Assembly: GCF_000953825.1 (NCBI RefSeq)
Contig: NZ_BBUL01000091.1
Coordinates: 124,001-188,000, forward strand
Source of the DNA: Cellvibrio sp. OA-2007
GTDB lineage: Bacteria > Pseudomonadota > Gammaproteobacteria > Pseudomonadales > Cellvibrionaceae
DNA: 64,000 bases
Reading direction: 5' to 3'
The translations under genes and the position numbers were made by a program. The notes under the pieces were generated by a model. The model saw nothing but the letters and a program-made list of their open reading frames with translations, did not search any database and was not told the origin of the DNA. Below, in pieces: positions 1-64,000 of this stretch; position 1 is the stretch's first letter; each line of letters begins with the position of its first letter.

Positions 1-130
1 CATAATAATAAGATCGACCGTGCTCTCTCCTATGATTTTGCTGTTCATAAGCACTCGCTGGACTACTGATTGTGCATCGCTTCCTGGTTTGCCCGTGTGG
101 GGCATGAATTATTTATTTGCTAAATAGTTG

Positions 131-182
131 CGCCGCAATACAGGTAAACCCGATGGCGACGGTGATTCCCGAAGCAGGGAAT
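131..182 (+). promoter_or_regulatory. Structured 5' leader upstream of the AA10 enzyme gene
   Basis: The leader holds a perfect 6-bp hairpin (ATTCCC at 165-170 paired with GGGAAT at 177-182, loop GAAGCA) and a short CGCC/GGCG pairing (131-134 with 155-158). The segment ACAGGTAAACC just before recalls the 5' core of c-di-GMP-I (GEMM) riboswitches, but the conserved CGCAAAGC core is not intact. I see structure and no established identity. Confidence 0.25.
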
Positions 183-216
183 TGTGTCTAAATCCGGTTA
201 AGTGAGGATGTGAATA

Positions 217-1368
217 ATGAAAAATAATTTTATGACGACGAGTGGGTTGGGCGCTGTGATATTGGCCTTGTCTGCATTGAGTTTCGGGCATGGTTTTGTC
301 GATAGTCCCGGTGCGCGCAATTACTTCTGCGGCAAGGTCACCAAACCCGATGAGGTCGCCAATGGAACCGCCAGGTACCCTGTGTGTGGCGATGCATTTG
401 CGAATGACTTTAACGGCGGCTACTCCTATATGAGCGTGTTGAATCATCATCAGGGGCGCAAAGTGTTGGGGCCATCTACCAAGCACGTATGTGGCTTTGA
501 CAGTGAAACATGGCAGGGCGGTAAAACCCCGTGGGACAATGCCATTAATTGGCCGGTCAATAACATCAGTTCGGGGCGGCAAGTGTTCTCTTGGGATATT
601 AGCAACGGCCCGCACTTTGATGACACCTCCGATTTTCGTTACTGGATTACCAAACCGGGATTTACTTATCAAGTAGGGCGAGAGCTAACGTGGGCGGATT
701 TTGAAGATCAACCTTTCTGTGATTTGCCCTACAACGACGACAATCCCGGCGCCTATCCCAACGTACGTGCGGAAAAAGCCACAGCACATATCCACACCAC
801 CTGTACCGTACCGGCGCGCACGGGTCGCCATGTGATATACGCCGAATGGGGCCGCGAGCCGCCAACCTATGAGCGCTTTCATGGTTGTATCGATGTGCAA
901 ATCGGCGGCGGTGGCGCCAGCTCAGTCCCTGCAACATCATCGAGTAGATCGAGCATTGCGCCAGCCTCATCAAGTCGCTCGAGTATCGCCCCCGCCTCAT
1001 CCAGTCGTTCAAGTGTTGCGCCCAGCTCAACACCCGCTTCCAGCAGGGCATCCAGCAGTGCGGGTACAACTGCCGGCTTGAGTTGTGCCTACGTAGTTAC
1101 TAACTCATGGGGCAGCGGTTTTACCGGTGTGATTCGCGTAACCAATACGGCTAGCGCGACCAAGACGGGCTGGACGGCGAGTTGGCAATATACCGGTAGC
1201 AACCGCATCACCAGCTCCTGGAATGCGACGCTTACCGGTAGCAATCCATACTCGGCGACTAATCTCAGTTGGAATGGCACTTTGATTACCGGGCAGACGG
1301 CTGAATTTGGCTTTCAGGGGAATACCAATGGCAATGGTGTAGAAACACCGGTGGTTACCTGCCGTTAA
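217..1368 (+). CDS. Secreted AA10 lytic polysaccharide monooxygenase with C-terminal CBM2
   Basis: Copper enzyme that oxidatively cleaves crystalline chitin or cellulose outside the cell. A Sec signal peptide (about residues 1-24) is cut before His25, which becomes the N-terminal half of the copper histidine brace; His133, in the GPHFDDTSDFRYW segment, is the likely second ligand. The AA10 domain spans about 25-230, followed by a serine-rich linker (about 232-285) with three near-identical SSSRSSIAPA-type repeats, then a CBM2 (about 288-383) with its terminal cysteine pair and conserved Trp residues. Domain order matches Cellvibrio AA10-CBM2 enzymes. Chitin versus cellulose preference cannot be decided by eye. 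An AGGA motif lies upstream of the ATG at 217; an in-frame ATG at 232 is a weaker alternative. Confidence 0.93.
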   Translation: MKNNFMTTSGLGAVILALSALSFGHGFVDSPGARNYFCGKVTKPDEVANGTARYPVCGDAFANDFNGGYSYMSVLNHHQGRKVLGPSTKHVCGFDSETWQGGKTPWDNAINWPVNNISSGRQVFSWDISNGPHFDDTSDFRYWITKPGFTYQVGRELTWADFEDQPFCDLPYNDDNPGAYPNVRAEKATAHIHTTCTVPARTGRHVIYAEWGREPPTYERFHGCIDVQIGGGGASSVPATSSSRSSIAPASSSRSSIAPASSSRSSVAPSSTPASSRASSSAGTTAGLSCAYVVTNSWGSGFTGVIRVTNTASATKTGWTASWQYTGSNRITSSWNATLTGSNPYSATNLSWNGTLITGQTAEFGFQGNTNGNGVETPVVTCR

Positions 1369-1391
1369 TCGCACAACATAACACTGCATTA

Positions 1392-1421
1392 CCCGACAGG
1401 AATGGTGCGATTCCTGTCGGG
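1392..1421 (+). terminator. Hairpin after the AA10 gene
   Basis: A perfect 12-bp stem (CCCGACAGGAAT with ATTCCTGTCGGG) closes a 6-nt loop 23 bases after the stop codon. No U-tract follows, so it may act as a weak terminator or an mRNA-end stabiliser. Confidence 0.5.
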
Positions 1422-1453
1422 ATCAGTTGCGCGCAAGTCATTTGAGGTAGTGA

Positions 1454-2107
1454 GTGAATCGACCAAATACCAATAATCCTTTGCCCTTGTGGATCGCCCT
1501 AATGGTAGTGCCAATACTGTCTCTGGCACTTTATCTACAGTTTGCGGATGCGCCAGCAACAAATAAGGATGATAGTGTAGCTAGTCGTGTAACTGAGCAT
1601 GAGCAATCTGCAAACCATCATTCCAAAGCGGTAAATAGCAAGGCGGATGCTAATTCTCCCCAAGTTGCTATTACAAAAGCGCCGAATGAGTTACCTGAAC
1701 CAAAGGTAAGTTCTGATGTGAGGCTTGATCCAGAGACTGCGCGTGCAGCAGTGCAGAAGGTGGAAAACAGTGTTTACGAGCGCGCTACGGCGATGTTTGA
1801 GCGCGAGCCAGTGGATGTTGAATGGGCGAATAGATATGAGCAGTCGCTGCGCGATATGTTTGCGCTGCATCAGGGGTTGCAGCGCGTTAGCATCAATAGT
1901 ATTAGCTGTCATACCACCATGTGTCGCATAGAAGTATTTACCCCGCGCGATGCTGATGCCGATTTTTTTACTGCGATGTTTTATGACGGTCTCGCCAGCT
2001 TTCGTGCCGGTGAATTAAACGCCGAAGCGGCGATTGCCCGCCGGATGGAGCTCGGGATGACCTCTGTTTATGTTGCGCGCAAGGATCACACTCTTGGCTT
2101 CTACTGA
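1454..2107 (+). CDS. Membrane-anchored hypothetical protein
   Basis: A 217-residue protein that I do not recognise. Residues about 11-29 form one hydrophobic segment after a short polar N-terminus, consistent with a signal anchor and a periplasmic C-terminal part. A low-complexity polar stretch (about 35-90) leads to a compact domain (about 90-217) containing a CHTTMC segment whose two cysteines could form a disulphide in the periplasm. The start is GTG at 1454 preceded by a GAGGTAGTGA sequence. It is probably a separate unit, since the hairpin after the AA10 gene lies between. Confidence 0.7.
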   Translation: MNRPNTNNPLPLWIALMVVPILSLALYLQFADAPATNKDDSVASRVTEHEQSANHHSKAVNSKADANSPQVAITKAPNELPEPKVSSDVRLDPETARAAVQKVENSVYERATAMFEREPVDVEWANRYEQSLRDMFALHQGLQRVSINSISCHTTMCRIEVFTPRDADADFFTAMFYDGLASFRAGELNAEAAIARRMELGMTSVYVARKDHTLGFY

Positions 2108-2215
2108 ATTTACCCGTATCAACCTGTGTTATCGTTGTCGCCTCGATTAATACGAGGTGTCTAGTCTTGCCTTTTTTAATATCTGTCTCATCTCTTTTTG
2201 CGCTCAGGCATGACA

Positions 2216-2956
2216 ATGGCTGAGTGGTTTGGCTTAAAAAAAGCAGCACCTGTACCTACAGACTTAGGTTTTGAATTCAGTATCGCCCGCTCGCCCAAGC
2301 GGCGCAGTATTAGTATTGAAATCCGCAAAGCCCAGGTGGTGGTGCGCGCACCCATGGGTGTTGCGCAGTCGGTACTGATGGGTTTTTTGCAGGAAAAAGC
2401 TGTCTGGGTTAAGGCTAAGATTGCCGAGCAACAGCAGGCTTTAGCGCTCCAACCTGAGCCGCGCCGTTATGTGCAGGGCAGTCAGATTCCATTTATGGGA
2501 GAGGTTTTAACGCTGGTGCTTGGGCGCGGCGCGCGCGCAGCCATTGCGCGCATCGACCAACAGCTGCACCTGATTTTGTCGTCGCGTGTGCGAGTGGATG
2601 AAGAAACACAGATTCGCCAGCTGCTCAGCCGCTGGTATCAACAACAGGCATTGCGCATTCTCACCGATAAAACCCAGCGCTTATCCCAGGCGATGGGGCT
2701 GGTGTGCGCCCAGGTAAGCATTAAGGCAACTCGCTCAAAGTGGGGGCACTGCACTAGCCGCGGCGCGATCCAGTACAACTGGCAGATACTGCTAGCCCCG
2801 GAGGCCATAGTCGATTATCTTGTCGCCCACGAAGTCAGTCACCTGCGCCACCACAATCACAGTGCGGATTTTTGGGCGTTGGTCGCCAGCGTCTGCCCTA
2901 CCTTCAAGGCAGATCGCGCCTGGCTCAAGTCCGAAGGCGCAAGTCTCAGTTTATAA
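2216..2956 (+). CDS. YgjP/SprT-like zinc metallopeptidase (M48-type, DUF45)
   Basis: Predicted cytoplasmic zinc-dependent hydrolase of the YgjP family, physiological substrate unknown. The signature HEVSH (His205, Glu206, His209) is followed five residues later by His215 in an HNHSADFW segment, giving the expected three metal ligands and catalytic Glu. The upstream SKWGHC segment is also typical of the family. I chose ATG 2216 because an AGG lies 7 nt upstream; TTG 2198 and ATG 2210 are in-frame alternatives that would add six or two residues. At 246 residues it matches the usual family length. It is followed 18 nt later by the DUF2750 gene. Confidence 0.85.
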   Translation: MAEWFGLKKAAPVPTDLGFEFSIARSPKRRSISIEIRKAQVVVRAPMGVAQSVLMGFLQEKAVWVKAKIAEQQQALALQPEPRRYVQGSQIPFMGEVLTLVLGRGARAAIARIDQQLHLILSSRVRVDEETQIRQLLSRWYQQQALRILTDKTQRLSQAMGLVCAQVSIKATRSKWGHCTSRGAIQYNWQILLAPEAIVDYLVAHEVSHLRHHNHSADFWALVASVCPTFKADRAWLKSEGASLSL

Positions 2957-2974
2957 ACTCCAAAAGGTTTTAAC

Positions 2975-3358
2975 ATGAATGACATAATCACAATCGATCC
3001 GCTGAGCGACGACCCTGCCGAAAATTTGGATCGTTTTATCGTAGAAGCTATGGAGTTAGGTTGTGTCTGGGGCTTGGAAGGGCCAGACGGTTGGGCGCTG
3101 AGCGCATCAGAGGCCCATAACGATGTTGATGTGATGCCATTTTGGTCGCAGGAAAGTTTTGCGCAGGCTCATTGTCAGGACGACTGGAAAGATTACAAGC
3201 CAGTGGCGGTGGAACTGGTGGAATTTCTTGAAGATTGGTTGCCCGGGCTGCATGAAGATGTGCTGTTGGTGGGCATTAATTGGAATGACGCGCTGGAAGG
3301 TGAAGAGTTGGAACCGCTCGATTTGCTTGAAGAATTTGAAGCGGAGATGGGCGAGTAA
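2975..3358 (+). CDS. DUF2750-like acidic protein
   Basis: A 127-residue strongly acidic cytoplasmic protein. The central part (about residues 28-95), with a VWGLEGPDGWAL-type segment, a PFWS motif and a WLPGL segment, matches the layout of DUF2750, a family of unknown function. It starts 18 nt after the metallopeptidase stop, with AAAAGG upstream of the ATG, so the two are probably cotranscribed. No catalytic residues are evident. Confidence 0.8.
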   Translation: MNDIITIDPLSDDPAENLDRFIVEAMELGCVWGLEGPDGWALSASEAHNDVDVMPFWSQESFAQAHCQDDWKDYKPVAVELVEFLEDWLPGLHEDVLLVGINWNDALEGEELEPLDLLEEFEAEMGE

Positions 3359-3364
3359 ACCCGA

Positions 3365-3742
3365 TTAATAAAAACCATTGTCGGTAAATTGATTGTAATC
3401 ATCATCGTCGTCGCCAAACAGATGCATGTGCAAAATATCGACCTCATAATGTTTAACGTAATCGTTAAGCATTTTTAGGCTGGCCAAGCCAGGTGTCACG
3501 CTGTACCAATAATTACTCGTTTCATCATGCGTCGCTAATACAAACTCCAGCGCACCTGGCACCATCTTGCGGCTGAGATGGCTAAAAATTTTGCGCTGCA
3601 ATTGCAATACTGAAAAATTAAAGCCCGTACATAAATGCACTAATTGCAGATACTGGCTATCGCGCCGGTCTTGCAGGCGAAGGTCGCGGCTGCCGAATAG
3701 CTCATCCGGATTAATCAATGTTTTACACGGTGAGTTGGGCAT
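3365..3742 (-). CDS. Hypothetical protein, convergent with the DUF2750 gene
   Basis: A 125-residue protein with no family I can name. Its codon choice resembles neighbouring genes and nothing overlaps it on the other strand, which supports a real gene. The C-terminus is strongly acidic (a run of five Asp), after a region rich in aromatic and hydrophobic residues. No signal peptide or membrane helix is evident. No clear Shine-Dalgarno precedes the ATG at 3742. It ends 7 bases from the stop of the convergent gene. Confidence 0.55.
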   Translation of the reverse strand: MPNSPCKTLINPDELFGSRDLRLQDRRDSQYLQLVHLCTGFNFSVLQLQRKIFSHLSRKMVPGALEFVLATHDETSNYWYSVTPGLASLKMLNDYVKHYEVDILHMHLFGDDDDDYNQFTDNGFY

Positions 3743-3974
3743 AGGCTTTTAGTCAGTTAAACGTGAATAATACTTATAAGCTGACCGTCAATGGTCGGGT
3801 GATGCCAGCAGAAGCTCGCTGCTATTTTCCCGGAATGATATGTGTAATCTTATTTTACCGGCTCATCGACGCGATGCTAAAGACGAATACCCAGTAAAAA
3901 GAGCGCGGATTAGATCACATTGAGGTTAATGTGCAAGTGCTGGTATTCACATTTTTGTTGGGAAGGGGATTGAA

Positions 3975-4511
3975 GTGAAATTTATTGTTGTAACACAAAA
4001 CATATTGCATCAAATCGTAACAATGACGGTTGCAATGTATATTAAAAGAGCGATTACATTTTTTTTAATAACCTGCAGTTTAGTGTTGGCGAGCTGTTCG
4101 AGTTTGCAGCCAAAATTGGAACAGCCCACCGTAAAAGTTGTGAGCGCGCAATTATTGCCAGCGCAGGGGTTTAGTCAGCCGATTGAAGTCAGTTTATTGA
4201 TCGCGAATCCAAATGATCGCGATCTCAGTCTGCGTGGCATGTCCTACACCATCGGCATAGAAAACTTCGAGGTGCTTAGTGGTGTCAGTGATCAGTTGCC
4301 CGCGCTGACTGCTTACCAGGAGACTCCAGTGAAAGTGGTTGTCAGCGCAAATGTACTGCAGTTAGTGCGGTTGCTGGAGCACTTTGGTCGCAATGGTCTA
4401 AAAGAAAATGTAAATTACTCTTTTTCGGCCAAATTGGATTTTAGTGCTTGGTTGCCATCCTTGCGTATAAATGAGCAAGGCTCAATTCCACTGACTGCCA
4501 AAAAGCGTTAA
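3975..4511 (+). CDS. LEA14-like (WHy domain) lipoprotein
   Basis: Predicted membrane-anchored lipoprotein with a LEA type 2/WHy fold, a family tied to desiccation and stress responses; exact role unknown. A hydrophobic segment ends in the lipobox LVLASC, so the lipidated Cys follows. The downstream domain has the NPNDRDLSLRGMSY-type segment characteristic of LEA14-like proteins. GTG 3975 has the best ribosome site (GGAAGGGG six nt upstream) but gives a long 40-residue leader; ATG 4035 would give a standard 20-residue lipoprotein signal peptide with a poor ribosome site. The 230 bp upstream hold no gene. Confidence 0.8.
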   Translation: MKFIVVTQNILHQIVTMTVAMYIKRAITFFLITCSLVLASCSSLQPKLEQPTVKVVSAQLLPAQGFSQPIEVSLLIANPNDRDLSLRGMSYTIGIENFEVLSGVSDQLPALTAYQETPVKVVVSANVLQLVRLLEHFGRNGLKENVNYSFSAKLDFSAWLPSLRINEQGSIPLTAKKR

Positions 4512-4583
4512 ACCAGATTAGCGCTATAATTTTTTAGTATTCATCAAACGAGCAAGCTGAATTTTGTATTTTCAGGATATTCA

Positions 4584-6842
4584 ATGAGTGACGAAATAAC
4601 CCTGCCCGAGGCCGATGAGCGTATCGCGCTCAAAGACTACACCGAGAAAGCCTATCTCGATTATTCCATGTATGTGATTCTCGATCGCGCCCTGCCACAT
4701 ATTGGCGATGGCCTTAAACCAGTACAGCGCCGCATTGTTTACGCGATGAGTGAGCTGGGTTTAAAGGCCAGCGCCAAATATAAAAAATCCGCGCGCACCG
4801 TGGGTGATGTGATCGGTAAATTTCACCCGCACGGCGACTCTGCATCCTATGAAGCCATGGTGTTAATGGCACAGCCATTTTCCTATCGCTATACGCTGGT
4901 TGATGGACAGGGTAACTGGGGTTCACCCGATGATCCCAAATCCTTTGCGGCGATGCGTTATACCGAATCGCGTCTCACCAAATACAGTGAAGTTTTGCTG
5001 GAAGAGTTGGGGCAGGGCACGGTTGATTGGCAGCCGAATTTTGATGGCACGCTGGAAGAGCCTATCGTATTGCCCGCGCGCGTTCCCAACGTATTGCTGA
5101 ATGGCACCACCGGTATTGCGGTAGGTATGGCGACCGATATTCCCCCGCACAATTTGCGTGAAGTCGTGAATGCTTGTGTGCATCTGCTCGATAACCCACA
5201 GGCCACCGTGACAGAGTTATGCGAGTTTATTCAAGGGCCGGATATGCCCACCGAGGCGGAAATTATTTCGCCGCGTGAAGACCTTATTAAAATGTACGAG
5301 ACGGGGCGCGGCAGTGTGCGCATGCGTGCGGTCTGGCAAAAAGATGAAGAGTCGGGCGACGTGATTATCACCGCACTACCGCATCAGGTCAGTGGTGCAA
5401 AAATTCTCGAGCAAATTGCCGCGCAAATGCAAGCAAAAAAATTGCCTATGGTTGCCGACTTGCGCGACGAATCGGATCATGAAAATCCTACGCGATTAGT
5501 TATTATTCCGCGCTCAAATCGTGTTGATGTTGAGCAGGTGATGCAGCATCTATTTGCTACCACCGAGCTCGAACGCACCTATCGTGTCAATATGAACATG
5601 ATTGGAATCGATGGCCGCCCGGCGGTGAAATCGCTCGGCAAAATTTTGACTGAATGGTTGAGCTTTAGAACCGTTACTACCCGTCGCCGATTGCAATACC
5701 GTTTGGAAAAAGTAGAAGAGCGCTTACTGCGTTTGGCGGCATTGATGGTGGTGTTCCTCAATGTGGACGAAGTAATTCGCATTATTCGCGAAGAAGATAA
5801 CCCCAAGCCAGTGTTGATGGAACGTTTCAATTTAATTGAAATGCAAGCTGAATATATTCTCGAAACCAAATTACGTCAGTTAGCGCGTTTGGAAGAGATG
5901 AAAATTCTGGAAGAGAAAACCGCGCTGGAAAAAGAGCGCGACGGCTTGCAAAAAATTCTTGAGTCGGCAGTCAAATTAAAAAATCTGGTGCGCAAAGAAT
6001 TAATCCAAATTGCTGAAGCCTTTGGTGACGATCGTCGCTCGCCAATCGTTGCGCGCGCTGAAGCTCAGGCTCTGACTGAAACCGAATTGTTGAGTGTTGA
6101 TCCAGTCACCGTGGTGATTTCGGATAAGGGCTGGATTCGCGCCGCGAAGGGGCACGAGATAGACCCAGCTGGCTTAAGTTACAAGGCCGGCGATAGCTTT
6201 AAGTTTGCGCTGCGCGGCAAGAGCAATCAGCAGGTGATCCTGATCGACTCAACCGGCCGTAGCTATTCCCTGCCTGCACACAACCTGCCGTCAGCGCGCG
6301 GTCAGGGTGAGCCATTGAGTGGGCGAATCAGTCCGCCCAATGGTGCGACCTTTGAAGGTGCGTTAATGGGCACCGATCAGCAGCGGGTATTGCTGGCGTC
6401 TGATGCGGGCTATGGTTTTATTGCTCGTCTTGAAGATCTCACCAGTAAAAATAAAGCTGGTAAAGCCTTGTTAACTTTACCTGATGCAGCGCTGGTTTTG
6501 CCGCCGCAATTACTTGATAATCCCGAACAGGCATTGCTCGCTGCGGTCAGTAATGATGGCCGTTTATTAGTGTTCCCGGTGACCGAGTTGCCCGAGCTGG
6601 CGCGCGGTAAAGGGAATAAGATTATGAATATACCCTCGGCGCGAGCGGCAACGCGCGAAGAGTTTGTGGTTTCGGTTAATGTCATCAATCCGGGTCAATG
6701 CCTGACGCTGCATTCAGGTAAACGTCACATTACCTTGAAATTGTCTGATCTGGAGCATTACAAGGGTGAACGCGGTCGGCGCGGCAACAAGCTTCCGCGC
6801 GGTTTCCAAAAGGTCGATAAGGCTGAAGTGACCGATAAGTGA
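4584..6842 (+). CDS. parC: DNA topoisomerase IV subunit A
   Basis: Breakage-reunion subunit of topoisomerase IV, which decatenates daughter chromosomes together with ParE. The N-terminal winged-helix/tower region holds the catalytic Tyr126 in the AAMRYTESR segment. The quinolone-determining stretch [10 protein letters not shown] has Ser86 and Glu90, the wild-type residues at the positions equivalent to E. coli Ser80 and Glu84. The C-terminal part forms the beta-pinwheel DNA-wrapping domain. At 752 residues it matches the family. AGGATATTCA precedes the ATG. parE is not in the window. Confidence 0.98.
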
Positions 6843-6852
6843 CGATAAAGTA

Positions 6853-6880
6853 GGGGCGGTTATTCCGCCTTTATTTTTTA
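6853..6880 (+). terminator. Probable terminator after parC
   Basis: A short GGCGG/CCGCC stem with a TTATT loop is followed by TTTATTTTTT, 11 bases after the parC stop. Confidence 0.55.
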
Positions 6881-6938
6881 AGCAATCTGCGGCAGTAATA
6901 AAACATAGCGGTACAACAACAATAATTCAGGAGCTTTC

Positions 6939-7211
6939 ATGAACTCGAAAGACAAACGTCGGCATGTGCGCACAACCTTTGCTTGCCGGATTAAAATTGC
7001 CCATGAATCCGTGGGCGAGTTGTTGGTAAAAACCCGTGACATTTCCGATGGTGGTGTTTTTGTTGTGCTTGAGCCAGAGCAAATCCCGCCAATCGGAACG
7101 CGACTTACTGGTCAGGTACAAGGGCTGATGGACGACGCCCCTATATTGCAACTGGAAGTGGTGCGTGTTGAACCCGCCGGCGTGGGGCTACGCTTTTTGC
7201 AAGAAGACTGA
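6939..7211 (+). CDS. Single PilZ-domain protein
   Basis: A 90-residue stand-alone PilZ domain, a typical c-di-GMP receptor. The RRHVRT segment (basic motif near residues 6-11) and the DISDGGVFV segment (near 35-43) correspond to the RxxxR and (D/N)xSxxG ligand-binding motifs, although the first motif is slightly variant. The ATG has AGGAG upstream. It lies alone between parC and the giant membrane protein, so its output partner cannot be read from context. Confidence 0.9.
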   Translation: MNSKDKRRHVRTTFACRIKIAHESVGELLVKTRDISDGGVFVVLEPEQIPPIGTRLTGQVQGLMDDAPILQLEVVRVEPAGVGLRFLQED

Positions 7212-7389
7212 GCTCTAGTTTGCCTCTGTAATTTATTCCGCAATGAGCTTCGCAACAACTTGCGCGGAGTCATCATTGTTTATGTTCGTTGCGCTGCAAG
7301 GCGTTTCCTTTTTTAGTGCTTTCAGAAAGACTGTGTCTGTAATAAACGAATAAGATCACAGCATAACTCTGAAAACTGAAGGAGTTTTT

Positions 7390-10300
7390 GTGTACAAGCT
7401 TATCTATAAAAACCAATTTGTTGCAGGATTTGATGCGGATCAAGTTGTGGGCAATTTGGCGCAGTTGCTCCAATTAAAACCAAAAACAATTCGTTTGTTA
7501 TTTCTCTCCCAACGTCCCAGCGTGATTAAGTTGCTGGAAAGCTCCGCCGAGGTTGAACAGTGGCGCACGGCATTTTTGGAGGCGGGAGTGTATCTGGATG
7601 CGGTAAGTATAACCGCGCCCGATGTCGATAATATTGCCGACCAAATTGAGCTGGAGTTGGAACTGCATAGCCTGGATGAAGATCTGGACGATGAAGATGA
7701 ACCGCCGCGCCAACTATTGGTTAAAAAAGTTATTGTGCGCGAGCCAGTGGAATCGCCCGACGACATAACTGCTCATCTAGCAGAAACGGATGCTGAGAAA
7801 AATGCGCCGCCGCAAAATCAACTTGAATCTGAATATGAGCCGGTAGTATCGGAAGCAACTCCGGCCCCCGATAAGCCTGAAACCGCGGCGTATTTCGATG
7901 TGGCGTCTGAGACGCCAGTTGCGCCCGAAGTCTATGCTCCAGCAGAAAAAGAAATCGAATCTGAGCCTGAATCCGAATCTGCGTTAGAGGTTAAATCAGG
8001 GGTAAAAATTGAAGCAACAGAAAATGTTCAGCTAGACAATACTGCAGAAGCAGAAGCAGAAGCAGAAGCAGAAGCAGAAGCAGAAGCAGAAGCAGAAGCA
8101 GAAGCAGAAGCAGAAGCAGAAAGCAAACAAGAAGTAGAGGTTAAAAAAGAAACTGAAGTTAAAAAAGAAACTGAAGTTAAAAAAGAAACTGAAGTTAAAA
8201 AAGAAATAAATATTAAACAGGCTATAGAAACTGAAGCGACTGCAGATGTCGATGCTGAAATTAAATCAGCACAAGAACCAACATCAAATTCAGCTGCCCA
8301 GGAAGATCGCGCAGTAGAGGTTGATGATGCACATACAGATGTGGATTTCCACAAATCCACTTTTGTCTGGGGCATGTTGGCAATTTTGTTGGCGATAGCC
8401 GTAACTGTATCAATTATTTTGTGGCTAAAGCGCCCGCTCTGGCAGCCGGTAACCGTTACGGCAAAATCAGAGCAAATTGTAAATGCGCTGGCAACTGAAT
8501 CCCTGTTTGTTTTGGCTCATGCCGACGTGTCGCGTTTGCAGCAGCTGCCAGATACGTTGCAGTCCGCAGAAGGGCTGCATAATCTGCCCGCCCCTGTCGA
8601 TAATTTCTGGAAAAGTATGGAGCAATCCGGAATTAATATTGCGCAGCAATTGGATCAGGTGTGGGTGTCTGCCTATCGCGCTAATAATCAAAATCAACCG
8701 CTCTGGGTGTTGACGGGGCAATTTGATGCCAAAAAAATTCGTGCTTGGCTAACACAACACTATGTGATAGATGAAGAGTCGCCGCAGCAAATAATGTTTT
8801 CGTCGGTGGATGAAAATACCTGTGCAAAAAATCCAGTCATGATGGCGGTAGTTGAATCTGACCGAATTATTTTGGGTGCACCAGAGCGCGTGGCTGCATT
8901 TCGCGGTCGTATGGATGCAGCAGCCTCCGCGGAAAAAGACTTAACGGATTGGCGGCGTATTAGCGCCACACAAATGCTGAGCGTGGCTCTGCTAAACCCG
9001 GCACAGTTTGCCGATGCGTCTACTGCAATTGCGCTGGGGAAATTATCGCTGGATTCCGCACCGGTAAAAGGTATTTACCTCGGTGTTGCACCGCGCTTAC
9101 TGCCGCCAGTATTGGAATTTAATGCCGTGCTGGTAGGTGCCAATCAAGACTTCATTAACACTGCCGAAAAAAATGTCGCGCCACTATTGGCTGAGGTAAA
9201 AAATACTATCGCGCAAGATTGGCCTGAAACCCTGCCTATTTATGAGCGAATGAAAATTACCAAGAGCGATCAGCAATTAGCAGCCTCAGTGATGTTTGAT
9301 GAACAGATAGAGGCGCAATTGCAGCTCTGGGCTAACTCCTTGCTCGCGCGAACCTTTGCAATGAGCGAAAGTGATAGTCCAGCCACTGCGGAGCAGATTG
9401 ATAATACGCCACGGCAGTTCACCAATTTGACTTCTGCACAGCTGCCAGATTTTTCAGCCAATGCCCATTTGAATCCTGCATTAGCCGCACAAACTATTGC
9501 GGGGCCTTTTGGTGTGACGATTAGCAGTATTGAGGCGACGGCGAAAGGTGTGGTAATTACGCTGGATGCCAATGCATTTAATTTGCCCAATTTAGGCAAG
9601 GACGCGGGTGATGTGCAATTGCGTATTACCGATATTGTTGATCATCAGGATCAATCTCTATTAGCCACAAGCGGCTGTGATACATCGGGCGCGCGTCGAG
9701 CGGTTGATGTCAACATGATTTACGAAGGCACTGCACTCAATCAGGGGCAACCACTTCCGTATCTTGGTATTCGCGGCACAAAAAAAATCCTGTTGCCCAG
9801 CAATATTAATCTTTCCAATATTGGCGCGATTAAAGGCGAGCTGAGTTATAACTTGCCGGTTAGTATTGAGCGCATAAAAGTAGATGCTCCTTTAGCTGGT
9901 AAAGTTATTAATTCACACGGGTTGGAGTTGCGCTTTTTGTCAGCAGGCGCCAGCCGTTTGTATTTTCAATACTCTGGCAATAGCCCTGCGCTCTTGCAGG
10001 TAAATGCTTTGAATGCAGAAGGCAAACCATTGGAATCGGTTAATGCGATGCGTGGCGTGAATTTATTTGCTGCAGGTAATACCACCAGTATTCAAGTGCA
10101 AGGCACTATTGCTGCCGCAGAAGTGATTGTGGCAAGCCAATTGGAACCGCAAACATATCCTTTTAGTTTTGGCCGCATTCAACCCTTGGAGCAGGATTTC
10201 GCTGTCGCAAAACCTGCTCCCGAATTATTGACAGTGGCGGGTTTGGCTGCGCTTAAAGCGGACTCACCACCAGCGGATATTCAATACCCCTATCAAGCGC

Positions 10301-10971
10301 CGCAACAAACTATTGTGGCCGGCCCAGCCTTAATTGCTGTCAATCAAATGAGTATTCAGGCACAACAATTGTCGTTGATGGCCGATATTTATTTGCGCAA
10401 TCAGCACGCACTTACGCGGCAACTGAGTGCGGCGCGATTTTTTATTACCGAGGTGGAAGACTCGGCCGGCAATATTCACCCGGTGACTTTTCAAGCGCCT
10501 ATTGCACTTGAGTACCAAGGCGGCAATTGGGTAGATGGACAATATCAAACCGACCCGGCGCAGCCGTGGTTGCGCGGCCAATTGGATTTGCGTGGGCAGG
10601 ACCTGGGGGTGAGTGATGTGATTGCCTTCTGGGGAAAATTAGTATTCCTCGCGGCGGCTGACCCGGTTGCAATCCAACTGCCATTTCAATTCGGTATGCA
10701 ATGGAATGGCGCTGAGTCTTCATTCAAATTGGCGCGCTGGGAAGCTGGGCGCTTGCTGTTTGATATTCACGGTATTTTTCCCGAGCTGATGGCGATTAGT
10801 GCGTTGGATCAAAACGGCACTCTGATTAGCCAAGCAGCTGAGTTGCGCAGTAACCAAGGGGTAAACCAAGTAGAGTTACCTATCAAGCAACATCCAGCGA
10901 CGATTGAATTCAGTATCGCGCGCAAGCAGCAAACGGCTGAATTTCCGTTTGAGATTCGCGCGCAGTATTAA
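7390..10971 (+). CDS. Giant single-pass membrane protein with tandem AE and KKETEV repeats
   Basis: An 1193-residue protein of unknown function. The first 75 residues resemble the small N-terminal domain found in some DUF805 proteins (a YKNQFVAGFDADQV-type opening and a predicted alpha/beta fold). Residues about 80-320 are highly acidic and low-complexity, including 13 consecutive Ala-Glu pairs (219-244) and KKETEV-type repeats just after. One transmembrane helix (about 325-346) separates this presumed cytoplasmic stalk from about 850 residues of presumed periplasmic sequence rich in beta-type segments. The GTG start has GAAGGAG upstream. The polysaccharide deacetylase gene begins 16 bases downstream, so the two may act together on envelope polysaccharide; that link is inference. 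Confidence 0.85.
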   Translation: MYKLIYKNQFVAGFDADQVVGNLAQLLQLKPKTIRLLFLSQRPSVIKLLESSAEVEQWRTAFLEAGVYLDAVSITAPDVDNIADQIELELELHSLDEDLDDEDEPPRQLLVKKVIVREPVESPDDITAHLAETDAEKNAPPQNQLESEYEPVVSEATPAPDKPETAAYFDVASETPVAPEVYAPAEKEIESEPESESALEVKSGVKIEATENVQLDNTAEAEAEAEAEAEAEAEAEAEAEAEAESKQEVEVKKETEVKKETEVKKETEVKKEINIKQAIETEATADVDAEIKSAQEPTSNSAAQEDRAVEVDDAHTDVDFHKSTFVWGMLAILLAIAVTVSIILWLKRPLWQPVTVTAKSEQIVNALATESLFVLAHADVSRLQQLPDTLQSAEGLHNLPAPVDNFWKSMEQSGINIAQQLDQVWVSAYRANNQNQPLWVLTGQFDAKKIRAWLTQHYVIDEESPQQIMFSSVDENTCAKNPVMMAVVESDRIILGAPERVAAFRGRMDAAASAEKDLTDWRRISATQMLSVALLNPAQFADASTAIALGKLSLDSAPVKGIYLGVAPRLLPPVLEFNAVLVGANQDFINTAEKNVAPLLAEVKNTIAQDWPETLPIYERMKITKSDQQLAASVMFDEQIEAQLQLWANSLLARTFAMSESDSPATAEQIDNTPRQFTNLTSAQLPDFSANAHLNPALAAQTIAGPFGVTISSIEATAKGVVITLDANAFNLPNLGKDAGDVQLRITDIVDHQDQSLLATSGCDTSGARRAVDVNMIYEGTALNQGQPLPYLGIRGTKKILLPSNINLSNIGAIKGELSYNLPVSIERIKVDAPLAGKVINSHGLELRFLSAGASRLYFQYSGNSPALLQVNALNAEGKPLESVNAMRGVNLFAAGNTTSIQVQGTIAAAEVIVASQLEPQTYPFSFGRIQPLEQDFAVAKPAPELLTVAGLAALKADSPPADIQYPYQAPQQTIVAGPALIAVNQMSIQAQQLSLMADIYLRNQHALTRQLSAARFFITEVEDSAGNIHPVTFQAPIALEYQGGNWVDGQYQTDPAQPWLRGQLDLRGQDLGVSDVIAFWGKLVFLAAADPVAIQLPFQFGMQWNGAESSFKLARWEAGRLLFDIHGIFPELMAISALDQNGTLISQAAELRSNQGVNQVELPIKQHPATIEFSIARKQQTAEFPFEIRAQY
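8044..8121 (+). repeat. 13 tandem GCAGAA hexamers within the giant membrane protein gene
   Basis: Thirteen perfect copies of GCAGAA encode 13 Ala-Glu pairs. Because the unit is six bases, copy-number changes keep the reading frame and would alter only stalk length. Confidence 0.97.
8140..8211 (+). repeat. 18-bp tandem repeats encoding VKKETE units
   Basis: Three perfect copies of an 18-bp unit beginning GTTAAAAAAGAA, at 8140, 8158 and 8176, plus a fourth partial copy at 8194. They lie 18 bases after the hexamer array and are also frame-neutral. Confidence 0.95.
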
Positions 10972-10987
10972 TATCCCGAGGTAAAAA

Positions 10988-12076
10988 ATGAGAAAGGCGC
11001 GTGTTGCGGCTTCATCTGTTAAATTTTTTGCTCTGCTACTGAGTATTGTTTTTGCCTCATCTGCACAAGCGGCCGTAGTTATTTTGTATCACCATGTCAG
11101 CAGTAGCACACCAAAATCAACCAGCATTAGCCCTGCACACTTTGAAGCGCAGATGGATTATTTGGCGCGGAATGATTTTAAGGTGGTGCCGCTGCTGGAA
11201 CTCACGGAAACATTGCGCAAAGGCGAGCCGCTGCCGGATAAAACGGTAGCAATTACTTTTGATGACTCATACGCATCGGTTTACGAATCGGCATTTCCGC
11301 GTTTAAAGAAACGCGGCTGGCCTTTCACCTTTTTTGTAAACACAGATTCCATCGGCACATCAAAACTGTTTGTCAGTTGGGATCAGTTGCGTGAAATGGC
11401 AAAACACGGCGTCACTATTGCAAACCACACGACTCAACATAATCACCTGCCTCGACGCAAAAAAGATGAGTCAATTGTGCAGTGGCGAGTGCGAATTGCC
11501 TCCGAGATTAATCAAGCGCAAACAAAAATTGAACAGGAAATCGGCACGGCGCCGATGATTATGGCTTACCCCTTTGGTGAGTACGATATTGATGTGCAGC
11601 AGATTGCCAAGAAGTTGGGTTATATCGCCTTCGGTCAACAATCTGGCGCGCTCTATGAAAAAGTTGATTTGCAATCTGTTCCGCGCTTTCCCTTTGGTGG
11701 CAGTTTTACCGAACTCGACGACTTCATAATGAAGGTCAATACCAAGCCATTGCCGACAAGAAGTGTTAGCTTTTATCGTGATAAAAACACCGAGCAAAAA
11801 AATCTGATAGTAAAAGCCGGTGATAAACCTTGGCTGGTGTTGGAGCTGGATAATGCAGCACTGCTGAAAAAAATAAATTGTTTTGCCACTGGTCAGGGCG
11901 CGATTACAGTAGAAGTAATTGATAATAAATTATGGGCACAAGCCAAGCAGCCGCTAAACCCTGGACGAACACGCTATAACTGCACCGCTTATGCCGGAGA
12001 AAAAGGGAGGTTTTATTGGTATACCCAACAGTGGTTGGTTACCGATAGAAAAGGTGAGTGGACATACGGGGATTAA
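10988..12076 (+). CDS. Secreted polysaccharide deacetylase (CE4/NodB-type)
   Basis: Predicted periplasmic or secreted N-deacetylase of the NodB/PgaB-like group. A signal peptide (about residues 1-28, ending SSAQA) precedes the deacetylase domain (about 30-235). Motif 1 TFDDSY contains Asp92 and Asp93. Motif 2 appears as NHTTQH (His147 and His151), so catalytic base and metal ligands are present. A YHH segment near residue 34 is typical of PgaB relatives. Residues about 255-362 form an uncharacterised extra domain. It starts 16 bases after the giant membrane protein gene, suggesting an operon. Confidence 0.9.
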   Translation: MRKARVAASSVKFFALLLSIVFASSAQAAVVILYHHVSSSTPKSTSISPAHFEAQMDYLARNDFKVVPLLELTETLRKGEPLPDKTVAITFDDSYASVYESAFPRLKKRGWPFTFFVNTDSIGTSKLFVSWDQLREMAKHGVTIANHTTQHNHLPRRKKDESIVQWRVRIASEINQAQTKIEQEIGTAPMIMAYPFGEYDIDVQQIAKKLGYIAFGQQSGALYEKVDLQSVPRFPFGGSFTELDDFIMKVNTKPLPTRSVSFYRDKNTEQKNLIVKAGDKPWLVLELDNAALLKKINCFATGQGAITVEVIDNKLWAQAKQPLNPGRTRYNCTAYAGEKGRFYWYTQQWLVTDRKGEWTYGD

Positions 12077-12093
12077 AATTTTAATTTTTTTAC

Positions 12094-12125
12094 AAGGCGC
12101 TCCCACACACTGGGAGCGCCTTTTG
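12094..12125. terminator. Bidirectional terminator
   Basis: A perfect 12-bp stem (AAGGCGCTCCCA with its complement) around a CACAC loop, with T-rich sequence on both sides, sits between the convergent deacetylase and Ig-like lipoprotein genes. Confidence 0.9.
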
Positions 12126-12126
12126 T

Positions 12127-13440
12127 TTATCTGTTGATTGTCAATTGAATGGTGTCTTTCAGTTCGCTGCCGTCACTGCCAATAATGACTTTGTTGTCAC
12201 TATCCAAAAGCTTGGCTGATAGTGTAACGATCATGGAGCTTTCGATAATCATCGAGCTGCTGATGGTCACCTTACCTGTTTTTGATTCCAGAGTAACTTT
12301 ACTTGAGTCATAACCCGTTGGTGTACTGGTGATTTCCCATAGGGTGTTGGTGCCAGAATAAATTTCTGGATCTATTCCTGTACTGGTTGGGTAAGAAACT
12401 TTGATCCGCGGTTCAACACTGCCGCCGACAGAGACAGAAATAGATTCTGTTGATGTGGTGCTGGTTTGCCCAACGATTTCCATTTTTAACAGCTCGGGTT
12501 TTAATACTTTAATGATGAGAGTTTCAGTCGTGCCGTCACAATTGGCGGTGAGGTTGACGTCGGTGCCGCTAATGGTACCTGCAGCCGCGGTAATAACCCC
12601 GGTTGTTTTATTAACGGTGAGTGCGCTGGTATTGCTGCTGGTCAAGGAGACATTTTTAGTGATGTTGACACTTGAGCCATCTTTATATTCGCCAGTGGCA
12701 GTGACAGTTGCCGTTTGCCCCTGACGCATCTCCAAACTTTTATTGGAGCTCAATGACAGTTTTGTGAGATTGCTGAGAATATTGAACTCAAATTCCGGTG
12801 ATGGAACTATTTTTTTGTCGTTGTCTAAACCTGAAGCAACAACTTTAATAACTCCATTTTTGCTTGTGCTGAGTGAGGGGACGTTAGTGTCCGCAAAGCT
12901 CGCAATATTGACTGGATTGCTGCTGGTAATTTTCCAGGTCAATGGATAGTCATAACTCTCTCCATCGCTAAACACTGTGTCTGCAGTGAATTGTGTGTCT
13001 TTGCATACATCGACAGATCCTGTTGGATGTTTGACGGTAATGCCGGTGAGGTTGGCATCGGTCAAGGCTATATCCAATGATCTGCTCATGCCCGCATAGC
13101 TGACAACAAGTTGCAGAGGAGCTTTTTTACCCGCCGCTTTGAACAGGCCATTTTTAATGCTGCCCAAGCTGGGGTCGCTTAGGGTCCAGCTAGCTTTGTT
13201 GTTGAGGTTTATTTCTTTGCCATTTGCATCTGCGCCAATTAAATTAAATTGACGGCTGCCTTGGATGTGAACACTGCTGCTGGTGTCTGCAAGCTTAATA
13301 GTGGTTATCCCATTTTTACTTGCATCAACGGTTTGCGCAACGCGTGCACTGTCGCCATCACCGCCGCCGCAGCTGATCAGTGTGAATGCACTGGCACCTA
13401 ATGCGAGTGCCGATAAAAGTTGTAATCCTTTAGAACGCAT
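12127..13440 (-). CDS. Lipoprotein with bacterial Ig-like repeats
   Basis: A 437-residue predicted lipoprotein: the signal peptide ends in LISC with the lipidated residue at Cys24, followed by a GGGDGD tether. The rest consists of successive beta-rich units of about 80-95 residues resembling Big2-type bacterial Ig domains, for example the GQTATVTATGEYKDGSSVNIT segment typical of that fold. Such proteins usually serve surface display or adhesion. The start overlaps the end of the upstream outer-membrane gene by 11 bases, so the two are translationally linked and probably act as a pair. Confidence 0.8.
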   Translation of the reverse strand: MRSKGLQLLSALALGASAFTLISCGGGDGDSARVAQTVDASKNGITTIKLADTSSSVHIQGSRQFNLIGADANGKEINLNNKASWTLSDPSLGSIKNGLFKAAGKKAPLQLVVSYAGMSRSLDIALTDANLTGITVKHPTGSVDVCKDTQFTADTVFSDGESYDYPLTWKITSSNPVNIASFADTNVPSLSTSKNGVIKVVASGLDNDKKIVPSPEFEFNILSNLTKLSLSSNKSLEMRQGQTATVTATGEYKDGSSVNITKNVSLTSSNTSALTVNKTTGVITAAAGTISGTDVNLTANCDGTTETLIIKVLKPELLKMEIVGQTSTTSTESISVSVGGSVEPRIKVSYPTSTGIDPEIYSGTNTLWEITSTPTGYDSSKVTLESKTGKVTISSSMIIESSMIVTLSAKLLDSDNKVIIGSDGSELKDTIQLTINR

Positions 13441-13990
13441 AAGTTACTCCCAGGCTGATGCCATCAACGCTTAAATTGTCATCTTTGTAATAGCGAATTA
13501 AGTCGAGGGTCCAATAATAAGGTTTACCTTCTATGATTGGGTCTTGCACTGAGATGCCATAACTGAAATCAGAAAAAGTATCGCTGTTGCTGCCCGTTTC
13601 GCCGAGAGACGGAAGTTGGGTTTCGATTTCAGTTGAGGCATAACCAAGCAAAATACTGACTTTAATATCGCCCGATTCCGTCTCTGGGTTGGTGAGCGTG
13701 ATATAAGCGGCGCTCTGTTGTTTGATATCCAGCGTCAGGCCGTTTTCTTCTGCGCTGCTCATGGGGACTGCAACAAGTCCTTGCAGGCCAATGCCGTCTA
13801 ACAGTCCATCGGTAACTTCAATATCCGCTTTAAACTGAAACAGCGAGGGCGAAAAGTTTTCGCCAGCTGCTTTAACTTTGGTGTAAGCCGCTTGCCCGGA
13901 CACATGAAATGCTACCGGCAGCTCTGCTTGTGCACTCAGGCTGGTGATGCTGCCCAGTGCGCTGATGATAATTGCCAATCGTTTACACAT
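13430..13990 (-). CDS. Small outer-membrane beta-barrel-like protein
   Basis: A 186-residue exported protein of unknown function. A signal peptide (about 1-22, ending SAQA) precedes alternating amphipathic beta strands, and the chain ends in an aromatic residue (GVTYAF), the usual outer-membrane insertion signal. Size suggests an 8-stranded barrel. It is the first gene of a two-gene unit with the Ig-like lipoprotein. I recognise no closer family. Confidence 0.7.
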   Translation of the reverse strand: MCKRLAIIISALGSITSLSAQAELPVAFHVSGQAAYTKVKAAGENFSPSLFQFKADIEVTDGLLDGIGLQGLVAVPMSSAEENGLTLDIKQQSAAYITLTNPETESGDIKVSILLGYASTEIETQLPSLGETGSNSDTFSDFSYGISVQDPIIEGKPYYWTLDLIRYYKDDNLSVDGISLGVTYAF

Positions 13991-14043
13991 AAGAAATCCT
14001 TGCTGTGTGGTGGTGTAGCCATGGTGAATTGTCTGGCTGTGGA

Positions 14044-14850
14044 TTATTCCAGATTGTTACTGCGAATAAGGGTACGCAATTCATGAATATAAACACTGCC
14101 GCGCCCGGAGTATTTGCCCAGTTCGGCCACCATCGCGCTGCCGGTAAATTGTTGCGGTGTATCGCGCAATTGTGCGCGCAGCTGCCGCCAGGGGCGATAA
14201 GTGTTGTGAGTATTAATGTTGTTGAAGTATGCCGTAACCGACTCTTCAACATTGTTAAATTTCTTAACCTCGTGTTTGGCGCCGGCGGGGCGTTTGTTAG
14301 GTACTATGCCGCAGCCCTCTTTATAGCACCAATGGCCAAATAAATTGTGCGCCTCCTCAGCAAAGCGAGAGGTGCCCCAGCCAGATTCAATAGCCGCTTG
14401 TGCCAAGACCATTGCCGGTGGAATTGTGTCAACGCGCAGCAGCAGAATTTCGATTGCCTTGGCATCTTCAGGATAGGTTTCATAGGTCACATGAAACTTT
14501 TCACGCAGTTTCTTTAGGTTGCGCTCATTCACACCCGTAATTTGTTGCGATTCAACCCATTCAGTTTTGATTTTGATTAATCGTTCGCGGGACTTTAATA
14601 GGTTTGCGTTTTTCTCATCGACCATTGGGCGCAGCATCTCAAGAAACTGTGCTTTGCGCTCAGGTGTTTGCTCAATCGCGGAAAAGTCGGGCAGCAGTGT
14701 ATTGCTCGATAAATCATCGCCAGCTTGTTCTGCATCGGCGAAAAAATAATTTGCGGGCAAGCTGGCAAGTGTGAGTACTAATACCAGTGTTGCAATGGGG
14801 AAGGCGACCAGTAATAAGCCTAGTAGCCATTGTGATGCGTTTTTATTCAT
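14044..14850 (-). CDS. bax: Bax-like glucosaminidase-family protein
   Basis: Predicted membrane-anchored peptidoglycan hydrolase of the E. coli Bax type. One N-terminal membrane segment (about residues 9-30) anchors a periplasmic domain. The glucosaminidase fold is marked by QAAIESGWGTSRFA, in which Glu155 is the expected catalytic acid, and by the NLFGHWCYKEGCG and YFNNINTHNTY segments found in Bax proteins. Length 268 is normal. It lies 32 bases downstream of the lambda P-like gene on the same strand, so it may be cotranscribed, but no functional link is evident. Confidence 0.88.
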   Translation of the reverse strand: MNKNASQWLLGLLLVAFPIATLVLVLTLASLPANYFFADAEQAGDDLSSNTLLPDFSAIEQTPERKAQFLEMLRPMVDEKNANLLKSRERLIKIKTEWVESQQITGVNERNLKKLREKFHVTYETYPEDAKAIEILLLRVDTIPPAMVLAQAAIESGWGTSRFAEEAHNLFGHWCYKEGCGIVPNKRPAGAKHEVKKFNNVEESVTAYFNNINTHNTYRPWRQLRAQLRDTPQQFTGSAMVAELGKYSGRGSVYIHELRTLIRSNNLE

Positions 14851-14882
14851 AAAAAAGGTTGGTCCAAAAAATTAAAAGTGAA

Positions 14883-15569
14883 TTACAAATCGAGTTGTTT
14901 GCGCAGTTCTTCCATGCGCTTGGCGTTTTCTTCTTTGCTCAGCGGTGTTTCTATCGTTTCGGGCAGTGCGGGTATATTCGGTGCGGGTAATTCTGTGCCG
15001 TTCATTACGCGCTCGCAGAGTTTTAAATAGTGCCGCTCAAAAATCGGGAAGGCGACTTTCTCGGCATTGGTGGTCAGAAAATACCAGTCGCTTGCACAAC
15101 CAGCGTGATACACCGCCGGATGGCTCCATGCGTAAGCCGCTTTCGGGCTGGGCGCGCGGCAAGCTTCTACGTAAGCCTGGTGAGCATCCACCAAACCGAA
15201 TTTATCCGGCTCGCCTTGGCAAGCGCGAATCATGCGGTTAAGCGTGGGCAAGTATTCCGATTCTTCAATCACCTTGCGCGCACCGCGCAAAATAGTTTCC
15301 GGCGCAAATTGCGCGAGTGAGTTCAACCAGAGGCGGCGCGCTTGATTGAGCAGCTCGTTGTCTTTAAACGCGGCGTAATACTGGTTGTGATAATTAATAC
15401 GAAACAGTGCAAACACTTGATTGATCGCATCTATGTGGCCATCGCCGGGCGCCGGGCGCTCTTGTTCGTTGCGCTGCTGCTCAGTTTGCCCAGCTGCGGT
15501 CGTTGAGTTGTTGCGCGAGGCTGCTATCTCTTGTGCGACCTGCTGAATGAGGGAGTTGCTGTCCTGCAT
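14883..15569 (-). CDS. Lambda P-like replication (helicase-loader) protein
   Basis: A 228-residue protein resembling phage lambda replication protein P, which delivers the DnaB helicase to origins. The correspondence covers an INQVFALF segment, the RRLWLNSLAQF helix, a LPTLNRMIRACQ segment that parallels the FLPSPGQFVAWC region of P, and an aromatic-rich YAWSHPAVYHAGC segment followed by WYFL. The first 45 residues and the acidic C-terminus are unconserved. The start overlaps the upstream DnaT-repeat gene by 89 bases in another frame; no internal Met offers a later start. No phage genes surround it, so it looks like a resident chromosomal gene. Confidence 0.75.
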   Translation of the reverse strand: MQDSNSLIQQVAQEIAASRNNSTTAAGQTEQQRNEQERPAPGDGHIDAINQVFALFRINYHNQYYAAFKDNELLNQARRLWLNSLAQFAPETILRGARKVIEESEYLPTLNRMIRACQGEPDKFGLVDAHQAYVEACRAPSPKAAYAWSHPAVYHAGCASDWYFLTTNAEKVAFPIFERHYLKLCERVMNGTELPAPNIPALPETIETPLSKEENAKRMEELRKQLDL

Positions 15570-16677
15570 GGGTATTAACCTGCTGCGAGTTGACGGTTGT
15601 TAATGCGTGTTGTTTGGCCCAGTGAAACTTCACGTGCTGCAAAAATTTGGTATTCCAGCTGGCGAGCAATTGATTGCTGTCGCGCCAGTACAAAACAAAT
15701 TCGGCGACCTGCTGCTGGGCAAATTTTAAATCGATATTGGCGAGTTTGAGTACATCGTACACATCTTTACTTGGCTGCCAATTATCGGGAATACGTTTGG
15801 GTTCGGTGTCGTGTTCCAGCGCCGAGTTGTAGCGATTCCATTGGCGTTTCACATGCTGGATAAACTTGCTGTTCCAGGTGCGCCCCACATCACCGCGCTC
15901 TTGCCAATAGACCACAAATTCCGGAATGGAATCCTCCACAAAGGCAAGGCTGATACTTGCATGCTTCACCAGTACTTCAAGCGCATCTTTGCTTGGACGC
16001 CACTGGCTGTGCATGGCGATTTCCAAATCGCGATTTAAAAACTCGGTATCGCGATCACGCACTTGTCGTTCACTTTCTTCGCGTTTTTGCCGCGCGATTT
16101 GGGTTTCATGGCTGCGCCATTTGTGCAATAAATCCTTTAAAAATTTCGCGCCCCAGGAGTGATTCGTTTCACCGCGCTCGCGCCAGTAAGTCACAAACTC
16201 GGGCACTTGCAAGCGCACAAAATCGAGCGGGATATTGTATTGCGCAATCTGGCGCAACAACTCCTGATCGGGCTGCCAGTTGGGCGATATCAAGGTCGCT
16301 CCGGCATGGATCACAGGGGCGGGTGCAGCAATAGGGTTTATTGCGGGCGGCGGCGCGAACGGCTGGGTATCGGCCTCATCAAATGCCAGCGTCAAGCGCT
16401 GACTCTCAGTGTAAGGCGCCGAAGCGAGCAGAATTATGCCCTTATCCTTCAAGCTGCGGCTAATGCGCTGGATATCCTGATCTGCCCAAAACGGCATTAA
16501 ACGGTTTATCCAACTCGCATCCACATCCAGCCACTGGCGGCCATTGGCTGGAACCAGCGGCAAATAAGTCGCCATATCGCCCAAAATCGACAACATACAG
16601 GCCTCTTCCAGCCCGATAGTCGCGGCGAGAGACGGGGAAATTAGCAGTGGGCGCTCGGGAATCAGGGATGAACTCAT
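15481..16677 (-). CDS. Protein with three DnaT-type DNA-binding repeats
   Basis: A 398-residue protein whose N-terminal 120 residues form a winged-helix-like region and whose remainder carries three copies (about 130-190, 215-275 and 300-360) of a 60-residue unit of the form NWQPSKDV...FVLYWR...SWNTKFLQHVKFHW. This is the DnaT C-terminal (DnaT_2) pattern, which in E. coli primosomal protein DnaT binds single-stranded DNA and DnaC. E. coli DnaT has one copy; three are unusual. Overlap with the lambda P-like gene suggests a combined helicase-loading or primosome-restart role. The N-terminal region resembles replication-initiator winged helices. Confidence 0.8.
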   Translation of the reverse strand: MSSSLIPERPLLISPSLAATIGLEEACMLSILGDMATYLPLVPANGRQWLDVDASWINRLMPFWADQDIQRISRSLKDKGIILLASAPYTESQRLTLAFDEADTQPFAPPPAINPIAAPAPVIHAGATLISPNWQPDQELLRQIAQYNIPLDFVRLQVPEFVTYWRERGETNHSWGAKFLKDLLHKWRSHETQIARQKREESERQVRDRDTEFLNRDLEIAMHSQWRPSKDALEVLVKHASISLAFVEDSIPEFVVYWQERGDVGRTWNSKFIQHVKRQWNRYNSALEHDTEPKRIPDNWQPSKDVYDVLKLANIDLKFAQQQVAEFVLYWRDSNQLLASWNTKFLQHVKFHWAKQHALTTVNSQQVNTHAGQQLPHSAGRTRDSSLAQQLNDRSWAN

Positions 16678-16772
16678 AGCTCTCAGGCCGTAACAGCCGA
16701 ATCAAAACAAAGGAGGGAATTGTAGGCGGATAGGGGGGGAGATGCCAGCGTTTACAGGGCTTGCTTCGGCGA

Positions 16773-18149
16773 TCAAGTGTGGCAGGGTATGTCAATTCTA
16801 AAGCTCGCCCCGTGAGATTGGTCTTCATCAATCACAATGTCTCCGCCTAATTTTTGCGTTACCAAATTGTAAACAATGGATAGCCCCAAACCTGAGCCGC
16901 CAGTGCGGCGGGCGGTGGTGAAAAAGGGTTCAAAAATTTGGGGGCGAATGTCGGGGGCGATGCCGCAACCGTTATCCCTGTAGTGCAGGGTGATTTGCTC
17001 AGCTGTTTGTGTAAGTTGGATGCGGATTTGTTTTTCTTTGTGCTCGTGCTCAGCGTGGGAAAAAGCGTGGTGAATGGAGTTGGTAATTAAGTTGGTAATA
17101 ATTTGCGCTATAGCGCCGGGGTAGCTATTCAGGGCTATCTCTGCGCTGGGCATTAGCTGGCAGTCGATGTGATTTTTTTTCAGTAGCGGCTGCAAACTTT
17201 TTAAGGTGAGGTCGATACAGCTGCGCAGTTCAAATTGCTCTTCTTCAGTGGATGCGTGAATGGAGCCGGATAACTTAAAGTTATGTACCAAGGTGGTGGC
17301 GCGGCTGAGATTGTTATTGATTAAGCCCAAACCATCGTCAAGCTCTGCTAAAAATTGCGCAAACTCTGCTTCATTAAGTGCTTCATCTTTGTAGAGTGCT
17401 TGTACCCGTTTTAATTCGCTGAGGCAGTGGCTTGAAGAGGTCACCGCTATGCCGAGCGGCGTATTGATTTCGTGGGCGAGGCCAGAGACCAAGCGGCCAA
17501 GTGATGCCAGTTTTTCACTTTCAATTAATTTGGCCTGGGTGTGATTTAAATTGCGCAGCGCTTCCTGCAGGATATTGGTGCGCTCATTCACTTTTTGTTC
17601 AAGCTGTTCATTAATTTCTTTGAGCTGCCGCTCGTAGTCATTGCGCTGCGCGGCGCTAACCGCGCGGCCATAGGTATCGGCCAGTGCGCTAGCAAAGGCA
17701 ATTTCTTCATTGGTCCAGCTGCGTCTTTCACCCTGATGTTCACAGCAAATAATACCGAGCATTTTGCCGCGGTGCCTTATAGGGGCATCGAGCATAGAGG
17801 TGATGCCCAGCGGCGTTAAATAGCTTTGGCTAAATTCCGCTGTGCAGGGATCTGTGTGGGCATCGTTGGCGACTACGGCGCGCTCGCTATCCAGGCTGTC
17901 AAAATAATGGGGGAAGTCGCTGCGTGCGAGACAGAGGCTGGTGTCTAATTCACACTCATCACCATCGATGAGCATCTTTCCGCAAATGACCTGTTTGTCT
18001 TCGCTAAATAACCACACACCGGCGCGATTGATTTGCAAGCCGTCTATGGCGGCAGTGAGAATCAATAGACCGGCAGCGTTTAAATCACCGTTGTCGATCA
18101 TTGATGATTTAGACACGTCGAGCAAAATATCGTAGAGCGATTTGGTCAT
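16773..18149 (-). CDS. Soluble GAF-domain sensor histidine kinase
   Basis: Cytoplasmic two-component kinase. A GAF sensory domain (about residues 5-165) is followed by a coiled coil (about 170-215) and a HisKA/HATPase core. His226 in LVSGLAHEINTPLG is the phospho-acceptor; DNGCGI (G1 box), a PFFTT F-box and GGSGLGLSIV (G2 box) complete the ATP site. No transmembrane segment is present. It lies 14 bases downstream of the HD-GYP regulator gene, and the two surely form a pair. The sensed ligand cannot be read from the sequence. Confidence 0.93.
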   Translation of the reverse strand: MTKSLYDILLDVSKSSMIDNGDLNAAGLLILTAAIDGLQINRAGVWLFSEDKQVICGKMLIDGDECELDTSLCLARSDFPHYFDSLDSERAVVANDAHTDPCTAEFSQSYLTPLGITSMLDAPIRHRGKMLGIICCEHQGERRSWTNEEIAFASALADTYGRAVSAAQRNDYERQLKEINEQLEQKVNERTNILQEALRNLNHTQAKLIESEKLASLGRLVSGLAHEINTPLGIAVTSSSHCLSELKRVQALYKDEALNEAEFAQFLAELDDGLGLINNNLSRATTLVHNFKLSGSIHASTEEEQFELRSCIDLTLKSLQPLLKKNHIDCQLMPSAEIALNSYPGAIAQIITNLITNSIHHAFSHAEHEHKEKQIRIQLTQTAEQITLHYRDNGCGIAPDIRPQIFEPFFTTARRTGGSGLGLSIVYNLVTQKLGGDIVIDEDQSHGASFRIDIPCHT

Positions 18150-18163
18150 GATTGTGGGTCTGG

Positions 18164-19702
18164 TTAATGATGAAATGAGTCAGGTAAATTTCTGCGAATA
18201 TCGCGGAAGGCATCAAACAGTTCCAGCGCGGCGTCTACCATGGCCGGATCAAATTGCTTGCCGCGCCGCTCGCTGATGTAGTGGATAATGTCATTTTCCT
18301 GCCAGGGCTTTTTGTAGGCACGCTCGGAACCAAGTGCATCAATTACATCAATGATGGCAACTATGCGCCCCTCCAGTGGAATCGCATTGCCTTTCAATGC
18401 GCTGGGGTAGCCATTACCGTCCCAGTGCTCGTGGTGGCTCAGAGCGATGCGCGCCCCCATTTTGGCGATGGTGCGGGTGGAATCTTTTAATAAGTCATAG
18501 CCAATTTGCGCGTGAGTTTTCATGATTTCCCATTCGGCATCATCCAGTTTTCCGGGTTTGTGCAAAATAGTTTCAGGAATGCCAATTTTACCTATGTCGT
18601 GCAGTGGCGATGCGTGGCGCAACATTTCCGCATACTCGCTGCTTTGCCCGAGCTTTAGCGCCATTAGCTCACACATCAGCGCTACACGCCGCACATGGGA
18701 GCCGGTTTCTTTCGAGCGCTGTTCAATCGCATCACCCAATACCAGCAACAATTCTTTTTGGGTTTCCTGAATGTGTTCGCGGTTGTGCAGGTTTTGGAAA
18801 ATCAAGGTGATATTGGCGGCAAACAAGGTGAGTATTTCATCTTGCAGCGCATTGTGCGCTTCGTGAAAACGGGTGTAGAGCACGCTGCGAGTCTGTTCAT
18901 TGGTATGGTAGTAACCGATAAATACCTCTTCAGTTACCGAGGATTGCTGGTTCGCTAATGTATCGATAATGGTCTGTTTGACATCGGCGGGCAGTATGTC
19001 GGTATCCCATTGGGTATTGAGCCTGACTTCATCGCCAGTGGCGGCAAGTAAAATTAATTCGGCATCGCCAAACAGATCCACATGCTGGCTAACCAAATAC
19101 ATCTCGGCGGTTTTGATACCGAGCAACTGCACAGTGTGACTGAGAATGGCATTGCCGAATTGATACAGGGTTTGACTGCGCAGTACGGAATCGGACGCGG
19201 CGATCACTTTTTGCATGCCGCGCTTACTGGTTTCAATGGTGATTATGTCGCGGTAGGAGCGGATCGATGAATACACGCAGGTTTTTAATTTGGTATCGGT
19301 TAACTCGGTTTTGCTTTTGTAGTCGTTGATATCGTAAGAGCGAATCACAGTTTCTTCTGGCGCGGTGCCGGGTTGGCCGGTGCGCAATACAATCCGCGTG
19401 GAGTGGTTGTTTAAATCGTTACGAACCTTGTGGATTAACTCCAGCCCGGCATTATCGGTTTCCATAATTACATCGATAAATGCCAGCGCAATATCGGGGT
19501 GATCCTGAAATAAACGCAGACCTTCCTCGGCACTGTAGGCGTTGAGAAAGGCGATGGGTTGTTCATCAACCCGAGTGTTTTTTAACACCATTTGTGTGAC
19601 CGCATGTACCTGTTGTTCATCATCGATAATCGCGACTTTCCAGGGTTTACCCTGTACGCTTTTGTTTGGCGCCAAGGGGCTTGCGGGTTTAAGAAACTTC
19701 AT
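18164..19702 (-). CDS. Response regulator with REC, DUF3369 and HD-GYP domains
   Basis: Phosphorylation-controlled c-di-GMP phosphodiesterase candidate. The receiver domain (about 20-145) has acidic pocket IDDE and phospho-acceptor Asp77. A DUF3369 module (about 150-320) follows, then the HD-GYP domain (about 325-505) with ASPLHDIGKIGIP supplying the HD metal site and HHEHWDGNGYP supplying the GYP motif, so it should be catalytically competent. It is the first gene of the unit and its partner is the GAF kinase just downstream. Expected output is lowering of c-di-GMP. Confidence 0.95.
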   Translation of the reverse strand: MKFLKPASPLAPNKSVQGKPWKVAIIDDEQQVHAVTQMVLKNTRVDEQPIAFLNAYSAEEGLRLFQDHPDIALAFIDVIMETDNAGLELIHKVRNDLNNHSTRIVLRTGQPGTAPEETVIRSYDINDYKSKTELTDTKLKTCVYSSIRSYRDIITIETSKRGMQKVIAASDSVLRSQTLYQFGNAILSHTVQLLGIKTAEMYLVSQHVDLFGDAELILLAATGDEVRLNTQWDTDILPADVKQTIIDTLANQQSSVTEEVFIGYYHTNEQTRSVLYTRFHEAHNALQDEILTLFAANITLIFQNLHNREHIQETQKELLLVLGDAIEQRSKETGSHVRRVALMCELMALKLGQSSEYAEMLRHASPLHDIGKIGIPETILHKPGKLDDAEWEIMKTHAQIGYDLLKDSTRTIAKMGARIALSHHEHWDGNGYPSALKGNAIPLEGRIVAIIDVIDALGSERAYKKPWQENDIIHYISERRGKQFDPAMVDAALELFDAFRDIRRNLPDSFHH

Positions 19703-19945
19703 CGTCGTCCCTCCCTATTTTTCAAAGTATAGGTGCTGGCTGTGTTTCAGCAGTGCTTCTTTAGCTGTTTTTTTAATTATCCATAAGCCTTTTGCAATAA
19801 TTCGATAGTCGGTTTTGTTGTTGTTACAGATTGATACAGACGCATGCGCTCTGTTACACCCAATCTTGTCGATCATCGCTAGGCTGTGCGCTCTTAATTA
19901 TGCTGCTGTAACCGCAGCGATTGCCCTAGCCAAAAGGAAACCGCC

Positions 19946-22003
19946 ATGCGCACATCATCCATCGTCACTCCAGGATTAGTCCTCTCGCTTTTAGCTGCCC
20001 CGGTTATAGCCAGTGATACAACAAGCCCCGCCCCGCCACCCGCGAATGACGCTGGCGTGGAAGAAATGGTAGTACAAGGGCGCAAAAGCGATTATTCGGT
20101 GATTACTGAAAATGCCCAAAAAATTATTGATGTGCCAGGTTCGCTGGGCGATCCGCTAATGGCAGTTTTCAGTTTGCCGGGTGTGATTAGTGAAGGCGAT
20201 GGCGGCGGTGCCCCAGCGGTGCGCGGCTCATCGCCGAGCGACAATCGCTACTTGGTCGACGGTGCGCCGGCAGCCTATGTTTTCCATACTTTTTCTACGT
20301 CGATTTTTAATGAAAATATCATTCAGGATTTTGACTTATTTTCCGCCGGGTTTGGTCCGCGCTATAGCAATGCCATCGGCGGGATTTTTGATATCAAATT
20401 GCGCGACCCCAAAACGCAGGATATTCATACCAAAGTTGATCTTTCAATTCTGCGCGCCGGCATATTTGTTGAAGGCGATGTAACGGAAGATTCCGCCTTT
20501 TATTTGTCTGGTCGCGCCAGTCTGCTGCATTATTTTTTTGATAGTGATGCCGCCGAAAAAGAAGACGGCATTAAAGTGCAAGATGCACCGGAAGATACGG
20601 ATTACCAGTTTAAATACCAATACCGTTTAGGTGATGACCACAAACTCACTTTGAGCGCGAACGGTGCAAGTGACTTGGCGGCAGCTGAATTTACCGAATT
20701 TTCTACCGAGGTTATGGAAGAGCCGGATTTTGCCGGGGATGCCAAAATTCAAAATACGTTTCACAACCAAAATTTGCGTTGGCAATTTGCTGCAGGGGAG
20801 GGCAGTGAGCTTGATATGCAAATGGGGCACTACCAAAAAAATGACGATACCTTTTGGGGAGGGGAAAAATATTTTTTTGATTTCACTACGGAAGATGTCT
20901 ATGCGGTAGCGAATTTTTCGCTGGTGCTGGGCAACTCCCACAGTATTTCAATGGGCGCAGAAAGCCATAATACTGAATACAGTTACGATGCGCGGTTTAT
21001 CAATTATTTATGTACTGAATTTGATCCCGATTGCGAGTTGCGCCGCGGCGAATTAATTGTCGCGGAAGATACAGTGACAATTAAAGAGCATTCTGCCTAT
21101 GTGAATGATCACTGGGCAATTACCGATGCGCTGGCGGTAGATCTGGGGGTGCAAACCCACTACAACGATTTCACCGAAGAAACCTTTACCCATCCGCGTG
21201 TTGCAATCGCCTGGGAGTTTATCGACAACTGGACGTTAAGTTCTTCTGCAGGCAGCTACAATCGCTTGCCGGATATCGATAAAACCTTTCCACAAATTGG
21301 CAATACCGAATTGCAATCGCCCAACTCCAATCACTACACGCTGGGTCTTAAACAGGAATTGGCTGATGAATGGAGTTGGTCGATAACGACCTATTACAAA
21401 ACCATGGACGATTTGCCGCTTGCAAGTGATGTGAATGATACTAACCAACCCTTCTACACCAACAATGTTGAAGGTGAGGCCTATGGGGTGGATTTATTCA
21501 TCAATAAAGGTTTAACCGATCGCTGGTACGGCTGGCTTGCGATCAGTGCATCGCGCAGTACCCGCACCAATAAACTCACCGATATGGAACGCGATTATTA
21601 TTTGGATACGCCGCTGGTAGTGAATTGGGTAATGAATTATCAAATAAACGATTTGTGGACTGTGGGTACGCGCTTGACCGCACAATCTGGCCGCGCGATA
21701 ACGCCAATTGTGGGCATTCAGCCCAACCCCTGGTTTGAAAATCGCATCTTGCCGGTATATGGCGAGCCCTATTCAGAAAATTTACCGGTGTATTCGCGCC
21801 TGGATCTGCGCTTTAAACGCGAAATGACACTTTGGGGTTACTCTGGCACTTACAATATTGATATTCTCAACGCCCTCAATCGCCGCAATGTTACCAATCG
21901 TAAACTAGATTACAAACGCACTCACTCGGCGCAAGATTTCAAATTGGAAGATCAAGTCGGTATGGGCATTATTCCCGCACTGGGTATGTCGCTGGTTTTT
22001 TAA
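19946..22003 (+). CDS. TonB-dependent outer-membrane receptor
   Basis: Predicted high-affinity outer-membrane transporter energised by TonB-ExbBD. A signal peptide (about 1-23) is followed by a TonB-box-like EEMVVQGR segment, the plug domain (about 50-165, with VRGSSPSDNRYLVDGAP), and a beta barrel to the C-terminal Phe. At 685 residues it is on the short side and has no N-terminal signalling extension. AAGGAAACCGCC precedes the ATG. It heads a run with a MipA/OmpV protein, a DUF3019 protein and a two-component system, all in the same direction with small gaps; the substrate is unknown. Confidence 0.92.
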   Translation: MRTSSIVTPGLVLSLLAAPVIASDTTSPAPPPANDAGVEEMVVQGRKSDYSVITENAQKIIDVPGSLGDPLMAVFSLPGVISEGDGGGAPAVRGSSPSDNRYLVDGAPAAYVFHTFSTSIFNENIIQDFDLFSAGFGPRYSNAIGGIFDIKLRDPKTQDIHTKVDLSILRAGIFVEGDVTEDSAFYLSGRASLLHYFFDSDAAEKEDGIKVQDAPEDTDYQFKYQYRLGDDHKLTLSANGASDLAAAEFTEFSTEVMEEPDFAGDAKIQNTFHNQNLRWQFAAGEGSELDMQMGHYQKNDDTFWGGEKYFFDFTTEDVYAVANFSLVLGNSHSISMGAESHNTEYSYDARFINYLCTEFDPDCELRRGELIVAEDTVTIKEHSAYVNDHWAITDALAVDLGVQTHYNDFTEETFTHPRVAIAWEFIDNWTLSSSAGSYNRLPDIDKTFPQIGNTELQSPNSNHYTLGLKQELADEWSWSITTYYKTMDDLPLASDVNDTNQPFYTNNVEGEAYGVDLFINKGLTDRWYGWLAISASRSTRTNKLTDMERDYYLDTPLVVNWVMNYQINDLWTVGTRLTAQSGRAITPIVGIQPNPWFENRILPVYGEPYSENLPVYSRLDLRFKREMTLWGYSGTYNIDILNALNRRNVTNRKLDYKRTHSAQDFKLEDQVGMGIIPALGMSLVF

Positions 22004-22031
22004 ATCACACTTTTTACTGCACAGGTTATAA

Positions 22032-22904
22032 ATGCTTATGTGGATCGGTTCGCGCGTTAGTCTTATCTGCGGCATGCTGTTTTCAGCAGGCGTCGCCATG
22101 CAGGTAATGGCTGGCGATCTCTCTAGCGATGTACGCAAAGGTGCCTCGGGGCCAGATACGGGTAATGGCGGTTATGTAGAGGTGGGGCTCGGTTTTGCCA
22201 GTTATACCAATCCAGTGGTGGGTGCGCCGGAGGGCAATAAAAAAGGCGAGGTGCACAATGAAGGCTTTATCGATATTAGTGCACGCTACCAATATAACGG
22301 CTGGTTTGTGGAATTGTTTTCGCAGAGCCTCGAACAATTCACTATGGGTTACAACTTTTACAATGGTACCCATGATTATACCAGCGGCAATTGGGCGCTC
22401 GATTGGGTGGCACTCGCCGAACACGATGAAATGAGTGGCGATGAAACGAATGATTATCGCGGCCTAAAAACCCGTCGCGGTGATTTTATGTCAGGCCCGC
22501 GCGCCACAGCTTACCTCGGCAATTATATTGTGCAATTGCACGCGCTTACCGATATTAGCCGCACGCATTACGGTGAACTCTATTCGTTGAAACTTGCGCG
22601 TCACTGGCAATATCGCAACTGGAATTTTCACGGCATAGTTGGCGCTACTTATCGCTCACAAGAAATTACCGACTATTATTTTTCTATCGCTGCCGATGAA
22701 GCGTCTGAAGTATTTCCTGAGTACAGTGCACCTGCGGGTATGGCCTATGTTGCGGAGTTTGGTGCGACCTATCCGATCAGCGAGAAGTGGGTATTTCGCG
22801 GTTTTATCCGGCGCATTGAGCTGGCATCCGTTGCAACTAAAAGCCCGCTTATACTCGATGACCACGGCGAAATTATAGCCACTGCTATTAGTTACGTGTT
22901 TTAG
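22032..22904 (+). CDS. MipA/OmpV-family outer-membrane protein
   Basis: A 290-residue exported beta-barrel protein. After the signal peptide (about 1-27, ending VMAG) comes the YVEVGLGFASYTNPVVG opening typical of MipA/OmpV proteins, repeated amphipathic strands, and a C-terminal aromatic residue (ISYVF). Family members have been linked to murein-hydrolase scaffolding and to envelope stress and antibiotic responses. It starts 28 bases after the TonB receptor, and its stop codon overlaps the start of the next gene, so expression is probably coordinated. Confidence 0.88.
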   Translation: MLMWIGSRVSLICGMLFSAGVAMQVMAGDLSSDVRKGASGPDTGNGGYVEVGLGFASYTNPVVGAPEGNKKGEVHNEGFIDISARYQYNGWFVELFSQSLEQFTMGYNFYNGTHDYTSGNWALDWVALAEHDEMSGDETNDYRGLKTRRGDFMSGPRATAYLGNYIVQLHALTDISRTHYGELYSLKLARHWQYRNWNFHGIVGATYRSQEITDYYFSIAADEASEVFPEYSAPAGMAYVAEFGATYPISEKWVFRGFIRRIELASVATKSPLILDDHGEIIATAISYVF

Positions 22905-23365
22905 TGGTGGCGCTGCAAATGGAAAATTGTATAACCCACGCTTGGCAGAACATCAGATGCCTATGCAAATATGTACGGCACTTGATAAGTGCAAGTATTG
23001 TCTTGGGTATAACACATGCCGCAGTAGCGGATGAAGCTGCTAGCGCGGCCGCACAGCTGCAATTAAAACCTCAGCGCTGCGTGGCTTTGCACCAGGGACA
23101 GATGTGTTATCAGAGCGTGCAATTATTCTGGCGCGCTCCGCAAGCGGGGCATTATTGCCTTTATCAGCAGTTTGCCGAAACGCCCATTCACTGCTGGCAA
23201 GATGTTGCAGCAGGGCAATTTCAATATGAGTTTGCCAGTGATACATCGCTAGACTTGCAGCTGGTTAATGTGCAAGGCAACAAAATCCTGGCTACGGCCA
23301 CACTGGAAGTGGCTTGGGTGTACAAGGCAAATACCCGGCGTAAAACTCATTGGCGACTTTTTTAA
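22904..23365 (+). CDS. DUF3019 periplasmic protein
   Basis: A 153-residue exported protein; a hydrophobic stretch near residues 25-42 ending THAAVADEA acts as signal peptide after an unusually long polar N-terminus, so the true start may lie further in. The mature part has the LKPQRCVALHQGQMCYQ and HYCLYQ segments with paired cysteines that mark DUF3019. Such genes commonly sit beside MipA/OmpV and two-component genes in marine gammaproteobacteria. It overlaps the preceding stop by one base, and its TAA overlaps the next ATG (TAATG). Confidence 0.8.
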   Translation: MVALQMENCITHAWQNIRCLCKYVRHLISASIVLGITHAAVADEAASAAAQLQLKPQRCVALHQGQMCYQSVQLFWRAPQAGHYCLYQQFAETPIHCWQDVAAGQFQYEFASDTSLDLQLVNVQGNKILATATLEVAWVYKANTRRKTHWRLF

Positions 23366-24084
23366 TGATGAATACAGAAATACCCGCCAGCATTTTATTG
23401 GTAGAAGATGACGCCTCTTTGGCGGAGTGGATATTGCAATATTTGCGCGGCCATAATTATCAGCTGCACCATATTGATCGCGGTGATCAAGTGTTGGCTG
23501 CGGTAAAGCAACAGCCGCCGGAATTAATTATTCTGGATGTAATGCTGCCTTACAAAAATGGTTTTGATCTGTGTCGCGAATTGCGCGCTTTTTATTCCGG
23601 GCCAATTTTAATGCTCACCGCCTGCGGTGAAGAGGCCGATGAAATTCTCGGGCTGGAACTGGGCGCCAATGATTATTTAACCAAGCCGGTGCGCCCGCGA
23701 GTCTTGTTAGCACGAATTAAAGCCCTGCTGCGGCGGGAGCACATTGAACCGGCGAGTGCTACTGCGCAAGAGGGTGAATTGCAATTTGGCCAATTAAAAA
23801 TCCTGCGCGATGCCAAAAGTGTCTTTTATCGCAACCAGATGATTCCTGTCACTGCCAATGAATTTGATGTGCTCTGGTTATTGGCGAGTCAGGCTGGGCA
23901 AGTGATTCGTCGCGAGGCATTGGTAACACAATTGCGCGGCATTGAATACGATGGTTTTGATCGCTCGATTGATATCCGTATATCGCGCTTGCGAAAAAAA
24001 TTATTTGATAACACCGAGCAACCTTTTCGCATTAAAACCATCTGGGCCAAAGGCTATTTGTTTTCGCCCGAGGCGTGGGAATAA
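23365..24084 (+). CDS. OmpR/PhoB-family response regulator
   Basis: DNA-binding response regulator of 239 residues. The receiver domain (about 8-122) has acidic pair Glu14/Asp15 and phospho-acceptor Asp58 in LIILDVMLP, and a conserved Lys in the NDYLTKP loop. A winged helix (about 140-235) ends with the IKTIWAKGYLF segment typical of the family. I chose ATG 23365, which overlaps the DUF3019 stop, rather than TTG 23350. The kinase gene overlaps its 3' end. Likely targets are the upstream outer-membrane genes; that is inference. Confidence 0.95.
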   Translation: MMNTEIPASILLVEDDASLAEWILQYLRGHNYQLHHIDRGDQVLAAVKQQPPELIILDVMLPYKNGFDLCRELRAFYSGPILMLTACGEEADEILGLELGANDYLTKPVRPRVLLARIKALLRREHIEPASATAQEGELQFGQLKILRDAKSVFYRNQMIPVTANEFDVLWLLASQAGQVIRREALVTQLRGIEYDGFDRSIDIRISRLRKKLFDNTEQPFRIKTIWAKGYLFSPEAWE

Positions 24085-25364
24085 TTGTGCAGCGTTTAAC
24101 CCTGTCGCTGCTCTTGGTAGTGCTCACCGCCGTGGTTGGTCTCGGTTGGGGGATTGACCGCTGGTACAGTGCACAATTTGCCGATGAAGAAGACCCCACC
24201 GTTAGCGCCTATAAAAATGTCGGGCGTGAATTGGCGCTGTTGCTTGATGCGGGTGTGCCAACCCAGCAATGGTTGACTGACTCGCGGTTACATCCGCAGC
24301 TCTCCGACTACAGCGACTTCCCTTTGCCGGAAGGTGTTAAAACCCATTTTGAAACTGGCGAGCCGCTACTACTCGAGTCGGGCGATCAGCTCACCCTGCA
24401 TTTTTATCTCAAACAGCAACAACAGGTTTTATCCTTTGCGCTACCGAATGAATTGCGTCAGGAAAATAACGGCGCACTGCGCTGGTTGCTGACCTTGTTA
24501 TTTTACGGTGGCGTCATTGCCATGGTGTTAATTTGGCTGTACCCCTTATTGCGTCGCCTCGCTTTGCTGCGCAAATCAGCTCAGGCATTTGGTGCTGGTG
24601 ATTTGCAGGTGCGCATCGCCGCAGATAAGCATTCCTATATCCAAACTATCGAGCAGGATTTTAATCGCATGGCGCAGCGCATTGAGCAGCTGATCGCCGA
24701 CAATAAATTATTATCGCGCGGTTTGTCCCACGATCTGCGCACGCCGCTCGCTCGCTTGCGTTTTGGTTTGGATGTATTGGAAGAAGCGAACCTAACCCCG
24801 GAGCAGCAACAAAATCTCGCCCATTTAAATCGCGATCTTATGGCGATGGAGTCGCTAGTGGAGGCGTTGTTAAATTATGCACGTCTTGAGCAAGCGACCA
24901 TTTCATTTACGGCGCGGCCCATTCAGCTGGCAGAGTTTATAACGCAGCTGCACGATGATTTCTATTGCGAGCAGGTGGAGTTGGCAATCTCTTCATCCGC
25001 ATTAAATGTATCTGCGCAGGGTGATCCAGAATACCTCGCTATGTTGTTGCATAACCTGCTGCAAAACGCATTGCGCTATGGTGGTGGGCGTGTGCAGCTC
25101 AGCCTGCAGTGGCTGAGTGGTCAGTTGCAGTTAAATGTGGCCGACAACGGCACCGGAATTCCAATCGCTGAGCGTGAAAAAGTGCTTGCGCCGTTTTACC
25201 GCAGCGAGGGCAGTCATCATCAAGGGCGCGGTCATGGGTTGGGCTTGGCGATTGTGGCGCGTATCGCACAGTGGCATGGGGCCGAGCTGATTCTCACTGA
25301 GTCTACTGAGCTGGGTGGGCTCAGTGTTGTTGTGATTTTTCCAACTGAAAAATTAAGTGCCTAA
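24075..25364 (+). CDS. Membrane sensor histidine kinase
   Basis: Two-component kinase paired with the preceding regulator. Two transmembrane segments (about residues 8-25 and 137-158) flank a periplasmic sensor of about 110 residues with no recognised fold, followed by HAMP (about 160-205), HisKA with phospho-acceptor His219 in LSRGLSHDLRTPLARLR, and a HATPase domain with NLLQNALRYG (N box), DNGTGI and GLGLAIV. GTG 24075 overlaps the regulator gene by 10 bases; GTG 24087 is an equally plausible later start. Confidence 0.94.
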   Translation: MGIIVQRLTLSLLLVVLTAVVGLGWGIDRWYSAQFADEEDPTVSAYKNVGRELALLLDAGVPTQQWLTDSRLHPQLSDYSDFPLPEGVKTHFETGEPLLLESGDQLTLHFYLKQQQQVLSFALPNELRQENNGALRWLLTLLFYGGVIAMVLIWLYPLLRRLALLRKSAQAFGAGDLQVRIAADKHSYIQTIEQDFNRMAQRIEQLIADNKLLSRGLSHDLRTPLARLRFGLDVLEEANLTPEQQQNLAHLNRDLMAMESLVEALLNYARLEQATISFTARPIQLAEFITQLHDDFYCEQVELAISSSALNVSAQGDPEYLAMLLHNLLQNALRYGGGRVQLSLQWLSGQLQLNVADNGTGIPIAEREKVLAPFYRSEGSHHQGRGHGLGLAIVARIAQWHGAELILTESTELGGLSVVVIFPTEKLSA

Positions 25365-25385
25365 CGCGCAGACCCTATGATTTTT

Positions 25386-25410
25386 AAAGCACTATTATGG
25401 TGCTTTTTTC
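25386..25410 (+). terminator. Terminator after the sensor kinase
   Basis: AAAGCAC pairs with GTGCTTT around a short AT-rich loop and is followed by TTTTTT, closing the TonB/MipA/two-component run. Confidence 0.75.
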
Positions 25411-25579
25411 TCAGATTGCGCCCGTTCATTTCTGCTTGGGTGATCTTGCAAAACATCAACCTTCAATTAATTTTCCATTATTCGCGAGCCAGCTGAAAAT
25501 CGTGCTAAATTGCGCCCAATAAATAATAATATTTCGGCGCTTTTTTGCTCATCTGCTGTTTTCAATAGGTTGACTGGAT

Positions 25580-27832
25580 ATGGAAAAATTCGAGGCTCGC
25601 CAGTTCACGGCTCGCTATAACAAAATCATGCTGTATACCTTTTTTGCGGTGTTGCTGGTTTCAGCATTACTGATCAGCATTCAGACTATGAGCGAGGCAA
25701 AATATAAAAATAATCAGCTCATTGAGCAATTTAAAACGGAAGCTGTTGCAATCGATAATTTGATTGTGCGCGTCACTGTACTGCTGGATGTAATGCAAAA
25801 GAATGCGCAAGATTATTTTACTGATCCGCGCGCTACAGCGAGTTTTTATTTCAGCGGGCTTGCACCAATCGGCATTAACGAATATGGACTGGATAAGATT
25901 CCCGCACCCTATGTGGCCAGTGATACCGGCAATTTAACCGGCAAGGGGCGCATGGCAGAACTCAATAGTGAGTTGAAAAATGAAATAGAAATGGCATTCA
26001 GCCTGAATAGCGCTTTTAAGTCCACGCTCAATAGTGTCCCCAATGCGGCGTGGGTTTATTACACCTCAAAAAATAATTTTATTAATTTGTACCCCTGGGT
26101 GCCTTCGGCGGATTTTAAATTCACCGAGAAATTGCACAAAAAGGAATTTTATACTCGCGGTGTGCCAGCGGCAAATCCCGGTCGAGATATTTTTTGGACG
26201 TCGATTTATCTCGATGAGGCAGGCAAAGGCATTATGGTCACTGCGGCAAAACCAATTTATCGCCACGATGAGTTTTTAGGTACGGTCGCGATTGATTTTA
26301 CGCTGGAAGAATTGGGTAATTACGTCAAGCAGTTTAGGCCTGGCCTAGGCGAATTGTCGATCACCAACTCAGCTGGCCAGTTGCTGGCGCACACCCATAT
26401 GCAGCTCACGGAACACTCAGTTTTTAAAGATGCCTTGCCGGAAGGTGTGACAACAGAAGCTTTCTCTGCCTCGTGCAGCGACTTGCAATTGGTACAGTTA
26501 AATGGTTACCAATATATTTGTTATCAATTAACCAATGCGCCTTGGCAGGTGATTTACCTTGAGCAAACCCAATCTTTTATGAGCCGTATGTTCTCGTCTA
26601 TAGGTACAGTTTTTATTGTATTGCTAACGGCTTTAGGTATTTTGCTGTACTTGATTAAAAAACTTACCTTTCGCGAATTTATCTACCCTGCCGAATCTTT
26701 AGTTCGGCATATTGCCAAACAAGGGGTTGAGGAGAAACCCTCGTCGCGGGTTGTGCCTGCACCCTGGCTGCCTTGGTTTTCCAAAATCAGTGAAACCTTT
26801 CAACAAAACCGCAACTTGATTGATGAGATAAAACAAAAAAATACCGAGCTAACTGACCTCAATATTTCCCTTGAACGCTATATGCCGAAATTTATTTTGG
26901 TAGTAAGTCAGGAGCAGGGTTGCGGCGCCTCCACCCTCGGCAGTTATTTTGCTGGCAGTTTGGCAAAAATTAATAGTGATAAAAAAACCGTATACATGGA
27001 ATACCCGGCCAATAATCGCCTAAGTTCAGATTTAGGTTATGCCCCCAGTGAGCGAATTCACAAACACGCCAATGGTTTTGACATCTGGAATGATTTTGAT
27101 TTGGGTGAAGTGCCAGAGGGCGCAGAGTCATCGCTATTGATGACTAAAATTCTCAACCAATATGCCAATATTGTTATGCATGCAAGGGTCAAGGGCGATG
27201 TTAACGGGTTTATTGATACTTATCTTGAACCTTTATTTCGCTATGCCAAGGCGATAGTAGTGATGGTGCCTAATGGCGATAAGGCGGGGCAGCGAACATC
27301 GACCTTGGTGAAAAGCATTCAGCGGCATGTGCGTCAAGATCAAACCACGCTCTACACTATTTTAAACCGGACGAGGGAGAATATTAGCCTTGATATGAAG
27401 GTGAACTTTGAAATTCCGTATATTGCCGAGCTTGCTCCTTTCAGCAAGGCAGTATTTAACCTGCCCGAACTTGCGGCCAAAGTGGTGAATGAGATTGTGG
27501 AGCGCATAGAGCGTGTGCATCAGGTGTGTATTTTTATTCCCACCACCATCAATATTGATCAACCGTTTGACTCGGCGCTGTATGTGGATAAAACCATGGT
27601 GTTTTTGGGTGAAAAATTTGGTGGTGCGACCTCTTCCGAGGCGCGGGGTGTGTGGAATAGCGATGGCTCGGGTATGGTCAATGAGGCGGTTCATTTAGTG
27701 ATTTCCTATACCACTGAAGATGATCTCAACCGCTTTGCCAATGAAGTGATTGAGTTTATAAAGTTGCTCAAAGAAGAATTGCAACAGGAAGCGATGGCGC
27801 TTGAAATCAATAAAAAAATGATCTTGGTATAA
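25580..27832 (+). CDS. Cache-domain membrane sensor fused to a MinD/CpaE-like domain
   Basis: A 750-residue protein with an unusual composition. A transmembrane helix (about 14-35), a large periplasmic double-Cache-type sensor (about 36-330) and a second helix (about 340-362) resemble a chemoreceptor input. The cytoplasmic part (about 435-640) resembles MinD/CpaE P-loop proteins: VVSQEQGCGASTLGSYFA at about 441-458 stands where the deviant Walker A is expected but lacks the GKT/GKS lysine, and later AIVVMVPN and LYTILNRTR match MinD-fold strands. A final module (about 645-750, with KFGGATSSEARGVW and a DDLNRFANEV helix) resembles small stand-alone phage or bacterial domains of unknown role. 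The ion-channel gene starts 4 bases after its stop. Confidence 0.8.
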   Translation: MEKFEARQFTARYNKIMLYTFFAVLLVSALLISIQTMSEAKYKNNQLIEQFKTEAVAIDNLIVRVTVLLDVMQKNAQDYFTDPRATASFYFSGLAPIGINEYGLDKIPAPYVASDTGNLTGKGRMAELNSELKNEIEMAFSLNSAFKSTLNSVPNAAWVYYTSKNNFINLYPWVPSADFKFTEKLHKKEFYTRGVPAANPGRDIFWTSIYLDEAGKGIMVTAAKPIYRHDEFLGTVAIDFTLEELGNYVKQFRPGLGELSITNSAGQLLAHTHMQLTEHSVFKDALPEGVTTEAFSASCSDLQLVQLNGYQYICYQLTNAPWQVIYLEQTQSFMSRMFSSIGTVFIVLLTALGILLYLIKKLTFREFIYPAESLVRHIAKQGVEEKPSSRVVPAPWLPWFSKISETFQQNRNLIDEIKQKNTELTDLNISLERYMPKFILVVSQEQGCGASTLGSYFAGSLAKINSDKKTVYMEYPANNRLSSDLGYAPSERIHKHANGFDIWNDFDLGEVPEGAESSLLMTKILNQYANIVMHARVKGDVNGFIDTYLEPLFRYAKAIVVMVPNGDKAGQRTSTLVKSIQRHVRQDQTTLYTILNRTRENISLDMKVNFEIPYIAELAPFSKAVFNLPELAAKVVNEIVERIERVHQVCIFIPTTINIDQPFDSALYVDKTMVFLGEKFGGATSSEARGVWNSDGSGMVNEAVHLVISYTTEDDLNRFANEVIEFIKLLKEELQQEAMALEINKKMILV

Positions 27833-27836
27833 CACT

Positions 27837-28844
27837 ATGCGGCACTTGACACGAATTACCTTTGTATTTTTTCTGAGTATTTTCTCGCTATGGGCAAGCG
27901 CGGAGGAAATTGAATTTGCTCAGGAAGATCGGATTGAGATTCCGGTTGGAATTTATATTACCTCGCTTTACGCATTGGATATTCCCGAGAAAAAATTCAC
28001 CGTGTCTGCTTGGATTTGGTCAACCTTCGATCCCGCAAAACTACCGGACGACTATCGGTTTTATAACAAAATAGAAATCACCAACGCGCGCAGTTGGAGC
28101 ATTATTGAAAACGAAAACTTCACCATAAAAAATGCCGACGGCACTCTGCACTCCATGACCAAGTTTACTGCGGAAATCAATCAGGATTGGGATGTAAAGT
28201 ATTTCCCCTTTGATCGGCAGAGTATAACCATCAATATTGAAAGTATTGAATTGGACTCAACCCAAATAAAATTTGTGCCTGACATGAAAAATAGCCGGGT
28301 CAGTGATGAATTGGAATTGTCCGGCTGGCATGTATCGCCGATTGATATTCGCAGTTTTGATTATAAATACCCCACGACGTTTGGTATTCAAAGTGGGGCT
28401 CAGGGTATCTATCCACGCATGTCATTTATTGTTCCCATCGAACGCAATGGCACGCGGATTTTTTGGACCTATTTTTTAGGCTTCTTTGTTTCTTATATCA
28501 TCATTTGTATTCTGTATTTTTTTACTGGCGAGTTAATTGAAAGCCGGATTGGCCTGATTATGACGGCCTTGTTTGCTTGCGTTGGGAATAAATACACAGT
28601 GGATTTATTGCTGCCATCGAATGATGTGTTTACCTTGTCGGATTTGATTCAAGTTGCCTCGTTTATCATTGTTGGTGTTGGTCTGCTGAGTAGCGTGCTT
28701 ATCGTGGTGTTAGTAAAAAAAGGTGCGCAGACACTTGCGCAGCGAATTGATTTTTTTATTACCTGGGCGGTCACCCTTGGCTACCCGGCAGCCATATTGA
28801 TTGGCGTGCTAATGGCGCCCAGTGTGTTGGCGGCGCAAGGTTGA
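27837..28844 (+). CDS. Pentameric ligand-gated ion channel homologue (Cys-loop/Pro-loop family)
   Basis: Predicted inner-membrane channel related to GLIC, ELIC and animal nicotinic receptors. A signal peptide (about 1-22) precedes a beta-sandwich ligand-binding domain (about 25-205). Residues 117-128 read DWDVKYFPFDRQ, the Pro-loop core of the superfamily, with the two loop cysteines replaced as is usual in bacteria. The LSGWHV segment corresponds to the later conserved beta strands. Four helices follow: M1 about 209-229, pore-lining M2 about 236-252, M3 about 269-293 and M4 about 307-331. Length 335 fits a minimal channel without an extra domain. It is tightly coupled (4-bp gap) to the Cache-MinD gene, implying a joint sensory function. 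The ligand is unknown. Confidence 0.92.
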   Translation: MRHLTRITFVFFLSIFSLWASAEEIEFAQEDRIEIPVGIYITSLYALDIPEKKFTVSAWIWSTFDPAKLPDDYRFYNKIEITNARSWSIIENENFTIKNADGTLHSMTKFTAEINQDWDVKYFPFDRQSITINIESIELDSTQIKFVPDMKNSRVSDELELSGWHVSPIDIRSFDYKYPTTFGIQSGAQGIYPRMSFIVPIERNGTRIFWTYFLGFFVSYIIICILYFFTGELIESRIGLIMTALFACVGNKYTVDLLLPSNDVFTLSDLIQVASFIIVGVGLLSSVLIVVLVKKGAQTLAQRIDFFITWAVTLGYPAAILIGVLMAPSVLAAQG

Positions 28845-28978
28845 TCGGTTAGTTGTTGCTTGCGCCGAAGTCAGGTAGATACATCGGCTGACAACGTTGT
28901 CGAATATTTTTACATTATTCGCAGCGAGGCTTGTGGCGGTGTGATGCAAGTCACTGTTTTACTTCAGTCTTCCTACTG

Positions 28979-28994
28979 TGGTGTGAAAATTGCT
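28979..28994 (+). promoter_or_regulatory. Candidate sigma-54 promoter for the PEP-CTERM gene
   Basis: TGGTGTGAAAATTGCT matches the RpoN consensus TGGCACG-N4-TTGCW, with GG and GC elements at the correct 11-base offset. Transcription would begin near 29005, giving a leader of about 95 nt before the GTG at 29100. PEP-CTERM genes in other bacteria are known to be RpoN/PrsR-controlled, which supports the reading. Confidence 0.6.
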
Positions 28995-29099
28995 TTGGTG
29001 TGAGCTGCCGTAATGGCCACTACTTATTAAAACAATATCTCTTACACACAAATACTATAAATACGGCATGAGACCTGACAATCAACCAAAGGTATTCAT

Positions 29100-29975
29100 G
29101 TGATTAAACAACTTTTTAAATCAGCGGTGATGGCGTGTGCGTTGACGTCCAGTGCTGTATTTGCTGTGCCTGTAGATTTAGGTTTGGCAGGTGACTATAC
29201 CCTGCTAAGCGCAGGTCAAATCCCACAAGGTTCCTTAAATCTTGGTTCTTCATCGCATATTTACGGTAACGTGGGTGCGCGTTGGGTAGTAGGTGCAGCA
29301 CCGGGCACCATTATTGAGGGCGATTTACACGGCGGATATATCAATGCTGCACCGGGCTTGGTAGTTACCGGTGAAACTCGCACCTTGAGTGATGCCGAGT
29401 GGGATGCAATATTTGCCGATCTTAGCGCTGCATCAGCGCAAGCACTTGGCATGGGGATGTTTGGTACCAATTTAGGTGCAATTAGTGAATCTACCATCCT
29501 GAACGCTACCGGAAGCCTGAGTGTCTTCAATGTTAACGGTAGTATCAATCTGAACAATGGTAAAAGCCTGACCCTTAAAGGCAATGCGAGCGATCAATTT
29601 GTCATTAACGTTTCAAATGATTTTTTCCTTTGCAAAGATGCTTTTATCGGTTGTGATGCAGGAATTATTCTTGACGGAGTCAGTGCAGATAACGTGCTTT
29701 TTAACATGTATGGTGCTGGTTTAGCGCAAGTGAATGGCGATTTCGTTGGCGCCATGCGCGGTAATTTTATCTCTGCAGGAAACTTTAGCTGGATTCTGGG
29801 TGACGGAATGGTTTTTGACCAAGTGCGAATCTTGGCAGGTAATATTCCCACTGCGAATGTGCAAGATGTTTTTGGTATTACCCCTCCACCAGTGAATGTC
29901 CCTGAGCCATCATTATTATTGATGTTTGGTTTTAGTTTGCTGGGTTTAGGTTTGGCGCGCCGCCGTCAGCGTTAA
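29100..29975 (+). CDS. PEP-CTERM sorted secreted protein with ice-binding-like (DUF3494-like) repeats
   Basis: A 291-residue exported protein. The signal peptide (about 1-22, ending AVFA) leads to a Gly- and Ser-rich beta-type domain (about 25-255) with successive VVGAAPGTIIEGDLHG-like turns that resemble DUF3494/ice-binding beta-solenoid proteins; this fold call is tentative. The C-terminus carries a classic PEP-CTERM signal: VPEPS, a hydrophobic helix, then an RRRQR tail, which is recognised by exosortase/EpsH. The GTG start has AAAGG upstream. Expected fate is cleavage and export to the surface or exopolysaccharide matrix. No exosortase is in the window. Confidence 0.88.
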   Translation: MIKQLFKSAVMACALTSSAVFAVPVDLGLAGDYTLLSAGQIPQGSLNLGSSSHIYGNVGARWVVGAAPGTIIEGDLHGGYINAAPGLVVTGETRTLSDAEWDAIFADLSAASAQALGMGMFGTNLGAISESTILNATGSLSVFNVNGSINLNNGKSLTLKGNASDQFVINVSNDFFLCKDAFIGCDAGIILDGVSADNVLFNMYGAGLAQVNGDFVGAMRGNFISAGNFSWILGDGMVFDQVRILAGNIPTANVQDVFGITPPPVNVPEPSLLLMFGFSLLGLGLARRRQR

Positions 29976-29992
29976 TTGACGGGTGCCGAGCC

Positions 29993-30023
29993 AAAAAAAT
30001 GCCCGCACTGCGGGCATTTTTTT
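29993..30023. terminator. Bidirectional terminator between the PEP-CTERM and rhodanese genes
   Basis: A GCCCGC/GCGGGC stem extended by an A-run and T-run pairing, with an ACT loop, lies between the convergent stop codons and gives a U-tract in both directions. Confidence 0.92.
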
Positions 30024-30051
30024 GCAAAGAACTTATCGCGGAATTAAGTTG

Positions 30052-30858
30052 TTATTTTTCAACCGGCGTAGTTGGGTGATTACCCCATTCGGCCCATGAG
30101 CCGTGATAGCCGCGAATATTAAATCCTAACGCTTTGCCCACTAAATAGGTAAAACCAGAGCGATGATGGCTTTGGCAGTGAGTGACAATGCGTTTGTCGG
30201 CAGTCAGGCCGAGCGCCGCTAAATATTCACGCGCATCGGTGCGGATACGCAGGGCGTTATCGCGATCCATTAAATTGGTCCACTCACAATTAATCGCCCC
30301 GGGAATGTGGCCATTTTTTTGCGCGGTGATGCGTTCGCCAGTAAATTCCGCAGGGCTGCGTGCATCCCACACTACAAAATCGCCGCGATCCAATTCGCCG
30401 AGAATATCGGTCACTTCAATCACGACACGCGGATCTATTTTTACATTTACCTTGCTTGGGGTAAGCACGGGAATTTCTTTGCTCAACGATTGGCCAGATG
30501 CCAGCCACGCATGCAAGCCGCCATTCAAATAGGAGTAGTGTTTGTGGCCGATGGCATCGAGCGTCCAGATCATGCGCCCCGCCCAGCCACCACCTTCATC
30601 GTCATACACCACAACGTGAGTGTCGGGAGTTAAGCCCAAAAACGAAAACACCCGATTGAGTATGTCGGCCGATGCAATCTTGCCCGGCACCGGCGGTTGG
30701 CCGCTAAGGATTTTATGTGGCGGCACATGAATCGCGCCATCGATGTGGCCTTGCAAATAAGTCTGCTCGGCGCACATATCAATAACTAATAATTTACTCG
30801 TGGGCTGCGCCAAGAGTGCAGCGAGCTGTGTTGGCTCAATCACAAAAGGTAGTGCCAT
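30052..30858 (-). CDS. Two-domain rhodanese-type sulfurtransferase
   Basis: Predicted thiosulfate or 3-mercaptopyruvate sulfurtransferase of 268 residues. Both rhodanese domains are visible: an inactive N-terminal copy (about 5-125, with GHIDGAIHVP and YDDEGGGWAGRMIW) and a catalytic C-terminal copy (about 145-262, with WDARSPAEFTGERI). Cys228 in THCQSHHRSG is the persulfide-forming nucleophile; this CQSHHRSG loop differs from the CGSGVTA of mercaptopyruvate enzymes and the CRKGVTA of thiosulfate enzymes, so substrate is uncertain. Cytoplasmic; no signal peptide. A GC-rich repeat separates it from rsgA upstream. Confidence 0.9.
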   Translation of the reverse strand: MALPFVIEPTQLAALLAQPTSKLLVIDMCAEQTYLQGHIDGAIHVPPHKILSGQPPVPGKIASADILNRVFSFLGLTPDTHVVVYDDEGGGWAGRMIWTLDAIGHKHYSYLNGGLHAWLASGQSLSKEIPVLTPSKVNVKIDPRVVIEVTDILGELDRGDFVVWDARSPAEFTGERITAQKNGHIPGAINCEWTNLMDRDNALRIRTDAREYLAALGLTADKRIVTHCQSHHRSGFTYLVGKALGFNIRGYHGSWAEWGNHPTTPVEK

Positions 30859-30887
30859 TTTTTTATTCCTTTGGAAGCTGTAATTTT

Positions 30888-30968
30888 AACCCCCTCCCAG
30901 CCTCCCCCTTGGCAGGGGGAGGAGCTTTAACTCCCTCCCTTTTTTAAGGGGAGGGTTGGGGTGGGGTG
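30888..30968. repeat. GC-rich double-hairpin intergenic repeat
   Basis: Contains the perfect stem CCTCCCCC (30901-30908) with GGGGGAGG (30915-30922) and a second stem formed by CCCTCCCTT and AAGGGGAGGG with one bulge. The flanks CCCCCTCCCAGCC and GGTTGGGGTGGGG also pair imperfectly, so the whole can fold as a cruciform. It separates rsgA and the rhodanese gene and may terminate or attenuate transcription between them. Confidence 0.75.
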
Positions 30969-30971
30969 ACT

Positions 30972-31991
30972 TTAATTCTCGTTTAACGTGCGCAAAATAT
31001 ATCTGTAGGAATCCATACGTGTTGCACTGACTGTGCCATCTTCCAATGCTTTTAAAATTGCACAGCCGGGTTCGTGGCGGTGCGAGCAATCGCGAAATTT
31101 ACAGTGGCCAATAAACGGTTTGAACTCGATAAATCCTTCCAGTACTTCATCTTCCTCCATGTGCCACAAACCAAATTCGCGGATGCCGGGTGAATCGATC
31201 AGGTGACCGCCACCGGGGAAGTGCAAAAGTGTGGCACTGGTAGTGGTATGAGTGCCCTGTTGGCGTTCAGACAGACCGCCCACGCGCAAGTTCGATTCCG
31301 GCAGCAGCGCGTTCACCAGCGAGGATTTCCCCACGCCTGACTGCCCCACAAATACACTGGTGTAGTGCGCAAGGTATTCGCGCAATTCATCCAGCCCGGT
31401 TTCGGTTTTGGTGGATACCATCAATACCGTGTAACCCAGCTTGCGATAAGTCGTCTCCAAATAGGTGACTTTTTCGCGTGTGGCATCATCAATACGGTCG
31501 GTTTTGTTAATCACCAATACCGGCTCAATGTCGATGGCATTGGCGGCGACCAGATAGCGGTCAATCAAATTGGCATGAGGTTCGGGGTAGGGGGCGACCA
31601 CAATCATAATGCGATCGATATTGGCAGCTACGGTTTTCATATCGCCGTGCGGGTCAGGTCGCTGCAGGGCGGATTCGCGCGGCATCACCGCCACTACCAC
31701 GCCCATAGGGTTGCCGGTGCGCCAAACCACTCTATCGCCAGTCACCAGTGAACCCAGGTTGCTGCGGAAGTGGCAGCGCTGGTGTTGCCCTGCCAACTCA
31801 CCTTCAGTTGCCTCTACCACCACTTGCGTGCCGTAGTGGGTAATGATCAGCCCCAGTTGTTCCGGTCCTAAATCGCTCTCATTCATTTGTGCATCGGCTT
31901 GTTTGTCGCGCTTGGCGACGCGCGCGGTGCGCTCTTCTTGAACTTTTTCAATACGCCATTGCTGGCGGCGGGTGAGTTTGCGTTTAGACAT
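30972..31991 (-). CDS. rsgA: Ribosome small subunit-dependent GTPase A
   Basis: Late-stage 30S assembly GTPase (YjeQ). Domain order is diagnostic: an N-terminal OB fold (about 35-110), a circularly permuted GTPase in which the NKTD motif (about 160) precedes the P-loop [10 protein letters not shown] (about 220) and the DSPG motif, and a C-terminal zinc finger with Cys-rich [14 protein letters not shown]. The basic N-terminal extension ([19 protein letters not shown]) is usual for proteobacterial RsgA. At 339 residues it is normal. It is divergent from orn, as in E. coli and Pseudomonas. Confidence 0.98.
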
Positions 31992-32121
31992 GCGTGGGTG
32001 CTTTTAACCTGCGGTCGGGTGGTTGGATGGGTTCGTTTGGCTAGACTGGATAATTACATTAAGCTGCGCGCAATTGTGCCCTATTTACGCAGTAAAAACC
32101 CATGTTGCCGAGGAAAAACCC

Positions 32122-32667
32122 ATGCTAAATGAAAACAACCTAATCTGGATCGATCTGGAAATGACCGGCCTCGATCCCGATACCGATGTGATTATCGAAA
32201 TCGCCACCATAGTCACCGATGCCGACCTCAATATCCTCGCCGAAGGCCCCGTATTCGCCATTCATCAGCCTGACAGCATCATGTTAAATATGGATGAATG
32301 GAACACCAACCAACACGGCAAATCCGGCCTTACCCAGCGCGTGCGCGAGAGCCAAGTCAGCATTGAACAAGCGGAAGCCGAAACGATTAAATTTTTGGAG
32401 CAATGGGTTCCCAAAGGCAAATCCCCCATCAGCGGCAATTCCATCTGCCAGGATCGCCGCTTCTTAGTGCGCGGCATGCCCAAACTGGAAGATTATTTCC
32501 ACTATCGCAATTTAGACGTAAGCACCGTAAAAGAATTAGCTCGCCGCTGGAGACCGGATGTAATTGCTGGCGTAAAAAAATCCGGCGCACATTTAGCGTT
32601 GGATGATATTAAGGATTCGATTGCAGAACTGCAGCATTATCGGGCTACGTTTTTTAGGATGGAGTAG
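32122..32667 (+). CDS. orn: Oligoribonuclease
   Basis: 3'-5' exonuclease of the DEDDh class that degrades 2- to 5-nt RNAs and pGpG, and so closes c-di-GMP turnover. The first motif [10 protein letters not shown] supplies catalytic Asp and Glu; [10 protein letters not shown] and the later [10 protein letters not shown] segment supply the remaining DEDDh residues. I chose ATG 32122 because GAGGA lies seven bases upstream and the product then has the normal 181 residues; the open frame extends upstream without such a site. Divergent from rsgA. Confidence 0.97.
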
Positions 32668-32690
32668 TTTTTTGCGGGGTTGGAATGATG

Positions 32691-32716
32691 AAGGCGCCGG
32701 TTGGCGCCTTTTCTTT
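32691..32716. terminator. Terminator after orn
   Basis: AAGGCGCC pairs perfectly with GGCGCCTT around GGTT and is followed by TTCTTT; it lies between the convergent orn and hypothetical genes. Confidence 0.85.
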
Positions 32717-33422
32717 ATTCTATTGGACGGTATACCTGTCTGAGTAAAACATCATTGAGAATGAAGTTTTTTGGAAGCGTTTGAAATTCATATTCTAACT
32801 GAATTTCCATATCTCTCACTATGCTTTCAATGTATGTATATGATTCCGACAAATTTGCTGTTTTTCCTCCCAGTGATAAGCATATTCTGTCGGTTGGTAA
32901 TTCAAGTTCAGCTAAAATTTCTGGCCGTTTAAATTTGGGTTCGCTTTTTAGTGTTCCTGGCTGTAACGTACAAAAATAAGCTTCAAGAGGTGTTGAGTTG
33001 AAAACAGTCATCCATGTCATAACGCCGAAGGCTGCTCCGCCTTTTGATATAACACTATCAAATCTTTGATGAGGATGGTCGGCTATATTTCGAATATCAA
33101 TTACCTGTTCAAGAGAGTCTGAAAATGATCGTACTCCTTCAGTGAGAGGTTCTTTAATTGCATGGGGGAATTTTATGTATAAGTTTCTAAGTTTGTGAAT
33201 GGCATCAACCATTGCCCATGCATCGAGAAAAACGTATGGAATGACAGTTTGTAGTTTATCGGATTGGGGGGGCGATAATGCAATTTCAGTGAGTAGCTCT
33301 CTCATGCGAGAGTAAGAAATTTCAATAATATCTGCTGCATGTCTGATTCCATCAATAAATACAGTTTGTTTTGGATTTAATGTGTTTGGGACTCTTCTGA
33401 AGCTTGAGTTTGTAGAAAGCAT
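32715..33422 (-). CDS. Hypothetical protein in an AT-richer patch
   Basis: A 235-residue protein without recognised domains. It is mostly helical in the first 120 residues (for example the YVFLDAWAMVDAIHKLRN segment, with a DIRNIADHPHQRF region that recalls HEPN-like or abortive-infection proteins only loosely). No signal peptide or membrane segment. Base composition is visibly AT-richer than the flanking housekeeping genes. It lies just downstream of a HigBA-like toxin-antitoxin module on the same strand, so it may belong to an acquired accessory segment. Confidence 0.65.
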   Translation of the reverse strand: MLSTNSSFRRVPNTLNPKQTVFIDGIRHAADIIEISYSRMRELLTEIALSPPQSDKLQTVIPYVFLDAWAMVDAIHKLRNLYIKFPHAIKEPLTEGVRSFSDSLEQVIDIRNIADHPHQRFDSVISKGGAAFGVMTWMTVFNSTPLEAYFCTLQPGTLKSEPKFKRPEILAELELPTDRICLSLGGKTANLSESYTYIESIVRDMEIQLEYEFQTLPKNFILNDVLLRQVYRPIE

Positions 33423-33442
33423 AACGCGATCTCTTTAACTGG

Positions 33443-33730
33443 TTAAGTGCGCAGTGCTCTAAGCACTGCCTGCGGCTCCTTCGCCACCACATTTAATAAA
33501 ACCAACGCTGGCCCTTGTGGTGTGCGATCACCTCTTTCCCAATGACGTAACGTTGCGACGCTAATACCAAATGCAGAAGCAAATTCATTTTGTGACATGC
33601 CGACTTTTGCGCGCAGGTCTTTTACATCGATAGCAGTAAATTCATGGATAACCGCTTTGCTCGCGTTACCTTTTGAAAATTCCAAAGCGTCTTCAAGACC
33701 CTGTTTGATGCTGGAAAATGCGCTACTCAT
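33443..33730 (-). CDS. HigA/NadS-like antitoxin with XRE helix-turn-helix
   Basis: A 95-residue DNA-binding antitoxin. The helix-turn-helix reads MSQNEFASAFGISVATLRHWERG (about 45-67), the XRE pattern shared by HigA and NadS-type antitoxins, followed by PQGPALVLLNVV. It should bind and neutralise the toxin encoded just upstream and repress the operon. I chose ATG 33730, which overlaps the toxin stop codon (ATGAGTAG); GTG 33739 would add three residues. Toxin-first order is typical of HigBA modules. Confidence 0.9.
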   Translation of the reverse strand: MSSAFSSIKQGLEDALEFSKGNASKAVIHEFTAIDVKDLRAKVGMSQNEFASAFGISVATLRHWERGDRTPQGPALVLLNVVAKEPQAVLRALRT

Positions 33731-34064
33731 TTTTATCACCGTAATGCTTATGTAATAGGTCGGCCAGCTTGGCTAAATCATTGCGTTCTGCGGGCGAAAT
33801 ATTGGTTTTTTCATTTTTACCAAAAGCCGTTAGCAGAAACAGTGGAATGGCTTCGTTGTGATAGTAGTAAATCACTCTTGCACCACCACTTTTTCCTTTT
33901 CCTTGAATTGCCCAGCGGAGCTTTCTGATGCCGCCTGTACCCCTGATTAAGTCACCTGATTGCGGGTGTGCTGCGAGGTAGTTGATAAGGCTTCGCTTCT
34001 CGTCATCAGAAAATAATCCTTCTGATGTACGAATAAATTCGGGGAGTTCAACTATGGTTTGCAT
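33723..34064 (-). CDS. RelE/HigB-type toxin
   Basis: A 113-residue RelE-superfamily toxin expected to cleave mRNA on the ribosome. The segment LIRGTGGIRKLRWA, followed by GARVIYYYHNEAIPLFLLTAFGKNEK, matches the beta-sheet core of HigB-2/RelE-type toxins, and the C-terminal LADLLHKH helix is typical. It is translationally coupled to the downstream XRE antitoxin through an 8-base overlap. It appears intact, with no frameshift. Confidence 0.9.
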   Translation of the reverse strand: MQTIVELPEFIRTSEGLFSDDEKRSLINYLAAHPQSGDLIRGTGGIRKLRWAIQGKGKSGGARVIYYYHNEAIPLFLLTAFGKNEKTNISPAERNDLAKLADLLHKHYGDKNE

Positions 34065-34231
34065 TAATGGTCATCCTAATCCATTGGATTATAGCAATCA
34101 ATCCGTGTTTTCAATTGATTTCGTTCTGTTTGAAGGGGGCTTATAACGAGAAATTTACCAAAGATAGCATCTGATCCATAGGCAGATTGTGCATATAGTC
34201 TATAGGTCAGTGCGCGCTTATCTGCGAGCAA

Positions 34232-34489
34232 TTAATCACCGCCGCCATCTCCACCACTATCGCCATCACTATTTTTACCTCCACCCAAAAATCCTCCACC
34301 GAAATCATCCGATCCTCCATCGCCTCTGCGATTACTGTGGGAACGACGTATAAGCCAGATAATCAATATCAACAATGCGGCGGAAAATAGCAGAGGGAAT
34401 AGCATGCCCCTGATTATGTCGGGGGAGGTGATTTCACTTTGGGAATAGGCGATTGCCATGATGATCAGCAACAGAATGGGTCTACGCAT
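34232..34489 (-). CDS. Small membrane protein with glycine/aspartate-rich tail
   Basis: An 85-residue protein of unknown function. A hydrophobic N-terminus (about 4-15) and a membrane helix (about 29-47) are followed by a basic IRRSHSNRR segment and a low-complexity Gly/Asp/Ser tail (about 56-85). The ATG has AAGGAG upstream, supporting translation. It resembles the TPM-adjacent glycine-rich tails of some membrane proteins only in composition, so no function is assigned. It sits between two toxin-antitoxin modules. Confidence 0.65.
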   Translation of the reverse strand: MRRPILLLIIMAIAYSQSEITSPDIIRGMLFPLLFSAALLILIIWLIRRSHSNRRGDGGSDDFGGGFLGGGKNSDGDSGGDGGGD

Positions 34490-34612
34490 GGTTACTACTC
34501 CTTGGCGCCTACTGCTGAGGCGGCGGGTTACTGCGCGTGGCGCGCCCTACGGTCAATGTTTGAGCAAGAGTAGATTATCACTAATTTTTATTCTGGGGTG
34601 AATTACGCGACA

Positions 34613-34876
34613 TTACTCGTAGTGCGTCCACATCCGCAGTACTTTCACTGTTTGCAGTTCATCTATGACCTGATACACCAGGCGGTGCTGAATATTAATG
34701 CGACGCGAGTATGCGCCGCTCAAATCGCCAATCAACTTTTCATAGGGTGGGGGATTTTGGAAAGGATTGGATTTGAGAATGTCCAGCAATGCAATAGCTT
34801 TGTCCTTTAAGCCTGCTGCCGCTAATTTTTGAGCATCTTTTTGAGCGTGTTTGCTAAAAATAATTTCCCAACTCAC
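34613..34876 (-). CDS. yoeB: YoeB-family toxin (first copy)
   Basis: An 87-residue ribosome-dependent mRNA interferase of the Txe/YoeB family. It opens SWEIIFSKHAQKDAQKL, has the PFQNPPPYEKL segment and the SRRINIQHRLVYQV core with the catalytic-region Arg and His, and ends in the aromatic tail MWTHYE seen in YoeB. I chose GTG 34876 because AAGGAG lies eight bases upstream and its GTGA overlaps the antitoxin stop; ATG 34897 would add seven residues but has no ribosome site. Confidence 0.93.
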   Translation of the reverse strand: MSWEIIFSKHAQKDAQKLAAAGLKDKAIALLDILKSNPFQNPPPYEKLIGDLSGAYSRRINIQHRLVYQVIDELQTVKVLRMWTHYE

Positions 34877-35115
34877 CAGTCCAACTCCTTGGCACATTTA
34901 TCGATAGGTTCTGCCATGGATTCACGAATGGATTCGCGCATTCCAGGCACGGAAAGAAGATATAGCGTTTCTTGAATCGCAGTCCAGTCTTCTTCCGAGA
35001 TTAGAATGGCATTGTTACGTTTGCCGGTAATGAGAACGGGTTGATGACTGTCTGCCGCTTCATCAATAAGGCGATAAAGGTTTGAGCGAGCTTCGCTGAC
35101 GGTGAAACTGGACAT
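34873..35115 (-). CDS. yefM: YefM-family antitoxin (first copy)
   Basis: An 80-residue Phd/YefM antitoxin. The SFTVSEARSNLYRLIDEA N-terminus binds DNA as a dimer, the HQPVLITGKRNNAILISEEDW segment is the family core, and the disordered acidic C-terminus wraps the toxin. ATG 35115 has AGGAG upstream; the open frame continues further upstream, but that sequence does not fit the family. Antitoxin-first order and a 4-base overlap with the toxin are typical. Confidence 0.94.
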   Translation of the reverse strand: MSSFTVSEARSNLYRLIDEAADSHQPVLITGKRNNAILISEEDWTAIQETLYLLSVPGMRESIRESMAEPIDKCAKELDW

Positions 35116-35267
35116 GAGATTGCTCCTGAAATGAACAGATAAAGCGTACGCCATTGCGTACGTCTTATCAAGTTGCTTTTCAATGCCAAGTTGGCTAGGG
35201 TTTATCTGGTATACAAGTATATTGATTTTCGCCTTAAATCCATCCATAACCATAAAAGCTACTACTT

Positions 35268-37244
35268 ATGAGAAATTCACGAGCTATTTATTCGCAGCTG
35301 TTGCTGCTGATTTGCCTTTCTTTACTCTCTATTTCCAATGCCTTTGCCGATGTCAACTTGCCGCGCCTGTTGAATGACGGTGCAATTCTCCAGCGCGATA
35401 AACCTTTAACGATTTGGGGTTGGGCGGCTGAAGGGGAGAAGGTGACGGTGAGTTTTGCGGGTAAGGAGAAATCGACCCAGGCCGTTGATGGAAAATGGCA
35501 AGTGACGTTTCCCGCGCGTAAAGCGGGTGGGCCTTACGAGTTGGTGGTGACGGGCGAGAAGAATCAATTGAAACGCAACAACATTTTGCTGGGTGATTTA
35601 TGGGTCGCCTCTGGTCAGTCGAATATGGAATTGCCATTGCGCCGGGTGAGACACCAATACCCGGGTTTGATTGAAACTACGCAGCAGCCCAATATCCGTG
35701 AATTTAATGTGCCGGTTGCCTACGAATTTAAAGGCCCCTTGAGTGATTACACACAAGGCGCCTGGAAAACCGCGACGCCGGAAAATTTGGAAGGTTTTTC
35801 TGCAGTAGGATTTTTCTTTGCGCAAAAACTATTGGCAGAAAATAAAGTGCCGGTGGGCATTATCACAATTCCTGTCGGCGGTTCACCGGCTGAGGCTTGG
35901 GTGAGTGAATCGGTACTGCAACAATATCCCGAGTATTTTAAAAAGCTGCAGCCATTTAAAGACGATGCCCATGTGCAGGCGACTATCGCCAAAGATAAAG
36001 CCAATAGCGACAAATGGTATGGCGATTTGGGTGCAGCCGATCTTGGTTTGAAAAATAATTGGTCGCAAGAAAATCTCGATACCAGCGAATGGAAAACCTT
36101 GCAAGTGCCGGGCTTTTTAAAAGAGCAGGGCATTGATTTCACCAACGGCGCATTCTGGGTGCGTAAAACGATTGAATTGACGCAAGCGCAAGTGGCCAAA
36201 AAAGCGGTGTTGTGGTTGGGTTGTATTGTGGATGGCGACCAGGTTTTTGTGAACGGACAAGCCGTTGGGCAAACGGGTTATCAATATCCACCGCGTATTT
36301 ATGCTGTGCCTGCGGGGCTGTTAAAAGCCGGTAAAAACAGCATCGCCATTCGTGTAACCAGTTATTCGGCCAATGCCGGTTTTGTAAAAGATAAACGCTA
36401 TGCGCTCATGTTGGGTGAAAGTAAATTTGGTGCGGCTTACTCGGGTGATGAAGAGGTTTCATTGCGCGGCGAGTGGCAATATAAAATCGCTGCTACAGCG
36501 GGATCTATGCAACCTGGTACGACCTTGCATTATCTTCCATCATCATTGTTTAACGCGAAACTGGCACCTGCGCTGCAGCTGAAAATAAAAGGTGTGATTT
36601 GGTATCAGGGTGAATCCAATGTGAGTCGTGCAGCGGAATATCAACAATTAATGACGGATTTAATTAACGATTGGCGCAAACAATTCCAACAAAAAGATCT
36701 TCCTTTTGTGTATGCACAATTGGCCAACTTTCTGCCTGCCGTTAGTCAACCAGGTGAGAGTGGCTGGGCAGAGTTGCGCGAAGCACAGCGCAAAACTCTC
36801 GCGGTAAAAAATACCGCGATGGCAGTGGCAATTGATGCCGGTGAGTGGAACGATATTCATCCATTGGATAAACAAACGGTCGGTGAGCGTTTGGCGCTGG
36901 GTGCGTTGAAAGTGGCTTATGGTAAAAAATCGTTGCTTGCCTCTGGGCCATCGCTGAAAAAAGTGAAGGCTGAGAGCGGTAAAGTGGAGTTGACCTTTGC
37001 GGATGTGGGTAAGGGCTTGGAAACTCGCGGAGGTGAGTTAAAGCACATCGCCATCGCAGGTGCGGATAAGAAGTTTGTGTGGGCCAAGGCGGAAGTGAAG
37101 GGCAGCAAGATAGTCGTGTGGGCTGATGCTGTCGCTGAGCCTAAGTGGGTTCGCTACGCATGGGCGGATAACCCTGCAGGGGCAAATCTGTATAATAGCG
37201 CCGGTCTGCCTGCATCGCCGTTTGAGGCCAGTGTTTTGGATTAG
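35268..37244 (+). CDS. Exported sialate O-acetylesterase-family carbohydrate esterase
   Basis: Secreted or periplasmic SGNH-type esterase, 658 residues. A signal peptide (about 1-27, ending NAFA) precedes an N-terminal beta domain (about 28-105), then the esterase core: VASGQSNMEL with nucleophile Ser117, the IPVGGSPAEAW segment, WYQGESN (about 445), and the Asp-His pair in EWNDIHP (near 529-531). A jelly-roll insert (about 255-390) splits the core, as in other members. The family removes O-acetyl groups from sialic acid, but in plant-polysaccharide degraders relatives deacetylate xylan; the substrate here is uncertain. Confidence 0.9.
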   Translation: MRNSRAIYSQLLLLICLSLLSISNAFADVNLPRLLNDGAILQRDKPLTIWGWAAEGEKVTVSFAGKEKSTQAVDGKWQVTFPARKAGGPYELVVTGEKNQLKRNNILLGDLWVASGQSNMELPLRRVRHQYPGLIETTQQPNIREFNVPVAYEFKGPLSDYTQGAWKTATPENLEGFSAVGFFFAQKLLAENKVPVGIITIPVGGSPAEAWVSESVLQQYPEYFKKLQPFKDDAHVQATIAKDKANSDKWYGDLGAADLGLKNNWSQENLDTSEWKTLQVPGFLKEQGIDFTNGAFWVRKTIELTQAQVAKKAVLWLGCIVDGDQVFVNGQAVGQTGYQYPPRIYAVPAGLLKAGKNSIAIRVTSYSANAGFVKDKRYALMLGESKFGAAYSGDEEVSLRGEWQYKIAATAGSMQPGTTLHYLPSSLFNAKLAPALQLKIKGVIWYQGESNVSRAAEYQQLMTDLINDWRKQFQQKDLPFVYAQLANFLPAVSQPGESGWAELREAQRKTLAVKNTAMAVAIDAGEWNDIHPLDKQTVGERLALGALKVAYGKKSLLASGPSLKKVKAESGKVELTFADVGKGLETRGGELKHIAIAGADKKFVWAKAEVKGSKIVVWADAVAEPKWVRYAWADNPAGANLYNSAGLPASPFEASVLD

Positions 37245-37264
37245 TTATTTGCTGAGCCCCCGCT

Positions 37265-37372
37265 GCATGGACTCCGGAGTCTTTTCCGAGACTCGCCGTG
37301 AATCCATCCGTGGAGGCTCATTGCCCGCATCCCTGCGGGCAACGGTCTCTGAAAAGACTCCGCAATCCATGC
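37265..37372. repeat. 108-bp imperfect palindromic intergenic element
   Basis: The left arm (37265-37292, beginning GCATGGACTCCGG) and right arm (37345-37372, ending CAATCCATGC) are inverted copies with about 24 of 28 positions matching. The centre holds a further perfect hairpin, TTGCCCGC with GCGGGCAA around ATCCCT (37321-37342). The nested layout suggests a REP or MITE-like repeat family. Only one copy occurs in this window. Confidence 0.8.
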
Positions 37373-37406
37373 TGCTACCTATGAGTTCTACATAGGAAAC
37401 AACAGT

Positions 37407-37447
37407 AAACGCCGATGCAGAAATCATTTTCTCATCGGCGTTTTTTA
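37407..37447 (+). terminator. Terminator directly before the YhiN-type gene
   Basis: AAACGCCGATG pairs with CATCGGCGTTT around a 15-nt loop and runs into TTTTTT. It ends within a few bases of the GTG start at 37450, leaving no room for an ordinary ribosome-binding site. Confidence 0.8.
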
Positions 37448-37449
37448 TT

Positions 37450-38718
37450 GTGAAACAATTCGATATTTTTGATCTTCCCCCTACAAGAACCGTTGCGATC
37501 ATTGGCGGCGGCCCTGCGGGTTTAATGGCGGCAGAGGTAATTGCCGCTGCGGGACATCAGGTTTCTGTTTACGATGCCATGCCATCGGTTGGGCGAAAAT
37601 TTTTATTGGCTGGAGTGGGCGGAATGAATATCACCCATGCAGAACCCGCTGAAGATTTTCGCGCGCGCTATTCTGCCAATTCACATTTCATTAATACCCT
37701 CAAACAATTTGATGCCGATGCATTGCGCAGCTGGGTGCATGGTTTGGGTGTTGAAACTTTTGTGGGCACTTCGGGGCGCGTATTTCCGGCGGATATGAAA
37801 GCGGCGCCGCTGCTGCGTGCTTGGTTGCATCGTCTACGTGAGTTAGGGGTGAAAATTTATCCGCGCCACCGCTGGTTGGGCTTTGAAAACAATAAAGAAT
37901 TAATTTTTTCGGCGCAGGAAAACGGCAATAACACGACCAAAAGAATCACGGCAGATGCGGTGCTGTTGGCCTTGGGGGGCGCCAGTTGGCAGCGTTTGGG
38001 TTCCGACGGTGCGTGGGTGCCGTTGTTGCGGGAGCGCGATGTGCAAGTGAGTACACTAGTGCCGAGCAATTGTGGTTTTGATGTGAGTTGGAGTGAACTG
38101 TTGCGCAGCCAACATGCGGGTGCGCCGCTGCACGGAGTGGGATTAAGTTGTAGTGACTTGCAGGGCATGCACCGCAGTATTTTGTCGGAAGCGATTATTA
38201 GTGTTTATGGTATCGAGGGAACAGGTATTTATGCTTTATCAAAATATTTGCGCGAACAGTTAACACAAAATGGTTCGGCATTATTGAATATCGATCTGCT
38301 GCCAGATTTGCCGCTGGAAAAAATTGTGCAGCGGTTAAATAAACCGCGCGAGAAAAATTCGCTCAGTAATTTTTTGCGCAAACAATTAAATCTCTCGCCT
38401 GCCAAGTTGGCATTGTTGCGTGAACTCACCAGCAAGCAAACCTTTGAAAAAACGGATCTGCTCGCGCTGGCGATTAAAAAACTGTCGCTCACTTTAACTG
38501 CCGCTCGCCCAATCGATGAAGCGATTAGTAGCGCCGGTGGGGTTGCGGCTAAAGAGTTGGATTCCGCCTTTATGCTTAAAAAAATGCCCGGTGTTTTTTG
38601 CGCTGGGGAAATGCTGGATTGGGATGCACCCACTGGCGGCTATTTGCTGACGGGTTGTTTTGCATCTGGCCGCGCGGCCGGTTTTGGTGTTGTTCGCTAT
38701 TTGCAGGCGCAGCCATGA
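37450..38718 (+). CDS. YhiN/HI0933-family flavoprotein
   Basis: Predicted FAD-dependent oxidoreductase of 422 residues; the physiological reaction is unknown. The dinucleotide-binding motif VAIIGGGPAGLMAAEV lies at about 15-30, followed by the GRKFLLAGVGGMNITHAE segment typical of HI0933/YhiN proteins, and the C-terminal GGVAAKEL and GEMLDWDAPTGGYLLTGCFASG segments that close the FAD site. GTG 37450 is the only practical start because an in-frame stop lies at 37393. The glycosyltransferase start overlaps its stop (ATGA). Confidence 0.93.
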   Translation: MKQFDIFDLPPTRTVAIIGGGPAGLMAAEVIAAAGHQVSVYDAMPSVGRKFLLAGVGGMNITHAEPAEDFRARYSANSHFINTLKQFDADALRSWVHGLGVETFVGTSGRVFPADMKAAPLLRAWLHRLRELGVKIYPRHRWLGFENNKELIFSAQENGNNTTKRITADAVLLALGGASWQRLGSDGAWVPLLRERDVQVSTLVPSNCGFDVSWSELLRSQHAGAPLHGVGLSCSDLQGMHRSILSEAIISVYGIEGTGIYALSKYLREQLTQNGSALLNIDLLPDLPLEKIVQRLNKPREKNSLSNFLRKQLNLSPAKLALLRELTSKQTFEKTDLLALAIKKLSLTLTAARPIDEAISSAGGVAAKELDSAFMLKKMPGVFCAGEMLDWDAPTGGYLLTGCFASGRAAGFGVVRYLQAQP

Positions 38719-39998
38719 AACAGGTATTAGTGATTGGATATGTCTGGCCTGAGCCAAATTCCTCAGCTGCCGGTAGCCGCATGCTGGAATTGATCCACGT
38801 ATTTTTGGCGCGCGGCTGCGCGGTGACCTTTGCCTCAGCGGCGGCTTTGTCTGAACATAGGTTTAATTTGGCAAGCATCGGTGTTGCGGAAAAATCCATT
38901 GCACTCAATTGCAGTAGTTTTGATGCATTTATTGCGGAGCTGCAACCGGATGCGGTGTTGTTTGATCGCTTTTTTACCGAGGAACAATTTGGTTGGCGAG
39001 TAGAGCAGGTGTGCCCGAGTGCATTGCGTATTCTGGATACGGAAGATTTGCACAGTCTGCGCCATGCGCGCCAGCAGTTATTAAAATCAGCGCAGAAAGC
39101 GTGCGCGAACGAAAGAGAAAAACAATCGGTTGCACCAATCACTGCAGATAGCGCGCTGCTTTATCAGCAGATGTGTGCCGGTGATATGGCGGTGCGCGAA
39201 ATAGCGGCTATTTTTCGCTGCGACTTGTCTTTAATGATTTCAGAGTATGAAATCGAATTGTTGCAGCGTTATTTTTCAGTGCCTGTACAATTATTGTTTT
39301 ACTGCCCCTTTTTATCACAACCAAAAATAGATTCTGCGTTATTGCCTGAGTTTTCGGTGCGGCAACATTTTATCGCCATCGGCAATTTTCGCCATGAACC
39401 CAATTGGGATTCGGTACTCTGGTTAAAACATCAATTGTGGCCGATGATCCGCGCACAGCTGCCACAGGCGGAGTTACATATTTACGGTGCCTATCCGCCG
39501 CCTAAAGCGACCCAGTTGCACAATGCCAAAGAAGGTTTTCATATCAAGGGTTGGGCGGTCGATGCGCAAACGGTGATGCAATCGGCGCGTGTTTGTCTCG
39601 CGCCGCTGCGTTTTGGTGCCGGCATTAAAGGCAAGTTAATGGATGCTATGCGCTGCGGCACTCCGAGCATTACCACCGCGATTGGCGCTGAATCCATGTG
39701 TGGTGAAATGCCTTGGGGTGGTGCGGTTGAAAATACGGCGGAAGAATTTGCTGCGGCCGCAGTTGCGCATTATCAGGATGAAATTCTATGGCAACAAAAA
39801 CAGCAGCAGGGTTTTAGTATTTTGCGCAATTATTTTTATCGCGCAGATTATAGTGTTGTTTTGCAAGCACGTTTAACTCAACTTGCCGAACAGCGCGAGC
39901 ATGAGCGCAATAATAATTTTATCGGCCAAATGCTGCGCCATCACTCACATAAAAGTACTCAATATATGGGGCAGTGGATTGAGGCGAAAAATAAATAA
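38715..39998 (+). CDS. Glycosyltransferase (GT1/GT4-like)
   Basis: A 427-residue predicted cytoplasmic glycosyltransferase of the GT-B fold. The N-terminal half opens with VLVIGYVWPEPNSSAAGSRM, a typical acceptor-domain Rossmann start. The donor half contains FIAIGNFRHEPNWDSV, the LHIYGAYPP strand and the CLAPLRFGAGIKGKLMDAM segment that binds the nucleotide-sugar in GT4-type enzymes. I chose ATG 38715, which overlaps the flavoprotein stop by four bases; the open frame extends upstream inside that gene. Donor and acceptor are unknown. Confidence 0.88.
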   Translation: MKQVLVIGYVWPEPNSSAAGSRMLELIHVFLARGCAVTFASAAALSEHRFNLASIGVAEKSIALNCSSFDAFIAELQPDAVLFDRFFTEEQFGWRVEQVCPSALRILDTEDLHSLRHARQQLLKSAQKACANEREKQSVAPITADSALLYQQMCAGDMAVREIAAIFRCDLSLMISEYEIELLQRYFSVPVQLLFYCPFLSQPKIDSALLPEFSVRQHFIAIGNFRHEPNWDSVLWLKHQLWPMIRAQLPQAELHIYGAYPPPKATQLHNAKEGFHIKGWAVDAQTVMQSARVCLAPLRFGAGIKGKLMDAMRCGTPSITTAIGAESMCGEMPWGGAVENTAEEFAAAAVAHYQDEILWQQKQQQGFSILRNYFYRADYSVVLQARLTQLAEQREHERNNNFIGQMLRHHSHKSTQYMGQWIEAKNK

Positions 39999-40091
39999 AT
40001 TTTGATGTGCTGGCAAAGGCAGCCTTATCTGCTTGAGTTGCAACCTGTCATGGGCTAGGCTAAGTTTTTCATTACTCTGCAAGGTAGCGCT

Positions 40092-42287
40092 GTGATTAAT
40101 TCTCTCGGTAAATACAGGTTTTTATTTCTATTTGCGTTAGTGCATTCCCCAGTGCAGGTGTTGGCCCATGCCGAACACGATAAGGAGCGTTATGTTGCTG
40201 TGGATGGAGTAGATGAGGGGCGTTGCGATCAGAAAACCGCTCCCTGTAATACCATCGCCTATGCCGCAAAACAGGCGGGTAAGGGCGACAAAATTTTAGT
40301 GGCGGAAGGCCGTTACGATATTGCTGATGTTGACTCTATTTTTTATCTTGCAGGTAGCGCGGTACCTGTCACTGCGGGTTATCAAAAAGGTAGCTACAAA
40401 CCGTCAGCACAAACGGGTAATACCATTTTGGTCGGTGTGCCGCCTGAGTTTAGTGCTGGCCTTGCGCAGAAAGGCTTTACCGTTATTGCTGATACTAAAG
40501 GGCTTAATCGCGAACAGCAGCAGTATCTCAATGCCAAACAAACACAAGTGGATGCGATGGCGCAAGCGCAAGTTGCGGTGCCTTGTGTTGCCGGCAAAGC
40601 GGGCGAGTTTAGTTGCAATAAATTAGATCTGCTCGCGCATGTGCCACTCGCTACACTGGGTAATAGTAATTCGCGCGGCAATGATATTTGGGGTCACTTT
40701 GACTTGAACGACCAACGCGAATACGCGCTGGTGGGATTGACTAATGGCGTGAGTGTGGTGGAGGTGACTGATCCACTGAATCCCCGCATCGTCAATTTTA
40801 TTGCCAGCCAAAATACGATTTGGCGCGATCTAAAAACCTATCAATATTTTGATCAAACCCGGCGCCGCTGGATGAGTTATGCCTATGTCACGGCGGATGC
40901 GGCCTCAGTCGGCACAATGATTCTGGATTTGACGCAGTTGCCTGAAAAAGTAGTGCAGCTATCGAGTGAAAAAACCGACACCAGTGCGCACAATATCTAT
41001 ATCAGCAATGTGGATTATTCGACTGGCGTTGCACTTACTGGTCGTACACCCTACCTGCATGTGGCGGGCAGCGATAAACAGGGCGGTGCATTTAATACTT
41101 ACTCGCTGGCTAATCCCATTAGTCCGGTTTCGGTTTATAAAAACGCAGCCAATTCGCGCAATTTTTATAGCCATGATGTGTCATCGCTGTGGATTGGCGA
41201 TGCGCGCCGCGAGCAGTGCGTCGATAAAAATAATGATTGCGATTTGTTGCTGGATTACAACGAAGATGAAATTTTGTTGTGGGATAAAACCGATAACGCC
41301 AAGCCGTTTAATTTGGCGCGCAGCACTTATCAATATGTTTCCTATGTGCACTCCGGTTGGTGGACGGAGGATCGGCAATTTATCACCGTGCACGATGAAT
41401 TGGATGAACAGCGTTATAGCTTAAATACACGCGTGCGTTTTTTCGCAATTAATAATTTGCGCGCGCCGGAGTTGGCTGGTGAATATATCGGCCCAACCGC
41501 TGCAATTGATCACAATGGTTATACTCGCGGCAATCGCTATTACATCTCTAATTATGAGCGCGGCTTGGTGGTGCTGGATATTTCTGACCCGCGCAAGCCG
41601 GTAGAGGCCGGTTTTTTTGACACTTATCCGCTGGCTAATTCTGCCTCGTTTAATGGCGCTTGGGGCACTTATCCGTTTTTGCCGAGCGGCAATATTGTGG
41701 TGAGCGATATCAATAGCGGCTTGTACGTGATTCGCGATAATACTGCAGGTGCGCAGGGCAGCGTGAAATTTTCCGGCGCACAGCGCACCGTGAAAGAAGG
41801 TGATGTAGTGCGTTTGTCGCTAATGCGCATCGGAGGAAATGTAGGTGCGGTAGAGGTGTTTTTTGAAACGCAAACCGGCAATGCTGACGCTGCAGATTTT
41901 ACAATGAGCGCGGGCAGCGTGAGCTGGGGCGATGGCGATAGCAGCGAAAAAATAATTGAAATCCCGATTGTGGCCGACGGTGCAGACAATGAATTTACTG
42001 AGACTTTTTTTGTGCGACTGTTTAATCCGCGCAATGGGTTGATGTTGGCATCGCCCAATTTGGTTGTCATTAATATCGCTGATAAGCCCGATGAACCGGT
42101 GGTGCTGAGTTCATCATCCAGTAGCTCTTCGGCAACTGCGTCATCAATCGCATCTTCATTGAATTCGACCAGTTCTGTTATTGCATCCAGCGGGCAAAAA
42201 TCGACTGGTGGTGGATCTATACCAGCGCTATTCATTGTTGCCCTCGGAATCTTGTTTGTAGTTAAACGAATTACCCGCGGTGAATAA
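40092..42287 (+). CDS. Choice-of-anchor B family protein with Calx-beta domain and GlyGly-CTERM
   Basis: A 731-residue exported protein. The signal peptide (about 1-25) is followed by a region around 30-130 with beta-helix-like GDKILVAEGRYD segments, then LVIVD-type repeats (about 190-555; for example GVSVVEVTDPLNPRIV and GLVVLDISDPRKPVEAG) that mark choice-of-anchor B proteins. A Calx-beta domain (about 560-660) precedes a serine-rich linker (about 673-705). The end, GGGSIPALF, a hydrophobic helix and a short basic tail, fits a GlyGly-CTERM signal processed by rhombosortase. GTG start. Function is unknown; surface anchoring is predicted. Confidence 0.85.
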   Translation: MINSLGKYRFLFLFALVHSPVQVLAHAEHDKERYVAVDGVDEGRCDQKTAPCNTIAYAAKQAGKGDKILVAEGRYDIADVDSIFYLAGSAVPVTAGYQKGSYKPSAQTGNTILVGVPPEFSAGLAQKGFTVIADTKGLNREQQQYLNAKQTQVDAMAQAQVAVPCVAGKAGEFSCNKLDLLAHVPLATLGNSNSRGNDIWGHFDLNDQREYALVGLTNGVSVVEVTDPLNPRIVNFIASQNTIWRDLKTYQYFDQTRRRWMSYAYVTADAASVGTMILDLTQLPEKVVQLSSEKTDTSAHNIYISNVDYSTGVALTGRTPYLHVAGSDKQGGAFNTYSLANPISPVSVYKNAANSRNFYSHDVSSLWIGDARREQCVDKNNDCDLLLDYNEDEILLWDKTDNAKPFNLARSTYQYVSYVHSGWWTEDRQFITVHDELDEQRYSLNTRVRFFAINNLRAPELAGEYIGPTAAIDHNGYTRGNRYYISNYERGLVVLDISDPRKPVEAGFFDTYPLANSASFNGAWGTYPFLPSGNIVVSDINSGLYVIRDNTAGAQGSVKFSGAQRTVKEGDVVRLSLMRIGGNVGAVEVFFETQTGNADAADFTMSAGSVSWGDGDSSEKIIEIPIVADGADNEFTETFFVRLFNPRNGLMLASPNLVVINIADKPDEPVVLSSSSSSSSATASSIASSLNSTSSVIASSGQKSTGGGSIPALFIVALGILFVVKRITRGE

Positions 42288-42289
42288 AA

Positions 42290-42751
42290 ATGGCAGTAGA
42301 AATTGAGCGTAAATTTTTGGTGGTGGGTGATGCATGGCGCACTGCCCCTGCGGTGTTTTATTCGCAGGGGTATTTGAATCGCGACAAGTTGCGCACGGTG
42401 CGGGTACGCATAGCGGGTGAAGAAGCTTTCCTGACGATTAAGGGGGAGTCTGTCGGTGCGCGCCGCGCCGAGTTTGAATATCCCATTCCCCTGTGGGATG
42501 CACGCGAATTATTGAAGCTGTGTGAGCAGCCGCTGATTGAGAAAAACCGGCGCAAGATCCTTCACGAAGGTTTTATTTGGGAGGTCGATGAGTTTTTGGG
42601 GGAGAATCTGGGCTTGGTAGTGGCGGAGATTGAGTTGCCTGCTGAGGATTCTGAATTTCCACGACCTGCATGGATCGGCGAGGAGGTAACTGACGATTCG
42701 CGCTATTTTAATTCCAGCCTCTCGCTTGCGCCTTTTAGTCAGTGGAAATAG
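42290..42751 (+). CDS. CYTH-domain phosphohydrolase
   Basis: A 153-residue CYTH protein, the fold shared by class IV adenylate cyclases and inorganic triphosphatases. The EIERKFL signature lies at residues 4-10; VRVRIAGEEAFLTIKG supplies the Arg and Lys residues of the tunnel, and VAEIELP supplies acidic metal ligands. Small single-domain CYTH proteins of this kind in bacteria are most often tripolyphosphatases; that assignment is inference. It starts two bases after the previous stop, so it may be cotranscribed with the choice-of-anchor gene. Confidence 0.92.
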   Translation: MAVEIERKFLVVGDAWRTAPAVFYSQGYLNRDKLRTVRVRIAGEEAFLTIKGESVGARRAEFEYPIPLWDARELLKLCEQPLIEKNRRKILHEGFIWEVDEFLGENLGLVVAEIELPAEDSEFPRPAWIGEEVTDDSRYFNSSLSLAPFSQWK

Positions 42752-42871
42752 TTAGTGGCTATTAGATTTATGTGGTTAATTTTCTTTGGTAATGATTATC
42801 GCTTGCGTAGTATGGACTCATCGGCTGAAGACGAGTGAATCAGCCCTCCATTAGCAAGCGAGGATCTCATT

Positions 42872-43081
42872 ATGGCAAAGACCGCAACATTTGCAGCAGT
42901 TCACTTTAGCGTTGCCTTTTCCGTCGGCTACGCCTTGACGGGTAGTGTGGTTATTGGTGGCACTATGGCTCTGGTGGAGCCGGCCATTAATACGGTGGCA
43001 TTCTATTTCCATGAGATGGGCTGGCAGAAATTTGCCGAGAACAAGGCAGTATTACAGGAGGCTTTTGCCAATAGCGTCTAG
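42872..43081 (+). CDS. DUF2061 small membrane protein
   Basis: A 69-residue inner-membrane protein. The pattern AAVHFSVAFSVGYALTGS, followed by a second hydrophobic segment and EPAINTVAFYFHEMGW, is typical of DUF2061, a family of unknown function. Two short membrane segments are predicted (about 8-24 and 26-45). GAGGATCTCATT precedes the ATG. It is monocistronic, with a terminator immediately after. Confidence 0.9.
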   Translation: MAKTATFAAVHFSVAFSVGYALTGSVVIGGTMALVEPAINTVAFYFHEMGWQKFAENKAVLQEAFANSV

Positions 43082-43092
43082 TTGGCCTTGAT

Positions 43093-43133
43093 AAAAAACG
43101 GCCTACTCTCATGCAAGGGTAGGCCGTGTTTTA
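43093..43133. terminator. Bidirectional terminator between DUF2061 and tatC genes
   Basis: ACGGCCTAC (43098-43106) pairs with GTAGGCCGT (43119-43127), flanked by A-rich and T-rich runs; it lies between convergent genes. Confidence 0.85.
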
Positions 43134-43144
43134 TAGCAATAAGA

Positions 43145-43951
43145 TTATTTGTCGGTGGTTTTTTCTATCTCGTCGCCGCTAGCTTCGCGTTCGTCTTGAT
43201 CTTCTGTTTCTTCGCGCTCTTCACTGCGGCGCTTAATCATGCGGCCAAAAAATAAACCTGCTTCAAACAACATCCACATAGGAATAGCGAGCATGGCCTG
43301 CGAGAATATGTCCGGAGGGGTAAGCAGCATCCCCACGAAAAAACACGCAACAATAATGTAGCGGCGCTTTTCTGCCAGCCCTTCGGGAGTGACAACACCG
43401 GCGTGAATCAGTAACACAGTGGCAACCGGAATTTCAAAGGCAAAACCAAAGGCAAAAAACATATGCAGCACCAAGTCCAAGTACTTGGTGATGTCGGTCA
43501 TAGTGCTAACACCTTCCAGCTCAATGCCCATGGTGAAATTAAATAACATGGGCAGCACTAGAAAGTACGCGAACGCCATACCGGCAAAAAATAACAGTAC
43601 GCTGGAAATCAGCAGGGGCGCCGCCAGTTGCTGTTCATGTTTATACAATCCGGGCGCGATGAACGACCAAATCTGAAACAAAATAAACGGCACTGCCAAA
43701 AACATCGCCAGATAAAACGTGAGCTTGAGCGGTGTTAAAAACGGCGAGATCACATCGGTTGCGATCATGTGGGTGCCGGCGGGCAGCACCGCCTGCAGTG
43801 GCGCGGAGATGATGCCGTAGATGTCGGTCGCAAAGGGAAACAGGCAGACGAAAACGGCTAACAAAAAATACACAATATGCAGCAGACGGGTGCGCAACTC
43901 GATCAGATGCTGTACCAGCGGCTGCTCTTTATCCTGGGGTGACTGGTTCAT
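43145..43951 (-). CDS. tatC: Twin-arginine translocase subunit TatC
   Basis: Polytopic inner-membrane receptor for twin-arginine signal peptides. Six transmembrane helices are visible, with the N-terminal PLVQHLIELRTRLL segment carrying the conserved Glu and Arg of the signal-peptide site, and FILFQIWSFIAPGLYKHE in the periplasmic loop region. The C-terminus is extended and highly charged (about 240-268). Length 268 is normal. Third gene of a tatABC run after hisI-hisE, all on the minus strand. Confidence 0.98.
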   Translation of the reverse strand: MNQSPQDKEQPLVQHLIELRTRLLHIVYFLLAVFVCLFPFATDIYGIISAPLQAVLPAGTHMIATDVISPFLTPLKLTFYLAMFLAVPFILFQIWSFIAPGLYKHEQQLAAPLLISSVLLFFAGMAFAYFLVLPMLFNFTMGIELEGVSTMTDITKYLDLVLHMFFAFGFAFEIPVATVLLIHAGVVTPEGLAEKRRYIIVACFFVGMLLTPPDIFSQAMLAIPMWMLFEAGLFFGRMIKRRSEEREETEDQDEREASGDEIEKTTDK

Positions 43952-43957
43952 GAGGTG

Positions 43958-44407
43958 CTAGTGGCCTGTACCTGACTGGGGTTGAGCGGTTGAAGTTGCC
44001 GTCGGCTCGTCGCCTGCCGCGGTGGTAGCGGAGTTTGGCGGCGCTGTTGAATCAGCGGTGTGAGCGTGATCGGGTAGCTCTTCCGGTGGGCCATAGTCTT
44101 TAGCGCTAGGGGCTGGCGTTTGATCGATATTCGCTGCCGCCTCGGCTTCCGCTTCGCGCATGGTTTTTTCAATTCGCAGGCGAGCTTCTTCCAGGTTTTG
44201 CATCACTTCTTCGTTGTGCAGCTGGCGGCGAATATCATCTGCGCCGATTTGCCGCTCAATTTCTTGGCGGGTATCGCGCAGGCTGCGTTTCAATCGGCCA
44301 ATCCATAGGCCGACTGTGCGTACAGTACCGGGCAATTGCTCCGGACCTATAACCACCAGTGCAACAATTAGACAGACCAGTAATTCAGTAAAACCAATAT
44401 CGAACAC
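43958..44407 (-). CDS. tatB: Twin-arginine translocase subunit TatB
   Basis: TatB forms the substrate receptor with TatC. The hallmarks are an N-terminal helix [19 protein letters not shown] with conserved Glu8, then the [13 protein letters not shown] hinge and an amphipathic helix. The C-terminal half (about 85-149) is a low-complexity Ala/Thr/Pro tail. It lies six bases upstream of tatC and three bases downstream of tatA. Confidence 0.96.
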
Positions 44408-44410
44408 GGC

Positions 44411-44659
44411 TTAAACCTTAGTGTTTTTTTGGTCAACTTTATCGCCGGCAGGTGTGGCGCTAGTGCTTTTTTGATCGATAATTTTCTGCGCGTCCTCTTC
44501 TTCTTTTTTGGCTTCATCGCTGCTCATCGAGTTTTTGAAGCCCTTGATCATACTGCCCAAATCGCCACCCAAGGTACGTAAGCGCTTGGTGCCGAACAGC
44601 ATAACCACAATCGCCAGAACAATAAGGAGTTGCCAAATACTAATGCCGCTGAGACCCAT
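44411..44659 (-). CDS. tatA: Twin-arginine translocase subunit TatA
   Basis: Pore-forming subunit of the Tat system, 82 residues. The N-terminal helix (about 3-20) is followed by the [14 protein letters not shown] hinge, in which Phe-Gly is diagnostic, and by an amphipathic helix [11 protein letters not shown]. The C-terminus is charged and flexible. First of the tatABC genes and downstream of hisE. Confidence 0.97.
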
Positions 44660-44696
44660 AATGATTTCCTCGCAAAAAGATAAGTAAGTTTGATTA

Positions 44697-45035
44697 TTAT
44701 TCCTGAGTACGCGCTGCTTTTTCGTCGTGACCCGAGACGTTAAAGCGACGTGCCAGCTCTTTTAATACTGCATCGGCGTCGGTGCCGAGATGCGATAACA
44801 TTACCAGACTGTGAAACCATAAATCAGCAGTTTCGTAAATCAGCTCGGAATTATCGCCAGTGGCTTGAGCGTCCTTCGCGGCCAAAATCGTTTCGGTGCA
44901 TTCCTCACCGACCTTTTCCAAAATCTTATTCAGCCCTTTTTGATGCAGGCTGGCAACGTAAGATGTCTCAGCACCCGCATTATTTTTGCGCGCTTCGAGA
45001 ATTTCAGTCAGTTGTTGCAGTATATCGTTACTCAT
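44697..45035 (-). CDS. hisE: Phosphoribosyl-ATP pyrophosphatase
   Basis: Second step of histidine synthesis, hydrolysing PR-ATP to PR-AMP. The 112-residue all-alpha MazG-like fold shows [19 protein letters not shown] with the EExxE metal-binding acidic cluster and a second [12 protein letters not shown] segment. AAAGAG lies upstream of the ATG. It is a separate gene from hisI, as in Pseudomonas, and lies between hisI and tatA. Confidence 0.97.
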
Positions 45036-45068
45036 GAACAGCTCTTTTACTGATAACGGGTGATAATC

Positions 45069-45452
45069 TTAGCGGTAGATGTCGGCTGGATCTTTTAATA
45101 CGGGTTCGACAGTCTGCCATTCGCCATCTTTCAACACCCGGTAAAAACAGGATTCTCTACCCGTGTGACAGGCGATGCCGCCCAGTTGTTCAACTTGCAG
45201 GACTATGACATCTTCATCGCAGTCGAGACGAATCTCATGCAGCTTCTGGATATGGCCGGAGGTTTCACCCTTGTGCCAGAGTTGATTGCGCGAGCGCGAC
45301 CAATAGACTGCCTCACCGCGCTCGGCTGAAAGCTGGAGCGATTCGCGATTCATCCAAGCCATCATCAAAATGCGACCGGTGTTGGCATCCTGTGCAATAG
45401 CGGGAACCAAACCATCGCTGTTCCAATTCACGGCGTCTAACCAATTACTCAT
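45069..45452 (-). CDS. hisI: Phosphoribosyl-AMP cyclohydrolase
   Basis: Third step of histidine synthesis, opening the adenine ring of PR-AMP. The [21 protein letters not shown] segment, [16 protein letters not shown] and [13 protein letters not shown], together with the zinc-ligand cysteines ([14 protein letters not shown]), identify it. 127 residues is the usual length for a monofunctional HisI. It precedes hisE on the minus strand. Confidence 0.98.
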
Positions 45453-45471
45453 ATGTTTACTCTGTAGAATC

Positions 45472-46332
45472 TTACGCCAAATTTTGTGCGCGCAGTGCTT
45501 TTATTAGATTGGCGCGCAGATGTTGGACATTGACGGTGCCGATAATGGCACTAGTGACCCCAGGGTGAGCGTAGGCAAAATCCAATGCGCTCTGGATGGG
45601 GTCTTGGTTACGGTTTTCGCGCTGTTCGGCATCTTTTGCGGCAGCGTGAACGGGAGGCGCATCATGGCAGATATGGCCGCTTGCGAGAACCTTTTTTAGT
45701 AGAACTGCCGCACCTTGTTGCGCAGATTTTGCGATCACCGCCTCTTCATCGGTGTAATCCGCGTGGTACATCAGCATCACTGCGTCGCAGACTTCGGCGG
45801 CGAGCAGCCCGCCTTCCACCGTTTTGCTGGAGATGCCCAGTGCGCGAATCCAGCCTTCCTGTTTGAGCTGTTGTAAGGTTTGCAGTGCGCCGCTGTTGAG
45901 CAGTATGTCCAGATCATTGCCGTCTGAGTGAATCATCACCAGGTCGAGATAGTCGGTGCGCAAGCGGCGCAGCGAGCGCTCCACACTCATGCGGGTGTGT
46001 TTGGGGCTGAAGTCGAAGTAGGATCTGCCTTCATCGGAAAATTTATCGGCTTCAAACTCTTCACCGACTTTGGTGGAGATGACCCAGTCTTTGCGCTCTT
46101 TGCGCAGTAAATCGCCCAAGCGCTCTTCGCTATAACCATAAGAGGGGGCGGTATCGACAAAGTTGACCCCCATGTCACGGGTACAGTTGAGCAATTCGCG
46201 CAGTTGCTCATCGCTGGGCAGGCTAAAACTCTGGGGGTATTTCAGGCCTTGGGTGCGGCCAAATTTTACCGTGCCCAACCCAAAGGTACTCACCTCTATA
46301 TCAGTGCGGCCAAGGCGTTTACGCGGCATCAT
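45472..46332 (-). CDS. Aldo/keto reductase
   Basis: A 286-residue NAD(P)H-dependent oxidoreductase with the AKR barrel. The [16 protein letters not shown] segment supplies catalytic Asp and Tyr, DWVISTKVG supplies Lys, and MIHSDGND carries the expected His. The C-terminal [17 protein letters not shown] segment is the usual cofactor region. Its start overlaps the stop of the upstream FAD oxidoreductase by four bases, so the two are coupled; the substrates are unknown. Confidence 0.92.
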
Positions 46333-47612
46333 TGTTGGTCGTCCTCATCATCTGGCTCCCGAAAGCGCAGTGCCAGTGCCTCTTCAGCGCTCATCGCCGG
46401 GGGGAATGCCAGTTCCCACGGGGTTTTGGCCAGCTCGGCGTAAGGCAGATACTGGTGCAAATTAATGTTGTTGTGCGATTGCGTTATACCCGCGTCGCCC
46501 AGTAAATCGAGTGCTTGGTTGGCGAGGTTGGGCGCAAGAGTCAACTTGGTCGGCCAGCCGACCAGTAGGTTGCTTGCACCTTCGGCGTGGGCGATAAAGG
46601 CGTTATCGGGGCGCAGCAAGCCGGGTTGCAATGGCTCGGCGCGGGCGATTGGCAAAGTGGCCCATTCCGCGCCTTCGAGGTTCACCCAGGGGATCAGCTC
46701 GCCTAATTCCTGTTTGGCTTGTTCGATAAGATCGTCGGGTGTCATGCCTGCGCCTTTTTCAGCCAAGCTGCCACCCAGATACCAGACCTGCGCGCCATCG
46801 GGCAGGCGGTGACTGGAAATGGTCAGGCGCGGTGTGCTCTCTTGGCCTAGGCAGTGGCCGTAAAAATCAAACGGATGGTGGTGTTTTACCATAACCTGCT
46901 GCAGTGGACGCAATTGCATCGCCGGGCTTGCCAGTCCTAGTTGCTGCAGTAATTCGGCATTGCCCTTACCGGCGGTAAACACAAAACGTTGGGCATGAAT
47001 CTCAAGCGGCTGCTCCGGCGTATCAATTCGCAGGCTGACTTTTCCCTCGGCATTTTTGTGCAGCTTGGCTTGTGACCAATCAATCTGGAAGCAGTGACTT
47101 TTTACATTAAGCGCGAGATTGGCGACGAGGCTGGGGGCATCGATCACTATGTCTTCCAGCCGATACAGGCTGCCGGTGAAATCTTTATGGCGCAGCAGCG
47201 GCGGGCGGCGATCTTGATGGACTGGCTCAACCCGGCCACGGGTAATTTTGCTGGCAAGGAAGCCGGTGAGCTTGCTGCCTAGGTCATCCCCCGACCACAT
47301 AAAAAAGTGGTCGCTGAGGATGCGGGTATGGCGTAAATCCACATCGCCTTCACCGCACAGGCAGGCGCGCCAGTGTTTGGGCATTTCTGCTATAGCTTCG
47401 GAGGCGCCGGTGAGTGCACCCGCGAGGGTGTATTTCATGCCGCCGTGGATCATGCCTTGGGAGGCGAGGGTTTGCTCGCTGCCGAGCGCTTTGGCTTCAA
47501 ACAGGGCGATACTGAACCCGGCACGCTTGGCGCGATTAGCCAGCCAAAGTCCGGCCACGCCGCCGCCGATAATCGCCAGATCAAGATGAATGGGAAGTGG
47601 GCTTTGGCTCAT
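46329..47612 (-). CDS. FAD-dependent oxidoreductase (GlpD/DAO-like)
   Basis: A 427-residue flavoprotein. The dinucleotide motif LAIIGGGVAGLWLANRA sits at about 12-28; the ASQGMIHGGMKYTLAG segment is the substrate-proximal signature of glycerol-3-phosphate-dehydrogenase or D-amino-acid-oxidase-type proteins. No transmembrane helix. It is cotranscribed with the aldo/keto reductase (ATGA overlap). The substrate cannot be inferred from sequence. Confidence 0.88.
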   Translation of the reverse strand: MSQSPLPIHLDLAIIGGGVAGLWLANRAKRAGFSIALFEAKALGSEQTLASQGMIHGGMKYTLAGALTGASEAIAEMPKHWRACLCGEGDVDLRHTRILSDHFFMWSGDDLGSKLTGFLASKITRGRVEPVHQDRRPPLLRHKDFTGSLYRLEDIVIDAPSLVANLALNVKSHCFQIDWSQAKLHKNAEGKVSLRIDTPEQPLEIHAQRFVFTAGKGNAELLQQLGLASPAMQLRPLQQVMVKHHHPFDFYGHCLGQESTPRLTISSHRLPDGAQVWYLGGSLAEKGAGMTPDDLIEQAKQELGELIPWVNLEGAEWATLPIARAEPLQPGLLRPDNAFIAHAEGASNLLVGWPTKLTLAPNLANQALDLLGDAGITQSHNNINLHQYLPYAELAKTPWELAFPPAMSAEEALALRFREPDDEDDQQ

Positions 47613-47735
47613 GAATAGGGAGGTTCCGACAATGGCGCAGGTGTTAATTCAAAATGGGCGCGCAGTATAAGTCTTTCGCGCGTGAATTACCCTTGCAGCG
47701 GGTGCTGCTGCTAATATGCATAAAATTTTACGGGT

Positions 47736-48629
47736 ATGTTGATCGCAATGTCATTCAAGTTATTGTTAACCGATGTAATTTCTCCGTTGGGCAGGGCGCT
47801 CGAGCATGAGCTGGAGCGTGAGTCGTTCAAGCTGCTGACGCCGAGCGCAGCCGAATTGGATTGGGCAGATGCGCAGAGCTTGCAGGCCTATCTGCACAAA
47901 CACCAACCGGATTTGATTATTAATTGTCGCGGCTGGGAGGAAGCTTTTTATCGCGATGACCAAGCCTCCTTGGTCAATACTGCGCGCCTGCTGGCGCAAG
48001 TCTGTGCCACACAGGAGATCCCACTTATTCACTTGTCTAGCTACTTTGTGTTTGGCTGTGATGGCAAAGTTACCCATAGTGAAAAAGACGCAATTGCGCC
48101 GCTCAATGAAGCTGGCCGCGCCTTTGCGGAGGCGGAGCAGGCGATTGCCGGGTTGCCCAAGCACATCATTCTGCGCCTGAGTTGGGTGATTGGTGCCTAT
48201 GGCGATAATTTGCTCGCGCGACTACTCAGTGCATTTCTGGCGGGCGCTTCAGTTGCGGTTAATCGCCATTTGCGCGGCGCCCCCACTGCGCTGTCCGATG
48301 TGGCGCGCGTTGTTGTGGCCATGAGCAAACAAATTCACTGCGGGGCGGACAACTGGGGCGTGATGCATTACTGCAGCAGCGACGCCTGTACCGAGGACGA
48401 GTTCGCCGAGCAGCTGCTGCAACTCTTGATTCAACAGCAACTGCTTACCGCCGAACCCAGTATTACGCTAGATGATAATGAACCCACCGATCAGCCGCTT
48501 AGTGCCATTCTCGGCTGCCGCCGCGCGCGCGATTACTTCGGTATTCAAGCCCGCTCCTGGCGCCCGAGTTTATTGCCGCTGGTAAAGCAGTGGTTGCATA
48601 ACCGCGAGCAGATGAACGCTGAACAGTAG
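47736..48629 (+). CDS. RmlD-like NAD(P)-dependent sugar-nucleotide reductase
   Basis: A 297-residue extended short-chain dehydrogenase resembling dTDP-4-dehydrorhamnose reductase. The N-terminus KLLLTDVISPLGRALEHEL departs from the usual GxxGxxG glycine pattern, with Thr-Asp-Val replacing the first glycines, so cofactor binding may be altered. The later LINCRGW, LIHLSSYFVFG and RLSWVIGAYGDN segments match RmlD. The catalytic YxxxK tyrosine is not obvious, so enzymatic activity is uncertain. ATG 47748 is an alternative start. Confidence 0.75.
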   Translation: MLIAMSFKLLLTDVISPLGRALEHELERESFKLLTPSAAELDWADAQSLQAYLHKHQPDLIINCRGWEEAFYRDDQASLVNTARLLAQVCATQEIPLIHLSSYFVFGCDGKVTHSEKDAIAPLNEAGRAFAEAEQAIAGLPKHIILRLSWVIGAYGDNLLARLLSAFLAGASVAVNRHLRGAPTALSDVARVVVAMSKQIHCGADNWGVMHYCSSDACTEDEFAEQLLQLLIQQQLLTAEPSITLDDNEPTDQPLSAILGCRRARDYFGIQARSWRPSLLPLVKQWLHNREQMNAEQ

Positions 48630-48636
48630 TGCTTTG

Positions 48637-48891
48637 TTAATAGTGATAGCGCAATTGCGCGATCAACAATCCGCTGTCGCTCATTTTGTAAATTAAGCGA
48701 TGTTCGTCGTTGATGCGGCGAGACCAATAGCCTGCCAGTGCATGTTTGAGTGGCTCGGGTTTGCCGATGCCGGAGAAGGGTTGGCGCTGAATTTCCCTGA
48801 TCAAGGTATTAATCCGCTCCAGTATTTTACGGTCACTCTTTTGCCAGAACAGGTAGTCATCCCAGGCTTGCTCTGAAAAAATCAGTTTCAT
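48637..48891 (-). CDS. yoeB: YoeB-family toxin (second copy)
   Basis: An 84-residue Txe/YoeB mRNA interferase. It opens [16 protein letters not shown], with [22 protein letters not shown] and [11 protein letters not shown] forming the catalytic core, and ends in the RYHY aromatic tail. It differs strongly from the copy at 34.6 kb, so the two are not a recent duplication. It overlaps the antitoxin stop by four bases. Confidence 0.96.
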
Positions 48892-49139
48892 TCCAGTAAT
48901 GCCCGTTCCGTGCCTTTAGTGTCTTCAAGTTGGGCGATTGCTGCCATTAGCCGTTGCGCGTTTTTAGGGCTTTTGAGCAGGTAGGCGGTTTCTTCCATGG
49001 CTTTGTAATCATCGAGCGAGATCATCACCACGGATTGTTGGCCGTTGCGGGTGATGATAAGTGGTTCGTGGTCTTCGCATACCTTATCCATAGTGCTGGC
49101 AAGGTTGGCGCGGGCAGTGGTGTAGGTGATGGCGTCCAT
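48888..49139 (-). CDS. yefM: YefM-family antitoxin (second copy)
   Basis: An 83-residue Phd/YefM antitoxin. The N-terminal [20 protein letters not shown] dimerises and binds operator [23 protein letters not shown] is the conserved core; the C-terminal part neutralises YoeB. Upstream of its start, TGTATATGTACGCAATAATGTACA contains TGTAC motifs typical of a YefM operator. Autoregulation is expected. Confidence 0.96.
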
Positions 49140-49220
49140 AGATACCTCGATGTATATGTACGCAATAATGTACAGGTTGGATGGGTTTCTGTCGAGCCAG
49201 GTGTTAATGGTTGAGCAATA

Positions 49221-49257
49221 AAAAAACCGCGAGGCGCTGGTGCGGCTCGCGGTTTTT
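49221..49257 (-). terminator. Terminator after fabB
   Basis: AAAAACCGCGAG pairs with CTCGCGGTTTTT around a 12-nt loop, 18 bases beyond the fabB stop codon on the minus strand. Confidence 0.88.
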
Positions 49258-49274
49258 GTTTTTACGGCTGGGTA

Positions 49275-50486
49275 TTAAACGCGTTGAAAAACTAATGTCG
49301 CGTTAGTGCCGCCAAAACCGAAGCTGTTAGACATCACACGGTTCAGTTTCACGCCGTCTTGACGCTTGAGCACAATCGGCATGCCTTCCGCTTCTGGGTC
49401 AAGGGTTTCGATGTTGGCCGAGGCGCAGATAAAGTCGTTTTCCAGCATCAGCAAGCTGTAAATCGCCTCTTGTACACCGGTTGCGCCAAGGCTGTGGCCG
49501 GTGAGGGACTTGGTGGAGCTGATGGCGGGAATTTTATCGCCAAACGTCGCTTTGATCGCTTTGAGTTCGGCTAAATCACCCACTGGCGTAGAGGTGCCGT
49601 GAGAGTTGATGTAGTCGATCTCGCCATCCACAGTCGCCAGCGCTTGTTTCATGCAGCGGGTTGCGCCTTCGCCTGATGGGGCAACCATGTCGTAGCCGTC
49701 AGAGGTGGCGCCGTAGCCGACGATCTCGGCGTAAATTTTCGCGCCGCGCGCTTTGGCGTGTTCGTATTCTTCAATTACTAAACAGCCGCCACCACCTGCA
49801 ATCACAAAACCATCGCGATTGGCGTCGTAGGCGCGTGAGGCTTGTCCGGGGGTTTCGTTGTATTTGGTCGACAATGCGCCCATGGCATCAAACAGGGCAG
49901 TCAGGGTCCAATGCTCTTCTTCGCCGCCGCCGGCAAAGACAATGTCTTGTTTGCCGAGTTGGATTTGCTCTAGCGCTACGCCAATACAGTGAGCGCTGGT
50001 CGCACAGGCAGAAGAGATGGAGTAGTTAACGCCTTTGATTTTGAACGGAGTCGCCAAACAGGCTGAGGTGGTGCTGCCCATGGTTTGGGTGACACGGTAG
50101 GGGCCAACACGCTTAAGGCCTTTTTCCCGCAGGATGTCGGCCGCTTCTACCAAGTTCATCGAAGATGCGCCACCGGAGCCCATGATGATGCCGGTGCGCT
50201 CGTTGGAAACTTGCTCTTCGCTCAGGCCTGCGTCGGTAATCGCCTGTTGCATAGAGATGTAGGCATAGGCTGCTGCATCGCCCATAAAGCGCAATACTTT
50301 GCGGTCGATTAACTCTGACAGATTGATATCAATAGAGCCTGCAACATGGCTACGGAAGCCCATCTCTTTGTAGGTTTCCTGAAATTTGATACCGGAACGG
50401 CCAGCGCGCAATGCATCCAGCACGGTATTTTTATCATTGCCCAGGCAGGACACAATTCCCATACCGGTAACAACAACGCGTTTCAT
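49275..50486 (-). CDS. fabB: 3-oxoacyl-ACP synthase I
   Basis: Condensing enzyme for unsaturated fatty acid elongation. The [12 protein letters not shown] segment carries the nucleophile Cys, and the HGTSTPVGD and [12 protein letters not shown] segments carry the two catalytic His residues, giving the full Cys-His-His triad. The 403-residue length is normal for FabB. It lies downstream of fabA on the minus strand with a 122-base gap and is probably cotranscribed, as in Pseudomonas fabAB. Confidence 0.98.
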
Positions 50487-50608
50487 AGGCTACCTCTTTT
50501 GTTTTTAGCTAAACCTGAACAGCACTAATGGCTGTTTTATGCGGTTAAAAGGGCGAACATTATGCCATAAGCAGTCAGGTGCTCACCCGTTATCATTATT
50601 GTGGATAC

Positions 50609-51133
50609 TTAAACGCTATCGTTTTTTTGGAATAATCCAACACGTAAATCTGACGCGAAATAAATATCTTTGCCATCGCAGGAAACGCGACCATCGGCAA
50701 TACCCATAATCAACTTGCGCTCGATTACACGCTTTAAGTTGATGTGATAGGTGATCTTTTTGGCGGTGGGAAGAATCTCGCCAGTGAACTTAACTTCGCC
50801 ACAGCCGAGTGCGCGGCCGCGACCGGGGTTGCCTTTCCAGCCAAGGAAAAAGCCAACCAATTGCCACATAGCATCTAAACCTAAGCAGCCCGGCATTACT
50901 GGATCGCCAGCGAAATGGCAGTTAAAAAACCACAGGTCTGGGTTAATGTCCAACTCGGCCACTATTTCGCCTTTGCCGAATTCACCGCCGGTCTGACTAA
51001 TGTGAGCGATACGATCTAGCATAAGCATATTGTTAATGGGCAGCTGCGCATTGCCTGGGCCAAACAAGTGGCCGTTGCCGCATTTGATCAACTCTTCTCG
51101 GCTGTAGGAGCTTTGGGGTTCAAAGGTAGTCAT
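50609..51133 (-). CDS. fabA: 3-hydroxydecanoyl-ACP dehydratase/isomerase
   Basis: Bifunctional dehydratase that introduces the cis double bond for unsaturated fatty acid synthesis. The [23 protein letters not shown] segment is the FabA signature with catalytic His, and the following Asp of the LGLDAMW helix completes the dyad. I chose ATG 51133 (MTTFEPQSS), giving the normal 174 residues; an in-frame ATG at 51181 would add 16 residues unlike the family. First gene of fabAB. Confidence 0.97.
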
Positions 51134-51256
51134 CGAATATACTCTGCTAGTGATCGTTGAGTGCAGGCATGGCCTGCGCAAAAGTGCGCCATTCTAACCG
51201 CTGTGGCTCAGTTGTCCAGTTGGATGGCGCAGGTGTTCTGGTATAGATGGTAGCGA

Positions 51257-52219
51257 TTAAAAGCTGCGCGCCAGTGAAAACTCGGCTAATTGTTTCATTG
51301 CAGTGGTGTAAGTGTTATCGGGTAAATGTTGCAATTGTGCCAATGCCTGCTGCACTTGCTGCCGTGCTGCGTCCAGAGTATAGGCCATGCCGCCGGTGGC
51401 TTGGACGATTTCCAGCACTGCCGGCAACAGGCTCGCATCGCCAGTGCGAATCGCGTTGGCGATAGTCTCAGCTTGCTCGGGCGTGCCAGTGCGCATCGCG
51501 TGAATCAAGGGCAGAGTGGGCTTGCCTTCGGCCAAATCATCGCCGACATTTTTGCCGAGGGTGGCGGCATCGCCGGTGTAATCCAAGGCATCGTCAACTA
51601 GCTGAAAGGCGACACCCACATGGCGGCCATACAGACGCAGTGCTTCGCGCTGAACCGGCGTGGCGCCACACTGTACCGCCGCAACTTCACAGGCGGCAGC
51701 AAACAGGATCGCAGTTTTTTTATCGATCACGCGGAAGTAGTTTTCTTCATTCACGTTCGGGTCTTTAGCGTTTACCAGCTGCTGCACTTCACCTTCGGCG
51801 ATGATATTGGTGGTGTCACTCAGGATCGCCATTACATCCATGCTGCCAATTGCCACCATCATCTGAAACGCGCGGGAGTAAAGGAAGTCGCCGACCAATA
51901 CACTCGGCGCATTGCCCCATTGGGCGTTGGCGGTGGGGCGGCCACGGCGCAGGTTGGACATGTCTACTACATCGTCATGCAATAAGGTTGCGGTGTGGAT
52001 GAATTCGATAATCGCCGCGAGCGATAAATGATCCTTACCCTGATAGCCCAGTGCGTTGGCGGTGAGCAATACCAGCAGTGGACGCAGACGTTTGCCGCCC
52101 GCTTCGACCAGATAGTGACCGATGTTTTCCACCAGACCGACATCCGAGTGGAGCTTGTCGATGATGAGTTGGTTAACTGCGCTGAAGTCGTCTTTAACGG
52201 CCTGATGAAATGGCAACAT
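51257..52219 (-). CDS. ispB: Octaprenyl diphosphate synthase
   Basis: Long-chain trans-prenyltransferase that makes the ubiquinone side chain. The two Asp-rich motifs are present: DDVVDMSNLRRGRP (first, about 83-95) and DDALDYTGD (second, about 210). The 320-residue length matches IspB. It lies alone between fabA and the phosphopantetheinyl transferase. The usual divergent rplU-rpmA is not found here, which is a departure from the common gammaproteobacterial order. Confidence 0.96.
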   Translation of the reverse strand: MLPFHQAVKDDFSAVNQLIIDKLHSDVGLVENIGHYLVEAGGKRLRPLLVLLTANALGYQGKDHLSLAAIIEFIHTATLLHDDVVDMSNLRRGRPTANAQWGNAPSVLVGDFLYSRAFQMMVAIGSMDVMAILSDTTNIIAEGEVQQLVNAKDPNVNEENYFRVIDKKTAILFAAACEVAAVQCGATPVQREALRLYGRHVGVAFQLVDDALDYTGDAATLGKNVGDDLAEGKPTLPLIHAMRTGTPEQAETIANAIRTGDASLLPAVLEIVQATGGMAYTLDAARQQVQQALAQLQHLPDNTYTTAMKQLAEFSLARSF

Positions 52220-52311
52220 GGTAGTTTCTTTTTATCTTGGGTTGGCGGGCTGGGTCAGGTATTGGCTTGGTAAATTTTCAGGTCGCCATGCTAGCAGTGG
52301 GGGCGAGCGAG

Positions 52312-53067
52312 TCAAGGAAAAGCTGGCACGGAAAGCACATCAAACCAGCTTGGCGTCAGCGGCTGTTGGCATTTGCTGGCGAGTGCGGCGTAATTCTGTG
52401 CCCCCAGCGTCCACTGATGAAACTGCCATTCATCGCGGTCTTGGTTCAGTTCTGCTGCAATTTGCGCATGAATCCTATCGTTCGCGAGTTCAAAGGCTAT
52501 TTTCTCCAGTCCTGCCGAAATTCCTGTGCCTATTGCTTTAAAGAAGGCTTCTTTAAGCGTCCAGAGGCGATAGAAATAATCGTGTTGTGCGTCGCCAGCG
52601 AGTGTTTGAAGGTGCGCAAATTCGCGCGGGTGATAATAACTTTCGGCGATGCCGGTTAAATCCCGCGTGCTGCTTACTGCTTCTATATCTACCCCGATCA
52701 GTTCTATGTTGCTGACCGCCAGCAGCGCCCAGTGGCCGCTGTGGCTCAGGCTGAAGTGAATGTCGCGCTGCGGCAGATAGGGCTTGCCTTTGTCGCTGCG
52801 CAAAAACTCTATCGCCTCGGGTGTGGCTCCGGTATAGCGTGCCAGCACCTTGCGCAGCAACCAACGGCTGGCGATATAACTTTCTTTGCCGCGCACAAAC
52901 TTTTGTGCGCGCTCTCGCTCGCTCGGGTTCATGACCCGCGCTGCATCGGCAAAATGCGCTGTGGTGAACTGGTTGATGTCCAAGCACCAGATATGCACTT
53001 CGTCCGCGCGCAGGGGGCGAGCAGTTTCAAACCTGGGCGTGTGTAATGGTGTAAACGGTGTAGACAT
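52312..53067 (-). CDS. Sfp-type 4'-phosphopantetheinyl transferase
   Basis: Transfers the phosphopantetheine arm from coenzyme A to carrier-protein serines. The family motifs appear in order: FSLSHSGHWALLAVS, IGVDIEAVSS with the magnesium-binding Asp and Glu, and FYRLWTLKEAFFKAIG with the third acidic ligand and Lys. I chose ATG 53067 (251 residues); ATG 53103 is an in-frame alternative. It is the only such enzyme in the window and could activate the acyl carrier protein and the synthetase PCP of the operon 3 kb away; that link is inference. Confidence 0.93.
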   Translation of the reverse strand: MSTPFTPLHTPRFETARPLRADEVHIWCLDINQFTTAHFADAARVMNPSERERAQKFVRGKESYIASRWLLRKVLARYTGATPEAIEFLRSDKGKPYLPQRDIHFSLSHSGHWALLAVSNIELIGVDIEAVSSTRDLTGIAESYYHPREFAHLQTLAGDAQHDYFYRLWTLKEAFFKAIGTGISAGLEKIAFELANDRIHAQIAAELNQDRDEWQFHQWTLGAQNYAALASKCQQPLTPSWFDVLSVPAFP

Positions 53068-53234
53068 AACGTTGAATAGCGATAGTAGGTGGGCGGCTAT
53101 CATACGCCGATTGGCTCCCGTGCCGCAGCGCTAAGAGATTTGCAATCTGTGCTTTGCGCCACATCGATAAATCAGCGACAATTCGCGCCCTCAAAAAACC
53201 TTTCTATTGAAACGATCCCCAATTTGGAGTTGCT

Positions 53235-53732
53235 ATGCAAATCACTGCCGATAAAGTCGTCAGCTTTCACTACCGTCTGAACGAAACGGGTGGCGAACTG
53301 CTGGAGTCATCCTACGAAACCGAACCCACTCTTTATCTGCACGGCCACAATGGTTTGTTGGCGGCATTAGAAGACGCGTTGGAAGGCAAACAAGCGGGCG
53401 ACAAAGTTTCCATCAGCATCACTCCGGAGCAAGGCTATGGTGTGCGTCAGGAAGGTGCGGTGCAGCGTATTCCTATCAAACATTTGCACGGCCATGAAAA
53501 GCTCAAAGGCAAATTAAAGCCAGGCATGAAAGTCGCGGTAAATACCCAGCACGGCCCCTGGGATGCAGTGGTATTAAAAGTGGGTAAATTTAATGTCGAT
53601 ATCGACAGCAACCATCCACTCGCCGGAAAAAATCTCGACTTTGAATTAGAAGTGATGGAAGTACGCGATGCAACTGATGACGAGTTGGCGCACGGCCATG
53701 CACACGGCGTAGGTGGGCATCACCACGATTAA
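53235..53732 (+). CDS. slyD: SlyD-like FKBP-type peptidyl-prolyl isomerase
   Basis: A 165-residue FKBP-type isomerase and chaperone. The FHYRLNETGGELLESS start, the HGHNGLLAALEDALEGKQAGD segment and PEQGYGVRQ match SlyD, with the IF chaperone insert in the middle. The C-terminus is histidine-rich (HGHAHGVGGHHHD), a metal-binding tail as in other SlyD proteins. Cytoplasmic, monocistronic, with a terminator after it. Confidence 0.95.
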   Translation: MQITADKVVSFHYRLNETGGELLESSYETEPTLYLHGHNGLLAALEDALEGKQAGDKVSISITPEQGYGVRQEGAVQRIPIKHLHGHEKLKGKLKPGMKVAVNTQHGPWDAVVLKVGKFNVDIDSNHPLAGKNLDFELEVMEVRDATDDELAHGHAHGVGGHHHD

Positions 53733-53753
53733 TAGAGTGTGATTGCCCCTCGC

Positions 53754-53781
53754 AAAAGCCCGCGCATGTCGCGGGCTTTTT
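53754..53781 (+). terminator. Terminator after the slyD-like gene
   Basis: AAAAGCCCGCG pairs with CGCGGGCTTTT around CATGT, followed by a T-run. Confidence 0.92.
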
Positions 53782-53892
53782 ATTGGCGCTAGTTTGCCCT
53801 GATGAGTTAATCCGTGTTGAGAACTGTAAAATCCGGGGCAACGTTGTCAGTTTTGATTGCAGGGCTGCGCTTGGCTCAGGTATGGTGCTTTT

Positions 53893-53906
53893 TGTGAGCA
53901 ATCACA
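53893..53906. promoter_or_regulatory. TGTGA-N4-TCACA palindrome upstream of the NagX-like gene
   Basis: The 5-bp arms TGTGA and TCACA are separated by four bases, 68 bases before the ATG. The spacing is two bases too short for a CRP site, so it may be an operator for another regulator. Confidence 0.25.
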
Positions 53907-53973
53907 CAGCGAATTTTAATAATAATTTGACCCACTACTGCCCAAATCAATAATACCAACACAGGCATACACG

Positions 53974-55179
53974 ATGAACAATCCCTCTGCGCTTGCAAGC
54001 CGCGTTTTATCCATTGATGTGTTTCGCGGCATCATTATTTTCACCATGGTTTTTGTCAACGAGTTGGCGGGTATCGCCAATGTGCCCCAGTGGATGAAAC
54101 ACTTACCCGCGAATGTGGACGGCATGACGTTTGTCGATCTGGTCTTCCCCGCATTTTTATTTATTGTCGGCATGTCGATTCCGTTTGCGATTCAGGCGCG
54201 CATTAATAAGGGCGATTCAGCGCTGGAAACTTTCAAACACATTGCGCTGCGCAGTTTGGGTTTGATTGTAATCGGTGTATTTATGGTAAATGCTGAATCC
54301 GGTTATGACGTAGCGGCGATGGGAATTTCTATCTCGCTGTGGACGCTGTTGATGTTTATTTATGTATTACTGATTTGGTCGAATTATCCCAAAACACTTT
54401 CGCCTGCAATTAGCCTGGGCGCAAAACTGCTGGGCATTGCGGGTTTGGTAATGCTGTGGTGGATGTATAGAGGCCCGAACAATACCGGCATGACCACCCA
54501 GTGGTGGGGTATTCTCGGTTTGATTGGTTGGGCCTATTTAATTGCAGCTTCTTTGTTTCTTATTACTCGCCAGTTTGCCTCGCCAGCGGTGCAGTTTTTT
54601 ACGCTCGCATTTGCTGCACTGGCATTAATCGGATTCTTTTTTGCATTGAATAAAACTGCATTGGCATCTATGCCGGTATTTCAAACACTGGCTAGTGCCA
54701 ATGGCAATCACACTCATGCCGCGATTGTATTGGCCGGTGTGATTCTCTCGCAATTATTCTATTTGCCGAATTTTTCCGCGAGTAAGTTGAAAAACTATTT
54801 GGTGTTTACCTGTGTGGTGCTGGTGCTTGCGTTTGCCAGCTGGCACATCGCGCCCATCTCCAAAATTTGGGCGACACCGAGCTGGGCATTGTTTAGCGTA
54901 TTTTTTTGCTGTGTGATTTTTGGCGTGGTGTATTGGTTGGTCGATGTAAAACATCAGCGCGCTTGGATAAGATTCTTTGAGCCATCGGCAACCAATCCAT
55001 TGTTGGTGTATATATTGCCGTACATGGTGTTATCGCTGTGCGGGAGCTTGGGGTTCAAACTTCGCCCGGACATGTTTGATGCGGGTTTTCTGGGGATTTT
55101 GTGGAGTCTGGGTTTTGCGTGCGTGATTATGGGAATAGGTGCGGGGTTAACTCGAATGGGCTTGCGGGTTAAGCTGTAG
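53974..55179 (+). CDS. NagX/HGSNAT-like (DUF5009) inner-membrane protein
   Basis: A 401-residue polytopic membrane protein with about ten helices. The N-terminal RVLSIDVFRGIIIFTMVFVN segment and the FVDLVFPAFLFIVGMSIPFA segment are diagnostic of the DUF5009 family related to heparan-alpha-glucosaminide N-acetyltransferase; bacterial NagX is linked to N-acetylglucosamine or chitin-oligomer use. The next domain (NPLLVYILPYMV near 350) is also conserved. Given the AA10 enzyme and deacetylase elsewhere in the window, a role in amino-sugar metabolism is plausible. A palindromic operator candidate lies upstream. Confidence 0.85.
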   Translation: MNNPSALASRVLSIDVFRGIIIFTMVFVNELAGIANVPQWMKHLPANVDGMTFVDLVFPAFLFIVGMSIPFAIQARINKGDSALETFKHIALRSLGLIVIGVFMVNAESGYDVAAMGISISLWTLLMFIYVLLIWSNYPKTLSPAISLGAKLLGIAGLVMLWWMYRGPNNTGMTTQWWGILGLIGWAYLIAASLFLITRQFASPAVQFFTLAFAALALIGFFFALNKTALASMPVFQTLASANGNHTHAAIVLAGVILSQLFYLPNFSASKLKNYLVFTCVVLVLAFASWHIAPISKIWATPSWALFSVFFCCVIFGVVYWLVDVKHQRAWIRFFEPSATNPLLVYILPYMVLSLCGSLGFKLRPDMFDAGFLGILWSLGFACVIMGIGAGLTRMGLRVKL

Positions 55180-55964
55180 CTTGCTGCTCTCAGGGTAATC
55201 TTAAGTGACCTGATTGCGGCGGTATGTTTTTATTATTGACGTCTAAGAGCACTTTTGTCTGTGACTTTTTCACAATTTTTCATCACAATTTTTAACAAGT
55301 TTTAAAAAACCACTCTGGTACTATTTCTGCGCAATGTGAGTAAGCATTGTGCGTGCGTCACTGCCGAGTGTTCGTGCGCTGTTAACTAATAACAAGATTG
55401 GATTCAATATAATTTTAAACATAGGTTGATTGAGGCGAATTAATTTTATGTTTTTATTGAATCCGACTTGTTATTGAAATTTGTAGTCGTTAGGATGCCC
55501 TCGACCTAAAAGTGTGGGTCGGCGCAGCGAATGCTGAAGATTTTTTAATGGGAAAGTTTAAATTTTAAGGATCAGAGACGGCAGTGTAATCCAAGGGGGC
55601 TCCCTTGTTTTGCTGGTGGGAATGTAGGGCGTTTCGCTTTACATTTTTTACGGCAATGTTCCTCTCTCTATTGGCGGTTTTTCTTGCGAAAAACAGTGCT
55701 GATTCTTTTTTGCTTTCCTCCTTAATTATTTTTTGTGCATTCAATAAATTATTGGCGATTATTTTTTGTGGATTTTATCTGCAAAATTTACGTATTTTTT
55801 TATTGGTGTAATTAGTCGCGGCGCCTTGGAACACTTGCTGCTTTTAAGTTGTTGCAAGGATCGCAAACCAACAGGTGATGCCGGGTTTGGCACAGTTTAA
55901 CCCTGCCGCCTGCCGCAAATATGATGGTTGCAAAAAGTGCGACTGTCGCAAAGGAGATGAGATC
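55180..55964 (+). promoter_or_regulatory. 785-bp leader upstream of the biosynthetic operon, no gene seen
   Basis: No convincing coding frame is present. Within it are a dyad (CGCAATG near 55330 and CATTGTGCG near 55345), an AT-rich stretch (55390-55480), a CGACC/GGTCG hairpin near 55502-55522, and a CAAGGG/CCCTTG hairpin at 55592-55607 followed by TTTTG that could act as an attenuator. AAGGAG at 55951 is the ribosome site of the ligase gene. The length and hairpins suggest regulation of the operon, but no known element is recognised. Confidence 0.4.
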
Positions 55965-57701
55965 ATGCCCCAACTGCTTAGTGAAGACTATTCCGATATT
56001 GTGCGCCTGTTGCGCGCACGTTCGTCCCTTCAACCTACTCGCCTCGCATTTTCGTTTCTCGATGATCGAACCCTGAGTGGGCGCGAAATTTCTTATGCTG
56101 AACTTGATTTTCAGGCGCGCAGGGTGGCGGCTGAACTGCTGGCGCTCAACCTCGGCGGAGAGCGTGCGGTATTATTATTTCAGCCTAGTGCAGAATATAT
56201 TTTTGCGATGATTGGCTGCTGGTATGCAGGTGTTACCGCGGTGCCAATTTTTGCGCCGCGCATGAATGCCTCGGTTGAGCGTGTGCGGGCGATTGTCGCC
56301 AATGCGGATGCGCGCATCATGCTATCTAATAGCAATGTGATCAGCACCCTGAGTGCGCCTGAATGGGATGATTTGGTGTCGGCAGGCTTGGTGATGATTG
56401 CTACAGACAGTATCGATGATGCAATCGCCGATGCGTGGCAAATGCCGGAGATTAGCCCGCATACTTTGGCGGTATTGCAATATACCTCTGGTTCAACTGG
56501 AACCCCCAAAGGGGTGCGCCTCCAACATAAACACTTGATGGTCAATTCGCGCATGATTGCGCGCAACATGCAAACGGATTCCTCAAGTGTCGGCGTGGTG
56601 TGGATTCCGCCTTATCACGACATGGGGTTGATCGGCGGCATTGTGCAGCCGTTCTATACGGGTTTTCCAATCTACTTAATGGTGCCGGCCAGCTTCTTGC
56701 AACGACCTATGCGGTGGCTGGAGGCCATTAGTCTTTATCGCGGCACCCACACCGCGGCGCCCAATTTCGCCTACGACCTTTGTGTAAAACGTGCGAAGCC
56801 AGAGCAAATTCCGGCGCTGGATTTATCTTGCCTGCGTATGGCGGGCAATGGTGCTGAACCTATTCGCGCAGAGACCCTGCATCGGTTTATCGACACCTTT
56901 GCCCCTGCCGGTTTTGATCCGCGTGCGTTTTTCCCTTGTTACGGCATGGCTGAAACAACGCTCTATGTCAGCGGCAATCAAGTGATGCGCGGGCTAAAAA
57001 CCCTGCAGGTCGCCCGCCATACGCTCGCGACCGGTACGGTCATGGCATCGGCCGATGGCGAGCTTGAATTGGTGAGCAGCGGAGTTCCCGATATAGAAAT
57101 TGAGGTTGCCATTGTCGACCCTTTAACGCAGTTGCGCTGCTCGTCGGGCGAGGTGGGCGAGATATGGGTTGCGGGTGAAACAGTGGCCGATGGTTACTGG
57201 AATCGCCCTGATGTGACCGCAGAAACATTTGCTGCCCGGTTGGCGGATTCATCGCACAATTGGCTGCGCACTGGCGATTTGGGGGCGTTGGTAGACGGTG
57301 AAATTTATGTGACCGGGCGAATTAAGGATCTGATTGTTATCCGCGGTCACAATCATTATCCGCAGGATATAGAAGCCACCGTGCAGCTTGCCCACGCGGC
57401 GGTGAAGGCCCACGGCGTTGCAGCCTTCTCGCTGGAAACCGAGGAGGGAGAGAGTATTGGTTTGGTGGTTGAATTGGAGCGCGGAAAATTTCAGGGTGAA
57501 ACAAGTGAAATTGAAGCCGCGATACGCAACGCCATGTCGCAGGCGCATCAGTTGGCGCCTGCCAGCATTACCTTCGTCAAACCTAATCGTATTCCGAAAA
57601 CGTCGAGTGGCAAAATCCAGCGGTTGCAGGCGCGGGATATGTTGTTGGATGGACGTTTTGCGCAGGTGAGTTTGGCGCAGGCTGACACGGAGGAAGTGTG
57701 A
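55965..57701 (+). CDS. Fatty acyl-AMP ligase (FAAL)
   Basis: Activates a fatty acid as acyl-AMP and transfers it to a carrier protein. The AMP-binding core shows YTSGSTGTPKGVRL, the IPPYHDMGLIGGI segment, FFPCYGMAETTLYVSG and WLRTGDLG, all typical of FAAL rather than acyl-CoA synthetase. IPKTSSGKIQR holds the A10 lysine. I chose ATG 55965 because AAGGAG lies upstream; an upstream in-frame ATG has no ribosome site. The 578-residue length is normal. First gene of the operon; it should load the downstream acyl carrier protein. Confidence 0.93.
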   Translation: MPQLLSEDYSDIVRLLRARSSLQPTRLAFSFLDDRTLSGREISYAELDFQARRVAAELLALNLGGERAVLLFQPSAEYIFAMIGCWYAGVTAVPIFAPRMNASVERVRAIVANADARIMLSNSNVISTLSAPEWDDLVSAGLVMIATDSIDDAIADAWQMPEISPHTLAVLQYTSGSTGTPKGVRLQHKHLMVNSRMIARNMQTDSSSVGVVWIPPYHDMGLIGGIVQPFYTGFPIYLMVPASFLQRPMRWLEAISLYRGTHTAAPNFAYDLCVKRAKPEQIPALDLSCLRMAGNGAEPIRAETLHRFIDTFAPAGFDPRAFFPCYGMAETTLYVSGNQVMRGLKTLQVARHTLATGTVMASADGELELVSSGVPDIEIEVAIVDPLTQLRCSSGEVGEIWVAGETVADGYWNRPDVTAETFAARLADSSHNWLRTGDLGALVDGEIYVTGRIKDLIVIRGHNHYPQDIEATVQLAHAAVKAHGVAAFSLETEEGESIGLVVELERGKFQGETSEIEAAIRNAMSQAHQLAPASITFVKPNRIPKTSSGKIQRLQARDMLLDGRFAQVSLAQADTEEV

Positions 57702-59512
57702 TGAATCATTTGCCTCAATACAGTGAAGCCTTGCGTCTGGAACAATTGCTGGGCGACCCAGAGCTGGCCAGCAATTGCCTGTCGTTCGCCAATGCCATGC
57801 GTCTGGATGAGCAGGATGCCTTCCCTGAAGCAGAAGTGTCGTTTTTGCTCGGTCACGGTTTGCCTGAAGCTTATGTGCCTGCGCATTTGGGCGGTACATT
57901 TACCTCCAGTGAAACATTTTTGGCGCTGGGGCGTGTATTGGCTCGCCGCAATATGACGCTGGCAGTGAGTTACAGCACCATGTTGTGGAGCATGCTGGGT
58001 TGGATTGGCGGCTCCTCGTCGCAGCAACACAAGATTGCGCACTGGGTAATGAAGCAGGGGTTGTTTCCTTGCTTGGCTTATTCGGAGGCCAATCACGGCG
58101 CTGATTTAACGGCGAATGAGCTGACCGCAACGAAAACTCCGCAGGGCGATTACATTCTCAATGGTGAAAAATGGCCGATTAATCGTGCAACCCGCTCGGG
58201 CTTTCTGGTGTTGTTGGCGCGCACCAATGACAGTCTAAACCTGCGCAACCATTCGCTGTTTATCATCAACAAAAATGATCTGGAATCCCGCCATTACTAC
58301 CATTTGCCGCGGGTAAAAACCCATGGTCTACACGGTTGCGATATCAGTGGTATCGGTTTTCGCAATTGCTTGATTCCCGCTAGCAGCCTGATTGGTGAAG
58401 AGGGGCACGGGTTGGAGTTGGCACTCAAGGGTTTCCAGATCACTCGTTCATTTTGCAGTGCGTTGTCCTTGGGGGTGGGCGACAGCGCTCTGCGTCTGGT
58501 GGCGGATTTTGCGGCGCATCGCAAACTCTATGGCCGTACCGTGGCCGCCTTGCCCCATGCGCGCGACATTATGGCCAATGCCTATGTATCGCAATTAAAT
58601 GCGGAGGTGGTTAGCCTTCTTGCGGCGCGCGGGCTGCACTTTTTTCCCGCGCAGTTTTCTACCTGGTCGAGCATTGCCAAGGTACAGACAACCCATTTGA
58701 TCGATCATGCCTGTCAGCAATTGGCTTCTGTATTGGGCGCGCGCTATTACATGCGCGAACAACATGCGGAGGGCATGTTCCAGAAAATTTTGCGCGACGG
58801 TTCAATTGTTTCGGTGTTTGATGGCAGTACCCCTATCTGCTTGGACAGCCTTGCGACACTCTTGCCCAGCCTGGCCAAAATGCGCCGTGCCGATGTGCCC
58901 GCAGCGGATACCGCTGCCCTGTTTGATTTGCGCGCCGAGGTGCCACCACTGAACTTTGCGCAGCTGACCCTGTTTGGTCGCGGACGCGATGCGGTGATTG
59001 AAAGCCTGCCCGGATTGTTACAAAAACTGGAGCAGTTGCCAGCAGATCACAGCTTGTCGGCCGATCATCTCAGCAATCTGCGCTGCCAAGCCCGGGCGCT
59101 GCAGCAATCGGTTGCGCGGTTGGACGAAGACATTCTGGCCGAACCTATGGTGCGTGGCGCATCCAATAGCCCTCGTCAGTTTGCGCTGGCGGAGCGTTAT
59201 ATCGCCTTGCACTCCGCCGTTGCTGCGCTGGGCCTCTGGCTGCACAACCTCGACCATATGGGGGTGTTTTTCAAGCAGGCGGTTTGGCTGCACGCCATTC
59301 TGCTGCGCCAAGGTGAATATCAGTTCCGCAGCGGACAATTGCCTGCCGACTTGCTCGACCATCTTTATCCGCAACTGGAGCATCAGTTGAATCAGGGCAA
59401 AATGTTCTCGCTGATCGACTGGCCGGTCGCCGCTAAAGGTCTGCCGCAAACCCCTCCTGAAAGCCAATCTCACCACCACAAGGAAATTAGTTATGAACGC
59501 CATTACGCATGA
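57701..59512 (+). CDS. Acyl-CoA dehydrogenase-like flavoenzyme
   Basis: A 603-residue ACAD-fold protein expected to oxidise an acyl chain bound to the operon's carrier protein. The AYSEANHGADLTANE segment replaces the usual TEPxxGSD, and RKLYGRTVAALPHARDIMANAY and DGSIVSVFDGST match the FAD-binding C-terminal region. At the position of the catalytic Glu in YEGT-type motifs it has Asp374 (VFDGS), so chemistry may differ. About 200 extra residues follow the ACAD core (residues about 400-603). ATG 57701 overlaps the ligase stop (TGATG) and is preceded by GGAGGAAG. Confidence 0.87.
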   Translation: MNHLPQYSEALRLEQLLGDPELASNCLSFANAMRLDEQDAFPEAEVSFLLGHGLPEAYVPAHLGGTFTSSETFLALGRVLARRNMTLAVSYSTMLWSMLGWIGGSSSQQHKIAHWVMKQGLFPCLAYSEANHGADLTANELTATKTPQGDYILNGEKWPINRATRSGFLVLLARTNDSLNLRNHSLFIINKNDLESRHYYHLPRVKTHGLHGCDISGIGFRNCLIPASSLIGEEGHGLELALKGFQITRSFCSALSLGVGDSALRLVADFAAHRKLYGRTVAALPHARDIMANAYVSQLNAEVVSLLAARGLHFFPAQFSTWSSIAKVQTTHLIDHACQQLASVLGARYYMREQHAEGMFQKILRDGSIVSVFDGSTPICLDSLATLLPSLAKMRRADVPAADTAALFDLRAEVPPLNFAQLTLFGRGRDAVIESLPGLLQKLEQLPADHSLSADHLSNLRCQARALQQSVARLDEDILAEPMVRGASNSPRQFALAERYIALHSAVAALGLWLHNLDHMGVFFKQAVWLHAILLRQGEYQFRSGQLPADLLDHLYPQLEHQLNQGKMFSLIDWPVAAKGLPQTPPESQSHHHKEISYERHYA

Positions 59513-59753
59513 ATCGCTCGATCTGCACTCAACCTTGGTCAGCATGTTAGCGAAGGAGCTGCGCCTACCGGAAGCCAGTGTTGAGCCGCATCAACCCCTG
59601 ACCCAATACGGTTTGGATTCCATTTCCGCGTTGACCATTGCCGGTGATTTGGAAGACATGCTGGATATGCAATTGCCGGTAACCCTGCTGTGGGATTGCC
59701 CAACCATTAACGATCTGGCTGAGTCGCTCGCCCAGATGATCAGGGAACGCTAA
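59493..59753 (+). CDS. Stand-alone acyl carrier protein
   Basis: An 86-residue PCP/ACP-fold carrier. The YGLDSISALTIAGDLE segment carries Ser43, the phosphopantetheine attachment site, and VTLLWDCPTINDLAESL is the usual third-helix region. It overlaps the oxidase gene by 20 bases and the synthetase start by one base (TAATG). Expected cargo is the fatty acyl group made by the ligase. Confidence 0.96.
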   Translation: MNAITHESLDLHSTLVSMLAKELRLPEASVEPHQPLTQYGLDSISALTIAGDLEDMLDMQLPVTLLWDCPTINDLAESLAQMIRER

Positions 59754-62700
59754 TGGACACGCTCAAGGATGGGACTGTCCAGGTGGAGGCGCCATTGCCC
59801 CACCTGGAGGCCAGCTATCCCCTGGCGCCGGAGCAACAAGGGCTTTGGTTTTTGCACCGCATGGCACCCGATTGTGGGGCCTATCATCTTTTGTTCAGTT
59901 TTGAGGCCGAGATCAATTCTGCGCACCGCACGCACTATCAGGCGCTGCTGCCGGCGCTGCTGCGGGACTATCCGATTCTGCGCACCGCGCTGCCCGAAAC
60001 AGCTGCCGGCCCCTGCCAGCAGGTTTTTTCATCGGTAGCGGCCGATATCCGCATGACCGATGTGATTGGTATGGATGACTGCCAATTGCGCGAGCTGGCG
60101 CGACAGGATAGTCGCCAGCCATTTAATCTCGCCCAACCTCCGCTATGGCGTGTGCATCTTTACCGGCGCAGTGCCAATCGCTGGCTGGTGGTCGCAGTTG
60201 CACACCATTTGCTGCTCGACTTTTGGTCGCTGGGGCTGCTTTTACAAGATGTCTGCCAACGTTTGGGGCTGCCCATTCCCAGTAGTACCCAGCCGGATGG
60301 GCAGGGTTACGGTGTACGTGCCGAGAGTTTGCAGGTTGTGCCAGAAGCCCGGCAGGCGCAATGGCGTGATTATTGGTGCGAGCAACTGAAAGGCATTCCC
60401 CCCGCCCACGGTATACCGCTGGATCAGCCGCGCCAACGCCTGCAATCCTACGAGGGGCGTTCGTTGGCCTTTAGTTTGAGCCGCGAAACCAGCGATCAGC
60501 TCAAAGCCCTGACGCGCGCGCGCGGTGTGACCCCGTTTATGACCTTTCTCGCTACCTGGGCCATCAGTCTTCACAGTCTGTGTGGCGATGAAGACTGGGT
60601 GATCTCATCGCCCGTGGCGGGCCGTTTGGCGCGTGCGGAGCGGCAGCAGCTGGGGCAGTTCGTCAATACCCTCGCATTGCGTGTGGGGGTTGATGGCAAG
60701 CAAACCTTTGCGGAGGTGTTGCAACAGGTGCGCGAGCGGGTGATTGGCGCAATCAAGCATCAAGATTGCCCCTTTCCCTGGTTGGTAGAGCAGCTGGCAC
60801 CGGAGCGCGACCCAGGTTTAGCGCCCCTCAGCCAGATAGGTTTCTCCTGGGAGCGCCTGCCATTGCTGGCGGATTTTGAAGGTTTTTTCCTGCCGGAGCC
60901 GCCCGCGCAGGTGCTGCGGTTTGACGAGGTGATGCTGAGCCCGTTTGCGGTGCCGCAACAGGAAGGCCAGCTCGAACTGCAACTCGAAATGGGCGGCGAG
61001 CGCGATGGCGCATATACCGGGCAGTTAAAATATGTGACTGGGCTGTTTACCCCTGCCAGCGCCCAGCGCGTGCGCGACAATTTTATGCGCTGGGTAAAAA
61101 CGCTGGTTGCTAATCCCGAGACACCCATCAACCAATTGCAAACCCTCAGTGAAGAACAGCAACAGCTGTTGCTGCAGTTGGGGCGGGGGCCGGAGCGTCT
61201 CTGGTATCCACCCCATGCGCAATTCGGGATGGATGAAATTCTGGGCGATATCGCCGAGCGGGTGAAAACCACGCCCGATGCACTGGCGGTAATGGATGGC
61301 CAGCAGCGCTACAGCTACCAACAACTCTGGGCGCGGGCGCACAGCATTGCCGGTGCGTTGGCTGCACAAGGTGTCGCACCGCAAACCCATGTCGGCCTGT
61401 TCTTGCACCGCCATTGCGATCTGCTGGCCAGCATTTTGGGCGTGTGGCTTTGCGGCGCTGCCTATGTTCCGCTGGATCCCAACTTTCCCGCAGAGCGCTT
61501 GGCCTATATCGCCGAAGATGCCCAACTGCACTTATTGCTCACTGAAAGCGCGCTGCTGAATGATTTACCGCTGCCGATGGCCTGTCTGGTGGTAGATCAG
61601 CCACTGGCTGCCAATGCGGGTTTCCAGCCAGTTCACGGCCAAGCGGCGTATATTCTTTACACCTCAGGCTCTACCGGCAAACCCAAAGGTGTGCGGGTGG
61701 GACATGCCTCGCTGCGCAACTTTCTGCTCTCTATGCAAGAGTTGCTGGGTTGGGACGCACAGCATCGGCTGTTGGCAATCACGACTACGGCGTTTGATAT
61801 CTCGCTGTTGGAGCTGTTTTTGCCAATGTTGGGTGGTGGCAGCCTGATGATTGCCGATAACAGCACCAGTCACGACGGTCAGGCATTGGCGCGTTGCCTC
61901 AATGACCATGGCATTAATTGCCTGCAGGCGACACCGGCGAGCTGGAAAATGCTGCTCGATGCGGGTTGGCAAGCCGCGCCGGGTTTTACCGCTCTCTGTG
62001 GTGGTGAGGCACTGACACCCGATCTCGCCAGTCGCCTACACGCTCAGGTTGAACATCTGTGGAATGTTTACGGCCCGACTGAAACCACGGTCTGGTCTAC
62101 CGCCAGCCGCTTGGAGCCGGGCACTAACATTCACTTGGGGCAGCCGCTGGCCAATACGCAATTGTATGTGCTGGATGCCGAAGGTCAGCTCGCCGCTCCC
62201 GGCGCGTTTGGTGAACTTTGGATTGGCGGTACAGGTCTGGCGTTGGATTACTGGCGCCGCCCTGAATTGACGCAGGAAAAATTCACCTATCTACCTCAGT
62301 TGCGCAGTGCGGGTCGCCTCTATCGCACCGGCGATAAGGTGCGCTGGAACAGCCTTAACCAACTGGAGCACCATGGCCGCCTTGACTTCCAGGTCAAATT
62401 GCGTGGCTACCGCATCGAGCTGGGTGAGATTGAGCAGCTCATCAAACAGAGTGCAGGTGTTAAGGATGCACTGGTGATTGTGCGTGAAGACCGCCCCGGC
62501 GATACCCGTTTGGTGGCGTATCTCATTGCAGATGAAGCACTCGATCAGGCCGTGATAAGCGCACAGTTGGCGGAAAAATTACCGGCCTATATGCTGCCAA
62601 GCGCGTGGGTCAAGCTGGCTGCTTTTCCCGAGACACCCAACCGCAAGGTAGATCGCAAAGCCCTGCCCAAGCCCAGTTATGACGATACCGGCCGCACCTA

Positions 62701-63772
62701 TCGCGCACCTGCGGATGCGTTGCAAATGCAGTTGGCAGGCTTGTTCGGTGAATTGCTCGATATGAGCAATGTGGGGGCTGACGATGATTTTTTTGCCTTG
62801 GGCGGCCACTCACTGCTGGCGGTGCAATTGCTCTCTGCTATTCGCCGCCTGACCGGCGCCGATCTGGCACTGGCCGATTTACTGCAACACAAAACCGTGG
62901 CCAGTTTGGCTGCGCGTATCCGCAACCATAGCGATCAAACAGGGGGGATGAACATTACCTTGCGCGCCGGTGTGGATACCCAACCGCTGTGGCTATTTCA
63001 CCCCATCGGCGGCAATGTGTTCTGCTATCTGGAATTGGTGCGTCAGCTCAATCCCGCGCGCCCGGTCATCGCCTTTCAGGCACCGGGTCTGGATGATATG
63101 GATGCCGCTGAAGTCAGTATCGAAAATATGGCTAGCCTCTACCTGGAGCAGCTGCGCCAGTTACAACCGGAAGGGCCTTACTTGCTGGGTGGCTGGTGTT
63201 TTGGTGGCACTCTCGCGTTTGAGGTTGCACGGCAACTGCAGCGTTCCGGCGAGTGGGTGGATGGCGTCGTACTGATCGATACCCGCGCGCCCATCGAAGC
63301 GAATGTGCCAGCGGATTCGGATGACGCCACCTTGCTGTCCTGGTTTGCCCGCGATCTGGCCACCCCCTACGGCAAAAGCTTGCGCATCGCGCCGGAAACT
63401 CTGCGCGAACTCGCTCCGGAACACATGTTTAGCCATGTGCTGGATGAGGCTAAAGCCATTGGCGTTCTGCCGTTGGATGCGGATGTGGCGGCACTGGAGC
63501 GTTACTTCCAAGTGTACATAGGCAATGGTATCGCCCTGCGCCTTTATTTCCCGGAACCTGAGCCTCTGCCATTACTCTTGTTGCGCGCGCTCGATGAGCA
63601 AGAAGATTACGGCCCCAGTTTGGGGTGGAGTGAACTGGCCGCTGCCGGCCTGACCCAAATCGATCTGGCGGGCGATCACAACTCCATTATGTATGCACCT
63701 CAGGCGCAAGCTGTCGCCAGTGCTATCGATAACCATTTTTCACTGAAACCCCACAAAGGATTTGCCGCATGA
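59753..63772 (+). CDS. Non-ribosomal peptide synthetase, C-A-PCP-TE
   Basis: A 1339-residue single-module synthetase. The condensation domain (about 20-440) has AHHLLLDFWS at 140-149 with His142 and Asp146, but Phe replaces the usual Gly. The adenylation domain (about 485-985) shows YILYTSGSTGKPKG, FDIS with Asp682, YGPTETTVW and a terminal NRKVDRKAL lysine. Its pocket residues read D-I-L-Q-L-G-V-V-W-K, close to glycine codes. The PCP holds Ser1020 in LGGHSLLA. The thioesterase (about 1060-1335) has GGWCFGG with Cys1149 in place of Ser, and His1309 in DLAGDHN. It likely condenses the carrier-bound acyl group with a glycine-like substrate and releases or cyclises it. Confidence 0.94.
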   Translation: MDTLKDGTVQVEAPLPHLEASYPLAPEQQGLWFLHRMAPDCGAYHLLFSFEAEINSAHRTHYQALLPALLRDYPILRTALPETAAGPCQQVFSSVAADIRMTDVIGMDDCQLRELARQDSRQPFNLAQPPLWRVHLYRRSANRWLVVAVAHHLLLDFWSLGLLLQDVCQRLGLPIPSSTQPDGQGYGVRAESLQVVPEARQAQWRDYWCEQLKGIPPAHGIPLDQPRQRLQSYEGRSLAFSLSRETSDQLKALTRARGVTPFMTFLATWAISLHSLCGDEDWVISSPVAGRLARAERQQLGQFVNTLALRVGVDGKQTFAEVLQQVRERVIGAIKHQDCPFPWLVEQLAPERDPGLAPLSQIGFSWERLPLLADFEGFFLPEPPAQVLRFDEVMLSPFAVPQQEGQLELQLEMGGERDGAYTGQLKYVTGLFTPASAQRVRDNFMRWVKTLVANPETPINQLQTLSEEQQQLLLQLGRGPERLWYPPHAQFGMDEILGDIAERVKTTPDALAVMDGQQRYSYQQLWARAHSIAGALAAQGVAPQTHVGLFLHRHCDLLASILGVWLCGAAYVPLDPNFPAERLAYIAEDAQLHLLLTESALLNDLPLPMACLVVDQPLAANAGFQPVHGQAAYILYTSGSTGKPKGVRVGHASLRNFLLSMQELLGWDAQHRLLAITTTAFDISLLELFLPMLGGGSLMIADNSTSHDGQALARCLNDHGINCLQATPASWKMLLDAGWQAAPGFTALCGGEALTPDLASRLHAQVEHLWNVYGPTETTVWSTASRLEPGTNIHLGQPLANTQLYVLDAEGQLAAPGAFGELWIGGTGLALDYWRRPELTQEKFTYLPQLRSAGRLYRTGDKVRWNSLNQLEHHGRLDFQVKLRGYRIELGEIEQLIKQSAGVKDALVIVREDRPGDTRLVAYLIADEALDQAVISAQLAEKLPAYMLPSAWVKLAAFPETPNRKVDRKALPKPSYDDTGRTYRAPADALQMQLAGLFGELLDMSNVGADDDFFALGGHSLLAVQLLSAIRRLTGADLALADLLQHKTVASLAARIRNHSDQTGGMNITLRAGVDTQPLWLFHPIGGNVFCYLELVRQLNPARPVIAFQAPGLDDMDAAEVSIENMASLYLEQLRQLQPEGPYLLGGWCFGGTLAFEVARQLQRSGEWVDGVVLIDTRAPIEANVPADSDDATLLSWFARDLATPYGKSLRIAPETLRELAPEHMFSHVLDEAKAIGVLPLDADVAALERYFQVYIGNGIALRLYFPEPEPLPLLLLRALDEQEDYGPSLGWSELAAAGLTQIDLAGDHNSIMYAPQAQAVASAIDNHFSLKPHKGFAA

Positions 63773-64000
63773 TTCACGCCGATTATCACTATCACCTGAA
63801 TATCGACCCCGATGTGGGGTTTGATTATCTGGCCAACCCGCTCAATGACCAGTATTGGCAAAGCTCCTGTGCCGCGGTGGAAATGGCTGCCGCCGAGCCG
63901 GCGGTTGGTGCCCAGTACAAAATCAAGTTCAACTTTCTGGGGCGCACGATGGATTTTGCCTGCCAGATTACCGAGCGCGACCCGCTCAAGCGTTACGCCT
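63769..64000 (+). CDS. SRPBCC-fold protein, truncated by the window end
   Basis: The ATG at 63769 overlaps the synthetase stop (ATGA). The visible 77 residues (beginning MIHADYHYHLNIDPDVGF) contain a DPDVGFDYLANPLNDQYW segment and a KIKFNFLG beta strand that fit the polyketide-cyclase/START-like SRPBCC superfamily. It may act on the synthetase product or a bound intermediate. The 3' end lies beyond the window, so length and domain order are unknown. Confidence 0.8.
   Translation, partial: MIHADYHYHLNIDPDVGFDYLANPLNDQYWQSSCAAVEMAAAEPAVGAQYKIKFNFLGRTMDFACQITERDPLKRYA

Follow-up and report, generated by a model that had tools for sequence, protein, structure and literature searches.

To our knowledge, the roles that bacterial relatives of nerve receptors play in their own cells remain largely open. 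In the available part of Tasneem et al. (2004; PMC549065), bacterial channels of this kind are reported either as fusions with a Cache domain or as members of an operon with one, the Rhodopseudomonas case being described as a stand-alone Cache domain, and it is proposed there that Cache or binding proteins encoded near channels serve in ligand capture or in sensing plus flux. Among enzymes acting on SAM, the SAM lyases and SAM-AMP lyases have in common a short T-loop, as opposed to the signalling PII proteins, and only two ligand-contacting residues are structurally shared by both, namely a Glu and a Gln; one phage form further exhibits an extra N-terminal domain. In the type III CRISPR system of C. 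botulinum, the SAM-AMP-degrading enzyme encoded next to CorA is a SAM-AMP lyase.

The locus considered here belongs to a window, i.e., the whole stretch of 64,000 nucleotides analysed from Cellvibrio sp. OA-2007, and comprises two genes with the following features (residues are numbered within each product):

25386 to 25409, plus strand: terminator-like hairpin and T run, AAAGCACTATTATGGTGCTTTTTT, separating the unit from the RstB-like gene upstream, read by eye
25580 to 27832, plus strand: gene 1, receptor of 750 aa with TM1, dCache, TM2, coil, degenerate MinD-like region and SAM-lyase-type domain
25625 to 25681, plus strand: TM1, residues 16-34, from hydropathy
25976 to 26554, plus strand: dCache_1 sensor domain, residues 133-325, predicted periplasmic, from PF02743 (E 5.8e-13)
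26600 to 26656, plus strand: TM2, residues 341-359, from hydropathy
26876 to 27511, plus strand: at best a degenerate MinD/ParA-like region, residues 433-644, ATPase motif lost, from hhalign and the alpha/beta pattern in models
26906 to 26935, plus strand: former Walker A site SQEQGCGAST, residues 443-452, from the alignment of seven receptors
27512 to 27829, plus strand: putative SAM-lyase/SAM-AMP-lyase-type domain of the PII/CutA superfamily, residues 645-750, from Foldseek and profile search
27837 to 28844, plus strand: gene 2, predicted pentameric ligand-gated ion channel subunit of 335 aa
28191 to 28220, plus strand: Pro-loop core DVKYFPFDRQ, residues 119-128, from the sequence
28545 to 28604, plus strand: M2 pore helix, residues about 237-256, with LFA[CV]VGNKYx[VI]D, from the alignment to 2vl0

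At the junction of the two genes, both on the same strand, the TAA at 27830-27832 is followed by the spacer CACT and by the ATG at 27837, which confirms the four bases between stop and start given in an earlier note on this DNA. A possible promoter before the channel (27735-27764, plus strand) is one of ten matches over both strands, where shuffled sequences give 8.6. The hairpin upstream of the unit is absent from the list of the computed scan. A single fused gene is ruled out, a clear stop and start being found in 7/7 of the loci presented below.

Judged from its sequence, the product of the second gene is a member of the prokaryotic pentameric ligand-gated channel family. The Neur_chan_LBD domain (PF02931) is found at E 7.6e-8 (32.5 bits for a cut-off of 26), and 128 PDB sequences are matched at E 0.01, the best being 2vl0 (ELIC; E 2.1e-10) and the best 60 of the 128 spanning E 2e-10 to 2e-7; the proton-gated channel (GLIC) appears among these matches from E 2.8e-8. 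The subfamily model LGIC_1 of NCBIfam (NF033918) gives 52.6 bits, E 4.5e-14, under its cut-off of 500. The earlier note had assigned this product to the GLIC/nicotinic-receptor superfamily on account of the DVKYFPFDRQ core and four helices, and this description holds throughout: the core is present as listed, M1, M3 and M4 are read from hydropathy, and M2 from the alignment to 2vl0. Across ten aligned channels, F123, P124 and the pre-M1 R203 are invariant and F125 and D126 nearly so, while the M2 motif is present in eight (the seven of Cellvibrio and L006 of a Saprospiraceae) and absent from L032 and L034. The channel is probably cation-selective.

Regarding the receptor, the Cache sensor announced in the earlier note is indeed a dCache_1 domain over the Pfam cut-off (49.4 bits for 45), flanked by both transmembrane helices. 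The AlphaFold2 model of the whole receptor, built with seven sequences, was unusable (mean pLDDT 39.6). The "MinD / P-loop-like" domain described in the same note could not be upheld as such, since no ATPase family of Pfam (searched to E 5) or NCBIfam was matched, the signature and catalytic lysines of the deviant Walker A motif are both absent from the corresponding site (SQEQGCGAST and variants) in 7/7 receptors, and the similarity comes from one weak hhalign comparison with nine MinD/ParA-type proteins of the same genome (P 5.5e-4, probability 30%, 58 columns), for which the controls, i.e., the reversed profile and four others, gave P 0.14-0.7. Eleven loci had been tried for this profile, L060 and L067 being left out because no P-loop frame was picked. 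The predicted models exhibit an alpha/beta pattern at low to medium confidence. The region would thus be at best a degenerate relative of MinD/ParA, sharing with these ATPases a weak profile similarity across the P-loop region but neither the two lysines nor the acidic motif after them. The profile of the cytoplasmic part matched no PDB sequence at E 10, and of the 13 viral stretches fitting its pattern none was confirmed; a TadZ_N search for CpaE/TadZ sequences returned one match, below cut-off, in one of 143 genomes. Matches of this region to methylisocitrate lyase (5/7 members, best E 0.0031) and to GrlR (5/7 members, best E 0.0038) were judged to be due to chance.

That the receptor ends in a domain with the fold and active-site residues of SAM lyases is well supported by predicted structure and alignment. 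In Foldseek, the best PDB match of the modelled domain (block-mean pLDDT 78-95) is the phage SAM lyase Svi3-3 (6zm9; E 2.4e-7, TM-score by target 0.62), and the best 50 of 979 rows, which judging from lengths and names mainly cover this domain, also include the CutA proteins 1o5j (E 3.4e-4) and 1vhf (E 4.4e-4). In a PDB-wide profile search, Svi3-3 again comes first (E 0.0063) of six matches at E 10, among which are the SAM-AMP lyase entries 9gad and 9gab, plus 9lqd. Residues S50, Y58, E69, Q104 and E105 of Svi3-3 align with T684, W692, E702, Q736 and E737 of the receptor, where by sequence alignment E702 would be the catalytic Glu and Q736 the B-loop Gln. In a family of 19 rows, T or S at T684 and W or Y at W692 are kept in 19/19, E at E702 in 18/19 (one D), Q at Q736 in 18/19 (one gap) and E or D at E737 in 17/19 (one S, one gap). 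The Pfam SAM-lyase model PF23780 reaches 14.4 bits, under its cut-off of 28, and T3-type SAM lyases give a weak match when profiles are compared (P 0.0019 and probability 14% with 19 rows; P 0.026 and probability 2% with seven). Overlooked in the earlier note, residues 645-750 are the most constrained part of the receptor. The N-terminus of a related stand-alone protein in Priestia is hydrophobic, which is unexpected of a SAM enzyme working in the cytosol, and the genes around stand-alone SAM-lyase-type genes gave no further indication. The domain also suggests that phrog_3543, a family found in phages and plasmids with function so far unassigned, consists of SAM(-nucleotide) lyases.

While catalysis by this domain would fit the residues kept, the matches to CutA proteins also suit a non-catalytic sensor of the PII/CutA type for SAM, MTA or a nucleotide, which would gate or plug the channel from the cytoplasm with the dCache as second input. 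GlnK acts in such a manner on AmtB from the cytoplasm. Proteins of the PII type hold their ligands where the subunits of the trimer meet and exert effects on other proteins, and the ligand-facing residues are kept here; the catalytic Glu, conserved as given above, would nonetheless be needless in a pure sensor, and the loop from the aromatic residue to the Glu counts 10 residues as read from the sequence, like the short T-loop of lyases and unlike that of signalling PII proteins. This alternative appears unlikely.

The receptor-channel pair is present in 7 of 21 Cellvibrio genomes (the present one included), always adjacent, in the same order and with a gap of 2-4 nt, the channel of G017 running past the end of its contig; as such, it is conserved beyond this genome. 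Two unrelated chromosomal contexts were found, namely (i) after an RstAB-like two-component system (4/7), and (ii) after an MFS-type transporter, as recognised by eye (3/7). The two-component kinase is present in 13 genomes, where it is directly followed by the pair in four, by a PEP-CTERM gene and no pair in five, by other genes in two and by the contig end in two; of the five with the PEP-CTERM gene, G003 and G014 carry the pair in the other context. For those sequence pairs whose dS is finite, dN/dS is about 0.06 for the receptor (15/21), 0.08 for the channel (14/21) and 0.026 for the SAM-lyase-type domain (11/21). The receptor and channel trees place G000 and G017 differently. The behaviour of the pair is that of a mobile unit on which purifying selection acts. 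A sequencing artefact is ruled out because of the seven genomes and this selection. Since co-occurrence and adjacency are found in two chromosomal contexts, the functional pairing advanced in the earlier note is supported, the mechanism being a matter of proposal (see below). The channel does occur elsewhere without its partner as far as distant forms are concerned, eight loci at no more than 32% identity having no receptor match at E 0.01 in 3.6-12.9 kb of DNA each, but close channels (at least 70% identity) have the partner receptor in 7/7. As the close channel was never found without the receptor in the genomes searched, the unit offers a genetic handle on the role of such channels.

Such co-occurrence in 7/7 and two contexts argues against the two genes sharing a promoter and a stimulus only, with products that each act on their own on ligands of one kind, much along the lines of the proposal of Tasneem et al.; so does the large conserved cytoplasmic part of the receptor, which ligand capture would not need. 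The neighbourhoods published in PMC549065 do pair channels with varied binding proteins, and on pAB510b of Azospirillum sp. B510 a 32% identical channel has substrate-binding protein genes nearby and no receptor match; on balance, independent action is quite unlikely. The patchy distribution of the unit (7/21, two places) would suit an anti-phage or stress membrane effector, where the SAM-lyase-type domain restrains or resets the pentameric channel, by analogy with the type III CRISPR gene of CorA, a predicted pentamer, adjoining that of a SAM-AMP-degrading enzyme; the relatives of the lyase-type domain also include many phage proteins. With no PADLOC model matching either protein at E 0.01, immediate neighbours that in the scan are two-component system, DUF3019 and PEP-CTERM genes, and a periplasmic dCache input that we judge unusual for defence, this explanation is very improbable.

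The reading we put forward, tentatively and with somewhat less than even confidence, is a mobile two-gene signalling unit coupling ion flow through the channel with a SAM-derived molecule. The two genes are probably co-transcribed, and the receptor, in the same membrane as the channel whose ligand domain would face the periplasm, may sense a periplasmic small molecule via dCache. The signal would then travel by way of TM2 and the coiled coil into the cytoplasm, where a MinD-like scaffold without ATPase function and the SAM-lyase-type PII domain would form one module, so that ligand binding outside may switch the lyase domain, which would bind, and probably cleave, SAM or a SAM-nucleotide. Ion flow and the level of the SAM-derived molecule would be set together, either with the receptor adjusting the channel or with both responding to one ligand; the direction of signalling and a physical contact between receptor and channel are likewise conjectural. 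The narrower version, in which the output of the receptor is a SAM- or SAM-nucleotide-lyase activity and a SAM-derived messenger or product (MTA, homoserine lactone) couples to the channel, is unlikely; if true, it would be the first link of a SAM messenger with a pentameric channel outside CRISPR. The relatives of the SAM lyases are trimers. dCache domains are usually dimers and a pentameric ligand-gated channel is a pentamer, and a stoichiometric complex is therefore not obvious. We count against the proposal the Pfam shortfall, the weak T3-type comparison, the N-terminus of the Priestia protein, the tree conflict and the partnerless distant channels. The end of the receptor nonetheless points to a class of metabolites, namely SAM, SAM-AMP, SAH and MTA, and the pair suggests an undescribed link of chemicals outside the cell to its metabolism and to ion flow.

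In the light of known systems, the earlier note claims too much novelty for a Cache domain paired with a channel, an association published in 2004 (PMC549065), whereas the architecture of the receptor was not found in print, neither in the available part of that paper nor among the matches listed in our literature search; in PMC4795631, the words cache, Cellvibrio, operon and neighbor do not occur. Within the same family of genomes, there also appears to be a Cache-channel fusion (G122 L035; dCache_1 E 8.1e-5, 22.7 bits for a cut-off of 45; channel E 4.9e-6). As in the cases of PMC549065, a Cache domain is genetically tied to a channel of the same superfamily, but here through a separate transmembrane receptor whose cytoplasmic part comprises a degenerate MinD-like region and a SAM-lyase-type domain. 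With ELIC and GLIC, the channel has in common the Pro-loop ligand domain, the pre-M1 Arg and the four-helix channel domain, while it is distant in sequence, carries its own M2 motif and, in its close forms, lies beside a receptor gene. The end of the receptor resembles Svi3-3 (6zm9) and the SAM-AMP lyase (9gab, 9gad) in predicted fold, and the former also in the active-site set of Ser/Thr, aromatic, Glu, Gln and acidic residues, but these are stand-alone enzymes whereas the domain forms here the tail of a transmembrane sensor. Finally, the gene pairing of SAM-AMP lyase and CorA in type III-B CRISPR offers a suggestive parallel, where a membrane channel, itself a predicted pentamer, adjoins the gene of a SAM-nucleotide lyase, the channel of the present unit belonging to another superfamily and having its ligand domain outside.

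The pair under study consists of two open reading frames (ORFs) on the same strand, preceded by a hairpin:

25386-25409, + strand: terminator-like hairpin between the upstream RstB-like gene and the pair, recognised by eye and absent from the list of the scan
25580-27832, + strand: gene 1, ORF, receptor of 750 aa
27837-28844, + strand: gene 2, ORF, channel of 335 aa

The two ORFs are indeed four bases apart, CACT being the whole spacer, and the identities proposed in the earlier note, namely a Cache sensor and a pentameric channel, were confirmed: the receptor matches dCache_1 (PF02743, E 5.8e-13) and MCP-like_PDC_1 (E 3.9e-8), and the channel matches Neur_chan_LBD (PF02931, E 7.6e-8) as well as 2vl0 (ELIC; E 2.1e-10) and other bacterial channels in the PDB. 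By alignment to 2vl0, the M2 helix of the channel is ESRIGLIMTALFACVGNKYTVD; in the usual prime numbering, its positions -2', 0', 2', 9' and 16' are occupied by Glu, Arg, Gly, Phe and Tyr, respectively, a residue pattern suggestive of a cation-type channel.

A close channel, i.e., at least 70% identical, is present in seven of the 21 genus genomes, own included, and the full receptor in the same seven; the two genes adjoin in 7/7, receptor first, with a gap of 2-4 nt, and the pair is as such kept beyond its own genome. Among the remaining 14 genomes, distant channel matches occur in two (G010, G019) and weak receptor matches in the Cache region in two (G004, G005). Within 144 family genomes, 11 have channel matches (besides the seven, these are G010 and G019 and, with distant matches, G122 and G130) and eight, the same seven and one more, match the cytoplasmic part of the receptor, the eighth match, of 55 residues with an internal stop (E 4.8e-4), probably being due to chance. 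In even samples with few genomes of the genus, the cytoplasmic-part profile was found in 2/390 order genomes (G000, G003) and 1/369 class genomes (G000); superfamily channels are themselves rare, with PF02931 in 12 of the 369 class genomes. A channel occurring elsewhere without its partner holds for distant channels, the 3.6-12.9 kb of DNA covered for each of eight such loci (L006, L032, L033, L034, L035, L128, L129 and L130) being devoid of a receptor match at E 0.01, but not for the close ones, all paired. At L033:5265-9467 (G010 C183), an ELIC-like channel of 401 aa (PF02931, E 9.8e-19) is followed, after about 64 nt and on the same strand, by a CHASE-PAS-GGDEF-EAL sensor of 977 aa. Plasmid pAB510b of Azospirillum sp. 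B510 (L128) carries a channel of 32% identity in a row of genes that includes those for a substrate-binding protein, an alanine racemase and a transporter.

The receptor-channel pair is conserved and tightly linked at two chromosomal places, on the one hand, directly 3' of an RstAB-like two-component system (window, G001, G007, G017), and on the other hand, 3' of a transporter gene read as MFS-type (G003, G014, G015). The kinase gene of the two-component system is found in 13/21 genus genomes (at E 1e-80), directly followed by the pair in four, by a PEP-CTERM gene without the pair in five (G003, G006, G009, G014, G016) and by other genes in two (G010, G013), the last two loci being uninformative at contig ends (G018, G019). 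With the PEP-CTERM gene directly after the kinase and the pair after the transporter, G003 and G014 thus have one place empty and the other filled. In the window, a DUF3019 gene and then the two-component system occupy 22904-25364, and a relative of the DUF3019 gene precedes the system in 12 of the 13 kinase-bearing genomes, own included; in G016, gene picking kept another frame at this position. The PEP-CTERM protein of the window (29100-29975), whose adhesive domain is ice-binding-like (PF20597, E 5.5e-8), is encoded by the neighbour across the empty site. Receptor and channel trees both give the groups G003+G014+G015, G001+G007 and G014+G015, and conflict over G000 and G017 (support 0.60 for the receptor and 0.91 for the channel, where the G017 channel is cut off at 291 aa). 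By the Nei-Gojobori method, restricted to pairs with finite dS, dN/dS is 0.064 for the receptor (15/21 pairs), 0.083 for the channel (14/21), 0.026 for the SAM-lyase-type domain (11/21) and 0.085 for the MinD-like region (18/21), values that are rough since synonymous sites are near saturation. It is strongly supported that the part of the receptor under the tightest constraint is a SAM-lyase-type PII domain.

This domain (residues 645-750) matches phrog_3543 (E 2e-8) and phrog_31027 (E 3e-8), both function-unknown families. In tblastn at E 1, it retrieved 24 plasmid records, the best being small Priestia and Peribacillus proteins mostly labelled DUF3574 (E 9e-17 to 1e-15), followed by Bacillus, Planktothrix and weak matches elsewhere; relatives also occur in one Bacillus phage (two records) and 15 viral contigs. 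The 19 relatives outside Cellvibrio with measured frames (14 viral contigs plus L057, L058, L081, L082, similar to L092, and L083) are stand-alone proteins of 105-157 aa, and among 249 sampled phylum genomes only that of the window was matched. An alignment that includes 14 viral rows gave a model of residues 424-750 whose block-mean pLDDT across the domain is 78-95. By Foldseek, the best match of the model in the PDB belongs to Svi3-3, a SAM lyase of phage origin (6zm9; E 2.4e-7, TM-score by target 0.62). Next come CutA proteins, 2gx8, which is NIF3-related (E 4.4e-4), and a SAM-AMP lyase (9gab, E 1.1e-3). The viral structure matches are mostly unnamed, and two of them are annotated as SAM hydrolases (E about 0.01). 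Independently of Foldseek, a search of all PDB sequences with a 19-row sequence profile gave six hits at E 10. Svi3-3 led them (E 0.0063); the others were SAM-AMP lyase, in two sequences, and 9lqd 'SAM lyase' (all three at E 0.34-0.37), plus two proteins that are unrelated (E 0.32, 0.39). As a yardstick, a five-row profile of T3-type SAM lyases, which are held to form one structural family with Svi3-3 (PMC7877911), had no Svi3-3 match at E 10. Against this T3 profile, the 19-row profile gave P 0.0019, with the Gln aligned and the Glu near-aligned, and a 7-row profile P 0.026, whereas P was 0.5 to 0.92 for three profiles of unrelated proteins.

In the HMMER alignment, S50, G56, Y58, E69, Q104, E105 and E110 of Svi3-3, with S50 at the margin of the aligned region, correspond to T684, G690, W692, E702, Q736, E737 and E742 of the receptor. 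Over 19 rows, these positions hold T 18 and S 1; G 19; W 16 and Y 3; E 18 and D 1; Q 18 and one gap; E 9, D 8, S 1 and one gap; and E 18 and one gap, respectively. In Svi3-3, whose active sites are located at trimer interfaces, activity is reported to drop 1500- to 4500-fold in E69 variants, fivefold in Y58F and threefold in E105Q (PMC7877911). By sequence, E702 and Q736 are the counterparts of the Glu and Gln that, alone among the ligand-contacting residues, are structurally common to SAM lyase and SAM-AMP lyase. SAM-lyase active-site residues are also present in stand-alone phage and plasmid phrog_3543-type proteins (L057, L058, L081, L084-L095, L097, L098), which are predicted to be SAM(-nucleotide) lyases.

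Of the 'MinD / P-loop-like' label in the earlier note, a weak profile likeness stood: against a MinD/ParA-type profile of nine proteins of the own genome, hhalign gave P 5.5e-4 (probability 30%, 58 columns around the P-loop), with controls (the reversed profile and four others) at P 0.14 to 0.7. MinD identity itself was set aside, as residues 424-650 are matched by none of the ATPase family models and both Walker lysine positions lack lysine in all Walker-site variants, i.e., SQEQGCGAST, SLDEGCGATN (twice), SLEQHCGATT, SLESGSGATT and SVEPGCGATT (twice). The region is probably a degenerate relative without ATP hydrolysis by the usual motif.

We infer that, upon binding of a periplasmic ligand, the receptor would alter SAM or SAM-nucleotide chemistry, a response that may be coupled to channel opening. 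As for the novelty claimed for linking Cache and channel, it is precluded by Tasneem et al. (2004, PMC549065), who report Cache/MCP-N domains fused to bacterial channels in Methanosarcina, Cytophaga and Microbulbifer, and a channel with a stand-alone Cache domain in one Rhodopseudomonas operon, and who propose a chemoreceptor role. In another genus of the family (G122), a 978 aa frame at L035:1168-3576 is probably such a fusion, as it matches the channel and, weakly, dCache_1 (22.7 bits, under the cut-off). The part likely to surprise a specialist is the SAM-lyase receptor, on which no paper was found among the matches listed by channel, Cache, DUF3574 and SAM-lyase topics in the open-licence PMC literature. 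In type III CRISPR systems, a CorA channel gene is described as adjoining that of a SAM-AMP-degrading enzyme, in C. botulinum a SAM lyase (PMC10600005), which is for the receptor-channel pair a mechanistic parallel rather than a membership.
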